From Methylophilus medardicus (GTDB taxonomy: Bacteria; Pseudomonadota; Gammaproteobacteria; Burkholderiales; Methylophilaceae): a stretch of 64,000 nt of DNA. Where the stretch lies: contig NZ_CP040948.1 in the NCBI RefSeq assembly GCF_006363955.1, positions 434,001-498,000 on the forward strand. The letters are read 5' to 3'. Positions 1 to 64,000 of the stretch are shown here, one piece after another. The notes under the pieces were generated by a model. It was given only the letters and a program-made list of their open reading frames with translations. It searched no databases and was not told where the DNA came from. Each line of letters begins with the position of its first letter. The stretch's first letter is position 1. The translations under genes and the position numbers were made by a program.

Positions 1-699
1 TACGTTGGCGACGGCATGCATGCTAGCCCCCGTCGTCATCACATCGTCTACCACCACCACATGTTTACCATGCCATTGTTTGGCAGTCGTAAATGCGCCC
101 CGCAAATTGCGGACTCTGGTGCGCATGTCCATCCCTGCTTGCGTTTGCGTATCTACGATGCGCGTGCATCCCTCCAGATCTAAAGGCATTGCCCAGTGCC
201 GTTGCAGCTGTTTTGCCAGCAGCAGGGCGTGGTTGAATCCGCGTTGCCGGAGTCGATTGATGTGCATAGGCATGGCAAGCAACACGGCGGCTTGGTTGGC
301 ATCCTCGTGTTGCGGCCATTGCGTGATCAGGCTGTCAGTCAAGAGTGGGCTTATAAAAAGCTGTTGATGGTATTTGAATTGATGTAGCAGACGATCCAGT
401 GGGTAGGCGTAGCGGAAGGGCGCAAACGTGCGATCAAACGCAGGCGGATGTTGCAGGCAACGGCCGCAGAGCGCACCAGCCGCATTGGGCAATGCACACT
501 GAGGACATCGTGCTGCCGTATACCAAGGCAGTGCTGCAATACAGTCTGCGCAAATGGGGGTATGCGTGAATCCCAAACGCGCCTTGGGTGCCGTGTTAGC
601 TGCGCACAACAAACATGGCAGCGTCGATGTCAACCAAGCTTTCAGCAGATGGCTGGGTGTGATTTGATTAAATTTTAATCTGTTGTAAAATTTTTTCAC
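1..699 (-). CDS. comF: ComF family protein, 3' end cut by the window edge
   Basis: ComF-type phosphoribosyltransferase-fold protein linked to DNA uptake or use of imported DNA. Reading the minus strand in the frame ending at base 1 gives an open frame with an N-terminal zinc-finger-like region (CLLC, CADC, CPQC and CGRC pairs, about 541-616 and 440-505). The PRPP-binding signature [13 protein letters not shown] lies near bases 20-60 and the last readable residues are HAVANV. No in-frame ATG exists; a GTG at 697-699 is the most upstream start but has no clear Shine-Dalgarno, so the start is uncertain. Some 20-40 C-terminal residues are probably missing. It is divergent from bioB, as often seen in proteobacteria. 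Confidence 0.85.
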
Positions 700-723
700 G
701 ATATATTTTAAACAACATATAAT
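695..723 (+). promoter_or_regulatory. Predicted sigma-70 promoter of the bio operon
   Basis: TTCACG (695-700), a 17-bp spacer and a perfect TATAAT (718-723) lie 41 bp upstream of the bioB ATG. The -35 box overlaps the proposed comF start, so the two genes share this short divergent region. No BirA-type operator was recognised. Confidence 0.55.
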
Positions 724-763
724 TCGCACGTATATTTCATCTATTTTTTATTGCGTGGTATTT

Positions 764-1795
764 ATGGAACAACAAACCTCCGCTGCTGCTGTTAGCAGCG
801 AAATCCAAACTTCTGTCATCAATCTAGATGGCTTAAAACCCTCCAGCGCCTGTCATCCTACTGTTGAGCGCTGGCGTGTTGAAGACATCATGGCACTATT
901 CGCCTTGCCATTCAATGACTTGCTGCATCGCGCGCACAGCGTGCATCGTGAGCATTTTGACCCGAATGCGGTGCAAGTCAGTACCTTGTTGTCGATTAAA
1001 ACTGGCGGTTGTTCTGAGGATTGTGGTTACTGTCCGCAAGCCGCGCGCTACCACACCGAGGTTGAGAATGAGCCTTTGATGCAGTTGGATGAGGTGCTCG
1101 CCGCCGCCAAGGCTGCTAAAGATAGCGGTGCGAGTCGTTTTTGCATGGGGGCTGCTTGGCGGGGTCCCAAACAGCGTGATCTAGAGCCTGTTCTGAAAAT
1201 GATTTCTGAAGTGAAAGCCATGGGCCTGCAAACCTGTGCGACGCTGGGTATGCTCAAAGAGGGTCAGGCAGAACAACTCAAAGATGCCGGGTTGGACTAC
1301 TACAATCACAACCTCGATACTGCGCCTGAGTTTTATGGCGATGTGATTACCACCCGCACTTACCAAGACCGTTTAGATACACTGGACAGGGTACGTAGTG
1401 TGGCGATTAATGTGTGTAGTGGCGGCATTATTGGCATGGGCGAGACCCGCGCCCAACGTGCCGGCTTGGTTGCGCAATTAGCCAATATGGAGCAGCCGCC
1501 TGAAAGCGTGCCGATTAACTTGTTGACGCAAGTGGAAGGCACGCCACTGCATGGCACCGATGCGCTGGATCCGTTGGAGTTTGTGCGCACGATCGCCATT
1601 GCACGCATTACCATGCCCACTAGCTTCGTCCGCTTGTCTGCGGGTCGGCAAAGTATGGGCGAAGCAGTGCAAGCGTTGTGCTTTCATGCAGGCGCTAACA
1701 GTATTTTTTATGGTGAAAAATTACTCACAACGGGTAACCCTGAAGTGGCGTCTGACAACTTGTTGTTTGAAAAACTGGGCTTGAAGAAAATCTAA
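764..1795 (+). CDS. bioB: Biotin synthase
   Basis: Radical-SAM enzyme that inserts sulfur into dethiobiotin, the last step of biotin synthesis. The [4Fe-4S]/SAM motif CSEDCGYC gives cysteines at about residues 83, 87 and 90. Further BioB signatures are GAAWRGP, the YYNHNLDT segment and GETRAQR. The protein is 343 aa from the ATG at 764; an in-frame GTG at 755 is possible but the ATG gives a normal N-terminus. Its TAA shares a base with the ATG of bioF, indicating translational coupling. It is the first gene of bioB-F-H-C-D. Confidence 0.97.
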
Positions 1796-2979
1796 TGAGC
1801 AGTCTGCTGGATTATTTAGCCGCCGATCTCGACAAGCGGCAAACGCAGGGCCTGATGCGTCAACGTCGCTTGTTGGACTCGCCGCAGGCTGAGCATATTA
1901 CAGCCAATGGTCAGGCTTTTCTGTCGTTTTGTAGCAATGACTATCTGGGGTTGGCCAATGATCCCGCCCTGGTCGCGGCGTTGCAAGCGGCAGCAACAGA
2001 GGCAGGCGTTGGCAGTGGCGCCTCTAACCTGATTACCGGCCATCACCGCTATCATGATCAGCTAGAGCAAGCGTTGGCCGCCTTTGTTGGTAAGCCATCG
2101 GCTTTGTTATTTTCAACCGGCTATATGGCGAATATTGGCGTCATCAGTGCGCTGATGGGCCGTGACGATGCCGTGTTTTCCGATAAGCTGAATCATGCCT
2201 GCCTGAATGACGGCGCATTTTTGTCACGCGCCACGCATCACCGTTTTGCGCATAATGATGTCGCGGCGCTCGAAAAGTTGCTGCAAGCCAGCACGGCGCG
2301 CCACAAGTTAGTGACTGCCGATGCCGTGTTTAGTATGGATGGCGATATTGCGCCGCTGGCAGACTATCTAAGCTTGTGTGAACGCTATGATGCCTACTTA
2401 TATGTCGATGACGCACATGGCTTTGGTGTGTTGGGCCCTCAGGGCCGCGGCACACTCCAGCATCTGGGTTTAGCGTCGCCGCGTCTGATCATGATGGGCA
2501 CGCTGGGTAAAGCTGCTGGCGTTGCGGGTGCGTTTGTGGCCGCTGAAAAGATCGTCATTGATTATTTAATTCAGCATGCCAACAGTTATATTTATACCAC
2601 ACCGGCCCCACCGCCGCTGTCGGCGGCGTTGCTGGCGTCACTGCACGAAATTGAAACAGGCGATGCGCGCAGACAGCAATTGTTTGACATGATCGCTTTG
2701 CTCAAGCGTGAGCTGGCTTTAACGCGTTGGCACTTGCAAGTCTCAGAAACGGCGATTCAGCCACTGATTGTGGGCGATAACCATGAAGCGCTTGCGCTCA
2801 GCCATTACCTGCAATTGCGCGGTATCTTGGTGCCAGCGATTCGCCCACCCACCGTCCCATTAAACACTGCCCGTTTGCGAATTTCATTGTCTGCCGCGCA
2901 TGGTGAGGCAGATGTGCGCGCTTTAATTTCGGCATTGCATGCGGCAGAACGCGAGATCCCCGTCGGACCGCAGGCATGA
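1795..2979 (+). CDS. bioF: 8-amino-7-oxononanoate synthase
   Basis: PLP-dependent alpha-oxoamine synthase that condenses pimeloyl-ACP with alanine to give KAPA. The protein is 394 aa. Visible motifs are SNDYLGLA, GSGASNLITG, the DDAHGFG segment carrying the cofactor aspartate, and GTLGKAAG with the Schiff-base lysine near residue 239. The start overlaps the bioB stop by one base and the stop overlaps bioH by four (ATGA), so all three are translated as one unit. Length and motif order are normal for the family. Confidence 0.97.
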   Translation: MSSLLDYLAADLDKRQTQGLMRQRRLLDSPQAEHITANGQAFLSFCSNDYLGLANDPALVAALQAAATEAGVGSGASNLITGHHRYHDQLEQALAAFVGKPSALLFSTGYMANIGVISALMGRDDAVFSDKLNHACLNDGAFLSRATHHRFAHNDVAALEKLLQASTARHKLVTADAVFSMDGDIAPLADYLSLCERYDAYLYVDDAHGFGVLGPQGRGTLQHLGLASPRLIMMGTLGKAAGVAGAFVAAEKIVIDYLIQHANSYIYTTPAPPPLSAALLASLHEIETGDARRQQLFDMIALLKRELALTRWHLQVSETAIQPLIVGDNHEALALSHYLQLRGILVPAIRPPTVPLNTARLRISLSAAHGEADVRALISALHAAEREIPVGPQA

Positions 2980-3767
2980 GTTGCTTTATCGAAATCATGG
3001 GGCAGGGCAAGCCCTTAGTCATGTTGCATGGATGGGGCATGAACAGTGCCGTGTGGGAGCGGGTTGTGAAGCGCCTGTCGGCCAACTACCGCTTATTTTT
3101 GGTCGACTTACCAGGCATGGGCCAAAGTCGTCCGGTCTATCCCTATCATTTGCACAGCGTTGCTGAGGCGGTGGCTGAAGAGATTCCCGGTGTATCGACC
3201 ATTTTGGGTTGGTCTTTGGGCGGCTTGGTCGCGCAACAGATCGCTCTCAATCAACCGGATCGGGTTGAAAAACTCATTCTGGTCGGGACCAATCCTTGTT
3301 TTGTCAGCAAGCCTGACTGGCCACATGGGATTGATGCGCGACATTTTGAACAATTCAACGCGCGTTTCGCGCAAGACTTTAATGCGACTTTGCTTAACTT
3401 TTTGACCTTGCAATGCATGCACGCCAAAGATGCACGCGCGACAGTGCGCCAGTTACGCACCGCGTTTGCGGCTAAACCAACCCCTAGCCAAGATCACTTG
3501 AATCAGGCGCTAGAAATCCTATTGCAAACCGATTTACGCGAAGAAGTGAGCCGCCTGTTTCAGCCAACGTTGTTGATTCATGGTGACCGCGATACGTTGG
3601 CGCCGGTATCGGCGGCGCATTGGTTAGCCATGCACATGCAACGCGCAAGTCTGCGCGTGATTGCAGGCGCGTCCCATGCCCCATTTTTGTCGCATGCCGA
3701 AGTATTTTGCGACGCAGTAGACGGATTCATGGCCGATGATGCCAGCCTTCGGGCAGCGGAGAGCTAA
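2976..3767 (+). CDS. bioH: Pimeloyl-ACP methyl ester carboxylesterase
   Basis: Alpha/beta hydrolase that removes the BioC-installed methyl ester from pimeloyl-ACP methyl ester. The protein is 263 aa. The oxyanion segment LHGWGMN, nucleophile elbow GWSLGG (Ser about residue 80), acid in HGDRDTLAP and base in GASHAPF are all present. It lies between bioF and bioC, so it belongs to the BioC-BioH route of pimelate synthesis. It starts with an ATGA overlap with bioF and its stop abuts the bioC ATG with no gap. Confidence 0.95.
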   Translation: MSCFIEIMGQGKPLVMLHGWGMNSAVWERVVKRLSANYRLFLVDLPGMGQSRPVYPYHLHSVAEAVAEEIPGVSTILGWSLGGLVAQQIALNQPDRVEKLILVGTNPCFVSKPDWPHGIDARHFEQFNARFAQDFNATLLNFLTLQCMHAKDARATVRQLRTAFAAKPTPSQDHLNQALEILLQTDLREEVSRLFQPTLLIHGDRDTLAPVSAAHWLAMHMQRASLRVIAGASHAPFLSHAEVFCDAVDGFMADDASLRAAES

Positions 3768-4646
3768 ATGCAGGATGTGTATCAAATCGACAAGTCGCGT
3801 ATGCGGCAGTCGTTTCACCGGGCGGCTAAGCAATACGATGCGGCGGCCATTTTACAGCGTCAAGTACGGCAAGAAATGCTTAGCCGGCTAGATGTCGTCA
3901 AGCTGGCACCAATGCGAATCCTTGACGCCGGTTGTGGGACTGGGCATGGTTTACAGGCGTTGCTCAAACACTTTAAGCAAGCGCAGGGCGTCGCACTGGA
4001 TATCGCTGAAGGCATGCTTGACCGCAGTCGCGCGTTGTTCCCTTGGTATCGTTTTTGGCAGACAAAACCACAGTTCGTTTGTGGCGACATTGAAAGTTTG
4101 CCACTGACAACCGCCAGTGTTGATATGGTGTGGTCCAACCTTGCTGTGCAGTGGTGTAACGATTTAGATGTCGTGCTGCAAGAGTTCAGGCGGGTGCTCA
4201 AACCCAACGGCTTGTTGATGTTTGCCACCTTGGGGCCGGATACACTCAAAGAGTTGCGCGCGGCTTCAGGCGAATCTCACACCCATGTCAGTCGTTTTAT
4301 TGACATGCATGATATCGGCGATGCCTTGACGCGTGCTGGCTTCAGTGCCCCCGTTTTGGATGTGATGCACTACACATTGACTTACGATAGCGTGGAATCT
4401 GTCATGCGCGACCTCAAAGCCATTGGTGCACACAATGCGACCGCAGGCCGTGCCAAAGGGCTGACCGGCAAAGGCTTTATGCAACGGTTACGTCAAGGTT
4501 ACGAGGGATTTCGCCGCGACGGAAAATTGCCCGCCACTTATGAAGTTGTGTTTGTCCATGCTTGGACAGGCAGCCAACCTTATACCGCGCCGGGAACTCA
4601 GCCGGTGCAGTTTATGCCGCGCAAGACAGTCAGCGCAGGTGAATGA
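3768..4646 (+). CDS. bioC: Malonyl-ACP O-methyltransferase
   Basis: SAM-dependent methyltransferase that caps malonyl-ACP so that fatty acid synthase can build the pimeloyl chain. The protein is 292 aa. It begins with the BioC-like SRMRQSFHRAAKQYD region and has class I motif I ILDAGCGTGHG (about residues 47-57). LPLTTASVDMVWSNLAVQW and FATLGPDTLKEL follow, the latter typical of BioC. It starts directly after the bioH stop and overlaps bioD by four bases. Confidence 0.95.
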   Translation: MQDVYQIDKSRMRQSFHRAAKQYDAAAILQRQVRQEMLSRLDVVKLAPMRILDAGCGTGHGLQALLKHFKQAQGVALDIAEGMLDRSRALFPWYRFWQTKPQFVCGDIESLPLTTASVDMVWSNLAVQWCNDLDVVLQEFRRVLKPNGLLMFATLGPDTLKELRAASGESHTHVSRFIDMHDIGDALTRAGFSAPVLDVMHYTLTYDSVESVMRDLKAIGAHNATAGRAKGLTGKGFMQRLRQGYEGFRRDGKLPATYEVVFVHAWTGSQPYTAPGTQPVQFMPRKTVSAGE

Positions 4647-5293
4647 TGCAGACATTGCCACGACATTTTTTTGTCACCGGTACTGATACTGGTGTCGGTA
4701 AGACGACAGTCAGCGTGCGATTGATGCAAGCCTTTGCGGCGCAAGGCCTGAAGGTGATTGGCATGAAACCCGTGGCCTCTGGTTGCGAGTGGCTGGATGG
4801 CCAATGGCAAAACGAAGATGTGCGACAGCTAATCGCGGCATCCAACGTGGTCGCACCGCCTGAGTGGATCAACCCCTATTGTTTTGAGCCGCCCATTGCC
4901 CCGCATATTGCAGCCGCAGAGGCCGGGGTCGATATCCAATTAGAAGTGATTGAAGCCGCCTACAGGCAGCTGGCAACCATGGCGGATGTAGTGGTGGTAG
5001 AGGGGGCCGGCGGTCTGTTGGTGCCACTCAACAGCACACAGACCATCGCCGACCTCATTCAGGCGCTGGCGCTACCTGCACTGCTGGTGGTTGGGATGCG
5101 ACTCGGATGCATCAATCATGCTTTACTCACCGCAGAAGTGCTTGCGCAACGTAATATCGAAGGTTGCGGCTGGGTTGCCAATAGCATCGATCCGCAGATG
5201 TCGCGCCCGGATGAAAACTTGCAAACCTTGATCGCGTGTTTGCAGCAGCCGCCAGTGTTAACGCTTCCTTATCAAGCAGCACGCACTCCATGA
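4643..5293 (+). CDS. bioD: Dethiobiotin synthetase
   Basis: ATP-dependent carboxylase that closes the ureido ring of dethiobiotin from DAPA and CO2. The protein is 216 aa, with the P-loop GTDTGVGKTT at residues 12-21, MKPVASG, the EGAGGLLVPL motif, and VVGMRLGCINHALLT in the C-terminal half. It overlaps bioC by four bases at its start. Its TGA overlaps the ATG of the downstream rhomboid gene, so translation probably continues into that non-biotin gene. Confidence 0.96.
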   Translation: MMQTLPRHFFVTGTDTGVGKTTVSVRLMQAFAAQGLKVIGMKPVASGCEWLDGQWQNEDVRQLIAASNVVAPPEWINPYCFEPPIAPHIAAAEAGVDIQLEVIEAAYRQLATMADVVVVEGAGGLLVPLNSTQTIADLIQALALPALLVVGMRLGCINHALLTAEVLAQRNIEGCGWVANSIDPQMSRPDENLQTLIACLQQPPVLTLPYQAARTP

Positions 5294-6342
5294 CGCCTGA
5301 ACGCATTACCAGTATTTCGTTTCGGGCGCCGGTGCCGCCAATGACCAAGGGATTAATCGCCCTGAATGTGCTGGTGTTTGTGGTGATGCTATTAGGCGGT
5401 GCAGGGTTTTGGCATTCCCCCAATACTGTCCAGCTCACTTGGGGGGCCAATTTCGCGCCTGCCACTGCCGATGGCCAATGGTGGCGCTTGTTCAGCGCAA
5501 TGTTTTTACACTTTGGCGCCTTACATTTAGGCATGAATATGCTGGCACTATGGGATGGTGGTAAATTGGTCGAGCGTATGTTTGGCCCTGGCCGTTTTCT
5601 CAGTATCTATCTGCTTAGTGGCGTGGCTGGGAATCTGTTGTCGCTGGTCATTCAAGGCAACGATGCCGTGTCTGGAGGCGCCTCTGGTGCGATCTTTGGT
5701 ATTTACGGCGCATTACTGGTGTATGTCTGGTTTGCCAGACACCAGATGCAAACACGAGAATTTCGCTGGTTATTTTGGGGCGCGCTCGCCTTTTCTGCAT
5801 TGACCATCGGCATGGGTTACATCGTGCCGGGCATCGACAACTCCGCACATATTGGCGGGTTTTTGACCGGCATGGTCATTGCCGTGATCTTGTTACCGTC
5901 TGCGATTTTGACCAGCAAGTACTTCCTGCTAACGCAGCTATTGATCGGTACGGCTTGGGTAGCGGGCCTGTTTGCATTGCTGACACATTTGCCCACGCCC
6001 AAGTATCGCTGGCAGCAAGAAATCGCGATTCAAGAACAAGTGCAAAAATTGCAGCGGATCGATCAGCAAGCGCAGGGGAGATGGCGACAAATCATGCTCG
6101 AGGGGCGTGAGGGTAGCGTTAGTTTTGATGAGATGGCGGCGCAGATTGATGCGCAGGTCTCAACCCCTTATGAAGAGAGTTTTGAAACCCTGTCAGCTTT
6201 GCCAGAAGATCCCAAGTTGCCCTCTGCCGCCCTGCTAGAGCAAGCCAAGGCGTATGCTTTGAAACGCAGCGAGGCAAGTAAGGCAGCGGCAGATCAATTA
6301 CGCAATGTGCCGTTTATGCCAGCAAAACCCACGCCACCTTAG
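5290..6342 (+). CDS. Rhomboid family intramembrane serine protease
   Basis: Integral membrane protein of 350 aa from the ATG at 5290, which overlaps the bioD stop (ATGA). The catalytic GASG has its Ser at about residue 132 and the partner His is in NSAHIGG (about 187). The HFGALHLGMNMLALW and LLSGVAGN segments are typical of rhomboids. About six or seven membrane segments are followed by a C-terminal tail of roughly 110 residues rich in Gln, Glu and Lys, probably cytoplasmic and partly coiled coil. The substrate is unknown. Its position at the end of a biotin operon suggests co-transcription rather than a shared pathway. It overlaps the convergent waaG by a few bases. Confidence 0.9.
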   Translation: MTPERITSISFRAPVPPMTKGLIALNVLVFVVMLLGGAGFWHSPNTVQLTWGANFAPATADGQWWRLFSAMFLHFGALHLGMNMLALWDGGKLVERMFGPGRFLSIYLLSGVAGNLLSLVIQGNDAVSGGASGAIFGIYGALLVYVWFARHQMQTREFRWLFWGALAFSALTIGMGYIVPGIDNSAHIGGFLTGMVIAVILLPSAILTSKYFLLTQLLIGTAWVAGLFALLTHLPTPKYRWQQEIAIQEQVQKLQRIDQQAQGRWRQIMLEGREGSVSFDEMAAQIDAQVSTPYEESFETLSALPEDPKLPSAALLEQAKAYALKRSEASKAAADQLRNVPFMPAKPTPP

Positions 6343-7469
6343 GTGGGTCGCCCCACGGCGGGCGAGGCAATGATGCGTGCCTCAGGTTGCGCAATTTGTG
6401 TGCTTGCCAGCTGTTGCATGAAGGCTTGGCCCTGCGCACTCCAGGTTTGAGTCGGCAACTGATCCAGCATGGCTGCTAAGCGCTGATTCATTACCGCTTG
6501 GCTAAATGGTTCGGGTAAGACTTCACCGGCTTGCGCTGCCTGCACATAGCTGGCGTACCCACAAACCGCAGTCACTAACAACGGCAGCCCAGCGGTCATG
6601 GCCTCAATCAGCACAATCCCCGCGAGTTCGGAACGCGCTGCATGCACCAATACGTCGCAGCCCAGCATGAGGGCTGGAATATCAGGGCGTCCCCCGGCGG
6701 CGATGCAACGGTCTGCCACGCCGCGCCGGTGGGCGTAGGCTGGCATATCGCTGCTGGATTCGAACTCACCAACCGCAAGCAGCCAGCAACGCGCGCGTGT
6801 TTTTTCCGGCAAGTTGCTCAAGGCATCAATGGCGCGGTCGACCCCCTTACGCACAAACGCCGACCCAACCGTGAGCAATACGATGGCATCTTCCGGTAAT
6901 TGAAAGGTGTGGCGGACATATGCACGGTAGTCTTGAGGCGCTAATTGGCTAAATCGTTGCAAGGGAACGTTGGGCGGAATCAGATGAAAGCGACCTGAAT
7001 CCGTGCCATACCAACGCTGGAAGATGGCTTGGTCATGCTGGTTTAGCAGCAAAATGTGCGTTGCACTTTGCTCGCCGAACACCGCATGTTCCATGGCAGA
7101 GAAAAAGCGATAGCGGCCCGAGCGTTTTTTGTACCAGGGTTCATGATGCATACGCTCGGCATAACACGGGTCAGCGGCAAAATACACATCTAGTCCGGGC
7201 ATGCGATTAAATCCGACCACCCGGTCATATCCCCCCGCCGCGACTGCTTGCCGCATCTGCTTAATCAGGGATTGGTGGCGGCGATGATTGAGCCAGCCTT
7301 TGGCGTTGAGTAGCTTTACGTTGATGTTGGCTGGAAAATCCCCCCGCCAAGCGCCTGTATAAATAGTGACTGCATGTCCTTGCGCCACGCAATCTTGCGC
7401 GATACGCAACATATCGCGTTGCACGCCCCCATACGGAAAGTACTTGAATATCAAAAAAGCAAACTTCAT
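6339..7469 (-). CDS. waaG: LPS core glycosyltransferase, WaaG-like (GT4)
   Basis: Probable UDP-glucose:(heptosyl)LPS glucosyltransferase acting on the inner core at the cytoplasmic membrane face. The start is placed at 7469 (MKFAFLIFKYFPYGG), where WaaG proteins begin; the frame stays open further upstream but there runs antisense to waaC. The product is 376 aa. WaaG-type features are YFPYGGVQRDMLR, FNRMPGLDVYFAADPC and the GT-B E-x7-E motif in ELAGIVLIEAMTAG near the C-terminus. It is divergent from waaC with a gap of only 30 bp, and convergent with the rhomboid gene. Confidence 0.88.
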   Translation of the reverse strand: MKFAFLIFKYFPYGGVQRDMLRIAQDCVAQGHAVTIYTGAWRGDFPANINVKLLNAKGWLNHRRHQSLIKQMRQAVAAGGYDRVVGFNRMPGLDVYFAADPCYAERMHHEPWYKKRSGRYRFFSAMEHAVFGEQSATHILLLNQHDQAIFQRWYGTDSGRFHLIPPNVPLQRFSQLAPQDYRAYVRHTFQLPEDAIVLLTVGSAFVRKGVDRAIDALSNLPEKTRARCWLLAVGEFESSSDMPAYAHRRGVADRCIAAGGRPDIPALMLGCDVLVHAARSELAGIVLIEAMTAGLPLLVTAVCGYASYVQAAQAGEVLPEPFSQAVMNQRLAAMLDQLPTQTWSAQGQAFMQQLASTQIAQPEARIIASPAVGRPT

Positions 7470-7499
7470 GCGATGGCATTGTATGCGAAAATAGCGGCC

Positions 7500-8471
7500 A
7501 TGAAACGCATCCTGATTGTCAAAACCACCTCCATGGGCGACGTGATTCATGCCCTGCCTGTTGTTGAAGATATCTTGCGGCATGTTCCTGATGCGCACAT
7601 CGACTGGCTGGTAGAAGCTTCTTTTGCTGATATTCCTCGGCTGCATCCCCGCGTACAACAAGTATTTACGGTGGCATTGCGTCGATGGCGTAAACAGTGG
7701 TGGCGCCGACAAACTTGGCAGGAGATTGCTGCCGCAAAGCGTGCAGTGGGGGCACAGCGCTACGATGCCATCCTCGATTTGCAGGGCTTGGTGAAAAGTG
7801 CTGTCATCGCATGCTGGGCTGATGGGCCACGCCATGGGTATGATCGACAATCGATCCGCGAGCCGATGGCAAGTTTTGCATATCAACATCGCTATGCCAT
7901 TTCTTACCGTCAGCATGCAGTCCTGCGTATGCGCAAACTTGCGGCCATGGCGTTGGGGTATGCTCTGCCCGACGATCTGCCAGCCTATGGCCTGACTGCG
8001 GAGGTGCAGCCTGCGCGGCAAGCCGCATTTTTAGCGTTACATGCCACCAGCCGTGATAGCAAGTTATGGCCAGAGGCGCGCTGGGTAGCGCTCGGCCAAC
8101 ACTACGCTGCGCAGGGCTTGCAAATGTGGCTACCCTGGGCAGGCAATCATGAGCGTGCGCGTGCTGAACGCATCGCCTTGCAAGTGCCTAATGCGCTGGT
8201 GTTGCCTAAGTGGTCATTACAACAACTCGCCAGCCACATGACGCAAGCGCGGTTTGCTGTGGGCGTCGATACGGGCTTGTCACATCTCGCCGCCGCCCTC
8301 GATTTGCCAGTGGTAGCCATTTACACCGATACCGAGCCTGCATTCACCGGCGTGGCGGGTGGTCACCGGGCGCCGGCAATCAATCTAGGTGGCAAGGGCC
8401 AAGTGCCCGAGGTCGCGCAGATTACAACTGCGATCGCTGCGATGCCCGGAGGCATTTTCGCCCGCGATTAA
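7500..8471 (+). CDS. waaC: Lipopolysaccharide heptosyltransferase I
   Basis: GT9 family enzyme that adds the first L,D-heptose to Kdo2-lipid A. The start at 7500 gives MKRILIVKTTSMGDVIHALP, the canonical WaaC N-terminus, and a product of 323 aa. Other signatures are the LDLQGLVKSA segment, the LHATSRDSKLWP donor-site region and GVDTGLSHLAAAL near residue 255. It is divergent from waaG, so the two LPS-core genes probably share or overlap promoters. No terminator is visible before the heat-shock operon downstream. Confidence 0.92.
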   Translation: MKRILIVKTTSMGDVIHALPVVEDILRHVPDAHIDWLVEASFADIPRLHPRVQQVFTVALRRWRKQWWRRQTWQEIAAAKRAVGAQRYDAILDLQGLVKSAVIACWADGPRHGYDRQSIREPMASFAYQHRYAISYRQHAVLRMRKLAAMALGYALPDDLPAYGLTAEVQPARQAAFLALHATSRDSKLWPEARWVALGQHYAAQGLQMWLPWAGNHERARAERIALQVPNALVLPKWSLQQLASHMTQARFAVGVDTGLSHLAAALDLPVVAIYTDTEPAFTGVAGGHRAPAINLGGKGQVPEVAQITTAIAAMPGGIFARD

Positions 8472-8500
8472 AAAAATCCCATATAAATTGAGGCTTTACC

Positions 8501-8529
8501 CTTGAAATCAGTAGGGACATGCCCAACAT
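8501..8529 (+). promoter_or_regulatory. Predicted sigma-32 (RpoH) heat-shock promoter
   Basis: CTTGAAA (8501-8507), a 14-bp spacer and CCCAACAT (8522-8529) match the E. coli RpoH consensus CTTGAAA / CCCATnT well. It lies about 80 bp upstream of grpE, where heat-shock control of grpE-dnaK-dnaJ is expected. Confidence 0.7.
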
Positions 8530-8540
8530 TGAGGAAATAT

Positions 8541-8559
8541 TGAAACGAAAAGCGTTTCA
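8541..8559 (+). other. Inverted repeat in the grpE leader
   Basis: TGAAACG (8541-8547), a 5-nt loop and CGTTTCA (8553-8559) form a perfect 7-bp dyad between the sigma-32 promoter and the grpE Shine-Dalgarno. It would sit in the mRNA leader as a small hairpin or act as an operator. It is not a CIRCE element, whose arms are longer and different. Confidence 0.4.
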
Positions 8560-8606
8560 TTAACATCTTCTCATGTAGAACAGTATTCAATGAATAGGGG
8601 AGCCCC

Positions 8607-9134
8607 ATGCAAGAACAAAATACACCCGACGACGTGCACGCAACCGAAGCGGAAACGCATGAACATGCGCCAGCTGAAGCCAATCATGAAGAGCGTATTG
8701 CAGCATTAGAAGCCGCTTTAGAAGAAGCCAAAGCGCAAGTGCTGTATGTTAAAGCGGAAGGTGAAAATATCCGTCGCCGGGCGTCGGATGACATTGATAA
8801 AGCCCGCAAGTTTGCGCTAGAAAAATTTAGCGGCGAGTTGCTGGCGGTCAAAGACAGTCTGGATGCCGCTTTGGCGGTAGAAAATGCTGACGTGGCCAGT
8901 TATAAAAATGGTGTGGAGTTGACGGCAAAACAATTACTCAGCGTCTTTGAAAAATTTAATATTGCTGAAATCAACCCACTGGGTCAAAAATTTGACCCAA
9001 ACAAGCATCAGGCGATCAGTATGGTGCCGGCTGAAGGCGAGCCGAACACCGTTTTAAGCGTATTGCAAAAAGGCTATGCCTTAAACGAACGCGTCTTGCG
9101 CCCGGCTTTAGTGACTGTGATTCAGCCACAATAA
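8607..9134 (+). CDS. grpE: Nucleotide exchange factor GrpE
   Basis: Co-chaperone that releases ADP from DnaK. The 175-aa protein has an acidic, disordered N-terminus and a long coiled coil (about residues 27-85, with [21 protein letters not shown]). The C-terminal beta domain contains [16 protein letters not shown] and [16 protein letters not shown], the family signature. AGGGGAG just upstream serves as the ribosome binding site. It is first in grpE-dnaK-dnaJ, 93 bp before dnaK. Confidence 0.97.
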
Positions 9135-9227
9135 ACCCATATTACGATCAGGGGCTTGAAATCTGCTCAGGTATCCCAATTATTAGAACATCAGTATTGA
9201 GATTAACGAATTTAAGGATAGAACAAC

Positions 9228-11147
9228 ATGGCAAAAATTATCGGCATTGATTTGGGTACGACCAACTCCTGCGTGGCAGTAATGGAAGGCGGCAAACCTC
9301 GCGTGATTGAAAACGCTGAGGGCGCCCGTACCACTCCCTCCATTATCGCTTATCAAGAAGATGGCGAGATTTTGGTCGGTGCGCCAGCCAAGCGTCAAGC
9401 CGTCACCAACCCAAAAAATACCTTGTTTGCGGTCAAGCGTTTGATCGGCCGCCGTTTTGATGAAAAAGAAGTGCAAAAAGACATCGATTTGATGCCTTAC
9501 ACCATCGCGAAAGCCGACAATGGCGACGCATGGGTCGAAGTGCGTGGCAACAAACAAGCGCCGCCACAAATCTCTGCCGAAGTATTGCGCAAAATGAAAA
9601 AAACCGCCGAAGACTATTTGGGCGAAGAAGTAACAGAAGCGGTGATTACCGTGCCAGCTTATTTTAACGACAGTCAGCGTCAGGCCACCAAAGATGCAGG
9701 CCGCATTGCGGGCTTGGATGTGAAGCGCATCATCAATGAGCCAACCGCAGCTGCGCTGGCCTTCGGCATGGACAAACAAGAAGGTGACCGCAAAATTGCC
9801 GTCTACGACTTAGGTGGCGGTACCTTTGATATTTCCATTATCGAAATTACCGAAATTGATGGCGAACACCAGTTCGAAGTGTTGTCCACCAATGGTGACA
9901 CCTTCTTAGGCGGTGAAGACTTCGATAACCGTATCATTGACTTTTTGGCGGATGAGTTCAAAAAAGAGAACGGTTTGGACTTGCGCAACGACTTGCTGGC
10001 CAAACAGCGCCTGAAAGAGGCGGCTGAAAAAGCTAAAATTGAACTGTCAGGTGCACAACAAACTGAAGTGAACCTGCCATACATCACAGCGGATGCCAGC
10101 GGCCCGAAACACTTGGTGGTGAAAATCACCCGTGCAAAACTCGAGTCATTGGTTGAAGAACTGATTGAGCGCACCATTGCACCGTGCAAAACAGCATTGA
10201 AAGACGCTGGCGTATCTCCTGCCGATATTTCTGACGTGATTTTGGTGGGCGGTCAAAGCCGCATGCCAAAAGTGCAAGAAAAAGTGAAAGAGATTTTTGG
10301 CAAAGAACCACGTAAAGACGTGAACCCAGATGAAGCGGTTGCCGTGGGTGCAGCGATTCAAGGCGGCGTGCTCAAAGGTGACGTGAAAGACGTATTGTTG
10401 CTGGACGTGACGCCATTGTCACTTGGCATTGAGACACTGGGTAGTGTGATGACCAAGTTGATCAAGAAAAACACCACGATTCCAACCAAGGCTTCGCAAG
10501 TGTTTTCAACCGCTGAAGACAATCAAAATGCAGTGACCATTCACGTGTTGCAAGGCGAGCGCGAAATGGCCGCTGGCAACAAGAGCTTGGGTCAGTTTAA
10601 CTTGAGCGATATTCCGCCCTCTCCACGTGGCATGCCACAAATTGAGGTGACTTTTGATATCGATGCGAACGGTATCTTGCATGTGTCTGCCAAAGACAAA
10701 GCCACTGGCAAAGAAAACAAAATCACTATTAAGGCTAACTCCGGCTTGTCTGAAGAAGAAATTCAACGCATGGAAGAAGATGCAGCGAAATATGCGGACG
10801 AAGACAAAAAATTACGTGAACTGGTGGATGCCCGTAACCAAGCGGATAGCGTGCTGCACAGCGTGAAAAAATCACTGGCTGAGCATGGCGACAAGATCGA
10901 AGCGGACGAAAAAACTAAGATTGAAGACGCGATTAAAGCGCTTGAAGAAGTGGTTAAAGATGGCGATGACAAAGAAGTGATCGAGGCTAAAACCAATGCT
11001 CTGATGGAAGCTTCGCAAAAACTAGGCGAAAAAGTCTATGCTGAACAACAAGCACAGGCGAACACTGAAAGCGCGCAACCTGAAGCAGAAAAAACGGTTG
11101 AAGGCGATGTGGTGGATGCCGAGTTTGAAGAAGTGAAAAAGGACTAA
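9228..11147 (+). CDS. dnaK: Chaperone DnaK (Hsp70)
   Basis: ATP-driven Hsp70 chaperone of 639 aa. The nucleotide-binding domain starts [18 protein letters not shown] and contains [26 protein letters not shown] and [13 protein letters not shown]. The substrate-binding domain has [16 protein letters not shown], followed by the helical lid. The tail ends EEVKKD, the conserved acidic DnaK terminus that contacts partners. Length and domain order are normal. It is separated from dnaJ by a strong terminator-like hairpin and a second hairpin, so dnaJ is probably expressed at a lower level or from readthrough. Confidence 0.99.
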
Positions 11148-11157
11148 GCTTGAAAAT

Positions 11158-11186
11158 GGCGAGTATGCAGGTACTCGCCTTTTTTT
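11158..11186 (+). terminator. Rho-independent terminator or attenuator between dnaK and dnaJ
   Basis: GGCGAGTA (11158-11165), a 6-nt loop and TACTCGCC (11172-11179) form an 8-bp stem followed by a seven-T run (11180-11186). It begins just after the dnaK stop and would end many transcripts before dnaJ. Confidence 0.8.
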
Positions 11187-11198
11187 AATGATGCCGGC

Positions 11199-11228
11199 AA
11201 ACACACTCCGCAAATTGCGGGTGTGTTT
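11199..11228 (+). other. Second hairpin between dnaK and dnaJ
   Basis: ACACAC and CCGCAA pair with TTGCGG and GTGTGT around a single bulged T (11207), giving a long stem within 11199-11228. There is no clean T run, so it is more likely an RNA-stability or processing element protecting the 5' end of dnaJ mRNA than a terminator. Confidence 0.5.
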
Positions 11229-11263
11229 GTCTTTATGGCACAAGCGTATTAAACGGAAAAACT

Positions 11264-12391
11264 ATGGCAGCCGCAAAAAAAGATTATTACGAAGTGTTGG
11301 GTGTGAACCGTGACGCCAGTGAAGAAGAAATCAAAAAAGCCTTCAAAAAACTGGCAATGAAGTTTCACCCTGACCGCAATCCGGATAACCCGAAAGCTGA
11401 AGAGAGTTTTAAAGAAGCCAAAGAAGCCTATGAGATTCTGAGCGATGAGCAAAAGCGCGCCGCTTATGACCAATACGGCCATGCAGGCGTCGATCAGAGC
11501 ATGGGCGGTGGTGGCTTTGGCGGATTCAACTCCGGCAACTTCAGTGATGCCTTTGGCGATATTTTTGGCGATATTTTCGGTGGTGCGCGCAATCAGCGTT
11601 CAAACGTCTATCGTGGTGCCGATTTGCGTTACAACCTCGAAATCTCGCTTGAGGATGCCGCCAGAGGGACTGAAACCAAGATTCGCATTCCAGTCCAAAC
11701 CAGTTGTGAAACTTGTCATGGCTCAGGCGCCCGTCCTGGTACCTCCCCGGTGACCTGCACCACCTGTAATGGGCATGGTCAGGTGCGTATGCAGCAAGGT
11801 TTTTTCTCGGTTCAGCAAACCTGCCCAAAATGTCACGGCACCGGAAAAATGGTGAAAGAGCCTTGCCCGACCTGCCATGGCGGCGGTCGTGTCAAACAAA
11901 ACAAGACCTTGAACGTCAAAATCCCCGCGGGTGTAGACGAAGGCGATCGCATTCGCTTGAGTGGTGAGGGCGAAGCGGGCGTCAATGGCGGGCCGACCGG
12001 TGATTTGTATGTAGTGGTTCACCTCAAAGAACATGCCATTTTTCAGCGTGATGGCGCAAATCTGCATTGTGAAATGCCGATCAGCTTTAGTACCGCTGCA
12101 TTGGGCGGTGAAATTGAAGTCCCAACCTTGGATGGCGCTGCAAAAATGAAGATTCCGGCTGAAACACAAACCGGTGGTGTGTTCCGCTTGCGTGGCAAAG
12201 GGATCAAGCCTTTGCGCTCCAGCGAACATGGGGACCTGATGGTGCATGTGGTGGTTGAGACGCCTGTGCGACTGACTGAAAAACAAAAAGATCTGTTACG
12301 CGAGTTTGAAAGCAGCACGCAAGCCGATGCTGGTAAACACAGCCCTAAAAATAAAAGCTGGGTAGATAAAGCGCGCGATTTTTTCAGTTAA
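11264..12391 (+). CDS. dnaJ: Chaperone DnaJ (Hsp40)
   Basis: Type I J-protein of 375 aa that stimulates DnaK ATPase and delivers clients. The N-terminal J-domain contains the HPD triplet ([11 protein letters not shown]). A Gly/Phe-rich linker ([13 protein letters not shown]) follows, then four zinc-binding repeats [24 protein letters not shown] and CPTCHGGG, and the C-terminal peptide-binding domains. All features are intact. It is the last gene of the heat-shock run. Confidence 0.98.
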
Positions 12392-12408
12392 TTACTTGTG
12401 GTAGCTTG

Positions 12409-12461
12409 GCGTATGGCTTGGTAATCTCTCGATTGCTAAGCCATACGCTATTTCGTTTTTT
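12409..12461 (+). terminator. Rho-independent terminator after dnaJ
   Basis: GCGTATGGCTT (12409-12419) pairs perfectly with AAGCCATACGC (12438-12448) around an 18-nt loop. TATTTCGTTTTTT follows. It ends the grpE-dnaK-dnaJ unit. Confidence 0.75.
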
Positions 12462-12598
12462 AATCGATTGCTTTCAACGGCGCTTGCAAGTTGTTGTTTT
12501 TATTAAAGTTACAATTTAATAACAATTAAATTTTGGCTTTTACAATTCAGTTACAGCTTGGTCAAATTACTGCAATAACTCCTCCCTAAAATGAACTC

Positions 12599-12721
12599 AT
12601 CTTTAAACGAAACACAAAATGTTTTGTTTGATGGCTGGTTTAGTTGATTTTTCGACGACTAGTATTGATTTCCTCCTGATCCAAACCCCCTTTTAACCCG
12701 CATTAGCGGGTTTCTTTTTTT
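12599..12721 (+). ncRNA. Candidate small RNA with exposed CCUCC motif
   Basis: A terminator with no gene upstream of it follows a TAAAAT -10 box at 12587-12592, which predicts a transcript of about 120 nt. The predicted RNA has an A/U-rich hairpin (ACAAAA 12614-12619 with TTTTGT 12622-12627). An unpaired stretch then contains CCTCC (about 12672-12676) and a run of five C (12686-12690), before the terminal stem with a poly-U tail. C-rich loops that pair with Shine-Dalgarno sequences plus a U-tailed terminator are typical of trans-acting sRNAs. The -35 box is poor and no homology could be checked. Confidence 0.4.
12695..12721 (+). terminator. Orphan Rho-independent terminator
   Basis: AACCCGC (12695-12701), ATTA loop and GCGGGTT (12706-12712), then TCTTTTTTT. 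It lies 230 bp beyond the dnaJ terminator with no open reading frame between, which is the main reason to suspect a non-coding transcript here. Confidence 0.8.
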
Positions 12722-12847
12722 GTGCGCTCACCTGCTTCCTCATCGCCATGATACGGGCGGGGTGGCCTGTGCTAACAACATCGTTTATGATGACATGCAT
12801 TGTTGGTATGTTTCTTGTTGAGAACGATGTCTGAGCACACTTAAATC

Positions 12848-13639
12848 ATGTTGAAAATCGCTATTTTTAATCAGAAAGCTGGCGTAGGCGCGACGACCAC
12901 TGCACTGAATCTGGCGGCTGCCTGCTATCGCAAAAAACGTCAGGTCGCTTTATTGGATATGGACCCGCAGGCCAGGCTGACTGAAATCTACAAGCACACT
13001 GGGTTAAATCTCCAGCAGCATTTGTTCAAGTTTTATCAGGAGGCGACCCCTCTCGATAGTTTGTGTCAGCCTTTACGGAATGGTTTGCAGTTGATCCCCG
13101 CCAGCCCTGAGTTGGTGAAGGTGGATGCCCAATGCGGACGTGGGCCGGCAACGTTGCAGAAACTCGGGCAAGGGCTACAAGTGTTGGCGCAAGCACAGCC
13201 GGCGTTAGAGGTGCTGATGGACTGTTGTCCCTGCATAGGCGTTCTACCCCTGAGTGCGGTGTTCGCCAGCGATTTGGTGTTAGTGCCGGTGGCCACAGAT
13301 TACTTGTCGATTCACTCTGCAGTGAAAATGGACAAAGCACTGAATGCCTTGCAGCCGGTATTAAAACGCAAGATTCAGCGCCGTTATTTGTTGACGCGGG
13401 CGGAGAAGCGCAAAGCCATGACCACCGAAGTTGAGTTAGAGATGCGCCGTTTGTTTGGTAGCGAGGTGTTGATCAGTAAAATCCACGAGCACGCAGCCTT
13501 GGCCGAGAGTGCGCGCATGGGGCAGCATGTGTTTGAATACGATGCGGACAGTAGCGCTGCACAAGACTTCATGGCATTGTACTTTGAGCTGCAAGATGTC
13601 ATTAAACAACTCCCGCGCCCAACGCCTGTGGCAGCCTGA
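12848..13639 (+). CDS. ParA/MinD-like ATPase with altered P-loop
   Basis: A 263-aa protein of the ParA/SIMIBI class. The fold is indicated by the N-terminal IAIFNQKAGVGATTTALNLA and by LLDMDPQAR in the switch region. The deviant Walker A motif normally reads KGGxGKTT. Here it is KAGVGATT (residues 10-17): the signature lysine is kept but the phosphate-binding lysine is alanine. The usual catalytic region is also replaced by MDCCPCIGVLPL. No parB lies beside it and it stands between a possible sRNA and corA. The partner and cargo are unknown, and it may bind ATP poorly or act as a non-hydrolysing homologue. Confidence 0.8.
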   Translation: MLKIAIFNQKAGVGATTTALNLAAACYRKKRQVALLDMDPQARLTEIYKHTGLNLQQHLFKFYQEATPLDSLCQPLRNGLQLIPASPELVKVDAQCGRGPATLQKLGQGLQVLAQAQPALEVLMDCCPCIGVLPLSAVFASDLVLVPVATDYLSIHSAVKMDKALNALQPVLKRKIQRRYLLTRAEKRKAMTTEVELEMRRLFGSEVLISKIHEHAALAESARMGQHVFEYDADSSAAQDFMALYFELQDVIKQLPRPTPVAA

Positions 13640-13641
13640 AG

Positions 13642-14775
13642 CTAAGCTTCTCTTCGACTACTTAACCATTGTCGCCGCCAAAACACGAGCAACATGGCGA
13701 CTGCAATCCCCAGCATCATGAGAATGGCCCACCAAAATCCTTGCGGGTCCTTTAGCCAAGGCATTTCATTGAAATTCATGCCAAAAATCCCAGCGATCAG
13801 CGTGGCTGGCATGAACAGCATCGCGACCACTGTCAATGCACGCACTTCAAGATTGACCCGCTGACTGAGGCTGGTCATGTAAATGTCCATCAAGCCGCTC
13901 AGCGTGTCGCGAATAGCCTCTAAGGATTCTGTGAAATGAACGGTATGGTCATACAAATCACGCAGGTAGGGCAGGGTTTGGGCACTGAAAAACCCATGTT
14001 CATTGCGAATCAAGCTGTTGAGGACTTCACGCAATGGCCATACCGCCCGCCGCAGCTGTATCGTGACATGCTTGAGGCGGTGAATATTCTGTAAATCTTC
14101 TGGGCTCGGATGGTTGAGCAGATGGTTTTCAAGCCGCTCGGCATCCTCATTAATGGCCTCCAGTACTTGAAAGTAGCGCTCCATTAGACTGTCGAGAAGC
14201 GCATAACACAAATAATCTGGCCCACTTTGTCGGATTAAAAGCTGACCTTGACGCAGGCGTTCACGCACGGGTTCAAAACTTCCGGAAGGCCTTTCTTGAA
14301 AAGTCAGTAACCACTCGCGGCCGAGTGCCATGCTGATTTGTTCAGAGCTGACACTCATGCTTTCGCTATCGTAGTAAAACAGCCGCGTCTCCAAAAACAG
14401 ATAATCCGGGTAAATATCTAATTTTGGGCGTTGTTCAGTATTTAGGATGTCGTCTAGCACCAGTGGATGCAGTTTGAAGCGCCGTGCGACCGCTTGTAGT
14501 AGCGCAATATCAAGTACCCCATGCACATTGATCCAAGCAACATGCGCAGGGGGCGCCTGCCAATCTGTGATCTCTTTCAGGGTCAGTTGCTGCGACAAGA
14601 TGTCCTGATCGTTGTAGCAAATCTTGTGGATCGTGGCACTGGGAGATGTCGCGCCCTCAACCGCTACGATAGCTTCTGCGGTATTGTTGCCCAATAATCT
14701 GTGTTTGCGATGCGAATGTTTACGTCTGGCCATCATTAATCCATGTCTAAAGGCCGTTTTAGCATAAGCGTTCAT
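13642..14775 (-). CDS. corA: CorA-like magnesium/cobalt transporter
   Basis: Pentameric inner-membrane divalent-cation channel of the 2-TM-GxN family. The 377-aa protein has a large N-terminal cytoplasmic domain, a long helical stalk and two C-terminal membrane helices. The signature loop GMNFNEMPWL lies between the helices. The C-terminus WRRQWLSSRREA is basic, as expected. The first ATG at 14775 is used; MMARRKH 14 residues in is an alternative. It is convergent with the ParA-like gene, with two bases between the stops and no obvious terminator. Confidence 0.9.
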   Translation of the reverse strand: MNAYAKTAFRHGLMMARRKHSHRKHRLLGNNTAEAIVAVEGATSPSATIHKICYNDQDILSQQLTLKEITDWQAPPAHVAWINVHGVLDIALLQAVARRFKLHPLVLDDILNTEQRPKLDIYPDYLFLETRLFYYDSESMSVSSEQISMALGREWLLTFQERPSGSFEPVRERLRQGQLLIRQSGPDYLCYALLDSLMERYFQVLEAINEDAERLENHLLNHPSPEDLQNIHRLKHVTIQLRRAVWPLREVLNSLIRNEHGFFSAQTLPYLRDLYDHTVHFTESLEAIRDTLSGLMDIYMTSLSQRVNLEVRALTVVAMLFMPATLIAGIFGMNFNEMPWLKDPQGFWWAILMMLGIAVAMLLVFWRRQWLSSRREA

Positions 14776-14793
14776 GCGCTGGAAATCAACCCG

Positions 14794-14821
14794 TTGGCGG
14801 GCGCGGCGGGGACTCTATGCT
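14794..14821 (+). promoter_or_regulatory. Possible aroC promoter
   Basis: TTGGCG (14794-14799), a 16-bp spacer and TATGCT (14816-14821) lie in the short gap between divergent corA and aroC. TAAAAT immediately downstream is an alternative -10 box with a longer spacer. Confidence 0.35.
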
Positions 14822-14854
14822 AAAATAAAGAAAATTATTGATTGAGAGCTACGC

Positions 14855-15946
14855 ATGTCTGGCAATACCATTGGCACCTTGTTTACCTTGACCTCGTTTG
14901 GCGAGTCACACGGCCCTGGCATTGGCGGGATTGTCGATGGATGCCCGCCAGGGCTCGAACTCAGCGCTGCCGATTTGCAGGTAGATCTTGATCGCCGCAA
15001 ACCGGGCACCTCGCGCCATGTGACCCAGCGTGCAGAAGCCGACGAAGTGGAGATTCTGTCTGGCGTGTTTGAGGGGAAAACGACAGGGACCCCGATTGGT
15101 TTGCTGATTCGGAATACCGACCAGCGTTCGCAAGATTACAGCAAGATCATGGATACTTTCCGCCCAGGCCATGCGGATTACACCTATAGCCAAAAATATG
15201 GCATCCGCGATTATCGGGGTGGTGGTCGCTCTAGTGCGCGCGAAACCGCTGTGCGTGTGGCGGCGGGTGCGATTGCTAAAAAGTGGCTCAAGCAACAATA
15301 TGGTGTGCAAGTTCGGGGCTATCTGAGTCAACTTGGTGACATTAAAATTCCATTTGTAAACTGGGACGCCTTGGCGGTGGAGGGCAACGCGTTTTTTTCA
15401 CCCAATGTTGAAATTTTGCCGCAACTTGAGGCTTACATGGATCAGATCCGCAGCGAACGTGATTCAGTCGGTGCGCAAATCACAGTGGTGGCAGAAAATG
15501 TGCCCGTCGGTTTAGGCGAGCCGGTGTTTGACCGTCTCGATGCCGATATCGCGCATGCCATGATGGGCATCAACGCGGTAAAAGGCATTGAAATTGGCGC
15601 GGGCTTTGCGTCTGTGGCGCAGCGTGGCAGTGTGCACAGTGATGAATTAACGCCTGAGGGCTTTGCGACCAATCACGCAGGCGGTATTTTGGGCGGTATT
15701 TCTAGTGGCCAAGCGATTGTCGTCAACGTCGCGTTTAAGCCGACCTCCAGCATTCCACAACAACGCCACTCGATCAATCAGGCAGGGGAACCGGTGTTAA
15801 TGCAAACGACAGGTCGTCACGATCCTTGCGTCGGCATCCGCGCGACGCCGATTGTTGAAGCCATGCTGGCTCTGGTGCTGATGGATCATGCTTTACGCCA
15901 TCGTGGTCAGAATGCCGATGTGCATTCGGATCTCCGCAATCTTTAA
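14855..15946 (+). CDS. aroC: Chorismate synthase
   Basis: FMN-dependent lyase making chorismate from EPSP, the last step of the shikimate pathway. The protein is 363 aa. It begins with [20 protein letters not shown] and contains [14 protein letters not shown] and [19 protein letters not shown], the flavin and phosphate-binding segments. [16 protein letters not shown] is near the end. Length and motifs are normal. It is transcribed away from corA and followed by an MFS transporter gene 57 bp downstream. Confidence 0.98.
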
Positions 15947-15956
15947 GCCCCTCATT

Positions 15957-15978
15957 CACCCGGGCATCCGTCCGGGTG
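15957..15978 (+). other. Hairpin between aroC and the MFS gene
   Basis: CACCCGG (15957-15963) pairs with CCGGGTG (15972-15978) around an 8-nt loop. No T run follows, so it may protect the aroC mRNA 3' end or dampen readthrough rather than terminate fully. Confidence 0.4.
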
Positions 15979-16003
15979 CACTTGATCTACGCGCGAGATA
16001 CTC

Positions 16004-17176
16004 ATGAGCCACGCCTTACATTTCAATCTCTCGCGCTTCTATTTTATCTACTACTTTTTTGTCGGTGCGTTTGTCCCTTATTGGGGGCTGTATCTCACCG
16101 CAGAGTCCTTTTCGCCAGCTGATATTGGCGTTTTGATGTCGTTGTTTCAGTTAAGTCGGATTGTTGCACCCAATCTTTGGGGCTGGTTGGCAGACCATAC
16201 CGGCCAGCGCGTGCGTTGGATACGCACCACGGCGTTTCTGGGTTTACTTGGCTTCATCGCCATCTTTTGGGCGCACGATTTCAGCAGCATGTTTGTCGTG
16301 ATGATCGCGCTGAGTTTATTTACCAGCTCCACCTTACCGCTCTCCGAGTCATTGGTGCTGGCGCATTTGGCAAGCACCAATGGCCATTACAGCAAAATTC
16401 GGTTGTGGGGCTCATGGGGCTTCATTTTTGCTTCTATCTTGCTTGGATACTTGACCGACTGGTTTGGTATTGCCAGTTTGCTTTGGTTTATTTTGCTAGT
16501 GCAATGCATCCTGTTTGCACTGACTTGGAAGTTGCCGGAGGCGCATGTGCCGCCGCACCCGCATGATGACTTTTCCGTCTGGCAGATCCTCAAGCAGCCC
16601 GCGGTGCTCTCGTTGCTGATTGGTTGTGCCATGATGGTGACCGCACATGGGTTGATGTATAACTTTTATTCGATCTATCTGGCGGAGCACGGCTACAGCA
16701 AAGGCATGATCGGCTGGTTATGGTCTTTAGGGGTGATCTGTGAGATTGGTATTTTTATGAAAATGCCGTGGATTATGGCGCGTTTTAAACTCAAAACCAT
16801 TTTGCTAGTGAGCCTGCTGATCGGTGTTGTACGTTTTAGTATGATGGGTTTGGTGCCGGATAACCTTTGGCTTTTGTTGCTTGCGCAGACCATGCATGCG
16901 TTCACGTTTGGCAGTTTTCATGCCGCGTCCGTTGAGGTGGTCACACAGTATTTTAATGGACGTCATCAGGCGAAGGGCCAGGCTATTTATAACAGTGTCG
17001 CCTATGGCATTGGCGGCGCCTTGGGCGGGTTGCTGGGTGGATTCGCCTTGCAGTATCTGGGCGGGCAGCTCACGTTTACCTTGGCGGCGATCTTTCCGCT
17101 GCTGGGTGCCATCATTGTGGCCGCAGGGTTGCATTTATCACAGCCATACGCACGTCGGGGCATGTTTAGTCATTGA
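16004..17176 (+). CDS. MFS transporter, HcaT-like
   Basis: Twelve-segment major facilitator protein of 390 aa. The N-terminus (FNLSRFYFIYYFFVGAFVPYW) and LVLAHLASTNGHYSKIRLWGSWGFI resemble the PP-permease/nucleoside-symporter-like branch that includes HcaT. The loop after TM2 carries WGWLADHTGQR, the MFS motif A region. The substrate cannot be told from the sequence. It may be read through from aroC, but there is no functional link to aromatic biosynthesis visible. A bidirectional terminator follows. Confidence 0.8.
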   Translation: MSHALHFNLSRFYFIYYFFVGAFVPYWGLYLTAESFSPADIGVLMSLFQLSRIVAPNLWGWLADHTGQRVRWIRTTAFLGLLGFIAIFWAHDFSSMFVVMIALSLFTSSTLPLSESLVLAHLASTNGHYSKIRLWGSWGFIFASILLGYLTDWFGIASLLWFILLVQCILFALTWKLPEAHVPPHPHDDFSVWQILKQPAVLSLLIGCAMMVTAHGLMYNFYSIYLAEHGYSKGMIGWLWSLGVICEIGIFMKMPWIMARFKLKTILLVSLLIGVVRFSMMGLVPDNLWLLLLAQTMHAFTFGSFHAASVEVVTQYFNGRHQAKGQAIYNSVAYGIGGALGGLLGGFALQYLGGQLTFTLAAIFPLLGAIIVAAGLHLSQPYARRGMFSH

Positions 17177-17196
17177 GCGGTGGCAGTGTTACACCC

Positions 17197-17227
17197 AATA
17201 AAAAGCCCGCATGCGGGCTTTTTTATT
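17197..17227. terminator. Bidirectional terminator between the MFS gene and folE2
   Basis: A near-perfect palindrome with AGCCCGC and GCGGGCT arms, a two-base centre, and A/T runs on both sides serves both converging transcripts. Confidence 0.85.
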
Positions 17228-17239
17228 GCTTGAACGTTG

Positions 17240-18046
17240 TTAGTTGACGCGCTTATCGCGCTCAATCAAAGCATACGCGCTGTGGTTGTGAATCGACTCG
17301 AAGTTTTCAGACTCCACCACATATTTGACGATGCGTTTTTCATCGTTTAATTGTGCAGCCACATCACGGACCATGTCTTCCACAAATTTCGGATTGTCGT
17401 AGGCACGCTCTGTGACATATTTTTCATCAGGACGTTTGAGCAAGCCATAAAGTTGGCAAGACGCTTGGTCTTCAATCAACGTGATGAGGTCTTCTAGCCA
17501 CATAAATTCGTTTAATAATGCGGTGACGGTCACGTGTGAGCGCTGATTATGGGCACCGTAGTCAGAGATTTTTTTGCTGCATGGACACAGGCTTGTCACA
17601 GGCACCATCACTTGCACCGTGATTTCGAACTTACCATTTTTAATCTCGCCAATAAAAGTCACTTCGTAATCAAGCAGACTTTTGACACCAGATACCGGCG
17701 CCGCTTTATTGATGAAATAAGGGAAACGCATTTCAACATACCCAGACTCGGCTTCGAGGCGCTCGACCATTTGGCGCAAAATCGTCTCAAAGGAGTCGAT
17801 TGAAATGGCATGCTCGTTCATGTTTAGGATCTCGACAAAGCGAGACATGTGCGTGCCCTTGAAGTTGTGCGGTAGATGCACGTACATATCAAACAAGGCA
17901 ACAGTGTGCTGTTCACCACCAGATTTGTCTTTAACAATGACTGGATGACGAATAGATTTAATGCCGACTTTATTGATGTCCAGTCTGCGCACATCCGGCG
18001 TATTCTGCACGTCTTCAATCGTCGTTGGGATCACGGGTTGATTCAT
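17240..18046 (-). CDS. folE2: GTP cyclohydrolase FolE2 (type IB)
   Basis: Converts GTP to dihydroneopterin triphosphate, the first step of folate (and queuosine-precursor) synthesis, with relaxed metal needs compared with the zinc enzyme FolE. The protein is 268 aa. The family signature [19 protein letters not shown] is present, including the metal-binding Cys. The opening [18 protein letters not shown] is typical of betaproteobacterial FolE2. It follows dxs on the same strand by about 50 bp, so it is likely the last gene of xseB-ispA-dxs-folE2. No zinc-responsive operator was recognised. Confidence 0.94.
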
Positions 18047-18095
18047 TAGCGTTCCATGGCGGAAAATCTCGCCTGTTGGTTAATAGTTGAGTTTA

Positions 18096-19940
18096 CTACT
18101 CGGAAATTAATTTCTCAATAGCATTAATGATACCTTCAGTATCTAGACCACATTCAGCCAGCATAGTTTCGTGGTTGCCATGCTCGATAAATTCATCTGG
18201 CAAACCCAAACAACGTACCGGTTTGTGTAAAACATGCGCTTGCAAACACTCCATGACTGCCGCACCTGCGCCACCCATCAAAGCGTTTTCTTCAACGGTG
18301 ACTAAATAGTCGTGGCTGCGCGCCATTTCAAGCACCATGGCCTCATCGAGTGGTTTGATGAAGCGCATATTCACTACGCTGGCATTGAGCACTTCTGCCG
18401 CCTGCATGGCGGGCTGCACCCGACTCCCAAAAGCCAAAATCGCAACGGTTTTGCCCTCACGCTTGTGTTCAGCCTTGCCGATCGCCAACGTTTCAAGCGT
18501 TGGTGTGATGGTTGCGCCGATGCCACTGCCACGTGGATAGCGCACGGCTGCGGTGCCTTTGTATTGATAGCCTGTGCTCAGCATCTGCCGACATTCGTTC
18601 TCATCAGCAGGCGCCATGATAACGATATTGGGGATGCAACGTAAAAAACTCAAGTCGAAGCTGCCAGCATGGGTCGGGCCATCGGCACCGACTAAGCCAG
18701 CGCGATCAATCGCCAACAATACATCTAAATCTTGCAGCGCAATGTCATGGATGAGTTGGTCATAAGCGCGTTGCAAAAAGGTCGAGTAAATGGCCACCAC
18801 TGGTTTCAGGCCATCACACGCCATCCCTGCGGCAAACGTCAGCGCGTGTTGCTCCGCGATGCCCACGTCAAAATAGCGTTGCGGATATGCCTCAGCAAAG
18901 CGGTTGAGGCCAGAGCCATCACACATGGCGGGCGTGATGCCGATTAGTTTGTCATCAGCCGCCGCCATATCGACCAGCCAATCACCAAAGATTTGCGTGT
19001 AACTCGGGCGGTCGCTCTGGCTGAGGCTATGGCCGTTTTGCGGATCAAACTTGCTGACCCCATGATATTTATTCGGATTATCTTCGGCTGGGCTGTAGCC
19101 CTTACCCTTTTGCGTGACCACATGCAAAAACTGCGGGCCTTGCAACTGACGAATGTTGCTGAGGGTGTCGGTCAGCGTATCAATGTCATGACCATCAATC
19201 GGGCCAATGTAGTTAAACCCGAATTCTTCAAATAGGGTGCCCGGGGTGACCATGCCTTTGGCGTGTTCTTCTGCGCGTCGGGCGAACTCTTTGACCGGCG
19301 GCATGATGTCGAGCACTTTTTTTCCGCTGCGGCGCACACTGTCATACAACTTGCCTGACATGAGTCGTGCCAGATAGTTATTCAACGCGCCGACATTGTT
19401 TGAAATGCTCATGTCGTTGTCGTTGAGAATCACCAGCAGATTGGTGTCCATATCGCCTGCATTGTTTAATGCTTCAAATGCCATGCCCGCAGTCATCGCA
19501 CCGTCACCGATAATCGCCACACTGCGGCGATTTGAGCCCAGTGTTTTTGCAGCGACCGCCATCCCCAGTGCCGCTGAAATAGAGGTGCTGGAGTGTCCGG
19601 TGCCAAAGGTATCGTATTCGCTCTCATCGCGCTTGGGGAAACCAGCAATGCCGCCCGCTTTACGCAGGTTAGCCATGGCTTCACGGCGACCGGTCAGAAT
19701 TTTATGCGGATAGGTTTGGTGACCCACATCCCACACGAGCCGATCATCTGGCGTGTTGTAAACGTAGTGCAACGCAATGGTAAGCTCGACCACGCCAAGG
19801 TTGGAGGCCAGATGCCCTCCCGTTTGCGAAACGCTTTGGATCAAGAATGCACGCAGTTCTGCGGCGAGCACTTTTAGTTGTGCCCGCTCTAGTTGGCGTA
19901 AATCTGTGGGCGATTGAATACGAGACAGCAAGGAAGTCAT
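18096..19940 (-). CDS. dxs: 1-deoxy-D-xylulose-5-phosphate synthase
   Basis: Thiamine-diphosphate transketolase-like enzyme joining pyruvate and glyceraldehyde 3-phosphate in the first step of the MEP isoprenoid pathway. The protein is 614 aa. [33 protein letters not shown] and the TPP motif [18 protein letters not shown] are in the N-terminal domain. GPIDGHD and the [12 protein letters not shown] segment follow, and the pyrimidine and C-terminal domains are intact. It begins two bases after the ispA stop, so the two prenyl genes are coupled. Confidence 0.98.
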
Positions 19941-19942
19941 GA

Positions 19943-20833
19943 TTAAAATGGTCGCTCACAAATAAATCTGGCAATGCCTCTAAGGGGGTCGGCTTGGGCC
20001 CCAAAGGCTGCGAGCAGGGCTAGGGTTTGCGTGTGCAAGTGGCTCACGAGCGATTTGGCCTCATCAAGCCCCAGCAGGCTGACATAGGTGGATTTATCCT
20101 GCAGCGCATCTTTGCCTGCCGTTTTGCCTAAGGTTTGCGTATCTGCGGTTGCATCCAGAATATCATCCACCACCTGAAAAGCCAGCCCCATGTGCTGGCT
20201 ATATTGCATCAAGGTGTTAATTAGTTGCGGCGCCGTCTCATTTGCGGCAAAGGCGCCGAGTAACGCCGCGGCCTCAATCAAGGCGCCTGTTTTGTACTGA
20301 TGCATGGTTTCAAGTGCACTGCGCGACAAGCGTTTGCCTGTACTTTGCAAATCGATGCTTTGACCACCGCACATCCCGCGCGAGCCGGTGGCGTTTGCCA
20401 GCACTTGCACCTGTTTTAGAGCCTGAGGCGCCCCAGTATCCACCAGACACTCAAACGCCAAGCTTTGCAGCGCATCGCCCACCAGCAAGGCCGTTGCATC
20501 ATCATATTGCTTATGGCAACTGGGTTTACCACGGCGCAGATCATCGTCATCCATACAGGGCATATCATCATGCACCAACGAAAAAGCGTGAATGAGTTCT
20601 ACCGCCGCCGCTGCGGCATCTGCACGCTCGAGGGTGGTTTCTGCCAATTCAGCAGCGGCATAGCTCAGCAGTGCACGCACGCGCTTGCCGCCACCCAGCA
20701 CCGCATAACGCATAGCCGCGTGCAAACGCTCCGGTAACACCGTCTCGGCTGGCAGTGTTTGCGCCAGTACTTGCTCAATACGCTGTTGATGGGCATTTGC
20801 CCATTGATCAAAAACAAAAGGAGGATGCGTCAT
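19943..20833 (-). CDS. ispA: Farnesyl diphosphate synthase
   Basis: Trans-prenyltransferase that condenses IPP with DMAPP and GPP to give FPP for quinones, hopanoids and undecaprenyl phosphate. The first Asp-rich motif is [17 protein letters not shown], with the short-chain arrangement of bacterial FPP synthases. The second is DDILDATAD, and [10 protein letters not shown] binds IPP. The ATG at 20833 gives 296 aa; a TTG five codons upstream is possible, but neither has a clear Shine-Dalgarno. It lies between xseB and dxs, the standard order. Confidence 0.95.
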
Positions 20834-20860
20834 GAATAATGCCGTCAAAGGAGCACGGTG

Positions 20861-21106
20861 CTAATTGGCCTCAAACGGGGTGAGTTGCTGTTGCTGATTC
20901 AAGATCATGACCGTTTGCTCAGCTTGCTGTAATGAGGCCTGACAGGCTTGTAGCAACTGCATGCCCTCAGTGTAGGCTGTGAGCGCGCTTTCAAGCGGGA
21001 GCTCACCTGATTCCATGCTTTTGACAATGGACTCCAAGGCGGCCAGACGCTCGGCAAAGGTTTGTGGGTCATTCACCGCGGCGGGTGACTTTTTGGAAGC
21101 GGTCAT
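20861..21106 (-). CDS. xseB: Exodeoxyribonuclease VII small subunit
   Basis: Small regulatory/structural subunit of ExoVII, a single-strand DNA nuclease. The 81-aa, all-helical protein has the family pattern FAERLAALESIVKSMESGELPLE followed by LLQACQASLQQAEQ. It is first in xseB-ispA-dxs-folE2, an order shared by many proteobacteria. The large subunit XseA is not in this window. Confidence 0.94.
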   Translation of the reverse strand: MTASKKSPAAVNDPQTFAERLAALESIVKSMESGELPLESALTAYTEGMQLLQACQASLQQAEQTVMILNQQQQLTPFEAN

Positions 21107-21187
21107 GAAATTTAGCCTGTTTAAACGCAGACTATTTTAACAAAACTCCCTTGGCTTGCGGGATTATTCTCAACGCAACAAGTGTCG

Positions 21188-21838
21188 TTACGCTGGTAAA
21201 ACGCGTAGCAAGAACTGGCGGATATCGTCAATCTCTGCCTCACACACACTGTGGGCCATTTCATACTCATGCCATTCCACCGCGTAACCCGCCGCCTCCA
21301 ACGCCGCGCGCGAAGACTGTGCGGTCGCCAAGGTGATCACACCATCTTGTCTGCCATGCGCCATCCAGATCGGACACTGTTGATTGCTCACATGTTGCTC
21401 GGCAACCAACTGGTTTTTTAACGGTAAATAAGTCGAGAGCGCTAATACGCCCGCTAATGACTGATTAAAACGCGTCGCCGTATGTAACGCCATTGCGCCA
21501 CCTTGCGAAAATCCTGCCAGTAAAATGCGCTGTGCAGGCACGCCATCCGCAATTTCGGCTTCAATCATGCTGTTGATCTCTTGCTGCATGCTTTTAATGC
21601 CCGCTTCGTCTTGTTGACTCTCAGAAGCTAGCCCAAAAATGTCATACCAGGCGCGCATTTCGTAGCCGTTATTGAGGGTGACTGGCCGATAAGGTGCGTG
21701 GGGGAGTATGAATTTAATATGCGGGAGATTGAGCATCTGAACCACAGGCTCAAAGTCATGGCCGTCGGCGCCTAGGCCGTGTAGCCAAATAATTGCGGAT
21801 TTTTGTGCTTGAGGGTTGCTAATCACAGTTTTTAACAA
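21188..21838 (-). CDS. Carboxylesterase/phospholipase (alpha/beta hydrolase, PF02230 type)
   Basis: A 216-aa cytosolic esterase of the acyl-protein thioesterase/EstB group. WLHGLGADGHDFEPVV forms the oxyanion region, GFSQGG carries the nucleophile Ser, HGRQDGVI the Asp and EMAHSVC the His. There is no signal peptide. Physiological substrates are unknown; family members hydrolyse short acyl esters and lysophospholipids. It is separated from the pilin gene upstream by a terminator and from xseB by its own leader, so it appears to be monocistronic. Confidence 0.88.
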   Translation of the reverse strand: MLKTVISNPQAQKSAIIWLHGLGADGHDFEPVVQMLNLPHIKFILPHAPYRPVTLNNGYEMRAWYDIFGLASESQQDEAGIKSMQQEINSMIEAEIADGVPAQRILLAGFSQGGAMALHTATRFNQSLAGVLALSTYLPLKNQLVAEQHVSNQQCPIWMAHGRQDGVITLATAQSSRAALEAAGYAVEWHEYEMAHSVCEAEIDDIRQFLLRVLPA

Positions 21839-21900
21839 AATAAATCATCCGATCGATTTAGTCTGTAAATTTTATCAAATTTTCTACATAGAATACGCAT

Positions 21901-21930
21901 AAAAAAACCTGCTTCTCAGCAGGTTTTTTT
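21901..21930. terminator. Terminator downstream of the pilin gene
   Basis: AAAAAAACCTGC, a 6-nt loop and GCAGGTTTTTTT form a symmetric stem with A and T tracts. On the minus strand it follows the pilin stop by about 14 bases and isolates the pilin from the esterase gene. Confidence 0.85.
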
Positions 21931-21943
21931 ATGTTTTTAGCAA

Positions 21944-22282
21944 TTAAATACATGAACCAGCGTTTGCCATGCTGCAGGAGTAACTTTTACCAGCAGTGCC
22001 GCCAACTGGAGCATAGACTGCAGTGTCTGTTAGTGCGGCAGCAGCTGTAGTAACTGTGCAATTTGTGCCAGCGTATGCTGGAAGGTTTGCGGTGTTACCC
22101 AGCACGATTTGTGCGTAGGTACGTTTCGCATGAGCACTTGCTTCTTCGAGGCATGCGCCGTTGTGGGCCTCTTGGACATAATCTGTGTAAGCCGGAATTG
22201 CGACAGAAGCCAAAATACCGATAATCGCCACAACGATCATCAATTCAATCAGGGTAAAGCCTTGTTGTACGTGTTTTTTCAT
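21944..22282 (-). CDS. Type IV pilin major-subunit-like protein
   Basis: Secreted pilin of 112 aa from the ATG at 22282, chosen because the AAGGAAA ribosome site is then properly spaced and the leader becomes MKKHVQQG. Prepilin peptidase would cut after that Gly, before [20 protein letters not shown]. Glu5 of the mature form is present. The mature protein has only about 104 residues, against some 130-160 for typical PilA/PilE. Four cysteines are visible, two of them in the [14 protein letters not shown]-terminus where the disulfide-bounded loop is expected. It is monocistronic and preceded by a sigma-54 promoter. Confidence 0.9.
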
Positions 22283-22365
22283 CATGTTTTCCTTTTGTGT
22301 AAAGTTTAAAGTGAACATCATCTGTTTACTTCACTGCTTTTCCAACAGTGTTCGGTAACCATTAA

Positions 22366-22380
22366 GCAACAGGTGTGCCA
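22366..22380 (-). promoter_or_regulatory. Sigma-54 (RpoN) promoter of the pilin gene
   Basis: On the minus strand TGGCAC (22380-22375), five bases, then TTGC (22369-22366) followed by TT match the -24/-12 consensus exactly in spacing and in the GG and GC doublets. Transcription would start near 22354. This agrees with RpoN/PilR control of major pilin genes in other proteobacteria. Confidence 0.85.
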
Positions 22381-22404
22381 GCTATTGTATTTTTGCGGAT
22401 AACT

Positions 22405-22521
22405 TATTGATCAATATGAATTAAGGGGGTTATATGCCTTGTTTCATTGAATTGATTTCAATGTTTTGTCGATAAGGCATTCACCCGCTGGCTGACGTAA
22501 AGTGACAGTGCGCGTCACTTT
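22405..22521. promoter_or_regulatory. Three inverted repeats upstream of the pilin sigma-54 promoter
   Basis: TATTGATCAATA (22405-22416) is a perfect palindrome. CATTGAA/TTCAATG has arms at 22445-22451 and 22457-22463. AAAGTGAC/GTCACTTT has arms at 22499-22506 and 22514-22521. They lie roughly 25-140 bp upstream of the -24 element, where an enhancer-binding activator such as PilR or a bending protein would bind. Which, if any, is used cannot be told. Confidence 0.4.
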
Positions 22522-22572
22522 TGGTCAATCTGAGTGATGTTTTTGGTCAGGCGAGGGTGGGGTGCAGAATGC

Positions 22573-22603
22573 AAAAAAGGGATTGTGTGGTACACAATCC
22601 CTT
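22573..22603 (-). terminator. Terminator downstream of the SRPBCC gene
   Basis: AAGGGATTGTGT (22577-22588) and ACACAATCCCTT (22592-22603) form a 12-bp stem with a 3-nt loop. On the minus strand a T6 run follows (22578-22573), which fits termination of the gene ending at 22737. Confidence 0.8.
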
Positions 22604-22736
22604 CATTGGGTGTTAGCTTTTAGCTTTTGACCAAAAACTACATTTGCAAAAAAACGTATTTTACAGCGTAAGACTTACCAGAATTTCCACCAGGGTTTAC
22701 TGTTGCCTTGCGTGCGCTTTCCAGAACCCTGGCTGA

Positions 22737-23282
22737 TTACTTTCCCGATTCGGCGACCTTTTTCAGGCTTTCGAGACCTGGGTCAAAAAAATCGTTGACG
22801 GCTTTTGTCGCAGCGTCGTCGTTTTGTTCAGGCTTTGGAATGTTGGATGAGTCGGCACGGGTGTAGCTACCTTTGATGCTGACGATGGTGTCGCTACCAC
22901 TCGCAGTGACGGTGATTGTCGGATAAAAGTTAGCCAGTTGTAATGTGCTTTTTTCGAGGATGTATTCGTACTTTAAGCGCATGCCCGCGTCGTCAATTGA
23001 GCGCAGTTTTTCAAACATGACACCGCCGTTTTTGAGTTTAACGGTGCGGTAAGTGGCATCGTCGCCGTTTTCGTCTTTTTTCTGCTCCACGGTGGTGGAT
23101 TCAACGCCAGCATGCCAGGCTTGAACGTTGCCAAAGTCTTTGAGCAATGCCCACACTTTTGCTGGGGCCGCCTTAATGGTCACGGTTTTTTCAAAGCGTA
23201 GCGCAGCTGCGCCATGGGCCGCGGCAGTGAGTGGAATCAGCGGCAATAAAGAAACAGCAATTATGCCAAAAATTTTTTTCAT
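22737..23282 (-). CDS. Periplasmic SRPBCC family protein, MxaD-like
   Basis: A 181-aa exported protein: the signal peptide MKKIFGIIAVSLLPLIPLTAAA is followed by a START/polyketide-cyclase-like domain (TVTIKAAPAKVWALLKDFGNVQAWHAGV). In methylotrophs, periplasmic SRPBCC proteins of this size include MxaD, which assists methanol dehydrogenase-cytochrome coupling. The resemblance here is in size, export and domain only. The next gene upstream on the strand is a YVTN propeller, a type often found with PQQ-dependent alcohol oxidation genes. A ligand-binding protein of another role is possible. Confidence 0.7.
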   Translation of the reverse strand: MKKIFGIIAVSLLPLIPLTAAAHGAAALRFEKTVTIKAAPAKVWALLKDFGNVQAWHAGVESTTVEQKKDENGDDATYRTVKLKNGGVMFEKLRSIDDAGMRLKYEYILEKSTLQLANFYPTITVTASGSDTIVSIKGSYTRADSSNIPKPEQNDDAATKAVNDFFDPGLESLKKVAESGK

Positions 23283-23417
23283 TACATTTCTCCTGATATT
23301 GACAGACTTTAAAACGGGAACGATGCGGTCTATAGGTTTTAAAATAACCCGAGACTTTACCTAAAAAAAACATTCTTTGCGACAAGTTCATGGCGCATCG
23401 GGTGAAAAAAGCACATT

Positions 23418-24425
23418 TTATTTGGCCTCTAGGATAAATTGACCAAAGGCGCGGCAAAGTTTTGGGCTAGCAAGGGTGCTCGTCACCGTATTGGTCCGCG
23501 CGTCGATCAGCGTGATGGTATCTGAGCCCCAGTTTGCCACCACCACTTGTTGCGTCGCTTTATCGTATTCAATACCCTCAGGAAACTCACCGACGGCAAT
23601 GGTTTTTACTGTTTTGCTGGTATTCAAATCAATCACCGATACGCTTTCGGCGTGATTATTCGTCACATAAGCCCAGCGGCTGTCTGGGCTGATGGCGACG
23701 CCGTAAGGGTGTTGGCCCGTGCGGATGGTGCTCGATTGGTAGGTGTCGGTATCAAGAAGCGTTAAGCTGTTGCTGACAACGTTGACGACAAACAGCGTCC
23801 GACCATCTGGGCTCAAATTGAGCGCAAAAGGGTGCAGTCCTACGGGTACTTGCGCCAGTCTTTTCAGCGTAACAGTGTCAACAACCGTCACATCGTTGCT
23901 GTCACGGTTGGCGATGAACAGTTTTTTGTTGTTTGCACTGACCAACATGCCGGAGGGGGTTTTGCCCGCTTTAAACGCTTGTTGCTTCTCTGGGTGGGCC
24001 GTATCGATCGCAATTACTTGTTCACCTCCCCAATCGGCAACATACAAGATGCGTTCATCGCGGCTCAGCGTGATCCCGACTGCTTGCACATGCACGGGAA
24101 TCTCTAATATTTTTTGCTGCGTCTCACTGTTGATGACTGACACGCTTTGGCTATTGGCGTTGCTAATGTAGACGCGCTGCTGTTTGGCTGCAATGGCCAC
24201 CCCCACTGGGGCTTTGCCTACCTCAATGGTGTGTGTGATTTGTTTAAGCTGCGTATCGAGCACCGAGACGGTGTCGCTGCCCTGATTGGTGACATACGCT
24301 AGATTGCCTGCATGGGACGCCAGACTAAAAGTTGCAGAGGCTAACCATGCCCACCATATTCTGGTAGCTGTGCCATGACGCGTTAACGGCAGAAAGTGGC
24401 TGAACCTCGGTGCTTTAAAGGGCAT
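23418..24425 (-). CDS. Periplasmic YVTN-type seven-bladed beta-propeller protein
   Basis: Exported propeller. Seven blade repeats can be read, beginning YVTNQGSDTVSVLDT and continuing YISNANSQSVSVI, YVADWGGEQVIAI, FIANRDSNDVTVV, FVVNVVSNSLTLL, YVTNNHAESVSVI and VVANWGSDTITLI. The start is placed at 24425 (MPFKAPRFSHF), giving a long basic n-region and a cleavage site after LASHA; earlier in-frame starts at 24497 and 24521 are possible. Such proteins occur near PQQ-dependent dehydrogenases and surface proteins, but their function is unresolved. It is followed on the same strand by the MxaD-like gene. Confidence 0.8.
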   Translation of the reverse strand: MPFKAPRFSHFLPLTRHGTATRIWWAWLASATFSLASHAGNLAYVTNQGSDTVSVLDTQLKQITHTIEVGKAPVGVAIAAKQQRVYISNANSQSVSVINSETQQKILEIPVHVQAVGITLSRDERILYVADWGGEQVIAIDTAHPEKQQAFKAGKTPSGMLVSANNKKLFIANRDSNDVTVVDTVTLKRLAQVPVGLHPFALNLSPDGRTLFVVNVVSNSLTLLDTDTYQSSTIRTGQHPYGVAISPDSRWAYVTNNHAESVSVIDLNTSKTVKTIAVGEFPEGIEYDKATQQVVVANWGSDTITLIDARTNTVTSTLASPKLCRAFGQFILEAK

Positions 24426-24656
24426 TGCAAAATTGCTCACGGGTATCAAACGAATAGGGGCGAAACCAGTTGACAGCGATGTTGATTGTATAGCCATAAA
24501 TGCATTGTGGGAAATGCACAAATTATTTGTAAATATATGAAAAAAAACAATTTATTGTCATATGACCCAAACGGACTATTTTATTTAAGCAATCGACTGA
24601 CATACAATGCAATCAAAGTTTAAAACCACAATTGTCTATTAAATAAGGGAATCAAG

Positions 24657-25385
24657 ATGAAAAACACATTTTACGCGGGTTTGAAGCTGCTGTTGTCGTT
24701 TTCTTTGTTGGCCATTACGCATTCAGCGTATGCGGTTACCACCACAGGCACCGTCACTGGTAGCGATTTTGTCAATGGTCAGTCAAGCTACGCAACGACT
24801 TTCTCAGATGGCACCGTAGCCACTTTCACAGGTAGCAGCGCGTTTCAGAAAAAATCACAAGACGGTATCACTGGTGTGGGTATTTCTGGCGGTAGAACCG
24901 CTGGTGAAATTGATATCGGTGAAAGCTTGACCGGTTCTTTCTCAAAAGAAGTAATTGTTTACTCTTTGAATTTGGCTTTGTTGTTTGATGGCCCAGAGTA
25001 TAGCGACGTTAAAGAAGTGGCAAAAATGTTAGTAAACTACGCTGACGGCGGCACTGCTAACTATTATTTGACAGCGACTGGCGTGCACACTGCTTCATGG
25101 ACAGGCGAGGGTTCAGTGATCTCTATCGGTAGCGGTGCTGTGAACGGTGGTACAGGTGCATGGCAAATCAATAACCCATTTGGTACACGTTCTGTAGACA
25201 GCATCGTGTTTACCGCGTCGAAAGGCTTTCCAGCCTCAAGTTGCGGAAACCGCTGTGATAACCAATCTGACTACACCTTTGTGAGCATGGTTGTGACGCC
25301 AGTGCCAGAAGCACATACTTCTGCCATGATGTTTGCTGGTTTGTTGATCATGGGTGGTTTGGCAGCACGTCGCGCTAGATCCTAA
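24657..25385 (+). CDS. PEP-CTERM sorting domain protein
   Basis: Secreted protein of 242 aa. The signal peptide ends THSAYA. The beta-rich body is dominated by Gly, Thr and Ser, with a Cys pair in SSCGNRCDNQS. A PEP-CTERM tail follows: VPEAHTSAMMFAGL, hydrophobic stretch, then AARRARS. The tail directs exosortase-mediated sorting to the cell surface. VPEA in place of VPEP is a common betaproteobacterial variant. No exosortase or EPS gene lies in the window. A strong terminator follows, so it is monocistronic. Confidence 0.85.
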   Translation: MKNTFYAGLKLLLSFSLLAITHSAYAVTTTGTVTGSDFVNGQSSYATTFSDGTVATFTGSSAFQKKSQDGITGVGISGGRTAGEIDIGESLTGSFSKEVIVYSLNLALLFDGPEYSDVKEVAKMLVNYADGGTANYYLTATGVHTASWTGEGSVISIGSGAVNGGTGAWQINNPFGTRSVDSIVFTASKGFPASSCGNRCDNQSDYTFVSMVVTPVPEAHTSAMMFAGLLIMGGLAARRARS

Positions 25386-25402
25386 GCAATTTCGTACGCT
25401 GA

Positions 25403-25434
25403 AAAAAAGCTCACTGCAAGTGAGCTTTTTTTTG
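25403..25434. terminator. Terminator after the PEP-CTERM gene
   Basis: AAGCTCACT and AGTGAGCTT arms around GCA, with A7 before and T8 after. Confidence 0.9.
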
Positions 25435-25534
25435 TATCCAGCGCAGGTGGCTTTATCGTATCAGCGTGCTGGTTCTCCTTTCATTAAAGCGCAAAGTGTG
25501 AAAAAATTGCTAGAAATATTGAAGGCAGTTTTTT

Positions 25535-26083
25535 ATGTTAGATCGTGATGGATACCGTCCGAACGTTGGCATTGTGCTCTGCAATGCACACAACCAAGTG
25601 TTCTGGGGCAAGCGCATCAGAGAGCATGCTTGGCAGTTTCCGCAAGGTGGCATCAAATATGGTGAAACGCCGGAACAAGCCATGTATCGTGAGCTGATGG
25701 AAGAGGTGGGCCTCAAGCCCGAGCACGTCAAAATTCTCGGTCGCACTCGTGACTGGTTGCGTTATGAAGTCCCGACAAGCTGGATCAAGCGCGAATGGCG
25801 CGGTAGCTATAAAGGCCAAAAGCAAATTTGGTTCTTGTTGCGTTTGACCGGACGCGATTCGGATGTGTCTTTACGCGCCACTGAGCATCCAGAGTTTGAT
25901 GCCTGGCGCTGGAGTGAGTATTGGGTGCCACTTGAAGATGTGATTGAGTTTAAGCGTGAGGTATATCAGTTGGCGCTGAATGAGCTGGCCACGTTTTTGC
26001 ACCATGCGGGCAGGCGCAACGGTGGCAAACCGCGCAAACCCGCCCCGGCAGCCAAGTTGCCCCCAGCCGTTACACCTGAATAG
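25535..26083 (+). CDS. rppH: RNA 5'-pyrophosphohydrolase RppH
   Basis: Nudix hydrolase that removes pyrophosphate from the 5' end of mRNA and so triggers RNase E decay. The protein is 182 aa. The Nudix box [22 protein letters not shown] sits at about residues 38-59. The N-terminus [17 protein letters not shown] and WQFPQGGI are RppH hallmarks. The C-terminal tail of about 30 residues is Pro-, Lys- and Ala-rich and probably disordered. It is convergent with msrA, with 12 bp between stops. Confidence 0.94.
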
Positions 26084-26095
26084 CGGGCAACTCGC

Positions 26096-26611
26096 TTAGA
26101 GCCAAATTGCGGTTGCGCGGTCTTGCGGCAAAATCCAATCTGGGCGCAAACCATGGCAGGTGTAACCGTTGGGATACCGCACGAGATAATCCTGATGCTC
26201 TGGTTCAGCCAGCCAAAATTCACTGGCTGGCGTGATTTCTGTCACGATTTTCCCCGGCCAAATATCCGTGGCATTCATTTCGGCAATCAATTGTTCTGCA
26301 ACCGCTTTTTGTGCGGCTTGCGCATAATAGATCGCTGAGCGATAAGACGGTCCTAAGTCATTGCCTTGGCGATTGACTGTGGTTGGATCGTGGATTTGGA
26401 AAAAAAACACCAGCAATTGCCGTAAGCTAATCTGTGTTGCGTCAAAGTCTATTGCTATGGCCTCAGCGTGGTTGCCGTGATCACGATAAGTGGCATTGGC
26501 AATTTCACCGCCGGTGTAACCGACACGGGTCGCAGTGACGCCGGGTAAGCGTCGAAACAAGTCCTGCATGCCCCAAAAACAGCCGCCGGCGAGAATAATG
26601 TTGTCGTGCAT
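26096..26611 (-). CDS. msrA: Peptide methionine sulfoxide reductase MsrA
   Basis: Reduces methionine-S-sulfoxide in proteins. The protein is 171 aa with the catalytic motif GGCFWGMQD (Cys at about residue 11), [22 protein letters not shown] and [23 protein letters not shown]. It lacks a signal peptide, so it acts in the cytosol. It is divergent from the first gap gene. In Neisseria, msr genes are controlled by an ECF sigma/anti-sigma pair resembling the one at 42.8-43.7 kb here; whether that applies in this genome is untested. Confidence 0.94.
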
Positions 26612-26775
26612 AAATCCTACTTTCGATCTAATCTAAGTGCTGGCAAGCAATTGCCGCCAGTTGAGCGTGGCTTTAGAAGGTTGTGGTGTATCAAATCAAA
26701 CACTTACAATCTGTCCAGTATAGGTGGTTTAGGTTAAAATGCTGCATTTTAGTTCTAAGCAATGTTGGGGAGCAT

Positions 26776-27777
26776 ATGTCAGTCAAGGTAGGCATTAACG
26801 GGTTTGGGCGCATTGGCCGCATGGCGTTGCGTGCGGTAGTTGAGCAGTCAGAGTTCAGCAATATCGAAGTTGTGGCGATTAATAGTTCATATGATGTTGA
26901 ATATATGATGTATCTGCTCAAATATGACTCAGTACATGGCCGTTTTAATGCCAAGGTCGAGGCTGATCAAGGTGCGTTGGTGGTGAATGGCAAGCGCATT
27001 CACCTCACCGCAGAGCGTGACCCGAGTAAGATTGACTGGCGTATCGGCGGTGCGGATATCATCATTGAGTCAACCGGGGCATTTTTGACCCAAGACAATT
27101 GCCAACCGCATCTAAACGGTGGCGCCAAAAAAGTGGTGCAATCCGCCCCTGGCAAAGACGATACGCCGATGTTTGTATTTGGCGTTAACCACACCGAATA
27201 CGCGGGCCAAGCGATCATTTCAGCCGCTTCTTGTACCACCAACGGCTTGGCGCCTTTGGTAAAAGTCTTGCATGACAGCTTTGGGATTAAACGCGGTTTG
27301 ATGACGACCATTCATGCGGCAACGGCTTCGCAACTGACGGTGGATGGCACCTCCAAAAAAGACTGGCGCGGTGGCCGCAGCGTCTTCGAAAACATTATTC
27401 CTTCGATCACGGGTGCAGCCAAGGCCGTGGGCAAAGTGATTCCTTCGCTGAATAAAAAATTAACGGGCATGGCGATGCGTGTGCCATCTGCTGATGTGTC
27501 TGTGGTCGATTTAACCGTAGAGCTGTCGACTGAAACAACTTACGAAGCCATCTGCGCTGCCATGCAACAAGCCGCGGCTGGGGATTTGAAGGACGTGCTC
27601 GAATATACCAATGAAAAAGTCGTTTCCAGCGACTTTCGCAGTAGTGCCGCAGCCAGTGTGTTTGATGCGGATGCAGGCATCATGTTGGACCCAACCTTTG
27701 TCAAGGTGATCGGTTGGTACGACAATGAATACGGGTATACCTGCAACCTGCTGCGCTTGGTGCAACATATTGCTTAA
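26776..27777 (+). CDS. gap: Glyceraldehyde-3-phosphate dehydrogenase, copy 1
   Basis: Interconverts glyceraldehyde 3-phosphate and 1,3-bisphosphoglycerate. The product is 333 aa from the ATG at 26776, which has GGGGAG ahead of it. The Rossmann start is [11 protein letters not shown]. The catalytic Cys (about 153) is in [12 protein letters not shown] and His about 180 in TTIHAAT. The residue after AIN is Ser (about 37), where NAD-specific enzymes usually have Asp. NADP use is therefore possible. pgk follows after a weak terminator. Confidence 0.95.
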
Positions 27778-27784
27778 TTGATTG

Positions 27785-27810
27785 ACGGGGCTTTACGCCC
27801 CGTTTGCTTT
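27785..27810 (+). terminator. Weak terminator or attenuator between gap and pgk
   Basis: ACGGGGC (27785-27791), a 5-nt loop and GCCCCGT (27797-27803) are followed by TTGCTTTTG. The stem is strong but the T run is interrupted, so partial readthrough into pgk is likely. Confidence 0.5.
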
Positions 27811-27877
27811 TGTCACTGACAATTTTATCCTTATCAGTTTATATTCAAGCGGCGGCGACCGCCCAAGGGAGAACTTC

Positions 27878-29071
27878 ATGAAATTCATCAAAATGACTGA
27901 CCTCGATTTGCGTGGCAAACGCGTATTTATCCGCGCTGACCTTAACGTGCCGGTGAAGGATGGCGTGGTGACGAGTGATGCTAGGATTGTCGCCAGTATG
28001 CCGACCATTGAATTTGCGCTCAAAGCCGGTGCCAAGGTGATGGTGACTTCGCATTTGGGACGCCCGGAGGAGGGCGTGTACAGCGAAGAGAATTCCTTGC
28101 AACCAGTCGCGGATGTGATGAGTCGATTACTCGGGCAGCCGGTGCGTTTGGTGAAAAACTGGCTGGCGCCGAATGCGCCGCAAGACAGTTTATCCACGGG
28201 GGAAGGCGAGCTCATTTTGCTGGAGAATTGCCGCTTTAATGTCGGTGAGAAGAAAAATAACGATGAGTTAGCTAAAAAATATGCGGCCTTGTGTGACGTA
28301 TTTGTGATGGATGCTTTTGGCACCGCTCATCGCGCAGAAGCCTCGACACATGGGATTGCCAAATTTGCGCCAGTGGCCTGCGCGGGTATTTTGCTGACGC
28401 AAGAACTCGATGCACTGAGTAAAGCATTGTTGGCGCCGGCACGGCCACTGGTCGCTATTGTTGGCGGCTCTAAAGTCTCAACCAAGTTGACCGTATTGGA
28501 AAGTTTGTCTGACAAGGTGGATCAATTGGTTGTTGGTGGAGGCATCGCTAACACCTTCCTCAAAGCCTCAGGGCAAGAAGTGGGGAAATCTTTATGTGAA
28601 GATGACCTGCTTGAAACGGCCAAATGTCTGATGGGGAAAATGTCTGCGCGTGGCGCTTGCGTGCCAATTGCGAAAGACGTGGTGGTTGGCAAACAGTTTG
28701 ATGCCAACGAGCCTGCGATTAAAAAGTCAGCTACTGAGGTTGCCCCGGACGAGATGATTTTTGATATTGGCGTGCAGTCTGCGGCGGAGTTAGTCGACAT
28801 CATCATGCAGGCAGGCACGGTGGTCTGGAATGGCCCGGTAGGTGTGTTTGAATTTGATCAGTTTGGCGAAGGCACTAAAACCATCGCTAAAGCCATTGCC
28901 GAGACCAAGGCGTTCACGCTCGCAGGGGGCGGTGACACCATTGCTGCGATTCAAAAGTATGGCATTTACGATAAAGTGTCTTATATATCGACGGCTGGTG
29001 GCGCATTTTTGGAGTTTTTAGAGGGTAAAACCTTGCCTGCGGTGGCTATTTTAGAAGCGCGGGCCGCTTAA
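27878..29071 (+). CDS. pgk: Phosphoglycerate kinase
   Basis: Transfers phosphate between 1,3-bisphosphoglycerate and ADP. The product is 397 aa from the ATG at 27878, preceded by AAGGGAG at proper spacing. [22 protein letters not shown], the [10 protein letters not shown] region and [12 protein letters not shown] plus GGGDTIAAI near the end are family signatures. It lies directly after a gap gene in the usual gap-pgk order. The expected fba or pyk genes do not follow; a diguanylate cyclase gene on the opposite strand comes next. Confidence 0.97.
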
Positions 29072-29109
29072 TTGCTGCGGGTTGCTGACGGCGCATTGCC
29101 GCGCGAATC

Positions 29110-30099
29110 TTAAACCGAGAGCGGCACCGTCAGCCGGTGATGTTTATCGTAGACTTCGACGCGGTTGCGGCCCTGTTTTTTGGCCACGTATAGCGCCTTA
29201 TCGGCTTGCTCGAGCAGTAAGTTGCCATCCTCACTAAAATTGAGCCACTGGTTGCGCGCATGCTGCGCTTTATGTGATTGTGATTGCTGAATGCCGAGCG
29301 CGGCAACACCGATGCTCACCGTCATTAGGCGATGACCTGCAAAGCGAATATCCAGTGCCATGACCTTTTGGCGTATCCTCTCAGCAATTTTTGCGGCTTC
29401 TTGCTGTGTCGTCTGGCTGAGCACCAAGACGAACTCCTCACCGCCGTAGCGCGCAGCCAAGTCTCCCGGCCGATTGCTGTAGCGTTTTAATATGCTAGCC
29501 AACTGGCGTAAACAATCATCGCCCGCAGCATGTCCCATACTGTCGTTTAATTGCTTGAAATGGTCTGCATCGACCATCATGACACTCAAGCTGGACTGAT
29601 GGCGAATTGCTCGAGACCACTCATCGCGCATAAATTGTTCAAGCCGCCGACGATTGGCCAGCCCAGTGAGCGGGTCAGTCAGTGTCAGCGCCGACATGCG
29701 ATCTTCAGTTTGTTTGTGATGGGTGATGTTGGTGAGCGACAGTAAAAACAACTGACCATCTGCCAACGTCGTTTGCATGGGTTGCAAATGCAAAGTGAGC
29801 CAGGTTGGCTCCTGCGTCGGGGTGTGACACAAATAGTCAGTGGTAAATTGTGCGATGGAGCCGCTGAGGACGCGCTCGATACCGTCCAGTAACAATGGTT
29901 GATTGGTATCTTCGTTTGCGCGACAAATATCTAGATAACTGATGCCAAACCAGTCAGTATCTAAGGATAGGCCGTACAATAAGCCGAAGGCTCGCCAAGA
30001 CTGATTGACGTAAATAATACTGCCGGCCTCATCAATCACTGCAATTTGCAATGAGAGTGTTTCCAAAATACCACTCAGTAATTGTTCTGCGATGTTCAC
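29110..30099 (-). CDS. PAS-GGDEF diguanylate cyclase
   Basis: A 329-aa cytosolic signalling protein likely to make c-di-GMP from two GTP. An N-terminal PAS-like sensor domain (about 10-130, ending in a PAC-like LFLLSLTNITHHK) is linked to a GGDEF domain starting LTDPLTGLANRRRLEQF. The active-site motif is GGEEF (219-223), a functional variant. RPGD at 210-213, five residues before it, is a complete RxxD inhibitory site, so product feedback is expected. No EAL domain or membrane segment is present. It sits between pgk and the second gap gene. Confidence 0.9.
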   Translation of the reverse strand: MNIAEQLLSGILETLSLQIAVIDEAGSIIYVNQSWRAFGLLYGLSLDTDWFGISYLDICRANEDTNQPLLLDGIERVLSGSIAQFTTDYLCHTPTQEPTWLTLHLQPMQTTLADGQLFLLSLTNITHHKQTEDRMSALTLTDPLTGLANRRRLEQFMRDEWSRAIRHQSSLSVMMVDADHFKQLNDSMGHAAGDDCLRQLASILKRYSNRPGDLAARYGGEEFVLVLSQTTQQEAAKIAERIRQKVMALDIRFAGHRLMTVSIGVAALGIQQSQSHKAQHARNQWLNFSEDGNLLLEQADKALYVAKKQGRNRVEVYDKHHRLTVPLSV

Positions 30100-30190
30100 A
30101 AATTTCCGATGGGCAAGCGTTTTGTGTTAAACGTGAATATATTCATGCTCATTCTATGCAAGGCTGTCGCGGCTGTCTAATCCTTTATGG

Positions 30191-30219
30191 TTGAACATTA
30201 GCATCAAACTTGCTTTATA
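30191..30219 (+). promoter_or_regulatory. Predicted promoter of the second gap gene
   Basis: TTGAAC (30191-30196), 17 bp, TTTATA (30214-30219) with an upstream TG (30211-30212) as in extended -10 promoters. It lies 30 bp before the ATG and ends next to the AAAGGAG ribosome site. Confidence 0.6.
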
Positions 30220-30248
30220 AAAGCTATCCAGTGACAAAGGAGTCAAAA

Positions 30249-31301
30249 ATGGGTATCAGGGTGGGCATTAACGGTTTTGGTCGTATTGGTCGTATGGTGC
30301 TGCGCGCCGCATTAAATCAGGCAGAATTCAACGATTTGGAAGTGGTGGCGATTAACGGCATCGAGGCACCTGATCATATGCTGTATATGCTCAAATATGA
30401 CTCGGTGCACGGTAGGTTGGCACAAGATGCACAGTTAGAGGGCGACTTTTTGGTGATCAATGGCAAGAAAATCCGTTTGACCGCGCACAGCAACCCGGCG
30501 GATATCGATTGGACACAAGAGGCGGTTGATGTGGTGATCGAATGCACGGGCGTGTTCCTGACCCAAGAAACGTGTGCTGCGCATATTGCCGGCGGTGCAC
30601 GTATTGTCGTTCAGTCCGCGCCGGGAAAAGACGATACGCCGATGTACGTGTACGGGGTGAATCACTATCATTATCGCGGGGAAGATATTGTCTCCGCGGC
30701 GTCATGTACCACCAACGGGCTCGCACCGATTGTTAAAGTGTTGCATGATCATTTTGGCGTGAAGCGCGGGTTGATGACCACCATTCATGCGGCGACCGCC
30801 ACGCAAAAAACTGTGGATGGTACGTCTAACAAAGATTGGCGCGGCGGGCGCGGTGTATTTGAAAACATTATTCCTTCGAGTACGGGTGCCGCCAAAGCGG
30901 TGGGTAAGGTGATTCCTTCACTGAATAAGAAACTGACTGGCATGTCTATGCGGATTCCCTCGGCAGATGTGTCTGTGGTGGACCTCACTGTGGAATTGCA
31001 ACAAGCCACCAGCTATGAAGAAATCTGTGCGGTGATGAAGTATGCCTCAGAGCGTGACCTGAAGGGGGTGCTCGGGTATACCGAAGAGGCGGTGGTCTCT
31101 AGTGATTTTCGGGGCTATCCGGCCGCCAGCGTCTTTGATGCAGGCGCCGGTATTATGTTGGATCCGACCTTTGTGAAAGTGATCGGCTGGTATGACAATG
31201 AGTATGGGTATACCTGTAATTTGCTGCGTTTAACGCGTTATGTCAGTTATGCCAAGCTGTCGATGGCAGACCTGCCTGAGGCGGTGGCAGAGGCAGCTTA
31301 A
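30249..31301 (+). CDS. Glyceraldehyde-3-phosphate dehydrogenase, copy 2
   Basis: Second GAPDH paralogue, 350 aa from the ATG at 30249 (AAAGGAG upstream). It keeps [22 protein letters not shown] (Cys about 153) and TTIHAATAT (His about 180), and long stretches are identical to copy 1. It differs in the adenine-ribose loop ([10 protein letters not shown], Gly in the Asp position). It also has about 17 extra C-terminal residues ending AVAEAA. It has its own promoter, so the two copies can be regulated separately, perhaps for opposite flux directions or different cofactors. Confidence 0.94.
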
Positions 31302-31411
31302 TGACACGTTTATCCATTTGGATAATCGTGATCGGCACTGTTTTGAGTAGTCCCCACCAGCGCTGATCGTTGAGACAGACAATTTACTCGCCTCTAAGGT
31401 CGCCGCCCCTT

Positions 31412-31417
31412 TATAAT
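31412..31417 (+). promoter_or_regulatory. Predicted -10 box for purC
   Basis: A perfect TATAAT 27 bp upstream of the chosen purC ATG. No good -35 box is visible. A start near 31424 would exclude the earlier in-frame ATG at 31418 and supports the start at 31445. Confidence 0.45.
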
Positions 31418-31444
31418 ATGACTTTTACTCATGTGATAGACATT

Positions 31445-32353
31445 ATGCGCGCGCCTTTGCTCGAAACCTCCATCAAAAGCCTGAAGAAACTGCACCAAGG
31501 TAAGGTGCGTGATATTTATGATATCGACGCGGATACCATGTTGTTGGTGAGTACCGACCGCTTGAGCGCGTTTGATGTGATTTTGCCAACGGGCATTGCA
31601 CACAAAGGCGCCATGCTGACGCAAATGGCTAACTTTTGGTTTGAGCAGTTGCAAGCGGTGGTGCCGAACCATTTAACCGGTATTGCCCCAGAGACTGTGG
31701 TAGCGCCGGACGAAGTCGAGCAAGTGAAGGGGCGTGCTATGGTGGTCAAAAAACTCAAGCCTTTGCCGCTGGAAGCGATCGTGCGTGGTTATTTGGTGGG
31801 CAGTGGCTGGAAAGAGTATGCAGCCAAAGGCACCGTGTGCGATATTCCATTGCCTGCTGGTTTGCAATTGGCGCAACAATTACCCAAGCCTTTGTTTACG
31901 CCATCCAGCAAAGCGGCGGTTGGGGACCATGATGAGAACATTAGTATTGCGCAAGTCGAGGCCTTAATCGGCAAAGAAATGACGGCGCAGGTTGAACAGG
32001 CGGCGATTGCGCTCTACACCCGGGCTGCCGAATATGCGCGTACCAAGGGCATTATCATTGCCGATACCAAGTTTGAGTTTGGTCTCGATGCGCAAGGCGT
32101 GCTGCATGTGATGGATGAGGCGCTGACGCCTGACTCTTCACGTTTTTGGCCGGCCGATCAGTACCAAATTGGCAGCAATCCGCCCAGTTATGATAAGCAA
32201 TATGTCCGCGATTGGCTGGAGAGTTGTGGTTGGGATAAAACCGCGCCAGGCCCCGAATTGCCGCCAGAGGTGGCACAACGGACATCGGACAAATACATGG
32301 AGGCCTTTGCCAAGCTGACCGGACGCACGTTAGCGGTTGAAGCATCGGCATAG
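31445..32353 (+). CDS. purC: Phosphoribosylaminoimidazole-succinocarboxamide synthase
   Basis: SAICAR synthase, which joins CAIR with aspartate using ATP in purine synthesis. The product is 302 aa from MRAPLLETSIKSLKK, the form usual in beta- and gammaproteobacteria of the longer type. HQGKVRDIYDI, STDRLSAFDVILPTGI, PLEAIVRGYLVGSGWKEY and VMDEALTPDSSRFWP are clear signatures. It is followed three bases later by a DUF1232 gene, so the two are probably co-transcribed. Confidence 0.97.
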   Translation: MRAPLLETSIKSLKKLHQGKVRDIYDIDADTMLLVSTDRLSAFDVILPTGIAHKGAMLTQMANFWFEQLQAVVPNHLTGIAPETVVAPDEVEQVKGRAMVVKKLKPLPLEAIVRGYLVGSGWKEYAAKGTVCDIPLPAGLQLAQQLPKPLFTPSSKAAVGDHDENISIAQVEALIGKEMTAQVEQAAIALYTRAAEYARTKGIIIADTKFEFGLDAQGVLHVMDEALTPDSSRFWPADQYQIGSNPPSYDKQYVRDWLESCGWDKTAPGPELPPEVAQRTSDKYMEAFAKLTGRTLAVEASA

Positions 32354-32355
32354 TA

Positions 32356-32652
32356 ATGGGTTTTCGCGCGCAATTGGCCGAGTTGGCCAGCCGATTTAAG
32401 CAAGAGGTGGCATTTTATCGTGCACTGCATGCGCACCCTGAGACCCCTAAGCTGGCAAGAGGGTTGTTATGGCTGGCACTGGCGTACCTGGTGTTGCCAT
32501 TCGATCTGATTCCCGACTTCATCCCGGTGATTGGGCAGCTCGATGAGCTGGTGATTGTGCCATTGTTATTGTATTTGGCACTCAGGCTGATTCCTGTCAG
32601 TGTTCGCCAGGCATGTCGTGATTCTGTGCAGGTTGCGTTAACGCAAAAATAG
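32356..32652 (+). CDS. DUF1232 (YkvA-like) membrane protein
   Basis: Small protein of 98 aa with the DUF1232 core LPFDLIPDFIPVIGQLDEL, the invariant feature of the YkvA family. A hydrophobic stretch on each side suggests one or two membrane segments. An amphipathic N-terminal region precedes them. The function is unknown. It starts directly after purC, but the family has no known part in purine synthesis. Confidence 0.85.
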   Translation: MGFRAQLAELASRFKQEVAFYRALHAHPETPKLARGLLWLALAYLVLPFDLIPDFIPVIGQLDELVIVPLLLYLALRLIPVSVRQACRDSVQVALTQK

Positions 32653-32722
32653 TGCTGTTTGCCAGCAAATGTTCATATTATTCGCCTATAATGGCGCTTT
32701 TTGTTGAAATGGGTTTAAGAAG

Positions 32723-33271
32723 ATGTCTTTGAATTTGGTACCAAGCGGCAAAGACCTGCCGCACGACTTTAACGTCATTATCGAAATTCCGGCTAACGGC
32801 GACCCGGTCAAGTATGAAGTAGACAAAGAGAGTGGTGCCTTGTTTGTGGACCGCTTCATGGGCACTTCCATGCAGTATCCTTGCAATTATGGCTATATTC
32901 CGCATACGCTGGGTGACGATGGAGACCCGGTCGATGTGCTGGTGATCACGCCTGTTCCTTTGTTACCAGGGGTTGTGGTGCGCTGCCGTGCCTTGGGCAT
33001 GCTGAAAATGACCGATGAAGCAGGCGGTGATGCCAAAATATTGGCGGTGCCGATCGCTAAAGTTTGTGGCCTGTACGCCTACCAAAAAACGCTGAGCGAT
33101 TTGTCCCCATGGCGCTTAGACATGATTGCTCACTTCTTTGAGCACTATAAAGACTTGGACAAAGGTAAATGGGTCAAAATTGAAGGTTGGGTTGGTATTG
33201 ATGAGGCGCATCAGGAAATCAATGATGGTGTGGTTCGTTATAACGATGCAGAAGTGAAGCCAGCTTTTTAA
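32723..33271 (+). CDS. ppa: Soluble inorganic pyrophosphatase (family I)
   Basis: Cytosolic Mg-dependent enzyme of 182 aa that hydrolyses PPi. The metal-site signature DGDPVDVLV is present, with [15 protein letters not shown] and the C-terminal [24 protein letters not shown] box at 32687-32692 precedes it. It converges on hppA, which encodes an ion-pumping membrane pyrophosphatase, so the cell can choose between wasting and conserving PPi energy. Confidence 0.97.
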
Positions 33272-33288
33272 CGCGCTTCACAGAATAC

Positions 33289-33321
33289 AAAAAAGCCGGG
33301 TGAATTTACCCGGCTTTTTTT
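33289..33321. terminator. Bidirectional terminator between ppa and hppA
   Basis: GCCGGGT (33295-33301) and ACCCGGC (33308-33314) around a 6-nt loop, flanked by A and T tracts. Confidence 0.9.
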
Positions 33322-33344
33322 ATACTCGCATGTTTCGCTTGGAT

Positions 33345-35375
33345 TTAATGCAATAACGGAACGATCAGTAATGCCACAATATTGATGATTTTGATCAGCG
33401 GGTTCACCGCCGGGCCTGCTGTGTCTTTATAAGGGTCACCCACCGTGTCACCCGTCACAGCAGCCTTGTGCGCATCCGAGCCCTTGCCACCATGATGACC
33501 ATCTTCAATATATTTTTTTGCGTTATCCCATGCGCCACCGCCGGTGCACATGGAGATCGCTACGAACAGCCCGGTCACGATGGTCCCCATCAACAAGCCA
33601 CCCAATGCCACTGGCCCTAAAAATAGCCCCACTAGTATGGGTGCCGCGACGGGCAATAGCGAAGGCAACATCATTTCTTTAATCGCTGCACTGGTGAGCA
33701 TATCGACTGCTTTGCCATATTCCGGCTTGGCTGTGCCTTCCATAATGCCTTTAATTTCGCGAAACTGGCGACGTACTTCTTCAACCACACTGCTTGCCGC
33801 ACGACCCACCGCCTCCATCGCCATCGCCGCAAACAAGTAGGGAATTAGGCCGCCAATAAACAAGCCAATAATCACTTTGGGGTCGCTTAAATCAAAACTG
33901 GCAGTGATGCCGGCGCTTTCGAGCTTGTGCGTGTAGTCAGCAAATAATACGAGTGAAGCCAAGCCAGCGGAGCCAATGGCATAGCCTTTGGTCACAGCTT
34001 TGGTCGTGTTGCCTACCGCATCGAGCGGGTCCGTCACTTCGCGCACACTGCTGGGTAGTTCAGCCATTTCTGCGATGCCGCCAGCATTGTCTGTGATCGG
34101 GCCATACGCATCTAGGGCCACGACGATGCCTGCCATGCTCAGCATTGCCATCGCCGCAATCGCCACCCCATAGAGGCCGGCTAGATAAAAAGCCACATAA
34201 ATAGCCACACACACGGACAATACCGGTAAGGCGGTAGACTTCATGGAGACGCCAATGCCAGCAATGATATTGGTGGCATGGCCAGTGGTTGACGCTTGTG
34301 CCACATGCTTGACTGGGGCGTAATCCGTCCCGGTGTAGTATTCGGTAATCAAAACCAAGGCAGCAGTGAGTACCAAACCGACCGCGCAAGCGCCGAATAG
34401 CGCTTGGTTAGACACTGTGACTTCACCATGAGTATAGCCTTGCGGAAACACATATTGGGTGACGAAGTAGAAGGCAATCAAAGACAGCACACCCGCGACC
34501 GCCAACCCTTTGTATAAGGCTGGCATCACGTTGATCATGCCGGGCGAGGCTTTGACAAAGAAACAGCCGATGATCGACGCGACAATAGAGACTGCCCCCA
34601 GCAGTAGGGGATAAATCACGCCATTGGTGCCTGCTTCTGCCGCCATCAGACTACCAAGCACCATGGTTGCAATCAGTGTCACGGCATAGGTTTCAAACAG
34701 GTCCGCCGCCATGCCTGCACAGTCGCCCACATTGTCACCGACGTTATCCGCAATCACCGCAGGGTTGCGCGGATCATCTTCTGGAATGCCTGCCTCCACC
34801 TTGCCAACAAGGTCGGCGCCGACATCAGCGCCTTTGGTGAATATGCCGCCGCCTAGGCGGGCAAAAATAGAAATCAAAGAGGAGCCAAAGGCTAGACCAA
34901 TCAAGGGATTTAAATCGACTGCTTGCTCAGCCCCAAGGTAGAGGTAGAAACCAGCCACGCCCAACAAACCGAGGCCAACCACCAGCATGCCGGTAATGGC
35001 GCCCCCTTTAAACGCGACATCCAGCGCAGCACCGATACCGTTCGTGGCCGCCTGCGCCGTGCGCACATTGGCTTTGACTGACACATTCATGCCAATAAAT
35101 CCGCACGCGCCGGAGAGGATCGCGCCCACTAAAAAGCCGAGCGCTGTTTGCAGGTTTAAAAACACACCGATCAGTATGGCCAACACAACGCCTACCAACG
35201 AGATGGCTTTATATTGCCTTGATAAATACGCGGCCGCGCCTTGTTGAATGGCGCCTGCAATTTCTTGCATGCGGGCATTGCCAGCGGGCAATCCTGAAAT
35301 CCATTGACTCATTACTACGCCATATAGCACCGCCAACACTGCAGCACTGAGGGCTAACATTAATGCGACTGACAT
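33345..35375 (-). CDS. hppA: Membrane-bound ion-translocating pyrophosphatase, K+-independent type
   Basis: Polytopic inner-membrane pump of 676 aa (about 16 membrane helices) that couples PPi hydrolysis to proton export. The catalytic segments [20 protein letters not shown] and [20 protein letters not shown] are intact. The stretch [16 protein letters not shown] carries Lys where K+-dependent enzymes have Ala; that residue is known to decide potassium independence, and K+-independent members are proton pumps. It ends near a shared terminator with ppa. Such pumps support growth on low-energy substrates. Confidence 0.95.
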
Positions 35376-35539
35376 GACTTCTCCTGTTCCTGATGAGACT
35401 GCGTTGAACGTAGTGATGCTTGAGCAACCTGTGGTGATATTTGTAAACTAAATGTTACAGGTTGAAGGCATTATTGCACTATTAAAGTGCATCTACAAGC
35501 GCGTTTTCGGTGCCCGTTTTTCAGTGCGCAAAGGGGGAG

Positions 35540-35986
35540 TCAGTCGTGGCGTTGGCGATCAATGAAATGGCGCAGTGCGGCCTCTAATGCTGGATTATTC
35601 GCTTCGTTTGCGTAGGACTCAAGCGTATTTAAAGCCTGATTAGAAGGGGCTTTGATGCGTTTATGCTTGCTTGGCGGGCGAGATTTTACTTGCACTTTGA
35701 CCTTAATTGCGTTAAGGTTTAAGCCTTTGATTTTCCGGGAGTTTTGACAGAAATCCCGGATTTTTTGCAACAGTTGGGGTTCCATTAACCTGATTCTGCT
35801 GGCCACCGCGCCGGAGTGCACGGCGATGGTGAGTGCACCATCATGGTGTGCCAATACGTGTGAAAGCTTGGCGAGTTCCGGGGCAACTGCAGACCAACAT
35901 TGCTGTAAATGCTGCCGATCATCCGCTTCTTGTAACAGCGGCTTGAGATCGTTGTGATGCTTGAAAATCTGATTGATTTTGAACAT
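35540..35986 (-). CDS. DUF721/DciA-like protein
   Basis: A 148-aa basic protein of the DciA/DUF721 family, of which DciA members load the replicative helicase DnaB in bacteria lacking DnaC. The N-terminal fold is indicated by CWSAVAPELAKLSHVLAHHDGALTIAV and SRIRLMEPQLLQKI. The C-terminal 50 residues are Lys- and Arg-rich. The ATG at 35986 is preferred over upstream GTG codons, which would extend it by 13 residues. It is divergent from the M23 peptidase-secA pair, a common betaproteobacterial arrangement. Direct evidence for a loader role here is lacking. Confidence 0.7.
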   Translation of the reverse strand: MFKINQIFKHHNDLKPLLQEADDRQHLQQCWSAVAPELAKLSHVLAHHDGALTIAVHSGAVASRIRLMEPQLLQKIRDFCQNSRKIKGLNLNAIKVKVQVKSRPPSKHKRIKAPSNQALNTLESYANEANNPALEAALRHFIDRQRHD

Positions 35987-36083
35987 GGCGGATTGTCTAC
36001 AGAATGCATGAATATTGTACACCACCTAGGCTGTGATCGTTGGCTTGCCATGGATCCGCCGGTGAATAGCGAGAGTTCTTAGC

Positions 36084-37001
36084 ATGATTAATATCATTAT
36101 TGTTTCAGAAAAAATGGCGAAGCCCAAAACGCTGGGCATGTTTGAAAGCGTAGGGATCGCGTTGGCGTTGGTGTTAGTGCCAGTGGTATTAACCTTATTA
36201 TTTATTACGCCACAGCAGGTTATCAAGTCGCAAGGCGTTAAGGCGATGTTGCCTCCGCACCTGCGTGGTGCGATGTTATCGACCCAAAGTCATTTAGATG
36301 CTTATGCCAAGCAGATTGGTGAATTGCAAGCACGGATACTGCGACTAGATGCGCAGAATCAGCGCTTATCGAAATTGGCAGGTGTCAGATCTACTGCCGA
36401 GCCGATCAATGAGCGAACCTTGGTGAACGAAGTGCCGACGAGTGCACCATTAGGTCAAGGTGGGCCGTTGGTGAAAGACTCCCCATTGAGTGAAGAAGAT
36501 TTAAAAGCCACCATTGAGCAAATGTCGGCTGATCTGGATTTTCGTGATGCGTTTCAAGGCAAGATTGAAGCAAAATTGCTCCAGAAAAGTGTGTTGCGCG
36601 AGATGCTGCCTAACAGCAGCCCGGTCGAAGCGGCTTACAGTTCATCCAGTTATGGCTGGCGGATTGATCCCATGAGTGGACATAGGGCGTTTCATGAGGG
36701 GCTCGACTTTCCGGCATCTGTGGGCATGCCGGTATTCGCAGCGGCGGACGGGATTGTCATCACTGCCGTACAAACACCGGATTATGGCAATTTGTTGAAG
36801 ATTGACCACGGCTCAGGCCTCGAAACCCGTTATGCGCACAACTCCAGGTTGTTGGTAAAGCCAGGTGACCGCGTCATGAAAGGGCAGAAGATCGCCTTGA
36901 TTGGCAGTACTGGTCGCTCTACGGGCCCGCATTTACACTATGAAATTCGTCTCAATGGCAACCCGCTGGATCCCAGAGAATACCTGAGGAATCATTCCTA
37001 A
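36084..37001 (+). CDS. M23 family metallopeptidase, membrane anchored
   Basis: Probable peptidoglycan endopeptidase or LytM-like activator of 305 aa. One membrane helix (about residues 20-43) puts the rest in the periplasm. A coiled coil (about 65-100) follows, then a linker, then the LytM domain with YGWRIDPMSGHRAFHEGLDF and GPHLHYEIRLNG. The zinc ligands H-x3-D and H-x-H are present, so it is predicted to be active. It sits just upstream of secA, as in many betaproteobacteria. Confidence 0.88.
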   Translation: MINIIIVSEKMAKPKTLGMFESVGIALALVLVPVVLTLLFITPQQVIKSQGVKAMLPPHLRGAMLSTQSHLDAYAKQIGELQARILRLDAQNQRLSKLAGVRSTAEPINERTLVNEVPTSAPLGQGGPLVKDSPLSEEDLKATIEQMSADLDFRDAFQGKIEAKLLQKSVLREMLPNSSPVEAAYSSSSYGWRIDPMSGHRAFHEGLDFPASVGMPVFAAADGIVITAVQTPDYGNLLKIDHGSGLETRYAHNSRLLVKPGDRVMKGQKIALIGSTGRSTGPHLHYEIRLNGNPLDPREYLRNHS

Positions 37002-37028
37002 GGTAAATCCAGATCTGACGTGCAATAA

Positions 37029-37058
37029 TTGAGACAACCTCACGCTATATCTTATACA
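37029..37058 (+). promoter_or_regulatory. Predicted secA promoter
   Basis: TTGAGA (37029-37034), an 18-bp spacer and TATACA (37053-37058), 51 bp before the secA ATG. Confidence 0.5.
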
Positions 37059-37109
37059 ATCTCGCTTTATTCCAATTTAACCCCGCGCTTGCGGAAATCG
37101 GTGTGACTC

Positions 37110-39842
37110 ATGTTAGCCTCGTTGTTTAAAAAATTATTTGGCAGTCGCAATGATCGACTGGTCAAACAGTATCAACAAACCGTCAAACAAATCAATGCAT
37201 TAGAGCCTGCCACCCAGGCATTGAGCGATGAAGAGTTGCGGGCAAAAACCGAAGCGTTTAAACAACGTTACGCCAATGGCGAATCCTTAGATAAGTTGCT
37301 CCCCGAAGCGTTTGCCGTGGTGCGAGAGGGCAGCAAGCGTGCATTGGGCATGCGTCACTTCGATGTGCAGCTGATTGGCGGCATGGTGCTGAATGCTGGC
37401 AAAATTGCTGAAATGCGTACCGGTGAGGGTAAAACCCTGGTCGCGACCCTTCCTACCTACTTAAATGCGCTGACCGGTAAAGGCGTGCATGTGGTCACCG
37501 TGAACGATTATCTTGCCAAGCGCGATGCGGAATGGATGGGGCAACTCTACAACTTTTTAGGGTTAAGCGTTGGTATCAATCTGTCGCAAATGCCGCATGA
37601 TGCCAAACAACAAGCCTATGCCGCAGACATTACTTACGGCACCAATAACGAGTTTGGTTTTGACTACTTGCGTGACAACATGGTGTTTAGCAAAGAAGAG
37701 CGCGTGCAGCGTCCTTTGCATTATGCTTTGGTCGATGAAGTAGACTCCATCTTGATTGATGAAGCACGCACGCCCTTGATCATCTCTGGTCAAGCTGAGC
37801 ATAGCGTTGATTTATACGGTGCGATTAATGAAGTGGCCAAGCAGTTAGTCCGCCAGCAAGTCGAAGACGGTGAGGGCGATTTCTGGGTGGATGAAAAAGC
37901 ACAGAGCGTGACCATGAGTGAAGTGGGGCACGAACATGCAGAGCAGCTGCTTGAACAAAGTGGCCTGTTAACCGCTGGTTCAAGTTTGTATGAGCCGGCG
38001 AATATTACCTTGGTGCATCACTTGTATGCTTCGTTGCGCGCACAAAATCTCTATCACCGTGACCAGCATTATGTGGTGCGTAACAATGAGATTGTGATTG
38101 TCGATGAGTTTTCTGGCCGTATGATGCCTGGGCGTCGTTGGTCAGATGGTCTGCATCAAGCGGTCGAAGCTAAAGAAGGCGTTACCATTCAGAAAGAGAA
38201 CCAGACGCTGGCCTCTATCACGTTCCAAAATTACTTCCGTATGTATCAAAAACTGAGTGGCATGACGGGGACAGCGGATACCGAGGCCTACGAGTTTAAT
38301 CAGATTTATGCGTTGGAAACGGTCGTGATTCCAACCCATAGACCCGTGCAGCGCGCAGATGCGATGGACAAGGTGTATCGCACTGGCATGGAAAAATACA
38401 AGGCGGTGATTGAAGATATCAAGCAATGTCAGGCCAAAGGTCAGCCAGTGCTGGTGGGTACGACATCGATTGAGAATTCAGAACTTATTTCACAGTTGCT
38501 CACGCAGGCCAAGCTGGATCACCAAGTGTTAAACGCCAAACAGCATGAGCGCGAAGCTACCATCGTCGCTGAGGCGGGACGTCCCGGCATGATCACAATC
38601 GCAACCAATATGGCTGGTCGCGGCACTGATATTGTGTTGGGCGGTAACTCTGAAGGTGAAGTGCACGCCATCCGTCATGATGCAAGTTTGAGTGATGCCG
38701 ACAAAGAAACTAAAATTGCTCAGATTAAAGCTGAGTGGCAACAACGGCATGATGCGGTATTGGCGGCAGGTGGTTTGCATATCATTGGCACCGAGCGTCA
38801 TGAGTCACGTCGTGTCGATAATCAGCTGCGTGGCCGTTCTGGCCGTCAAGGCGATCCCGGTTCAAGTCGTTTTTACTTGTCTTTAGAAGATCAGTTACTC
38901 CGCATTTTCTCAGGCGAGCGCGTGGCTGCGATTATGACGCGTTTGAATATGCCAGAAGGCGAAGCCATTGAACATGCCATGGTGACACGTGCGATTGAGA
39001 ATGCGCAACGTAAGGTCGAAGGTCGCAACTTTGATATTCGTAAGCAATTGCTCGAATATGATGATGTCTCTAATGACCAACGTAAAGTGATTTACGAGCA
39101 GCGCAATGAATTACTCGAATCTGTCGATGTCGGTCAGACGATCCGTGCCATGCGTGAAGATGTGATCAACAGCTTATTTAATACGCATATTCCGCCGGGC
39201 AGTGTCGAGGAGCAATGGGACATCGCTGCCTTAGAGCAAGCCTTGCAAGAAGAGCTGAACATGCCGTTACCTGTGGGTGAGTGGCTGGAAAGCAATCCTG
39301 ATTTGCACGAAGAAACACTGCGTGAGCGCGTGTTAAATGCGGCTAACGAGAGTTATGCAGGCAAAGAGGCGATGGCCGGCAATGATAATATGCGCAACTT
39401 CGAACGCGCAGTGATGTTGCAGAGCTTGGATAATCACTGGCGTGAGCATTTGGCTGCGTTAGATCACTTGCGTCAAGGGATTCATTTGCGTTCTTATGCG
39501 CAAAAAAATCCTAAGCAAGAATATAAGCGTGAAGCCTTTGAGTTGTTTGAGTCTCTACTCAATACCGTCAAGAGCGAAGTCACTAAAATTACGATGCAAG
39601 TCCAAGTGCGTTCGCGTGAGGAGCTAGAGGCTGAAGAGCGTCGCGCCGAGGAAGCCATGCGTGCTGCAGAGGTCGGTAATGTTCAGTACCAGCATACGGA
39701 TTATGACTCTGCGCTCACCAACACCGGCGAGGCGGCAGCCTCCGCGCAAGATTTGCCAGAAGGCGTGCGTGTTGGCCGTAATGACCCTTGTCCATGTGGT
39801 TCGGGCAAGCGTTTCAAAAACTGCCACGGCGCCTTGAGCTAA
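37110..39842 (+). CDS. secA: Preprotein translocase ATPase SecA
   Basis: Motor of the Sec export pathway, 910 aa. It has [13 protein letters not shown] (Walker A, about residues 103-115), [21 protein letters not shown], the [13 protein letters not shown] segment and the helicase motifs [11 protein letters not shown] and [20 protein letters not shown]. The C-terminus carries the zinc motif [15 protein letters not shown] that binds SecB. Length is normal. It is followed 21 bp later by a small Cys-motif gene in the same direction. Confidence 0.99.
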
Positions 39843-39863
39843 GTCAGAACGAGAGGAATCGCT

Positions 39864-40049
39864 ATGTCTGAATTAGAAGTTCAATCCCCTTGCGTAGGGG
39901 TATGCAGTATGGATGAGGAGACCGGTTTCTGTCAGGGTTGCTTCAGGACCCTGGATGAAATTCGCTTATGGTGGGACATGGATAATGCCAGCAAAGCAGA
40001 GGTGGTCAAACTGGCTGCAGCAAGAGAGTCAGCGGTATTTGGTGACTAA
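39864..40049 (+). CDS. DUF1289 small cysteine-motif protein
   Basis: A 61-aa protein of the DUF1289 family: SPCVGVCSMDEETGFCQGCFRT contains cysteines at about residues 10, 14, 23 and 26, spaced for a zinc or iron-sulfur site. GAGAGGAATC upstream gives a ribosome site. It is followed by a strong terminator, so it is probably the end of the secA transcript. The function is unknown. Confidence 0.85.
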   Translation: MSELEVQSPCVGVCSMDEETGFCQGCFRTLDEIRLWWDMDNASKAEVVKLAAARESAVFGD

Positions 40050-40078
40050 CGATTTAGACGCTGTTGCCTGATCAAACA

Positions 40079-40118
40079 CCCATATAAAAAGCCGGCGAAT
40101 GCCGGCTTTTTATATGGG
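40079..40118. terminator. Bidirectional terminator after the DUF1289 gene
   Basis: CCATATAAAAAGCCGGC and its exact complement face each other around GAAT (40097-40100). It separates the secA unit from the convergent marR gene. Confidence 0.9.
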
Positions 40119-40131
40119 TTGAGCATCCATC

Positions 40132-40599
40132 TTAAAGGTCTGAGAGCGGGTGGGCACCGAGTGTATTGGATTGTGCATCTAGCTTGCCGATGACTAAATT
40201 GAGCGAGAGGTTTAAGTTTTGCAGCGTATCAATATCTAACGTGGCAAGCACTTGCGGCAAAATACCATCCACCGGTTTCGGCGCTTTGGCCAACACACTA
40301 TAGCCCTCCGCCGTCACGATCAATCCTACTTTTCGTTGATCTTCGCTTAGGCGCTGTTTTTCGACCAGATTTTTTTTAACCAGCTTTTCAACCAACAGGC
40401 TACAGGTCGACTGGTGAATGGCTAGGTTTTCTGCCAAACGGGAAACGCCTAATTCTGGATGCGTTGCAATTTCATGCAACAGCCAAAGCTGAGAGCCAGA
40501 GATGCCGCAAGAGGCTTCAATTTCTCTAAAATGTTGTCTGACGGTGCCGAAAATAATTCGAAATTGTTTTAGGGCTTCTTTGGCGAGAGAATTTTGCAT
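40132..40599 (-). CDS. MarR family transcriptional regulator
   Basis: Winged-helix dimer of 155 aa. The central region ISGSQLWLLHEIATHPELGVSRLAENLAIHQSTCSLLVEKLVKKNLVEKQR spans the recognition helix and the wing of a MarR protein. Effectors are unknown, and there is one Cys in the N-terminal part (ASCGIS) and one in the recognition helix (QSTCSLL) that might sense oxidants. It lies downstream of the bufferin-like operon on the same strand but has its own leader with a perfect palindrome. Confidence 0.88.
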   Translation of the reverse strand: MQNSLAKEALKQFRIIFGTVRQHFREIEASCGISGSQLWLLHEIATHPELGVSRLAENLAIHQSTCSLLVEKLVKKNLVEKQRLSEDQRKVGLIVTAEGYSVLAKAPKPVDGILPQVLATLDIDTLQNLNLSLNLVIGKLDAQSNTLGAHPLSDL

Positions 40600-40670
40600 A
40601 ATTAAGTAAATGTAAATATTTTATAGCGACCATTTTACCAGTTTCCTACGAATAACTGGATTCACTAACA

Positions 40671-40682
40671 TTATCGCGATAA
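40671..40682. promoter_or_regulatory. Perfect 12-bp palindrome upstream of marR
   Basis: TTATCGCGATAA lies 72 bp upstream of the marR start and 106 bp beyond the DUF2063 stop. A symmetric site of this size in a MarR leader is a fair candidate for an autoregulatory operator. Confidence 0.35.
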
Positions 40683-40788
40683 AAATTCCTTGCTCATTGT
40701 GTCGTTTTTGACAAAAAAGTTGTATTTATGTCGTGAGCGGATGCTTTCAGCGATGAAAGGTAGTGCGATGCGCGTGGTGGTGGTCGTT

Positions 40789-41574
40789 TTAAAGCGGCAA
40801 AGTTTCAAGTAGCGGGTAAGGAGATTTGACGCAAAGCGCTTGCTGCTGATGCAAAGTATGCAAGGTTTGTAAACCAAACTCGATGATCGAGGCTGCAGGT
40901 AGGTGTGGCAGGGAGTGTGCTAACGTGGTCAGGTGATCCAATGCGCTTGTAGTGTTCGCCTGAAATTGCTGCAGTAATTGAAAGGTGATTACGTTTAACT
41001 GGATAAACCGCACCTGATAGTCAGGTGTGCGATACACCAATAAAAACGTGGCTTCTGGTGTGGGGTGCGCATTTTTTTTTGAAATGCATTGCACTGGATA
41101 ATCATAATCTAATAAACGGTGCACCTCTGGTAATTTCAGCACGCATGGGCGCAGTCCATCCGGGGTGGTGATTTGCGTGCTAATGGTGGCGTCATGATGC
41201 GTTTCTACTTGTCGACTGACGGCAAGTTCCACCCATTCATAATGGGCTAATTGCGCGGCAAAGGCAGGGATGTCTACATTCGGCAACGTGCCTGTTTGTA
41301 AATAATCGACAAACGTTTTGGGAATATCCGCGAATAGGGGGCTTTCAAAGGGTTGCGCGTAGAAGCATGCCCGAACCAGCTTGCCAAAACGACGTTTGCC
41401 AAGTAACTGGCTAAGGACTGGAAAACAAGCACGCACACTGGCTAAAAAATTATTAAAGACAATCTCGCGGTAAATGCGCATGCGTTGATCATTGACGCCG
41501 TCGGGTTTGTCGTGGCGCTTGGGGTCACGCAAATGCGCAGTAAATGCGTGCTGGTAAGCCTGAAATGGCAGCAT
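40789..41574 (-). CDS. DUF2063 protein, HvfC/BufC-type RiPP partner
   Basis: A 261-aa soluble protein with the DUF2063 N-terminal fold: LPFQAYQHAFTAHLRDP, then RMRIYREIVFNNFLASVRACFPVLSQLLG and FADIPKTFVDYLQ. In HvfABC/bufferin systems this protein binds the MNIO oxidase and brings the precursor to it. It is the last gene of the operon and shares one base with the DUF692 gene (TGATG), which supports a stoichiometric complex. The C-terminal half is less conserved. It has no catalytic motif of its own. Confidence 0.85.
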   Translation of the reverse strand: MLPFQAYQHAFTAHLRDPKRHDKPDGVNDQRMRIYREIVFNNFLASVRACFPVLSQLLGKRRFGKLVRACFYAQPFESPLFADIPKTFVDYLQTGTLPNVDIPAFAAQLAHYEWVELAVSRQVETHHDATISTQITTPDGLRPCVLKLPEVHRLLDYDYPVQCISKKNAHPTPEATFLLVYRTPDYQVRFIQLNVITFQLLQQFQANTTSALDHLTTLAHSLPHLPAASIIEFGLQTLHTLHQQQALCVKSPYPLLETLPL

Positions 41575-42452
41575 CAGGCCACCTTGCGCCTGATCGGTTG
41601 GCTTTTAGGAGGCATCGTTTGTTGCAGTTCAGCGATGCGATTCACCTCTTGCATGAGCGACGTTAAGGGTGGGATGTTGGTATCTCGCTCTAGCAACGTC
41701 GGAAACACACCTAAATGGTCATAGGCATGCGATAGCAATTGCCAGACTGGATCAATAATCGACTCGCCATGCGTGTCCACCAATACACGGTCCTCGATTT
41801 GTAAGTGGCCCGCCATATGGCCGTACACAATGCGCTCAGCCGGCAGTTGGTTTAAAAATGCATAGGGATCAAAGCCAAAATTAACACTGTTTACATACAC
41901 ATTATTAATATCCAAATGCAAGTCGCAGTCAGCCTCACTTAATACGGCATTGATAAAAATGATTTCATCCATGTCGGCGATGGGGGCGGCCACATAAAAA
42001 GAAGCATTTTCTACCGCAATACGGCGCTCGAGAATGTCTTGGGTTTGTCGGATGCGTTGCGCGACATAGTGGACGGCTTCTGATGTAAAGGGAATCGGCA
42101 GCAAATCATAAATGTAGCCATTGGAGGTGTCGCTACAATAGCTTAAATGTTCGGTGTACAGCGGAATCTCAAAATCGGCTAAAAACTGTTTCACTTGTTT
42201 GAGAAAGCCGACATTTAGCGGATCCGGTCCGCCCAAGGATAAACACAAACCATGGCAAGCAATCGGATAATGTTGGGTTAGCCAGTCGAGTTCGGCAGCA
42301 TATTTACCGCCGGCCTGTATCCAGTTTTCGGGGGCGATCTCTAAAAACTGCAAGCGCTCAAGACTTGGCTGGCCGTGTTGCTGCTTTAATTGGGGCAGCC
42401 ATTCGCGCTTTAACCCCAGGCCTGCACCACAAATATCCGATTGCTGCGCCAT
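41574..42452 (-). CDS. DUF692 multinuclear non-heme iron oxidase, HvfB/BufB-type
   Basis: A 292-aa TIM-barrel enzyme of the MNIO family, which modifies Cys residues in RiPP precursors using a di- or tri-iron centre and oxygen. Likely metal-ligand motifs in order are HGLCLSLGG, TEHLSYCS, VENASFY, DINNVYVNS, YGHMAGH, DTHGESI and LLERDTNIPP. All are present, so it should be active. The preceding gene encodes a secreted Cys-repeat peptide, the presumed substrate, and the following gene the DUF2063 partner. In characterised relatives the product Cys becomes an oxazolone/thioamide or thiooxazole that binds copper. Confidence 0.9.
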   Translation of the reverse strand: MAQQSDICGAGLGLKREWLPQLKQQHGQPSLERLQFLEIAPENWIQAGGKYAAELDWLTQHYPIACHGLCLSLGGPDPLNVGFLKQVKQFLADFEIPLYTEHLSYCSDTSNGYIYDLLPIPFTSEAVHYVAQRIRQTQDILERRIAVENASFYVAAPIADMDEIIFINAVLSEADCDLHLDINNVYVNSVNFGFDPYAFLNQLPAERIVYGHMAGHLQIEDRVLVDTHGESIIDPVWQLLSHAYDHLGVFPTLLERDTNIPPLTSLMQEVNRIAELQQTMPPKSQPIRRKVA

Positions 42453-42469
42453 GATGCTGTTTTTATCCG

Positions 42470-42814
42470 TTATTTGTTAGCGTGGCAAGAACCTTCTTTC
42501 ATTTTTTCAGCAGAGCAGCTCCCTTCTTTCATTTTGTCCGCTGAGCAGCTGCCTTCTTTGGCTTTTTCATGATGGCAGGAGCCTTCCTTCATTTTGTCGG
42601 CGCCGCCGTTAGAGTCTTTCATTTTCTTCATGTTTGCGCCACATTTACCGCTGCCACATTTACCTTCTTTGCCTTTTGCGTCCGTTGCATCAGCCACTTG
42701 ATAGCCTTGAGCCAGTGTTTTAAGTTCAAAGGGATTGTTGCCTGCCTGCGCTGCAGCTGCAGCAATCGATAAAGCAATCGCGCCAGAGATGAAAGTCATT
42801 TTATGTGTCGTCAT
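42470..42814 (-). CDS. HvfA/bufferin-like RiPP precursor with decapeptide Cys repeats
   Basis: A 114-aa secreted peptide. The signal peptide is residues 1-24 (cleavage after AAQA). A spacer (25-47) follows, then GKEGKCGSGKCG (48-59) and a short Met-, Lys- and Asn-rich linker. Four perfect ten-residue repeats follow at 71-110, each ending KEGSC. Six cysteines lie at 53, 58, 80, 90, 100 and 110; there are no others. The EGKCG motif marks HvfA/bufferin peptides, whose cysteines are modified by the MNIO encoded next. AAGGA upstream gives a strong ribosome site. The repeat block departs from the usual EGKCG-only pattern. Confidence 0.88.
   Translation of the reverse strand: MTTHKMTFISGAIALSIAAAAAQAGNNPFELKTLAQGYQVADATDAKGKEGKCGSGKCGANMKKMKDSNGGADKMKEGSCHHEKAKEGSCSADKMKEGSCSAEKMKEGSCHANK
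42485..42604 (-). repeat. Four 30-bp in-frame repeats coding KEGSC decapeptides
   Basis: Four 30-bp units (42604-42575, 42574-42545, 42544-42515, 42514-42485) encode GADKMKEGSC, HHEKAKEGSC, SADKMKEGSC and SAEKMKEGSC. Units three and four are the most alike, suggesting recent duplication. The copy number could vary between strains. Confidence 0.9.
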
Positions 42815-42851
42815 GTTGGTTCCTTTTTAAATCAGGGTTTAAAAGTGGACA

Positions 42852-43100
42852 TCAGTAAAACTTGTCCAGTTGTTGTGTAATGCGGTCCCGTGCGTCTTGT
42901 GACAACGCAACTTCGCTATCTTCGGCCACTTGCTGTTGCCAACCCTGCATTGCGCGGCGAATCCACTGAAGTTGTTGTGCAAAGCGGCGGCAATACACAC
43001 AAATCAGCAAATGCAACCTGACTGCCCAGCGCTCACGCCAAGTGAGCGGGCGATCAAGTGATTGCGAGACCAATACGCTGGTTCGTTTGCAATTCAACAT
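42852..43100 (-). CDS. Zinc-binding anti-sigma factor (ZAS/zf-HC2)
   Basis: A small 82-aa protein from the ATG at 43100, which follows AAAAAGAG. The ZAS motif H-x3-C-x2-C is seen in HLLICVYC (His 30, Cys 34, Cys 37), with a further Cys at 4. There is no membrane segment, so it is a soluble sensor. It directly follows the ECF sigma gene, the classic sigma/anti-sigma pair in which zinc release or thiol oxidation frees the sigma factor. The Neisseria MseR-type proteins are similar in size and context. Confidence 0.82.
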   Translation of the reverse strand: MLNCKRTSVLVSQSLDRPLTWRERWAVRLHLLICVYCRRFAQQLQWIRRAMQGWQQQVAEDSEVALSQDARDRITQQLDKFY

Positions 43101-43126
43101 CTCTTTTTCCGTTTCACTTTCACGTG

Positions 43127-43678
43127 TTACCAATGCATTTCAAGACATTTTCGTAGTCCCATGCGAGCACGGTATAACATTACCCATGCATTGGTCGCAG
43201 TGATATTCAATGCCTTACAAATTTCTTCATTCTCCATTTCATCCACGTCTCGCATGGTAAAAATGGCTGCTAGTTTTTGCGGTAGCCGCGTCATGCATTG
43301 CTGCAATATCTGTAAAAATTGCTTTTGCTGCAAGGCGTCTTGTGGGATGTCCCAAGCTACTGGTTTTTCTGCCCAGTGGCCAGTGTTGTCGAAAAATTCA
43401 TCCATATTGGCATCCTCTTCGGTGAGGAGTTCTGAGGCGGGTATTTCGCGTACTTGCTTACGCATGCAGTCGATGATTTTGTGTTTTAAGATCCCTGTGA
43501 GCCAGGTGCGGGGACTAGATTGCGCGGCATAGTTTGGGTTTTTGATCGCGGCAAGCAGTGTTTCTTGCACCACATCTTCTGCTTGATGTGGATTGCGCAA
43601 TCTCGCTAGTGCAAATCGATATAAATAGTCGCCATGCTCATTGAGCCAGTCATGTGGATTCGTCGCCATGGCAGTCAT
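43127..43678 (-). CDS. ECF-type RNA polymerase sigma factor
   Basis: A 183-aa group 4 sigma factor. Region 2 spans YLYRFALARLRNPHQAEDVVQETLLAA and SSPRTWLTGILKHKIIDCMRK. Region 4 is FLQILQQCMTRLPQKLAAIFTMRDVDEMENEEICKALNITATNAWVMLYRAR, an intact helix-turn-helix. A second ATG at 43669 could also be the start. Only 11 bp separate it from the DUF1841 stop, so its promoter must lie in or above that gene. It probably controls the metal-peptide genes that follow and itself, as in related loci. Confidence 0.92.
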   Translation of the reverse strand: MTAMATNPHDWLNEHGDYLYRFALARLRNPHQAEDVVQETLLAAIKNPNYAAQSSPRTWLTGILKHKIIDCMRKQVREIPASELLTEEDANMDEFFDNTGHWAEKPVAWDIPQDALQQKQFLQILQQCMTRLPQKLAAIFTMRDVDEMENEEICKALNITATNAWVMLYRARMGLRKCLEMHW

Positions 43679-43689
43679 TGAAGCATAAT

Positions 43690-44139
43690 TCAGCTTGAAG
43701 GGGCAATACCGGCGCGCTGTTCAATGAGTTGCAGATAATGCGCAGCATCCAGCCCGGTTTGTTGGCGCTGTGCCAGCCAGATTGTTTCAGCTAGACATTC
43801 GAGTAAGGCGTGTTGGGCTTCATGCTCTTCTTGAAACTTTGTGCACAGGTTGCCGTAAGCCTGCGTGATGCCTATAGGTTGATTGATGCTGATCTGCTCT
43901 TGTATCGACAGGTGCAAGCTCATGTGCAAGAAAGGATTGGTTTCACCCATTTCTGGGAAGTAGGCTTGTTCGAGAGATTGCTCGGGATGATCCAGTGTGG
44001 CATGGTATTCAGGATGCATATGCACAATGCCTACCGCCATTTTTTCCAGGGGGGTGAGCGTCTGCTGTTGCTTGAATTTGGCCCAAGCATCAAAGAAAAA
44101 CTGACGAACCTCGTCGCGGCTGGGGTTGAATAAAGCCAT
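43690..44139 (-). CDS. DUF1841 family protein
   Basis: A 149-aa soluble helical protein matching DUF1841 of beta- and gammaproteobacteria: MALFNPSRDEVRQFFFDAW, MHPEYHATLDHPE and NPFLHMSLHLSIQEQISINQPIG are typical. The recurrent His and Glu residues (HMHPEYH, FLHMSLHLS) could bind metal, but no function is established. It lies two bases after nth and 11 before the sigma gene. Confidence 0.8.
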   Translation of the reverse strand: MALFNPSRDEVRQFFFDAWAKFKQQQTLTPLEKMAVGIVHMHPEYHATLDHPEQSLEQAYFPEMGETNPFLHMSLHLSIQEQISINQPIGITQAYGNLCTKFQEEHEAQHALLECLAETIWLAQRQQTGLDAAHYLQLIEQRAGIAPSS

Positions 44140-44141
44140 GG

Positions 44142-44801
44142 TTAACTCTCTGCCGGTGGTTTTACCGGACGTAGTTGTTTGTCGTGAAATTCACATAAGT
44201 CGGCGATACAGCAATCGCCACATTTGGGGCTGCGCGCAGTGCAGGTATAACGACCATGCAAAATCAACAGATGATGCGCATCTCGCAGAAACTGTTTCGG
44301 CGTGAGGCTTAAAAAGCGCTGCTCAACCTGTAGCACATTTTTACCCGTCGCTAGTTTGGTGCGGTTGCCGACGCGAAACAAATGCGTGTCGACTGCAATT
44401 GTCGGCTGACCAAAGGCCGTGTTTAGAATCACGTTAGCCGTTTTGCGACCCACACCAGCCAGTGCCTCGAGTGCAGCTCGGCTCTCTGGCACTTCGCCGC
44501 CATGTAGCTCTACCAGTTGCTGGCAGCACTTGAGAACATTATTGGCTTTGGCATGGTAAAGGCCGATGGTTTTGATATAACTTTCTAATCCGGCTAAACC
44601 TAAATCCAGAATAGCTTGCGGTGTGTTGGCGACTTTAAATAATTTCCGCGTGGCAATATTGACGCCTTTGTCGGTCGCTTGTGCCGATAAGATGACTGCA
44701 ATCAATAGTTCAAAGGTAGAGCTGTGTTCAAGTTCTGTCGTTGGATCTGGGATGGCTTGCGCCAGCCGTTCAAAAATAGCGAGTCTTTTTTGTGCGTTCA
44801 T
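44142..44801 (-). CDS. nth: Endonuclease III
   Basis: Base-excision repair DNA glycosylase/AP lyase for oxidised pyrimidines, 219 aa. The helix-hairpin-helix with the catalytic Lys is in LAGVGRKTANVIL, the Asp in AVDTHLFRVGNR, and the [4Fe-4S] loop is C-x6-C-x2-C-x5-C in CTARSPKCGDCCIADLC. It follows rsxB by about 27 bp on the same strand. Confidence 0.96.
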   Translation of the reverse strand: MNAQKRLAIFERLAQAIPDPTTELEHSSTFELLIAVILSAQATDKGVNIATRKLFKVANTPQAILDLGLAGLESYIKTIGLYHAKANNVLKCCQQLVELHGGEVPESRAALEALAGVGRKTANVILNTAFGQPTIAVDTHLFRVGNRTKLATGKNVLQVEQRFLSLTPKQFLRDAHHLLILHGRYTCTARSPKCGDCCIADLCEFHDKQLRPVKPPAES

Positions 44802-44828
44802 AACATGGCATCATTCATGGGTCAGCTA

Positions 44829-45494
44829 TTAAGCTTTTTGCGCGTTGACACGAGCGATGGCGGCGGCCATCGCCAGTTTTTTAATGTTCTCTGTCGTATC
44901 CTTAGAGGAGGACTCGGTGTGATTAGTTTGGCGCTTTTGATCATTTTCAAGCGCTAGTCGGTGCAGTCGCTGGGTATGGCGCTGTCTTGCTAGGTCGGAC
45001 TCTTCGGCGTTCATGGCCATTGGCCGGCCATCCACCACTTGCATCTCGATGCAATCCACCGGGCAGGGCGGCAGGCACAGTTCACAGCCCGTGCACAGTT
45101 GCCCAATCACCGTATGCATTTGTTTTGATGCGCCGAGAATCGCATCTACCGGGCAAGCGCTGATGCACAAGGTGCAACCGATGCAGGTCGTCTCATCGAT
45201 CACGGCGACCATTTTGGCTTTGGTTACACCATGTGCAGGATTTAAAGGCACATAAGGGCGATGTAACAAGTCTGCCAGCGCGCGCAGGCCAATCTCTCCG
45301 CCCGGCGGGCACTGGTTGATTTCAGCTTCGCCTCTCGCAATGGCTGTGGCATAGGGTTTGCAGCCTGCATATCCGCACTGGCGACACTGTGTTTGCGGCA
45401 ACAACGCATCAATCTGCGCAATGCGCGCTGCTTCCGATTGATTGGCGGCATCTGCCGTCGTGGTCAGCTGATGGTGTCGACTGGAGGTCTGCAT
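44829..45494 (-). CDS. RnfB/RsxB-type ferredoxin, orphan
   Basis: A 221-aa iron-sulfur protein. The N-terminal 4Fe-4S domain (CRQCGYAGC, then CPPGG) is followed by two ferredoxin motifs [12 protein letters not shown] and [12 protein letters not shown]. The N-terminal membrane helix of RsxB is missing and no rsxA, C, D, G or E genes are nearby. Many betaproteobacteria keep only this gene beside nth. It may supply electrons or clusters to an unknown partner. The C-terminal 60 residues are charged and probably flexible. It is divergent from dapA. Confidence 0.85.
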
Positions 45495-45604
45495 TTGCGG
45501 TTGTCGAGGCGAGATTCAATGTTAATAGCGAAAAATATCATTATAACTGAATCCATGTTTGGCCATGGTTTGGTCGGCCTGGGCGATGCGGCCGCATGGC
45601 TTCT

Positions 45605-45634
45605 TTGGCGTTCGGCCGCATAATCAGTTAAAAT
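45605..45634 (+). promoter_or_regulatory. Predicted dapA promoter
   Basis: TTGGCG (45605-45610), an 18-bp spacer and TAAAAT (45629-45634) lie 30 bp upstream of the dapA ATG. Confidence 0.5.
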
Positions 45635-45663
45635 ATTCGCTTTATTATTAAATGGCGCTAGGT

Positions 45664-46542
45664 ATGTTTACGGGCAGTTTGGTCGCAATCGTTACTCCGA
45701 TGTTTGAAGATGGTCGTTTGGATCTGGACGCGCTCAAAAAGTTGATCGACGTGCATGTCGATGCTGGTACCGATGGCATTGTGATTGTCGGTACGACTGG
45801 CGAGTCGCCTACGGTCACTGTCGATGAACATTGTCTGTTGATTAAAACGACCATTGAGCATGTGGCTAAACGCGTGCCGGTGATTGCCGGCACTGGGGCG
45901 AACTCAACGGCTGAAGCGATTGAATTGACCGCCAAGGCCAAGAGTTTGGGTGCAGATGCTTGCCTACTGGTGGCGCCTTATTACAACAAGCCCTCACAAG
46001 AAGGCTTGTATCAGCATTTTAAAGCGGTGGCTGAGGCTGTCGATATTCCCCAAATTTTATACAATGTGCCTGGACGCACTGGATGCGATCTGAGCAATGA
46101 TACCGTGTTACGTTTGGCGCAGTTGCCAAACATTGTCGGTATTAAAGATGCAACAGGGGGCATTGAGCGTGGCACAGACTTGTTGCTGCGCAAGCCTGCA
46201 GACTTCGCCGTTTATAGTGGTGACGATGCGACGGCGATGCCGCTGATGTTGTTAGGCGCCAAGGGCGTGATCTCGGTCACGGCCAATGTGGCGCCAACAC
46301 TGATGCATGACATGTGCGTGCATGCACTCAATGGCAATGTGGCCGCTGCCATCGCATGTAACGCAAAATTGTTTGCATTGCACCAGAAGTTGTTTGTGGA
46401 AGCGAACCCGATTCCGGTGAAATGGGTACTACAGCAAATGGGTTTGATTGGCACCGGCATTCGTTTGCCGCTAGTGAATTTGTCTAGCCAATATCATGAA
46501 GTATTACGCAACGCCATGCAGCAGGCTGACATTGCCGCTTGA
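45664..46542 (+). CDS. dapA: 4-hydroxy-tetrahydrodipicolinate synthase
   Basis: Class I aldolase condensing pyruvate with aspartate semialdehyde at the branch point of lysine and diaminopimelate synthesis. The start at 45664 ([13 protein letters not shown]) gives 292 aa, the family length; an ATG four codons earlier is possible. [28 protein letters not shown], the Tyr in [12 protein letters not shown] and the Schiff-base Lys in VGIKDATGG are present. It is followed by bamC in the same order as in E. coli (dapA-nlpB). Confidence 0.96.
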
Positions 46543-46572
46543 TGGTGTGAAGATTAATTTAGGGTGAGATAA

Positions 46573-47838
46573 GTGAAATACATGAGTCATGTTTGGGTAC
46601 AACGGGCAGTGCTGCTCAGTCTAGTCACGGCGCTGGCCGCGTGTGATTCCATCCCGTTTCTGAACAATAGTTCAGATTACAAGGGCGCTGGTCGCTCCAA
46701 GCCGCTTGAGGTTCCCCCTGATTTGACCACCGTACGCACCAGTAGCACCTACAACGTGCCGGGCAGTACCAGTTATTCAGCCTACAGCCAGAACCAAGAC
46801 GCACAGGAACAGAACGGCCCGCAACCGGTGTTAGCCGATATGAAAAACGTGCGCATGGTCAAAGCCGGCTCGCAGCGTTGGTTAGTGGTCAATGCCCCCG
46901 CCGAAAAAGTGTGGCCGATTGTGCGTGATTTCTGGCTGGATCAAGGCTTTGCTGTCAAAGTTGAAAATCCTGAAGTCGGTGTGATTGAAACGGAATGGTT
47001 GCAATCGGATGCGATCAAGCCAAAAGAAGATAATCGTGGCTATGGCGAGAAGTTTGATGCCTGGTTGGATAAATTATCTGGCTTTGCAGATAGACGCAAA
47101 TTCCGTACGCGGATCGAACGCGGTGAAAAAGACGGTACCACTGAGATTTACATGACTCATCGCACCGTTGCTGGCGCCCCCGATGATGGTAAAAACTACG
47201 TGACGACGCAGCTTGGGGTGATTGATACCGGCTACCGCGCAAACGCCGCAGATGCCAAAAATAATGCCGGACAGGAGTTTGATGCGGATCTGGATGCAGA
47301 ATTGCTGCGCCGCATGATGGTGAAACTGGGTCTAGATGAGCAAAAAGCAGAACAGGTGATGACACAAGCAGCCTCTGATAAACGTGCAGATGTGATTAAA
47401 GAATCTGATCAGAGCGTGACCTTGAAGTTGAACGAGCCTTTTGATCGCGGTTGGCGTCGGGTGGGCTTGGCACTGGATCGCATCGGTTTTGTTACCGAAG
47501 ACAAAAACCGCTCAGAAGGTATTTTTTACGTACGGTATGCTGATACAGATGCAGAGGACCCGATCAAGCAGAAAAAAGGCTTGCTGGAGCGTTTGAAGTT
47601 CTGGGGTAGCGATGAGGATGAAAAATCGGCAGCGCCTGCAGATGTTAAACCAGGCGATAAAACCAAGTTCTGGAAAGGCACCGCCGACGGCGACAAGTCT
47701 AGCAAGCAGTACCATATTCAAGTGCTAGAAAACGCAGATGACACCACAGATGTCTATGTGCTGACCTCAGACAACAAACGCAACACCTCCACCACTGCAA
47801 ACCGGATTATTTCATTGCTGTATGAACAGCTGAAATAG
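46573..47838 (+). CDS. bamC: Outer membrane assembly lipoprotein BamC
   Basis: Lipoprotein subunit of the BAM complex that inserts beta-barrels into the outer membrane. The protein is 421 aa with lipobox LAAC (Cys about 24). The unstructured stretch RSKPLEVPPDLT binds BamD in homologues, and two helix-grip domains follow. The GTG at 46573 follows GGTGAG closely; the ATG at 46582 is an alternative. The long acidic insert before the C-terminus (about residues 330-380) is larger than in E. coli BamC. It is downstream of dapA as in other proteobacteria. Confidence 0.9.
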   Translation: MKYMSHVWVQRAVLLSLVTALAACDSIPFLNNSSDYKGAGRSKPLEVPPDLTTVRTSSTYNVPGSTSYSAYSQNQDAQEQNGPQPVLADMKNVRMVKAGSQRWLVVNAPAEKVWPIVRDFWLDQGFAVKVENPEVGVIETEWLQSDAIKPKEDNRGYGEKFDAWLDKLSGFADRRKFRTRIERGEKDGTTEIYMTHRTVAGAPDDGKNYVTTQLGVIDTGYRANAADAKNNAGQEFDADLDAELLRRMMVKLGLDEQKAEQVMTQAASDKRADVIKESDQSVTLKLNEPFDRGWRRVGLALDRIGFVTEDKNRSEGIFYVRYADTDAEDPIKQKKGLLERLKFWGSDEDEKSAAPADVKPGDKTKFWKGTADGDKSSKQYHIQVLENADDTTDVYVLTSDNKRNTSTTANRIISLLYEQLK

Positions 47839-47850
47839 TTTGAGGCTGAA

Positions 47851-48627
47851 GTGCAATTTGCATCACTAGGCAGTGGCAGTGCAGGCAATGCCACGCTGAT
47901 CGAGGCCGGGGAAACCCGGCTTTTGCTCGACTGCGGCTTTAGCGTTAAGGAGACGGTGCAACGCCTGGCCAGGCTGCAGCGACAGCCAGAGCAACTCACC
48001 GGCATCTTGGTCACCCACGAACATGATGACCATGCCCGCGGTGCATTCAAGCTCGCGGCGCGCTACCAGATTCCGGTGTGGCTCACCCATGGCACCTTGA
48101 GTATGTGCCAGCGTTATTTGCCTGCAGCGTCGCAATCGGTAAAGCTCAACATTGTCGATGCACATACCGTGTTTGCGTTACAAGAAATTGAGGTACACCC
48201 CTATCCGGTGCCGCATGACGCGCGTGAGCCCGCACAGTTTGTGTTTAGTGATGGCGTGCGTAAGTTTGGCGTGTTAACAGATGTCGGCAGTGTGACGCCA
48301 CATATTGTGCTGATGCTGCAAGCTTGTGATGGTTTATTGCTGGAGTGCAATCATGATTTAGAGATGTTGCGCAATGGACCTTATGCCTACTCGCTGAAAA
48401 AAAGGGTCGGTGGTTGGCTAGGGCATCTAGATAATCAATCCAGTGCCCAGCTGCTAGCAAAACTCGACAACCGTAAACTCAAACATCTGGTTGCAGCGCA
48501 TTTGAGTGAAAAAAATAATACCCCCACCCTAGCCCAGCAAGCCCTGAGTGAGGTGCTTCACTGTGAGCGTGATTGGGTACAAATCGCCAGCCAGCAATCG
48601 GGGCTGGACTGGCGTTCTCTTATTTAG
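47851..48627 (+). CDS. MBL-fold metallohydrolase, YycJ/WalJ-like
   Basis: A 258-aa metallo-beta-lactamase-fold hydrolase. The N-terminus MQFASLGSGSAGNATLIEAG and the metal motif VTHEHDDHARG are typical of the YycJ group; HDAREPAQFVF, LTDVGSVTPHI and LLECNHDLEML add further ligands. The GTG start follows TGAGG. In Firmicutes YycJ is a DNA exonuclease tied to repair, but the role in betaproteobacteria is unclear. It follows bamC by 12 bp and may be co-transcribed. Confidence 0.88.
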   Translation: MQFASLGSGSAGNATLIEAGETRLLLDCGFSVKETVQRLARLQRQPEQLTGILVTHEHDDHARGAFKLAARYQIPVWLTHGTLSMCQRYLPAASQSVKLNIVDAHTVFALQEIEVHPYPVPHDAREPAQFVFSDGVRKFGVLTDVGSVTPHIVLMLQACDGLLLECNHDLEMLRNGPYAYSLKKRVGGWLGHLDNQSSAQLLAKLDNRKLKHLVAAHLSEKNNTPTLAQQALSEVLHCERDWVQIASQQSGLDWRSLI

Positions 48628-48661
48628 CCTAGCGCCATAGATTTAGACCAGTTCCATGCAT

Positions 48662-48994
48662 CTAGTCCAGCACCATGATCTGCTCAGATAAGCGGATCAT
48701 GCGTTCAACCGGGGTCACCCACACGATGCCATCCCCGATATTGCCGGTGTGACCAACCTCAACGATGGTCTGTAATACGCCCTCCACCAAGTCATCCGGC
48801 ACCACCATGTAGATATATACTTTGGGGCTGTAGTCGGTCAGCTCTTCCCTGACGCCGACGCTTGGCTTTTGCAAGTGCGGGCCACAGCCTTCCATTTTAC
48901 TGACAGACATACCGGGAAAGCCTTTGATGTTACGCAACGCAGAGCGTATCTTGGCCAACCTTGCAGGTTGTATGACTGCTTTGATCTCTTTCAT
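48662..48994 (-). CDS. PII-like protein of the heavy-metal efflux operon
   Basis: A 110-aa protein with the PII ferredoxin-like fold: it begins MKEIKAVIQPARLAKIRSAL, and VGHTGNIGDGIVWVTPVERMIRL matches the PII C-terminal signature. The T-loop reads GCGPHLQKPSVGVREELTDYSPK, lacking the uridylylated Tyr51 context of GlnB. It is therefore unlikely to be an ordinary nitrogen sensor. A PII subgroup lying next to heavy-metal RND pumps has been described. Its position after cusA suggests it regulates or senses for that pump. Confidence 0.82.
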   Translation of the reverse strand: MKEIKAVIQPARLAKIRSALRNIKGFPGMSVSKMEGCGPHLQKPSVGVREELTDYSPKVYIYMVVPDDLVEGVLQTIVEVGHTGNIGDGIVWVTPVERMIRLSEQIMVLD

Positions 48995-49032
48995 AAAAAT
49001 ATCCTTTTGCGCATCATCTTATTCGATTGGCA

Positions 49033-52000
49033 TTATGCCTCTATCTGACGCTCTTCAAACTTACGATAGAGTGTAGGCACGACAATCAGGGTCAGCAAGG
49101 TGGAGGTAATCAGGCCGCCGATCACCACAATCGCCAAGGGGCGCTGCACTTCTGCGCCAGGCCCGGTGGCAAACAAGAACGGTACCAAGCCTAACATAGC
49201 CACTGTGGCCGTCATCATGACTGGCCGGAAGCGCTGTGCGCAACCTTTACGGATCGCCTCTAGCTGCTCCATGCCCTCTTCACGCAAGGTGCGAATGTAC
49301 GACACCAGGACCACCGCATTCAATACCGCTATCCCCCATAAGGCAATAAAGCCGACCGAGGCAGGCACGGATAAGTACTCACCGGTGACAAACAGTGCAA
49401 TGACGCCACCAATAGAGGCAAACGGCAACACCAAAATAATCATGGTGGCGAACCGTAGCGACTGGAACAACAAGAACAATAGGAAGAAAATCGCGGCAAT
49501 CGTCACTGGAATGATGATCATCAAGTGGCCCATCGCGCGCTCCATATTTTGGAACTGACCGCCATACTCCAGATAATAGCCATCCGGTAATTGCAGTTTC
49601 TGACCGAGCACTTGTTGCAGCTCAGCCACAAAACCGCCCAGATCACGGTCTTTAACATTGACGCCGATGACGATACGGCGCTTGGCCAACTCGCGACTAA
49701 TTTGCGCCGGCCCATCTTTGACTTCGATGTCTGCTAAGTCTTCCAGCGCCACGCGGGAGCCATTAGGGGAGGTGAGCATGATATTACGAATCGCTTCTTC
49801 GTCGTTGCGGAACGACTCTGGATATCGCACCGCTGCTGAGAAGCGTCGTTGCCCCTCAAAAATCTCGGTGGCGATTTTACCGCCAATCGCTGTTTCGATG
49901 ACGTCATGGACATCGGATGCATTGATGCCATGGCGGGCAATTGCTTGCCGATCAATGGTGATGTTTAGGTATTGTTGTCCGGAGACCTTCTCTACCTTGA
50001 TCTCTGTCGCGCCTTTGACGCTGCCTGAAATTCTGGCGATTTCATCCGCCTTTTGCTTCAGCGTATCGAGGTCCTCCCCAAAAATTTTCACCGCCACATC
50101 GGCACGCACCCCGGTCAGTAGTTCGTCGACACGGTCAGAAATCGGCTGCGCCATGATGATTTGCACGCCCGGAATATTCTTTTCGAGCACTGCACGCATT
50201 TTTTCGCCGATATCATCCTGGGTCCAGCCCGCTGGCCATTGGTCACGTGGTTTCAGGCTGATAATTGGCGTGGACTCATTTTGCGCCTGCGCATCGGCCG
50301 GACTCTCGCCGCGACCCAGCCCAGAGATGGCTGACTTCACGCCAGGCACTTGCTCCATGATCAATTTCATCGCTTTGTTTTCCATTTTCATGGACTCTTC
50401 AAGTGAGATATTGGGTACCCGGTTAATGCCGGGCACAATGGAGCCTTCTTTCATTTCTGGGATGAATGACGTGCCCAGAAATGGAAACAGCGCCAGGGTG
50501 CCGACAAACACCAGTGCCGAAGCCAGAATGGTTTTTTTCTCATTCTTGAGCACCCAGTTGAGTGCTGATAAATAAGGCCGTTTGATGGCTTGGATGAGCC
50601 GCGTGTCCTCGCCACTCCCCCCTTTGAGAATGTAAGAGCACAACGCGGGCGTCATGGTCAGCGATAACACTAGCGAGACGAACAGCGCAATGGCAATGGT
50701 ATAAGCCAATGGCGCAAACATTTTGCCTTCCATGCCTTCTAGTGTCATCAAAGGTAAAAATACCAAGATGATGATACCCACCCCGAACAGCACCGGGGTC
50801 GCCACTTCGGTGGCGGCTTCGAGCGCGACACGAATTCTGCTCTCACCTTTGCGATGGCCTAAATGGTGAAAGGTATTTTCAACCACCACCACCGAGCCAT
50901 CCACCATCAAGCCGATCGCAATCGCAAGGCCGCCAAGTGACATCAGGTTGGCAGAAATGCCATAGTGATTCATGACCATAAAGGTAATTAATGGCGTCAG
51001 CACGAGTGTACCAACCACAATCAGGCTAGAGCGCACGTCCCCCAAAAACAGGAACAAAATGATCACCACCAGAATAATGCCTTCAATCAGCACTTTGGTG
51101 ACGGTGTGCAGTGCCGCGTCTACCAGCTCACTTCGGTCATAGTAAGGCACAATTTGCAGCCCGTGTGGCAGCATGCCCTTGCTGTTGATTTCTTCAACGC
51201 GGGCTTTGATCCGGCTGACCACTTCTTTAGCGTTGCCGCCACGCATCATGATCACAATGCCACCGACCGATTCGGTGTCGCCATTTTTGAGCACGACCCC
51301 AACCCGCACCTCATGACCAATGGTGACTTCGGCGACATCGCGGATGTAGACCGGAATCCCATTCACCTCTTTCAGCACCATGTTGCGTATGTCATCCAGA
51401 TTTTGCACCAGTCCGACACCGCGAATCAGATATTGCTCGGCGTAATGCGGCAAAATACCGCCGCCACTGTTGGCGTTGTTTCGCGCCAGCGCCTCATACA
51501 CGTCTTTGAGCTTAATCGAAAAGTGCGTCATGCGGTCAGGGTTGACCAGCACCTGGTATTGTTTGACATAGCCGCCTTGCGAGTTGATTTCGGCCACGCC
51601 CGGAATACCGCGCAGCAATGGACGCACCACCCAGTCTTGGATCGCGCGTCGCTCAGTCAGGTCTTCGCGGCTGAGTTCTTTTTTGCCATCTTCCGGTTTA
51701 TCCAGCGTAAATTGATAGACTTCGCCGAGGCCGGTCGAGACGGGTCCCAGAATCGGCGTCACGCCTTGCGGCATGCGCTCCATGACCTCCATCAGTCTTT
51801 CCATCACCAGTTGCCGTGCAAAATACACATTGGTGCTGTCGGTAAAAACCAGCGTAATCAGCGATAGCGCATTTTTATTGACTGAGCGCATTTCGGTCAG
51901 GCCGGGGAGGCCGGTCATGGCGATTTCAAGCGGCACCGTGATGAAACGCTCTACCTCTTCTGGGGATTTTCCAGTGGCTTGTGTTGCAATCATCACCTGC

Positions 52001-52134
52001 ACATTGGTGACATCAGGAAACGCATCCACCGATAGTTTTTTGACGGCAAACAAGCCTGCAAATACCAGCCCGATGGCGAGCACTAACACAATGAGGCGCT
52101 GCTTGAGCGCGCCTCTAATTAACGACTCAATCAT
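49033..52134 (-). CDS. cusA: Heavy-metal efflux RND transporter (CusA/CzcA family)
   Basis: Inner-membrane proton-driven pump of 1033 aa with 12 membrane helices and two large periplasmic loops. The motif AIAIGLMVDGSVVVVEN in TM4 contains the proton-relay Asp. It has AIG, as in monovalent-metal pumps, rather than DFG of cobalt/zinc/cadmium pumps, but VDGS rather than the VDA of CusA. Copper or silver is favoured but not proven. It is encoded with a periplasmic adaptor and an outer-membrane channel directly upstream on the same strand. Confidence 0.92.
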   Translation of the reverse strand: MIESLIRGALKQRLIVLVLAIGLVFAGLFAVKKLSVDAFPDVTNVQVMIATQATGKSPEEVERFITVPLEIAMTGLPGLTEMRSVNKNALSLITLVFTDSTNVYFARQLVMERLMEVMERMPQGVTPILGPVSTGLGEVYQFTLDKPEDGKKELSREDLTERRAIQDWVVRPLLRGIPGVAEINSQGGYVKQYQVLVNPDRMTHFSIKLKDVYEALARNNANSGGGILPHYAEQYLIRGVGLVQNLDDIRNMVLKEVNGIPVYIRDVAEVTIGHEVRVGVVLKNGDTESVGGIVIMMRGGNAKEVVSRIKARVEEINSKGMLPHGLQIVPYYDRSELVDAALHTVTKVLIEGIILVVIILFLFLGDVRSSLIVVGTLVLTPLITFMVMNHYGISANLMSLGGLAIAIGLMVDGSVVVVENTFHHLGHRKGESRIRVALEAATEVATPVLFGVGIIILVFLPLMTLEGMEGKMFAPLAYTIAIALFVSLVLSLTMTPALCSYILKGGSGEDTRLIQAIKRPYLSALNWVLKNEKKTILASALVFVGTLALFPFLGTSFIPEMKEGSIVPGINRVPNISLEESMKMENKAMKLIMEQVPGVKSAISGLGRGESPADAQAQNESTPIISLKPRDQWPAGWTQDDIGEKMRAVLEKNIPGVQIIMAQPISDRVDELLTGVRADVAVKIFGEDLDTLKQKADEIARISGSVKGATEIKVEKVSGQQYLNITIDRQAIARHGINASDVHDVIETAIGGKIATEIFEGQRRFSAAVRYPESFRNDEEAIRNIMLTSPNGSRVALEDLADIEVKDGPAQISRELAKRRIVIGVNVKDRDLGGFVAELQQVLGQKLQLPDGYYLEYGGQFQNMERAMGHLMIIIPVTIAAIFFLLFLLFQSLRFATMIILVLPFASIGGVIALFVTGEYLSVPASVGFIALWGIAVLNAVVLVSYIRTLREEGMEQLEAIRKGCAQRFRPVMMTATVAMLGLVPFLFATGPGAEVQRPLAIVVIGGLITSTLLTLIVVPTLYRKFEERQIEA

Positions 52135-52137
52135 GCT

Positions 52138-53289
52138 TTACTCCATTTCCTTGCGCTTACGTTCGTTATTGACGTGAAAAGCGCCATCGAGCACGATTTG
52201 GTCACCGGGTTGCAAGCCTTGTAAGACTTCTCTTTTGTCTGCGTAGGTGCGGCCCAACGTCACGGGTAACAATTTGTATTGTTTGGATTTGAGCGTTTGT
52301 GCAAACACATGGTCGGCGTTGTTTTCTCTGACCACTGCGGTAGAGGGGATCGCGATGACCTTTTGAGGCTTCGCTTCGAGCAAGATGGTAATCAGCATGT
52401 CCGGCTTCAACAACATCTTGTCGTTACTGATATTGGCGCGCGCCATCACAGTGCGTGTCGCTGGGTCCACAATATCGCCGACGAAGGCCAGCGTGCCGGT
52501 GAGCTCTGCATCATCCAGTGCAGGCACTTCAATATTGATGGATTGCCCTTCTTTAATGTGCGCAATTTGTTGCTCAGGAATCTCTGCGACTGCCCAAACG
52601 TGAGACAAATCTGCAACGACAAACAATTCCTCAGCCGGGGCCACGACTTGCCCTAATCTGGCTTTGCGCGCAATCACGGTACCGGCAATTTTAGAATTGA
52701 CCTGGCTGGTGGACATACCACTGTTTTGCAAGCCCAGTTGCGCAATATTGCTAGGCGCCATGCCCAGCACTTGTAACTGATCGCGTGCGGCATTTAATTC
52801 GGCGTTCGCCGCATTGAGCTCGCCCTCGCGACGTTGCAATTCTGCCAAACTAATCACATCGGCCTCTAGCAACTGTTTTGCCCGGTCAACGGCTTTGGTT
52901 TGTAGCTGCATTTGTTGGCTGGCTTTGATGTAGCTGAGTTGGTACTGCGCCAATTCAGTGCTTTTAATAGTGGCCAAGCGTTGTCCTGCTTTTACTTCAT
53001 CCCCTAAGTTGACATCCAGAGTGCTGATGCGGCCCGTGATCGAGGCGCCAGCTCTGGATTCAAAGTGCTCATCCACCTGAATGCGTCCGGGGATGCGCAA
53101 GGTATCAATGAACAATTGCTCAGATACTGCACCGGTTTTTACCGTCGCTTCTAATTCTTTGGTTAAGCTGACCAAGCTGGGATCTACGACTTCTTTCGTC
53201 TCTTGGACAGGCGCTGGTTTTTCACTACAGCCGCTAAATGTGGTTGCCAGTGCGGCAACCAATAATGTTGAACATACAATACGAGACAT
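52138..53289 (-). CDS. cusB: RND efflux periplasmic adaptor (CusB/CzcB family)
   Basis: Membrane-fusion protein linking pump and outer-membrane channel, 383 aa from the ATG at 53289. AAGGGG lies at normal distance. The lipobox FSGC puts the lipidated Cys at about 21. Barrel-sandwich halves (GRISTLDVNLGDEVKAGQRLATI and SKIAGTVIARKARLGQVV) flank a helical hairpin, followed by the beta-barrel domain. No His-rich metal-binding extension is seen. It ends three bases before cusA starts. Confidence 0.9.
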   Translation of the reverse strand: MSRIVCSTLLVAALATTFSGCSEKPAPVQETKEVVDPSLVSLTKELEATVKTGAVSEQLFIDTLRIPGRIQVDEHFESRAGASITGRISTLDVNLGDEVKAGQRLATIKSTELAQYQLSYIKASQQMQLQTKAVDRAKQLLEADVISLAELQRREGELNAANAELNAARDQLQVLGMAPSNIAQLGLQNSGMSTSQVNSKIAGTVIARKARLGQVVAPAEELFVVADLSHVWAVAEIPEQQIAHIKEGQSINIEVPALDDAELTGTLAFVGDIVDPATRTVMARANISNDKMLLKPDMLITILLEAKPQKVIAIPSTAVVRENNADHVFAQTLKSKQYKLLPVTLGRTYADKREVLQGLQPGDQIVLDGAFHVNNERKRKEME

Positions 53290-53299
53290 CACCATCCCC

Positions 53300-54544
53300 T
53301 TACGGTTGAACCAAATCCGAACCGATGAAGCGTTCGATTTGCAATACACTAAAAAAATAATCAAATTTGGCAATCAGATAGTCACGTCTGACATCACGAT
53401 TGACGCGTTGCGCATCTAGGTATTCCAGAATGCCACGTTCTCCGAATTTATAAGCGGCTTCCGCCCGACTAAGCGTGGCTTCAGATTGATTGAGTAAGCC
53501 ATTCTCAAACGCTTTGAGCTGGTTGCTGGCGATCACCGTGCGTTGATAAGCGCTATCGATTTCTTTGCGCAGCACCTGTTGTTGCAACTTAATGTTGGCG
53601 TCGGCTTCTTCGATGCCGGCGGCAGCTTGCGCAATCTGGCCTTCACGACGATTCCATACGGGTAGTGGCAGCACCACACCTACCCGAAACGTGTTCAGGT
53701 CGGGGTCTTGCGTGAAGTCAGATTTCACAGTTAATCCAGGAAAGCGCAACGCCTGCTCTAACTTTAACTTGGCTTCTGCGCTGTCTTTGGCGCTAAACAG
53801 TTGTTGCAGGTAAGGGTTGTTTTCAGCCGACTGCCGCAATTCGATCACGCTGGGTAGGGTTGATATCGTCGGTAATTCCGAATTGATTTCAAAACTGTCC
53901 GGCATATTGCCGATCATGCCGCGCAAAATCGCTTTCGCTTCCTCAATCCGCGTTTGTGCACTGGCGTAATCGCGCTCGGCCGCTAATAACTCAGTATCCG
54001 CTTTAATTAGCTCGTAGCGTGGCGCTTCGCCAATTTCGACCTTACGTTTCACTTTGCTTTGAATTTGCTGCAACAAGCTGAGGTTGGCGCTAAACATGCC
54101 GAGGATTTGTTGACGCAACAACACATTCAGATAAGCCTGTTTGATTTGATTCCGCAGATCAAAACTGGTGGTGAATATGCCTTTTTCGGCGTAATTAAAC
54201 TGTTGCTCCGCCAGCTCGCGCCGCGAGGTACGCGTGCCTGGAAAGTCTAGGGGCTGTGAAATCGTGATGCCATAGTTTTGATTCGTGGTGCCGGGCGCAT
54301 TGCGATATCTGGCAGGGCCACCCATGATCTCAAGATCAGGGTTAAAGTACGCACGTGATGCTGTGATGCCAGCCGCCGCAGCGGCGGTTTGCGCTTTACT
54401 GACCGCCATCATCGGATTTTCATCGACGGCTTTATCCAGCAAGGTTTTTAGGTCAAAAGTGATTTCTGCATTGGCAAGAGGCGATAGGCATAAATAAAAG
54501 CATAATAGCTTGCCGATCTGTCGCCAGCGGGTATTTCTTAACAT
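53300..54544 (-). CDS. cusC: TolC-family outer membrane factor (CusC/CzcC family)
   Basis: Outer-membrane channel of the tripartite pump, 414 aa from the ATG at 54544, with AAGGATCG upstream. The signal peptide ends SPLANA. Two OEP repeats are visible, each with long heptad-like helices (KAQTAAAAAGITASRAYFNPDL and the FPGLTVKSDFTQDPDLNTF to RNRREG region). There is no lipobox, unlike E. coli CusC. It is ten bases upstream of cusB. Confidence 0.88.
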   Translation of the reverse strand: MLRNTRWRQIGKLLCFYLCLSPLANAEITFDLKTLLDKAVDENPMMAVSKAQTAAAAAGITASRAYFNPDLEIMGGPARYRNAPGTTNQNYGITISQPLDFPGTRTSRRELAEQQFNYAEKGIFTTSFDLRNQIKQAYLNVLLRQQILGMFSANLSLLQQIQSKVKRKVEIGEAPRYELIKADTELLAAERDYASAQTRIEEAKAILRGMIGNMPDSFEINSELPTISTLPSVIELRQSAENNPYLQQLFSAKDSAEAKLKLEQALRFPGLTVKSDFTQDPDLNTFRVGVVLPLPVWNRREGQIAQAAAGIEEADANIKLQQQVLRKEIDSAYQRTVIASNQLKAFENGLLNQSEATLSRAEAAYKFGERGILEYLDAQRVNRDVRRDYLIAKFDYFFSVLQIERFIGSDLVQP

Positions 54545-54648
54545 AACGATCCTTTTTCGGTGACAGTTGATTGGATCATGCCACAGCCACCTTATTGAAC
54601 AATGAAAATAGCGCCTACCGTGTTGCGTAGCGCGCAACTAAACAATCA

Positions 54649-54984
54649 TCAAGCGGATTGGGGAGGCCGATCAAGCCAGAAGCCGAGCTGCAGGTGGTAG
54701 GCGGTGAGATGGTGTTCGGGGGTGAGGTGTTTGGCTTTATGGAGAGGGTAGCTAAAGCCTGGTAGCACTATTTTATCGACATCCACCTCGGCAATTTCGA
54801 GCATATCGACACAGGCACTCATATCGCCAAAATCGGCAGATAAACCATCATCACTGCTATTGCCAACGCTGACTGTTGATAAGCTGCTGTCTAATAGCGT
54901 GCTTGTGACCACCGGTTCGGCGGCGGTTGTTTGCAGGGCAAACAACAAACATAGCAGATGTAGAAAATAAAATAGCTTTTGCAT
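54649..54984 (-). CDS. Small periplasmic protein at the head of the efflux operon
   Basis: A 111-aa exported protein: signal peptide MQKLFYFLHLLCLLFALQTTAA, an acidic middle (SSDDGLSADFGDMSACVDML) with one Cys, and a His-containing end (LHKAKHLTPEHHLTAYHLQLG). I do not recognise a family. By position and size it resembles CzcI-type small periplasmic proteins that precede czcCBA genes and affect their regulation, but sequence support is lacking. It is followed by cusC after 104 bp. Confidence 0.65.
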   Translation of the reverse strand: MQKLFYFLHLLCLLFALQTTAAEPVVTSTLLDSSLSTVSVGNSSDDGLSADFGDMSACVDMLEIAEVDVDKIVLPGFSYPLHKAKHLTPEHHLTAYHLQLGFWLDRPPQSA

Positions 54985-55111
54985 TAAAAATCGTTTTGGT
55001 GGGCATTACATTACTTTTACAGCAATAACTATACCAGCAATATGAGCACCTCTAAGCGATTGATTTCATTTGAGCTGCAACGAATAGCCGCAGCGGAGGT
55101 GGCAAGCATAT

Positions 55112-55140
55112 ATTTATCTTGCACCAAACTGGTGCGTCAA
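55112..55140 (-). promoter_or_regulatory. Predicted efflux-operon promoter with a dyad in the spacer
   Basis: On the minus strand TTGACG (55140-55135), a 17-bp spacer and ATAAAT (55117-55112). The spacer contains GCACCA/TGGTGC (arms 55121-55126 and 55130-55135). A dyad between -35 and -10 is the layout of operators for MerR-type activators, although those spacers are usually 19-20 bp, and also of simple repressors. The start would be about 120 bp before the first gene. Confidence 0.45.
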
Positions 55141-55142
55141 AG

Positions 55143-55174
55143 CCACAATGACATTATAGTAGATGTCACTGTGG
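55143..55174. other. Long dyad between clpA and the efflux promoter
   Basis: CCACA plus TGACAT (55143-55147, 55149-55154) face ATGTCA plus TGTGG (55163-55168, 55170-55174) with a single mismatch per arm. It starts 18 bp after the clpA stop. It could be the clpA mRNA 3' hairpin (no T run follows) or an upstream operator of the efflux operon. Confidence 0.4.
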
Positions 55175-55192
55175 TGTCAACGTGAGAACAGA

Positions 55193-57448
55193 CTAGACGG
55201 AGAGTGCTTCTTCTTTAAAAATTAATTTCACTTGATCGTGCTCATCAATATCGATGTGCACCTGGCCACCATCATTGAGTCGACCAAACAGCAATTCATC
55301 AGCCAAGGCTTTACGAATGGTGTCTTGAATCAATCGAGCCATCGGACGTGCGCCCATCAGCGGATCAAAGCCTTTTTTGCCCAGATAGGCTTTCAGTGCA
55401 TCGCTGAAAGTCACTTCAACTTTTTTCTCGTGCAACTGATCTTCAAGTTGCATGAGGAATTTGTCGACGACACGCAAGATGACTTCTTGGTTGAGCGCAC
55501 CAAACGAAACGGTGGCATCCAAACGGTTACGGAACTCTGGACTGAAGAAGCGTTTCAGATCCGCAGCCTCATCGGTACTATCCTTGCTGTTGGTAAAGCC
55601 GATGCTGGATTTAGATAAGTTTTCTGCACCCGCATTGGTCGTCATAATAATGGTCACATTGCGGAAATCTGCTTTGCGGCCATTGTTATCGGTCAGCGTG
55701 CCATGATCCATTACTTGCAACAGAATATTGAAAATATCCGGGTGCGCTTTTTCGATTTCGTCCAGCAACAGCACGCAATAAGGTTGTTTCGTCACAGCCT
55801 CGGTCAACAGGCCGCCTTGGTCAAAGCCAACATAGCCCGGAGGCGCACCAATCAAGCGTGATACCGCATGCCGTTCCATATATTCCGACATATCAAAACG
55901 TAATAGCTCAATGCCCAGCACATAAGCCAATTGTTTAGCGACCTCGGTTTTACCAACGCCAGTGGGGCCTGCAAACAAGAAGCTACCGATAGGTTTGCTG
56001 CTGTTGCCCAAGCCGCTGCGCGCCATTTTGACGGCTGAGGCCAATACTTCAATCGCTTTGTCCTGACCAAACACAACGGCTTTCAAGTCACGCTCTAGCG
56101 TTTTTAACGCATTGCGGTCATCGCTCGAGATGTTTTTGGGTGGGATGCGGGCAATTTTGGCAATGATTTCTTCAATCTCTTTGTTGCCAATAATTTTCTT
56201 TTGTTTGCTCTTAGGCAGAATGCGTTGTGCAGCCCCTGCCTCATCAATCACGTCAATCGCCTTGTCTGGCAAGTGACGGTCGTTGATGTACTTCGCAGAC
56301 AACTCAGCCGCCACCGTTAGGGCGCTCGCACTGTATTTGACGCTGTGATGCTCTTCAAATCTGGTTTTGAGGCCTTTTAAAATCTCAATGGTTTCGGCCA
56401 CGCTAGGCTCTTGCACATCAATCTTTTGGAAGCGACGTGAGAGGGCATGGTCTTTTTCAAAAATGCCACGGTACTCTTGGTAGGTCGTCGCACCGATGCA
56501 TTTGAGCGATCCGTTGGATAACGCTGGTTTGAGTAGGTTGCTGGCATCCAGCGTGCCGCCACTGGCAGAACCGGCGCCAATTAACGTATGAATTTCATCA
56601 ATAAACAAAATGGCTTCTGGTTTTTCGGCCAATTGTTTCATCACCGCTTTTAGACGCTGTTCAAAATCACCACGGTATTTGGTCCCGGCGAGCAAGGCGC
56701 CCATGTCTAACGAGTAAACAGTGGCGTTTTCCAACACTTCTGGAATGTCATTGCTAACAATACGGGAGGCCAAGCCTTCGGCGATGGCGGTTTTACCCAC
56801 ACCGGCTTCACCAACGAGCAGTGGGTTATTTTTGCGGCGGCGGCATAAGGTTTGGATCACACGCTCTAACTCTGGGCCGCGACCGATTAAAGGATCAATC
56901 TTGCCTGCAATGACCTGTGCATTGAGGTTGAGGGTGAAGCTCTCCAACGCACCGGTGCTGACGTTCTCGCCTTCGCTTTCTTGTTCAGCACTCGATGCCT
57001 TTGGCTCACTGTCCTGAATTTTGGCGACGCCATGCGAAATGAAGTTAACGACGTCGAGGCGGGTCACACCTTGTTGGTGCAAGAAAAATACCGCGTGAGA
57101 ATCTTTTTCGCCATAAATCGCAACCAGCACATTGGCGCCGGTCACTTCTTTTTTGCCTGAAGATTGCACATGCAGCATGGCACGTTGAATCACGCGCTGA
57201 AAACCTAACGTCGGCTGGGTGTCTACTTCCTCAGTGCCAGCGACAGTGGGGGTATGTTCTTCGATGTATTGCGTCAGTTCATTACGTAAGGTGTCGAATT
57301 TGGCACCGCAGGCGCGCAATACCTCTGCGGCTGTGGGGTTATCCAACATAGCCAGTAACAGATGCTCAACCGTAATTAATTCGTGACGCTTTTGTCGCGC
57401 GTCCATAAACGCCATGTGCAGGCTAACTTCAAGTTCTTGAGCAATCAT
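55193..57448 (-). CDS. clpA: ATP-dependent Clp protease ATP-binding subunit ClpA
   Basis: AAA+ unfoldase feeding ClpP, 751 aa. The N-terminal repeat domain (about 1-140, which binds ClpS) is followed by D1 with GEAGVGKTAIAEGLA and FIDEIHTLIGAG, and D2 with GPTGVGKTEVAKQLA and LLLDEIEKAHPDIFN. The ClpP-binding loop appears as the IGF-type tripeptide in SSIGFTNS. AAGGAAAG precedes the ATG. It lies downstream of clpS on the same strand but 262 bp apart, so it may have its own promoter. Confidence 0.97.
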   Translation of the reverse strand: MIAQELEVSLHMAFMDARQKRHELITVEHLLLAMLDNPTAAEVLRACGAKFDTLRNELTQYIEEHTPTVAGTEEVDTQPTLGFQRVIQRAMLHVQSSGKKEVTGANVLVAIYGEKDSHAVFFLHQQGVTRLDVVNFISHGVAKIQDSEPKASSAEQESEGENVSTGALESFTLNLNAQVIAGKIDPLIGRGPELERVIQTLCRRRKNNPLLVGEAGVGKTAIAEGLASRIVSNDIPEVLENATVYSLDMGALLAGTKYRGDFEQRLKAVMKQLAEKPEAILFIDEIHTLIGAGSASGGTLDASNLLKPALSNGSLKCIGATTYQEYRGIFEKDHALSRRFQKIDVQEPSVAETIEILKGLKTRFEEHHSVKYSASALTVAAELSAKYINDRHLPDKAIDVIDEAGAAQRILPKSKQKKIIGNKEIEEIIAKIARIPPKNISSDDRNALKTLERDLKAVVFGQDKAIEVLASAVKMARSGLGNSSKPIGSFLFAGPTGVGKTEVAKQLAYVLGIELLRFDMSEYMERHAVSRLIGAPPGYVGFDQGGLLTEAVTKQPYCVLLLDEIEKAHPDIFNILLQVMDHGTLTDNNGRKADFRNVTIIMTTNAGAENLSKSSIGFTNSKDSTDEAADLKRFFSPEFRNRLDATVSFGALNQEVILRVVDKFLMQLEDQLHEKKVEVTFSDALKAYLGKKGFDPLMGARPMARLIQDTIRKALADELLFGRLNDGGQVHIDIDEHDQVKLIFKEEALSV

Positions 57449-57710
57449 GATGACTTTCCTTAATCCACTACACTACAAAAAACGCCACATCCATAGAAGT
57501 CAATCCATGTAATCCGGCAAACTTGTCCGTTTATTGTTATCGTGCTTTTTTCTAAAAAATTCAATATGCCATTACTGCTTTGTGCTCAAGTGGTATGAGT
57601 CAAGCGGGACAAAATCACCTCAGTTATATGCTATCACTTTCAAGCAACACTTGAATCGTGAGTATGTCAGTGGTTTTGCCCGATATTCACTAGATGCCTC
57701 ACCTCAGGTG
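57449..57710. other. clpS-clpA intergenic region
   Basis: This 262-bp gap has no convincing gene. On the minus strand TTGACT near 57505 with TTTTGT 17 bp later is a weak clpA promoter candidate. The stretch just after the clpS stop contains the short palindrome CACCTCAGGTG (57700-57710) without a T run. Nothing else was recognised. Confidence 0.4.
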
Positions 57711-58022
57711 TCAGGCGGCTTCAATCACGCATTGCAAGGGGTGTTGCGCTTCGCGAGCGGATTCAAGCACCTGATGCATTTTGGTTTCGGCAATGTCTTG
57801 GGGATACACGCCGCAAATGCCCATGCCTTCCGTATGTACTTTGAGCATGATTTGCGTCGCTTGTTCACGAGACTTGTTAAAAAAACGTTCAATCACGGCC
57901 ACAACAAACTCCATCGGGGTGTAGTCGTCATTCAGCAACATCACCTTGAATAGCTCTGGAGTTTTTGGTTTGGCAATGTTTGCTTCAATTGCCAGATCAC
58001 CTTCACGCTTTGGTCGTACCAT
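57711..58022 (-). CDS. clpS: ATP-dependent Clp protease adaptor ClpS
   Basis: N-end-rule adaptor that delivers substrates to ClpAP. The 103-aa protein has a disordered N-terminus and the fold core [23 protein letters not shown]. The Asn-Asp pair contacts the substrate's N-terminal residue. [19 protein letters not shown] completes the signature. It precedes clpA in the usual order. Confidence 0.96.
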
Positions 58023-58048
58023 AGTTTTGTATACCTGTCTTAGAACCT

Positions 58049-58076
58049 ATTTTGCGCCTTGTACTGAAAATTTCAA
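58049..58076 (-). promoter_or_regulatory. Possible clpS promoter
   Basis: Minus-strand TTGAAA (58076-58071), 16 bp, CAAAAT (58054-58049). The preceding CC makes CCTTGAAA resemble a sigma-32 -35 box, but no CCCAT-type -10 is present. Confidence 0.3.
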
Positions 58077-58105
58077 GGGCTTGATACGGCAGAAGTCGCG
58101 CTTTT

Positions 58106-59377
58106 TTAAAGATAAATTTTGACGCGCTTGACGATGCGATCCTGCACATCCAGAATTTCCAGTCGATGGGCACCAATTTTAAAACTGGTGTTTGGCTCTG
58201 GAATGCCTTCAAAGTGTTCAAGAATTAAACCGTTTAAAGTGCGTGGACCATCGGTAGGTAGTGAGAGTTTCAACTTTCGATTCAAGTCGCGCAACAAGCT
58301 CGCGCCATCGACCAGCCAACTGCCGTCTTCGTGTTGATGAAAATGACTGGCATGGTCAGGTGATTGTGTGGTGAACTCACCCACCACTTCTTCCAGAATA
58401 TCTTCTAAGGTCAGCAGGCCTTTGAATTCACCGTATTCATCCACCACCAGCGCCACGCGTTCATGGCGTTTTTGAAACTGTTGCAACTGCGTGTAAAGCG
58501 GCGTGCCCGAAGGAATATAATAAGGCAAAGTCATGGCTGCTTGTAATAAAGCTTTGGTGGGCGGTTTACCCATTTGAAAGTCGCGCAACAATGGCAATAC
58601 TTTGCGCACATGCAAAATGCCGACAATGTCTTCGTGGTCACCTTCTCTGACGGGTAAACGCGAGTGATGACTGCTCGCCAGCTGTTCCATGATTTGTTCT
58701 ACCGGGTGATCCAAGTCGATAAACTCAACCATGGTATGCGCGGTCATGGCGTCATCCACAATAATGTCTTCTAGGTCGAGCAAGTTGAGCAAAATCATGC
58801 GGCTTTGCGATGGAATGTATTGTCCAGCATCGCTGACAATGCTGCGCAACTCTTCGGTGGTAATAGAAGAAGCCTGCTCATCAAAGTTGACGCGGACCCC
58901 TAATAGTTTCACAAAGCCTTTGACGAATAAATTCACAAACCAGACGACAGGGGTGAACAGCCAAAGCAAGGGATACAACAGATAGCTGCTGGCAAACCCA
59001 AGTTTTTCGGCGTGGGCCGCCGCAATCACCTTGGGTGAAATCTCGCTAAACACCAAAATGGCAAAGGTGATGGCGAGTGAGCCTGCCATCAATACATAAT
59101 CGCCTTCGCCAAACAAGCGCTTGGAGATGAAAACCTCTAAGGTGGAAGAGCCGACAATGCAAAAAGTGTTGCCCAGCAAAATGGCACCCAGGGTTTTGTC
59201 GGTTTGTGCAATGAGCCGGCTCGCGAGCATCGCGCCGCGATGGCCTTGTTTTGCCAAATGCCGCATCCGATAACGGTTGAGCGACATGAGGCTGGTTTCA
59301 GCAACAGAAAAGAAAGCGGTCAGTGACAGCAGGAGTAGCAGCAGACCAATCTGCCAACTGAGGGGGATGTTGTCCAA
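58106..59377 (-). CDS. CNNM/HlyC-CorC family membrane protein
   Basis: A 423-aa protein with a DUF21 (CNNM) domain of about four membrane segments (AFFSVAETSLMSLNRYRMRHLAKQG marks the start). Two CBS domains (about 200-320, including GLLTLEDILEEVVGEF) and a C-terminal CorC_HlyC domain follow. Relatives are linked to magnesium or cobalt efflux. It lies just after the secF terminator and is transcribed towards clpS; the gap of some 80 bp to clpS suggests separate regulation. Confidence 0.9.
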   Translation of the reverse strand: MDNIPLSWQIGLLLLLLSLTAFFSVAETSLMSLNRYRMRHLAKQGHRGAMLASRLIAQTDKTLGAILLGNTFCIVGSSTLEVFISKRLFGEGDYVLMAGSLAITFAILVFSEISPKVIAAAHAEKLGFASSYLLYPLLWLFTPVVWFVNLFVKGFVKLLGVRVNFDEQASSITTEELRSIVSDAGQYIPSQSRMILLNLLDLEDIIVDDAMTAHTMVEFIDLDHPVEQIMEQLASSHHSRLPVREGDHEDIVGILHVRKVLPLLRDFQMGKPPTKALLQAAMTLPYYIPSGTPLYTQLQQFQKRHERVALVVDEYGEFKGLLTLEDILEEVVGEFTTQSPDHASHFHQHEDGSWLVDGASLLRDLNRKLKLSLPTDGPRTLNGLILEHFEGIPEPNTSFKIGAHRLEILDVQDRIVKRVKIYL

Positions 59378-59388
59378 AAGAGTGGGAT

Positions 59389-59424
59389 TAAAAACAAGAA
59401 GCCACTAGTGTACCCACCAGTGGC
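59389..59424 (-). terminator. Terminator after secF
   Basis: On the minus strand GCCACTGGTG and CACTAGTGGC (59424-59401, one G-U pair) form a 10-bp stem with a 4-nt loop. TTCTTGTTTTT follows. It ends the yajC-secD-secF transcript. Confidence 0.65.
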
Positions 59425-59447
59425 TAAAAATCAAGCGTTGTTGCTGC

Positions 59448-60392
59448 TTAGGGGGCGACGGGTACTTCTTCTTCCTTGGGCTTTTTCTCGCTATCCCCGA
59501 TGAGGTTGGCACGGCTTACGCCAAGCCACATCGCGATTGGGCAGGCGACCAAAACAGAGGAGTAAATACCGAATAAAATACCAATGGTAAGCGCCAGTGA
59601 AAAGTTGTGCAGGGTTTCGCCACCAAAAAACAGCATGGAGCAGACCATGGTTTGCGTCATCATGTGGGTAATGATGGTGCGCGACATGGTGCGTGTAATC
59701 GCATTGTCGATCACATGCACCGCACTGGCTTTGCGCATCTTTTTAAAGTTTTCGCGAACCCGGTCAAACACCACCACAGACTCGTTGACTGAGTAACCCA
59801 GTACCGCAAGAATCGCCGCTAATACCGTGAGGTTAAACTCCCACTGAAAGAAAGCAAAAAAGCCCAAAATGATAATCACGTCATGCATGTTGGCGATAAT
59901 GGCCGCGACCGCAAAGCGCCACTCAAAACGCAACGCCAAGTAGCCCATGATGCCTGCACACACTAGCAACAAGGCGAGCGCGCCATTTTCATAGAGTTCT
60001 TCACCAACTTGCGAGCCCACCGACTCAACGCGGCGGATTTCTGCCCCGGCGTCCGCCGTTTTTAAGGCGCCTGAAATTTTCTCGGAGAGTTGCGCAATCG
60101 ACAGCTCTTTTTTTACTGGTAGACGGATCAACACATCTTGGCTAGAACCAAAGTTTTGCACGGTGACATCTTTTAAGCCGACGCCATCCATCACCTGACG
60201 AATTTGCTCAATATTGGCCGCAGCAGGGTAGTGCACTTCCATCACCGTGCCGCCAGTAAAATCGACACCGTAATTCAAGCCGCGATGCAGCAGAAAAAAG
60301 ATCGCTAATAAAAAAGTGATCAGCGAAATCGAGGTGGTCAGACGCCCGTAACTCATGAACGGGATGTCTTTTTTAATTCTGAATAATTCCAT
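59448..60392 (-). CDS. secF: Protein translocase subunit SecF
   Basis: Six-helix inner-membrane RND-type subunit of 314 aa that with SecD uses the proton gradient to finish export. GVDFTGGTVMEV is the conserved start of the periplasmic P1 region, GSQVGEELYENGALALL opens TM2, and YSVNESVVVFDRVREN is the conserved SecF cytosolic loop. The C-terminal 20 residues are Lys- and Glu-rich. It follows secD by 48 bp. Confidence 0.97.
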   Translation of the reverse strand: MELFRIKKDIPFMSYGRLTTSISLITFLLAIFFLLHRGLNYGVDFTGGTVMEVHYPAAANIEQIRQVMDGVGLKDVTVQNFGSSQDVLIRLPVKKELSIAQLSEKISGALKTADAGAEIRRVESVGSQVGEELYENGALALLLVCAGIMGYLALRFEWRFAVAAIIANMHDVIIILGFFAFFQWEFNLTVLAAILAVLGYSVNESVVVFDRVRENFKKMRKASAVHVIDNAITRTMSRTIITHMMTQTMVCSMLFFGGETLHNFSLALTIGILFGIYSSVLVACPIAMWLGVSRANLIGDSEKKPKEEEVPVAP

Positions 60393-60440
60393 AATCTGTT
60401 CTCTTAAATGCGTTGTGAGCTTGGCGTTAAACGCTGGCTG

Positions 60441-62270
60441 TTAACCAATCCGCAAGTGTTCAATCTTGCGGCGATAGCCGTACAACAAATTGACCAGGGC
60501 ACGCGATACTAATACGGCGCTAAACATCGAGGTCATGATGCCTAACACGTGCACCACGGCAAAGCCCTTGATCGGACCTGTACCAAACATAAACAGAGCC
60601 AAACCGGCAATCAGGGTGGTGACGTTAGAGTCCAAAATCGTATCAAACGCACGGTCATAGCCTGCATGGATACTTGCTTGCGGCGTGTTGCCGTTGCGTA
60701 ACTCTTCACGAATGCGTTCGTTAATCAGCACGTTAGCGTCAATCGCCATCCCCAGTGCCAAGGCAATCGCTGCCAGACCGGGTAAGGTGAGTGTGGCTTG
60801 CAACATCGATAAAATAGCCACCAGCAGCAACAAGTTCACGCCCAGCGCCATCACCGACACGCCACCGAAGGCCATGTAGTAGACAATCATCATGACTGCG
60901 ATGGCTGCAAAGCCCCACAGGGTCGAATGAACGCCGCGTTTGATGTTTTCTTCGCCCATGCTGGGGCCAACGGTACGCTCTTCAATGATTTCCATCGGGG
61001 CCGCCAGCGCGCCAGCGCGCAACAGCAATGAAATATCCGTGGCCTCTTGTGCATTGGCCATGCCTGAAATCTGCACGCGACCGCCGCCGATTTCTTCATT
61101 GATCACTGGTGCTGTAATGACTTCCGTGCTGCCTTTTTCAATCAGCAAGATCGCCATGCGTTTGCCGACGTTTTCACGGGTCACGTTTTTAAAGATGCCT
61201 GCGCCGCGGCCATCCAAGGTGACGTTGACGACTGAGGTGCCATTTTGACCGTTGACACCCGGGCCCGCATCCGTGATGCGGTCACCCGTGAGTACGACAC
61301 TCTTTTTCACCAGCACTGGACGACCTTCACGATCAGCGAATAACTCGTCACCAAACGGTACTTGGCCGCTTTGTGCTTTTTGCAAGGTGGCCATGTCGGA
61401 TTTCTCTTCATCGACCATGCGGATTTCAAGTGTAGCAGTACGGCCGAGAATCTCTTTGGCTTTGGCGGTGTCTTGTACCCCTGGCAGTTGCACCACAATG
61501 CGGTCTACGCCTTGTTGCTGCACAATCGGCTCAGCGACGCCCAGCTCATTAATACGGTTGTGTAGGGTTTGCAGGTTTTGCTTGAGTGCAAACTCTTGAA
61601 TGCGTTTTTGTGCCATCACGCTCATGCTGGCGACCACGCTAAAGTCTTTATCCCCGCCATTGATTTTGTAGGTGAGGTCAGAGAAGTCTTTGGCGAGTAA
61701 GTTACGCGCCTTGGTGGCTTCGGCTTCTGATTCAAATTTCACCACCACCACTTGGCCTTGACGCTCAATGCCATAGTAATTGATTTTTTCTTTACGCAAG
61801 GCCATGCGGAAATCACCGACCGTGCTTTCGGCAGCTTTGTCTAACGCGGCTTTCATGTCGACTTGCAGCAAAAAGTGCACGCCGCCACGTAAATCCAAAC
61901 CGAGATACATGGGCTTGGCGCCGATGCTTTGTAACCAGTTAGGCGTTTGTGGTACTAGGTTGAGCGCGACGGTGTAATCTTTGCCCAAATTGCCCACCAG
62001 CTTGTCTTTGGCCAGCAATTGCGTATCGGTATTTGCCAGACGCACTTTGACACCGCTGGCGTCCATAAACAAACCATCAAATGGGATGTTGGCCAGCTTC
62101 AGCGTGTCCTCCACTTTTTGCAATAAAGCCTGATCGACTTTGAGCGAGGATTTCGCCGGGCTGATCTGCACCGCAGGCGATTCTCCAAAAAAATTGGGGA
62201 TCGTATACAGCAGGCCAATGATAAACACTGTGCCAATCAGCACGAATTTCCATATCGGATAACGGTTCAT
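60441..62270 (-). CDS. secD: Protein translocase subunit SecD
   Basis: Partner of SecF, 609 aa with six membrane helices and a large periplasmic region. GLDLRGGVHFLLQVD marks the P1 base, with IVVQLPGVQD in the middle. GMAIDANVLINERIREELRNG is the TM4 motif with the proton-relay Asp. It is preceded by yajC in the standard yajC-secD-secF order. Confidence 0.98.
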   Translation of the reverse strand: MNRYPIWKFVLIGTVFIIGLLYTIPNFFGESPAVQISPAKSSLKVDQALLQKVEDTLKLANIPFDGLFMDASGVKVRLANTDTQLLAKDKLVGNLGKDYTVALNLVPQTPNWLQSIGAKPMYLGLDLRGGVHFLLQVDMKAALDKAAESTVGDFRMALRKEKINYYGIERQGQVVVVKFESEAEATKARNLLAKDFSDLTYKINGGDKDFSVVASMSVMAQKRIQEFALKQNLQTLHNRINELGVAEPIVQQQGVDRIVVQLPGVQDTAKAKEILGRTATLEIRMVDEEKSDMATLQKAQSGQVPFGDELFADREGRPVLVKKSVVLTGDRITDAGPGVNGQNGTSVVNVTLDGRGAGIFKNVTRENVGKRMAILLIEKGSTEVITAPVINEEIGGGRVQISGMANAQEATDISLLLRAGALAAPMEIIEERTVGPSMGEENIKRGVHSTLWGFAAIAVMMIVYYMAFGGVSVMALGVNLLLLVAILSMLQATLTLPGLAAIALALGMAIDANVLINERIREELRNGNTPQASIHAGYDRAFDTILDSNVTTLIAGLALFMFGTGPIKGFAVVHVLGIMTSMFSAVLVSRALVNLLYGYRRKIEHLRIG

Positions 62271-62315
62271 AACAAACTCTAGTTCAGAATGAAAGACAAG
62301 CGCGTCTTGTGCGGG

Positions 62316-62630
62316 TTAAATGGACTTCAAGGTGCCAGCTGGCAACAGGGTTTGTACGGTATGTTTTTGCACATGCACAACGGTGTTGGCCGCGATTTCG
62401 ATGCTGACAAAACTGTCACTCACTTTGGTGACTTTGCCGACGATGCCGCCGGTGGTGGCTACTTCGTCGCCGGCTTTCAAGGCTTCCAGCATCAACTTGT
62501 GTTGTTTTGCTTGCTTCATTTGCGGACGAATCAGCATAAAGTAGAACAAAACAAAAATCACTACCATGGGCAAAAAGCTCATGATGTCGGTGGCTGGGGC
62601 GCCGGCTGCGTAAGCGTTGCTAATAAACAT
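62316..62630 (-). CDS. yajC: Preprotein translocase subunit YajC
   Basis: A single-span 104-aa membrane protein that associates with SecDF. The helix is in FLPMVVIFVLFYFMLIRPQMKQAK, followed by the cytosolic LKAGDEVATTGGIVGKV signature. It starts with an AGGAAAT-type ribosome site and has an extended -10 promoter 40 bp upstream. Confidence 0.96.
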   Translation of the reverse strand: MFISNAYAAGAPATDIMSFLPMVVIFVLFYFMLIRPQMKQAKQHKLMLEALKAGDEVATTGGIVGKVTKVSDSFVSIEIAANTVVHVQKHTVQTLLPAGTLKSI

Positions 62631-62669
62631 ATGCTTGATTTCCTGAGTAAAACGACTAAATAACTCGCG

Positions 62670-62678
62670 ATTCTAGCA
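62670..62678 (-). promoter_or_regulatory. Extended -10 promoter of yajC-secD-secF
   Basis: On the minus strand TGC followed by TAGAAT (62675-62670), the TGn-TATAAT form, placing the start about 33 bp before yajC. The -35 region is weak. Confidence 0.5.
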
Positions 62679-62957
62679 CAGGCGGGCGAAGAATATGTGT
62701 CAGCGGGGTTTGAGGAACGCATGTGTGGCAATCAGGCCAACGCCCTGGGCTGGGTGTGCGCGATTGAATCATCGCCAGCTGAGAAGTGCGTCAGTGGCGC
62801 GCGTTTGGTGTGCGATCAATGGTGATTTGCAGCTGGCTTTGCCGCACACAGCAGGGTCTCGCTTGGATAGGGTAGCTTGTTAGCGAGAGGCTTTGCATGC
62901 ACGCGTTCAAGCCTAGAGCCCTCTGCAAAAAACATCATGCTACCTTTTGTTTGACCG
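62679..62957. other. Gene-free stretch between tgt and yajC
   Basis: About 280 bp between the tgt stop and the yajC promoter. I see no credible open reading frame, no terminator with a T run and no repeat. Some short GC-rich words (CAGCTGG/CCAGCTG types) recur but do not form a clear structure. The spacing is long for a queA-tgt-yajC-secDF operon. Confidence 0.5.

Positions 62958-64000
<1,043 letters not shown>

Follow-up and report, generated by a model that had tools for sequence, protein, structure and literature searches.

A predicted sigma-dependent promoter within the ECF sigma factor gene of a captophorin-class (HvfABC) operon in Methylophilus medardicus

An operon on the minus strand of the Methylophilus medardicus chromosome appears to carry, inside the gene for its own ECF sigma factor, the promoter from which that sigma factor would transcribe the remaining genes. 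The intragenic promoter, located in a window of 64 kb (the whole stretch of DNA analyzed, 64,000 nucleotides), is predicted from sequence alone and is well supported by it. The explanation as a whole, captophorin copper buffering under an intragenic sigma-dependent promoter, with feedback and a regulon that includes msrPQ-doxX and a DUF1223 gene, is considered probable; within it we infer the activity of the promoter, the upstream promoter of the sigma gene, the peptide chemistry, the copper role and the inducing signal. A bolder reading is slightly favored. In it, the ECF sigma gene of 11 family-level groups of this bacterial order contains, in the codons of the DNA-reading domain, the promoter that its product recognizes, as a feedback-only switch over copper peptides, periplasmic methionine-sulfoxide repair and DUF1223. 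In the Methylophilaceae, the MNIO would also have lost a Phe gate and the substrate would have shifted from EGKCG towards EGSC(S/H/N), resulting in captophorins with new core sites. The intragenic promoter, the regulon genes at a distance and the unusual core motifs go beyond the earlier note on this DNA.

That note had described five minus-strand genes between 40789 and 43678, and all five were found there in the Methylophilus chromosome by open reading frames and profile matches. The first encodes an ECF sigma factor of the TIGR02943 family (43127..43678, minus strand, as are all features given here; 202 bits, cut-off 162). It is followed by the gene for a soluble ZAS anti-sigma factor of 82 residues with C4, H30, C34 and C37 (42852..43100; zf-HC2, 29.2 bits versus 22.2; NF052368, 78 versus 50), and by those for a precursor peptide of 114 residues (42470..42814), an HvfB-type MNIO with the sequence ERD-Thr258 (41574..42452) and an HvfC-type partner, PME1, composed of DUF2063 and an NGO1945 C-terminal (RRE) domain (40789..41574). 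The one-base overlap of the last two genes had been described correctly. Upstream of the sigma gene, and separated from it by 11 nt, is a DUF1841 gene (43690..44139; PF08897, 193 bits), preceded by a housekeeping neighbor, an nth-like endonuclease III gene (44142..44801), an open reading frame named from its sequence without a family-library scan.

A profile check of the three operon products, which had been proposed earlier, was positive for the MNIO (HvfB equivalog NF003818, 392.6 bits, cut-off 360) and for the HvfC-type partner (HvfC equivalog NF050145, 226.8 bits, cut-off 142) and fell short for the precursor, which scored 27 bits with the HvfA model, below its cut-off of 95. The MNIO also aligned with PDB 3bww over residues 9-280 (246 bits), and the partner matched PF09836 and PF22106, both above cut-off, and PDB 3dee at 28 bits. 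The precursor has an apparent signal peptide (residues 1-24), an NPF-containing leader and six core cysteines, and ends in four decapeptide repeats, KEGSC(H/S) (residues 76-114, 42473..42589; PF25296, 23 bits, below the cut-off of 45); its score with the KCG-repeat domain, 17.7 bits, was narrowly under the cut-off of 19.5. The earlier description of the product as secreted is supported only by this N terminus, which by eye resembles a Sec-type signal peptide.

In a neighborhood survey, all five genes were matched in 66 of the 72 Methylophilaceae loci examined, and of the 68 loci taken from elsewhere in the order, 37 had the sigma and anti-sigma genes together with the MNIO, frequencies at which the sequence data indicate that the five-gene arrangement is not due to chance. 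The gene order nth-DUF1841-sigma was conserved among the loci compared. Curated models and synteny support the proposal of an HvfABC-type operon that has an ECF/ZAS pair of its own, but the term bufferin-like does not apply in the narrow sense. Membership of the bufferin Buf1 (DUF2282) family was rejected; the precursor had no DUF2282 match at E <= 0.01 and the BufB-type model NF050167 gave 265 bits, below its cut-off of 310. Judged by its genes, the operon belongs to the captophorin/oxazolin (HvfABC) class, and its regulation is predicted to resemble that of the Neisseria sigma-E/MseR operon. A DoxX gene is common, although not universal, in clusters of this class; none was present in the operon, and the four DoxX matches of the genome were all outside the window.

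The predicted promoter, GTAAGG-N15-CGACCAA, occupies 43191..43218 on the minus strand (-35 GTAAGG, 43213-43218; -10 CGACCAA, 43191-43197), 90 nt upstream of the anti-sigma start; its -35 region reads GTAAGGCAT. It lies over the helix-turn-helix codons of the sigma factor, so that the DNA encoding the domain that reads the -35 would itself be a -35/-10 element; the same bases would serve a protein code and a promoter code, which synonymous edits could separate. The motif had no other match in the window and this one was without mismatches, while in a control that allowed up to 1 mismatch, one or more matches arose in 14 of 100 shuffles. The motif was first taken from the regions upstream of msrP across the genus, the copy in the sigma gene surfaced later in a scan allowing up to 4 substitutions, and the final pattern, GTAAGG-N15-CGACHAA, was widened only after that copy was known. 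A stricter pattern derived from the msrP sites did not recover the sigma copy even at one mismatch, and its 15 matches in this genome compare with 24 for the reversed control. The msrP promoter consists of GTAAGGTTT, 12 nt and CGACTAA. Its -35 and spacing agree with the consensus published for sigma-E of Neisseria, which is GTMAGBWTT, 12-13 nt, CGTCTAAH (PMC2893595, PMC3240639), but the -10 differs in having CGAC in place of CGTC. The intragenic -10 was CGACCAA in 66-67 of 83 loci, whereas the msrP promoters had CGACTAA or CGACAAA.

Conservation of the motif was analyzed in the 83 loci in which the sigma gene precedes the MNIO gene and is read in the same direction. The codon test excluded five loci whose sigma open reading frames are short or broken (L069, L083, L100, L101 and L140); all of these except L101 show a motif-like match. 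GTMAGG-N15-CGACNAA was present in 78 of the 83 loci, while 200 synonymous recodings, drawn from the codon usage of each locus, gave a mean of 3.3 and a maximum of 8. It is highly improbable that this stretch of the sigma gene reflects conservation of the helix-turn-helix protein sequence combined with codon bias, with the operon read wholly from an upstream promoter. The residues CK-L-x-I-[TS]-x-T-N are indeed well conserved in the sigma-first gene order, transcription could plausibly read through the short gaps to DUF1841, and a Leu codon outside the motif, Leu64, had the second-strongest third-base bias among 182 columns, which means that some of the synonymous bias has other causes; moreover, shared ancestry inflates all third-base z-scores (mean 2.2). 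However, protein conservation would not explain the excess over the recoded sequences, nor the result of a test that made no use of the motif, in which the third base of codon 154 was T in 83/83 loci, that of codon 155 was G in 82/83, and codon 161 ended in G in 82/83 (expected 22.7) despite coding for Ala, Pro, Thr or Ser. Furthermore, the motif was absent from the sigma genes of all 15 loci with other gene orders. Sigma-70-type sites were not in excess in the window (4 found, 7.3 expected), which argues against the operon being read wholly from upstream.

The intragenic promoter was also traced in its relaxed form, which was found in 81 of the 83 loci and spanned 11 family groups; one locus, L102, had a sigma gene and no relaxed motif. 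In L116 the intragenic copy is lost and GTAAGGAATCGTCAGTTCATTCGTCTAA occurs upstream of the precursor. Where the sigma gene is divergent, three of five loci (L179, L186 and L188) had an exact copy ahead of the precursor, on the side of the anti-sigma gene, and no exact copy was found in the other two (L190 and L191). A further promoter upstream of the sigma or precursor gene was sought in the window and rejected, no additional motif and no sigma-70 excess being found there. The 400 nt preceding the sigma open reading frames across the loci had no exact motif and one match with a single mismatch, in L116.

Within the genus, the exact GTAAGG-N15-CGACHAA pattern had 65 matches in 22 genomes compared with 6 for the reversed pattern. 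A sigma ortholog was detected at E <= 1e-30 in 19 of these genomes, and in all 19 the motif was inside the sigma gene. One of them, G075, has kept sigma, motif and anti-sigma, with no precursor, MNIO or HvfC within the following 4.7 kb. Two of the three genomes without sigma, G063 and G068, are near-complete (at least 99%) and had no exact motif genome-wide; the third, G076, is an assembly that is 80% complete and has the motif without a sigma match. The motif, its conservation and its loss together with sigma are evident in the sequences compared. It is quite unlikely that the motif is real but serves another regulator or another sigma factor. The case of G076 could be read in this way, and the link between the motif and the sigma factor encoded here is itself drawn from sequence. 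Nevertheless, the -35 and spacing are those of the deduced sigma-E consensus of Neisseria (PMC2893595, PMC3240639), and the number of motifs falls to zero in exactly the two near-complete genomes that lack sigma.

In the proposed mechanism, the sigma gene would be part of the nth-DUF1841 transcription unit, probably with steady low-level production of the protein, and the ZAS anti-sigma factor would retain sigma until a redox or metal signal disturbs the Cys/Zn site. The released sigma would then initiate transcription at the intragenic site, yielding an mRNA that encodes the anti-sigma factor, precursor, MNIO and HvfC but excludes sigma. Product and inhibitor would consequently rise together, giving negative feedback without positive autoregulation. 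The published Neisseria operon is autoregulated, whereas in Methylophilus no exact motif was found upstream of sigma and the motif is inside it. The proposed arrangement resembles E. coli rseA P3, a sigma-E-dependent promoter within the sigma coding region that drives the anti-sigma genes. In E. coli, however, rpoE has a sigma-E-dependent promoter as well, and transcription from P3 begins 228 nt before rseA (PMC8595263); the Methylophilus motif is the sole exact sigma-type motif found at its locus, lies over the helix-turn-helix codons and would have a RiPP operon under its control too. PMC10771440 and PMC13171946 name both intragenic promoters and ECF factors, and the titles and abstract openings of the open literature searched had nothing on a promoter inside this sigma gene or on EGSC-type captophorins.

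The anti-sigma start is most likely the ATG at 43100, not the TTG at 43133; with this start, the numbering of Cys4, His30, Cys34 and Cys37 coincides with that published for meningococcal MseR, a ZAS protein (PMC2893595, PMC3240639). The pattern C-x25-H-x3-C-x2-C was present in 93 of the 102 loci that had an anti-sigma match. In excerpts of the same two papers, H2O2, diamide and singlet oxygen did not induce the meningococcal sigma-E regulon, a point against the proposed mechanism.

The Neisseria operon (NMB2140-2145; gonophorin, ngoABC) shares with that of Methylophilus the ECF sigma factor, the ZAS ligand residues, a precursor with EGKCG-type sites, the MNIO and PME1 (PMC2893595, PMC3240639, PMC13097082), as well as a GTAAGG-type -35, similar spacing and a methionine-sulfoxide reductase in the regulon, which for Methylophilus is a predicted one. 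It differs in that sigma and anti-sigma close the operon in the Neisseria-like loci L195-L200, whereas sigma comes first in Methylophilus, and in that a DoxX-like gene lies within the operon. H. influenzae RpoE2/HrsE resembles the system proposed for Methylophilus in its small cytoplasmic anti-sigma factor, little sigma autoregulation and a regulon consisting of a homologous DoxX-DUF gene cluster and msrAB, but the sigma gene and the cluster are at separate loci (PMC7907618). In C. metallidurans, gigPABT-rpoQ-rsqA is likewise an MNIO-like/DUF2063/DoxX operon beside an ECF sigma pair, distinguished by a divergent sigma gene, a predicted membrane-bound anti-sigma factor and a four-Cys GigP; according to the excerpted report, no upstream promoter had been identified (PMC10304878). 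The Methylophilus operon joins the captophorin copper peptides to Neisseria and Haemophilus sigma regulons of unclear role, and in a non-pathogenic methylotroph both sets of questions are testable together.

The motif also occurs elsewhere in the genome, upstream of msrPQ-doxX, where one DoxX match follows msrPQ (G000:C1:1242.8 kb), and of a DUF1223 gene, and on this basis both are predicted to be driven by the same sigma factor. The predicted regulon comprises the captophorin, MsrPQ-DoxX and DUF1223, together with a second Cys-peptide operon in some relatives, and it supplies a functional context for DUF1223 and DoxX. The operon would yield a Sec-exported, MNIO-modified metallopeptide that buffers copper in the periplasm, and control of msrPQ-doxX by the same sigma would combine copper sequestration with periplasmic methionine-sulfoxide repair. 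It is doubtful that the operon serves mainly against hypochlorite or oxidative stress, with Cys and Met as a sacrificial scavenger repaired by MsrPQ and copper binding as a side effect. The predicted partners, msrPQ-like here and msrAB in relatives, the methionines of the precursor repeats and the increased expression of the related sigma gene rpoE2 of H. influenzae with HOCl and H2O2 (PMC7907618) fit such a function, but fontiphorin and gonophorin bind copper (PMC13097082) and the related gig operon is induced by copper and gold (PMC10304878).

The precursor cysteines (53, 58, 80, 90, 100 and 110) are in one EGKCG, one SGKCG and four EGSC sites; four of the six are thus in EGSC(S/H), not EGKCG, with Ser or His after Cys, and the EGSC repeats are spaced exactly 10 residues apart. 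Several Met residues are found within the repeats. The chemistry suggested earlier, heterocycles or thioamides, should be updated to 5-thiooxazole, now assigned in the peptides named captophorins (PMC13097082); absorbance at 305 nm and copper binding are further marks of the class. HvfB and HvfC would oxidize the precursor cysteines, probably in the EGSC(S/H) as well as the EGKCG sites. Fontiphorin FonABC and other captophorins share the HvfB-type MNIO, PME1 partner and Cys-repeat precursor, and in the oxazolin HvfABC system of H. influenzae the modified sites are EGKCG repeats (PMC13419390). FonB has Phe250, which in a model contacts the neighbors of the Cys, and strongly prefers a small residue after Cys (PMC13097082); the Methylophilus MNIO has Thr258 at the equated position, while the homologue 3bww has ERD-Phe.

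A possible but less favored alternative is that only the two GKCG sites are modified and that the EGSC repeats serve simply as Cys ligands or as spacers. The N-terminal GKC pair is, by eye, the least varied part of the precursors, and at repeat position five FonB accepted only Ala instead of Gly. On the other hand, FonB once modified a substrate containing LVHCY motifs, which shows that the residue following Cys does not strictly prevent modification, and the Phe250Asp variant achieved full processing of a substrate that has Phe before Cys and that the wild type could not process (PMC13097082). The exact spacing of the repeats also speaks for modification of the EGSC sites, as does the position equated with Phe250, which was not Phe in 77 of the 78 Methylophilaceae loci listed, duplicates included. 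This loss makes MNIO substrate selectivity testable through natural variants.

Loci with Phe or Tyr at this position had Gly or Ala after Cys except in 4 of 73, two of which (L137 and L156) look like regex artifacts from non-motif cysteines, whereas 53 of the 74 loci without Phe/Tyr had Ser, His, Asn or Lys after Cys and 21 had only Gly/Ala; the count omits L052 and L159 (precursor not found) and L032 (filtered out). A strict link between the two positions was rejected, since only 3-4 independent changes on the tree put significance out of reach (sign test without L137 and L156, median p 0.5). At the sequence level, the co-change of enzyme and substrate, loss of Phe with EGSC cores, is only suggestive. 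EGSCG co-occurs with Phe in L191-L193, indicating that Phe is no bar to Ser before Cys.

The earlier note had placed the five minus-strand genes correctly, and four of the products were assigned to families by curated models: the MNIO scored as an HvfB-type maturase (393 bits against a cut-off of 360), its partner as an HvfC-type protein (227 against 142) and the sigma factor as a member of TIGR02943 (202 against 162), and the anti-sigma factor matched zf-HC2 and NF052368. PDB entry 3bww aligned with MNIO residues 9-280, and 3dee was a match for the HvfC-type partner. The precursor peptide scored 27, below the HvfA model cut-off of 95. By eye its N terminus resembles a signal peptide; an NPF leader follows, then EGKCG-SGKCG and four KEGSC(H/S) units spaced exactly ten residues apart. 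Read from the in-frame ATG at 43100, the anti-sigma factor has Cys4, His30, Cys34 and Cys37, numbered identically to the residues examined in MseR of the meningococcus (PMC2893595).

That MNIO operons can be under ECF control was already known from Neisseria and H. influenzae. The meningococcal operon NMB2140-2145 is described as transcribed under its own sigma factor, with msrAB in the regulon (PMC2893595, PMC3240639), and in H. influenzae RpoE2, which is paired with HrsE, a small anti-sigma factor of the cytoplasm, is reported to control msrAB and a DoxX/COG3767/COG3220/DUF2063 cluster, with scarcely any control over its own gene (PMC7907618). The chemistry described for the class is formation of a 5-thiooxazole on Cys; the products are named captophorins, gonophorin being that of the N. 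gonorrhoeae counterpart (PMC13097082). One survey (PMC12452194) reports sigma and NrsF genes in Buf1 clusters and presents EGKCG clusters as mainly core genes with few extras.

The window spans positions 434001-498000 of a single 2.60 Mb contig, with one MNIO in the genome at the cut-off used. MNIO matches occurred in 114 of 187 family genomes, some of which had only, or also, a second paralog (mostly 36-41% identical). With duplicates dropped, sigma, anti-sigma, precursor, MNIO and HvfC were all matched in 66 of 72 family loci, usually preceded by nth and DUF1841 (the names nth and msrPQ are based on family matches or sequence reading). Because four gammaproteobacterial outgroup loci (L049, L052, L055, L056) keep nth, DUF1841, MNIO and HvfC in order without the sigma pair, we infer that the sigma and anti-sigma genes were inserted into a housekeeping unit. 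In three loci (L069, L083, L101) the sigma gene was seemingly broken into two or three ORFs, with precursor, MNIO and HvfC matches still there.

A predicted promoter motif within the sigma gene (43191-43218, minus strand) matched without mismatches and was the sole match in the 64-kb window even when one mismatch was tolerated; 14 of 100 shuffled windows had at least one such match, so the window on its own is not convincing. It is the comparative test across loci that is convincing for the predicted intragenic motif. The sigma gene was of sufficient length in 98 loci and was co-directional with and upstream of MNIO in 83, which are related to one another and may retain a few near-duplicates. 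The third base was G at codon 161 in 82/83 (expected 22.7), although this codon encodes any of Ala, Pro, Thr and Ser, T at codon 154 in 83/83 (expected 30.7) and G at codon 155 in 82/83 (expected 31.5); these ranked first, third and fourth among 182 columns, the second being an unrelated Leu column. GTMAGG-N15-CGACNAA was found in 78/83 loci, against a mean of 3.3 and a maximum of 8 in 200 synonymous recodings with the codon usage of each locus, and within sigma in none of the 15 loci with a divergent (5) or downstream (10) sigma gene. The relaxed GTMAGR-N15-CGWCNAA was present in 81/83 loci from 11 family groups; one of the remaining two, L116, had an exact copy upstream of the precursor instead, and no copy was found in the other, L102. 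Leu codons 60 and 64 were CTC far above the codon-usage prediction; Leu64 (CTC 50/83, expected 10.5) is the column with the second-highest third-base bias in the gene.

Outside the operon, one DoxX gene of the genome lies downstream of msrPQ-like genes, which encode an oxidoreductase-molybdopterin protein and a membrane protein resembling ferric reductases. The msrPQ-like upstream regions across the genus shared an alignment on a GTAAGGTTT-N12-CGAC(A/T)AA-like stretch, and GTAAG...CGAC(A/T)AA, with a 28-nt span, occurred in 19 of 20 such loci, the exception being L214 of genome G068. The -35 element and spacing match those of the sigma-E consensus in Neisseria, GTMAGBWTT / 12-13 nt / CGTCTAAH (PMC2893595). 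The strict pattern from the msrP sites missed the sigma copy, and at one mismatch gave no excess over control. GTAAGG-N15-CGACHAA, broadened only after the sigma copy had been noticed, gave 65 exact matches in 22 genus genomes versus 6 for the reversed pattern; this genome has three of them, one within sigma and the others ahead of msrP and of a DUF1223 gene. Among the 23 loci read, out of 65 matches in all, the motif also preceded DoxX itself (L251, L262), Cys-rich precursors adjoining a second MNIO (L123, L253) and genes for further exported proteins (L245, L259). The DUF1223 exported protein (L231 688-1470, minus strand; G000:C1, ~194.7 kb) begins 30 nt past an exact copy, and look-alikes lie downstream of the motif in four more genus loci (L250, L252, L257, L259).

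The second MNIO of other Methylophilus-group genomes is a single protein of 548-579 residues (L119 5481-7127, plus; L121 2758-4407, minus; L123 5467-7206, plus) that adjoins a Cys-Lys precursor. Its C-terminal part resembles the DUF2063 partner by eye, and it is possibly a natural B-C fusion. Elsewhere in the genome, two small DoxX-family membrane protein genes (L201 1752-2141 and 3217-3621, both minus) lie ~1.1 kb apart with a LysR-like ORF, by eye, in between.

Sigma orthologs were present in 19 of 22 genus genomes (E <= 1e-30), and all 19 had the exact motif inside the sigma gene. The genomes without sigma were G063 (99% complete), G068 (100%) and G076 (80%), and G063 and G068 were the only ones of the 22 without any exact motif. 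G068 has msrP and lacks the motif before it; G063 had no msrP match and carries nth-DUF1841-precursor-MNIO-HvfC without a sigma or anti-sigma match. Genome G075 (L293, G075:C12:102000-109500) retains nth, DUF1841, sigma, the intragenic motif and anti-sigma, with no precursor, MNIO or HvfC match in the following 4.7 kb, an arrangement that fits a feedback role of the predicted promoter.

In the proposed switch, sigma would be produced together with nth-DUF1841 and held back by the anti-sigma factor until a signal, for which HOCl, H2O2 and copper are, by analogy, the leading candidates, releases it. Released sigma would then start anti-sigma-hvfABC transcription within its own gene, and would also transcribe msrPQ-doxX and DUF1223 at other loci. 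The P3 promoter of E. coli rseA, inside rpoE, is a described precedent; E. coli rpoE is also reported to have an additional sigma-E-dependent promoter of its own (PMC8595263), whereas here the 400 nt preceding sigma contained no exact match to the motif.

The maturase and its substrate may have changed together. In the published model of FonB, the fontiphorin maturase, Phe250 touches the residues flanking the substrate Cys on both sides; of the position-five variants reported, only Ala for Gly was processed, and one instance of an LVHCY substrate was modified (PMC13097082). MNIO Thr258 was equated with Phe250 by its position after the ERD motif, an equation of our own drawn from an Asp-Phe pair and the 3bww alignment. 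Phe occupied the equivalent position in 10/10 outgroup loci and was absent in 77 of the 78 Methylophilaceae loci listed (duplicates included), with L107 as the exception. Over 147 loci, a residue other than Gly or Ala followed the Cys in 53/74 without Phe/Tyr versus 4/73 with it, and of the latter four, two are probably artefacts; because there are only 3-4 changes on the tree, their independence is not demonstrable. L140, from another family, provides a second example that points the same way, with Leu at this position and DAKCA/DAKCS motifs.
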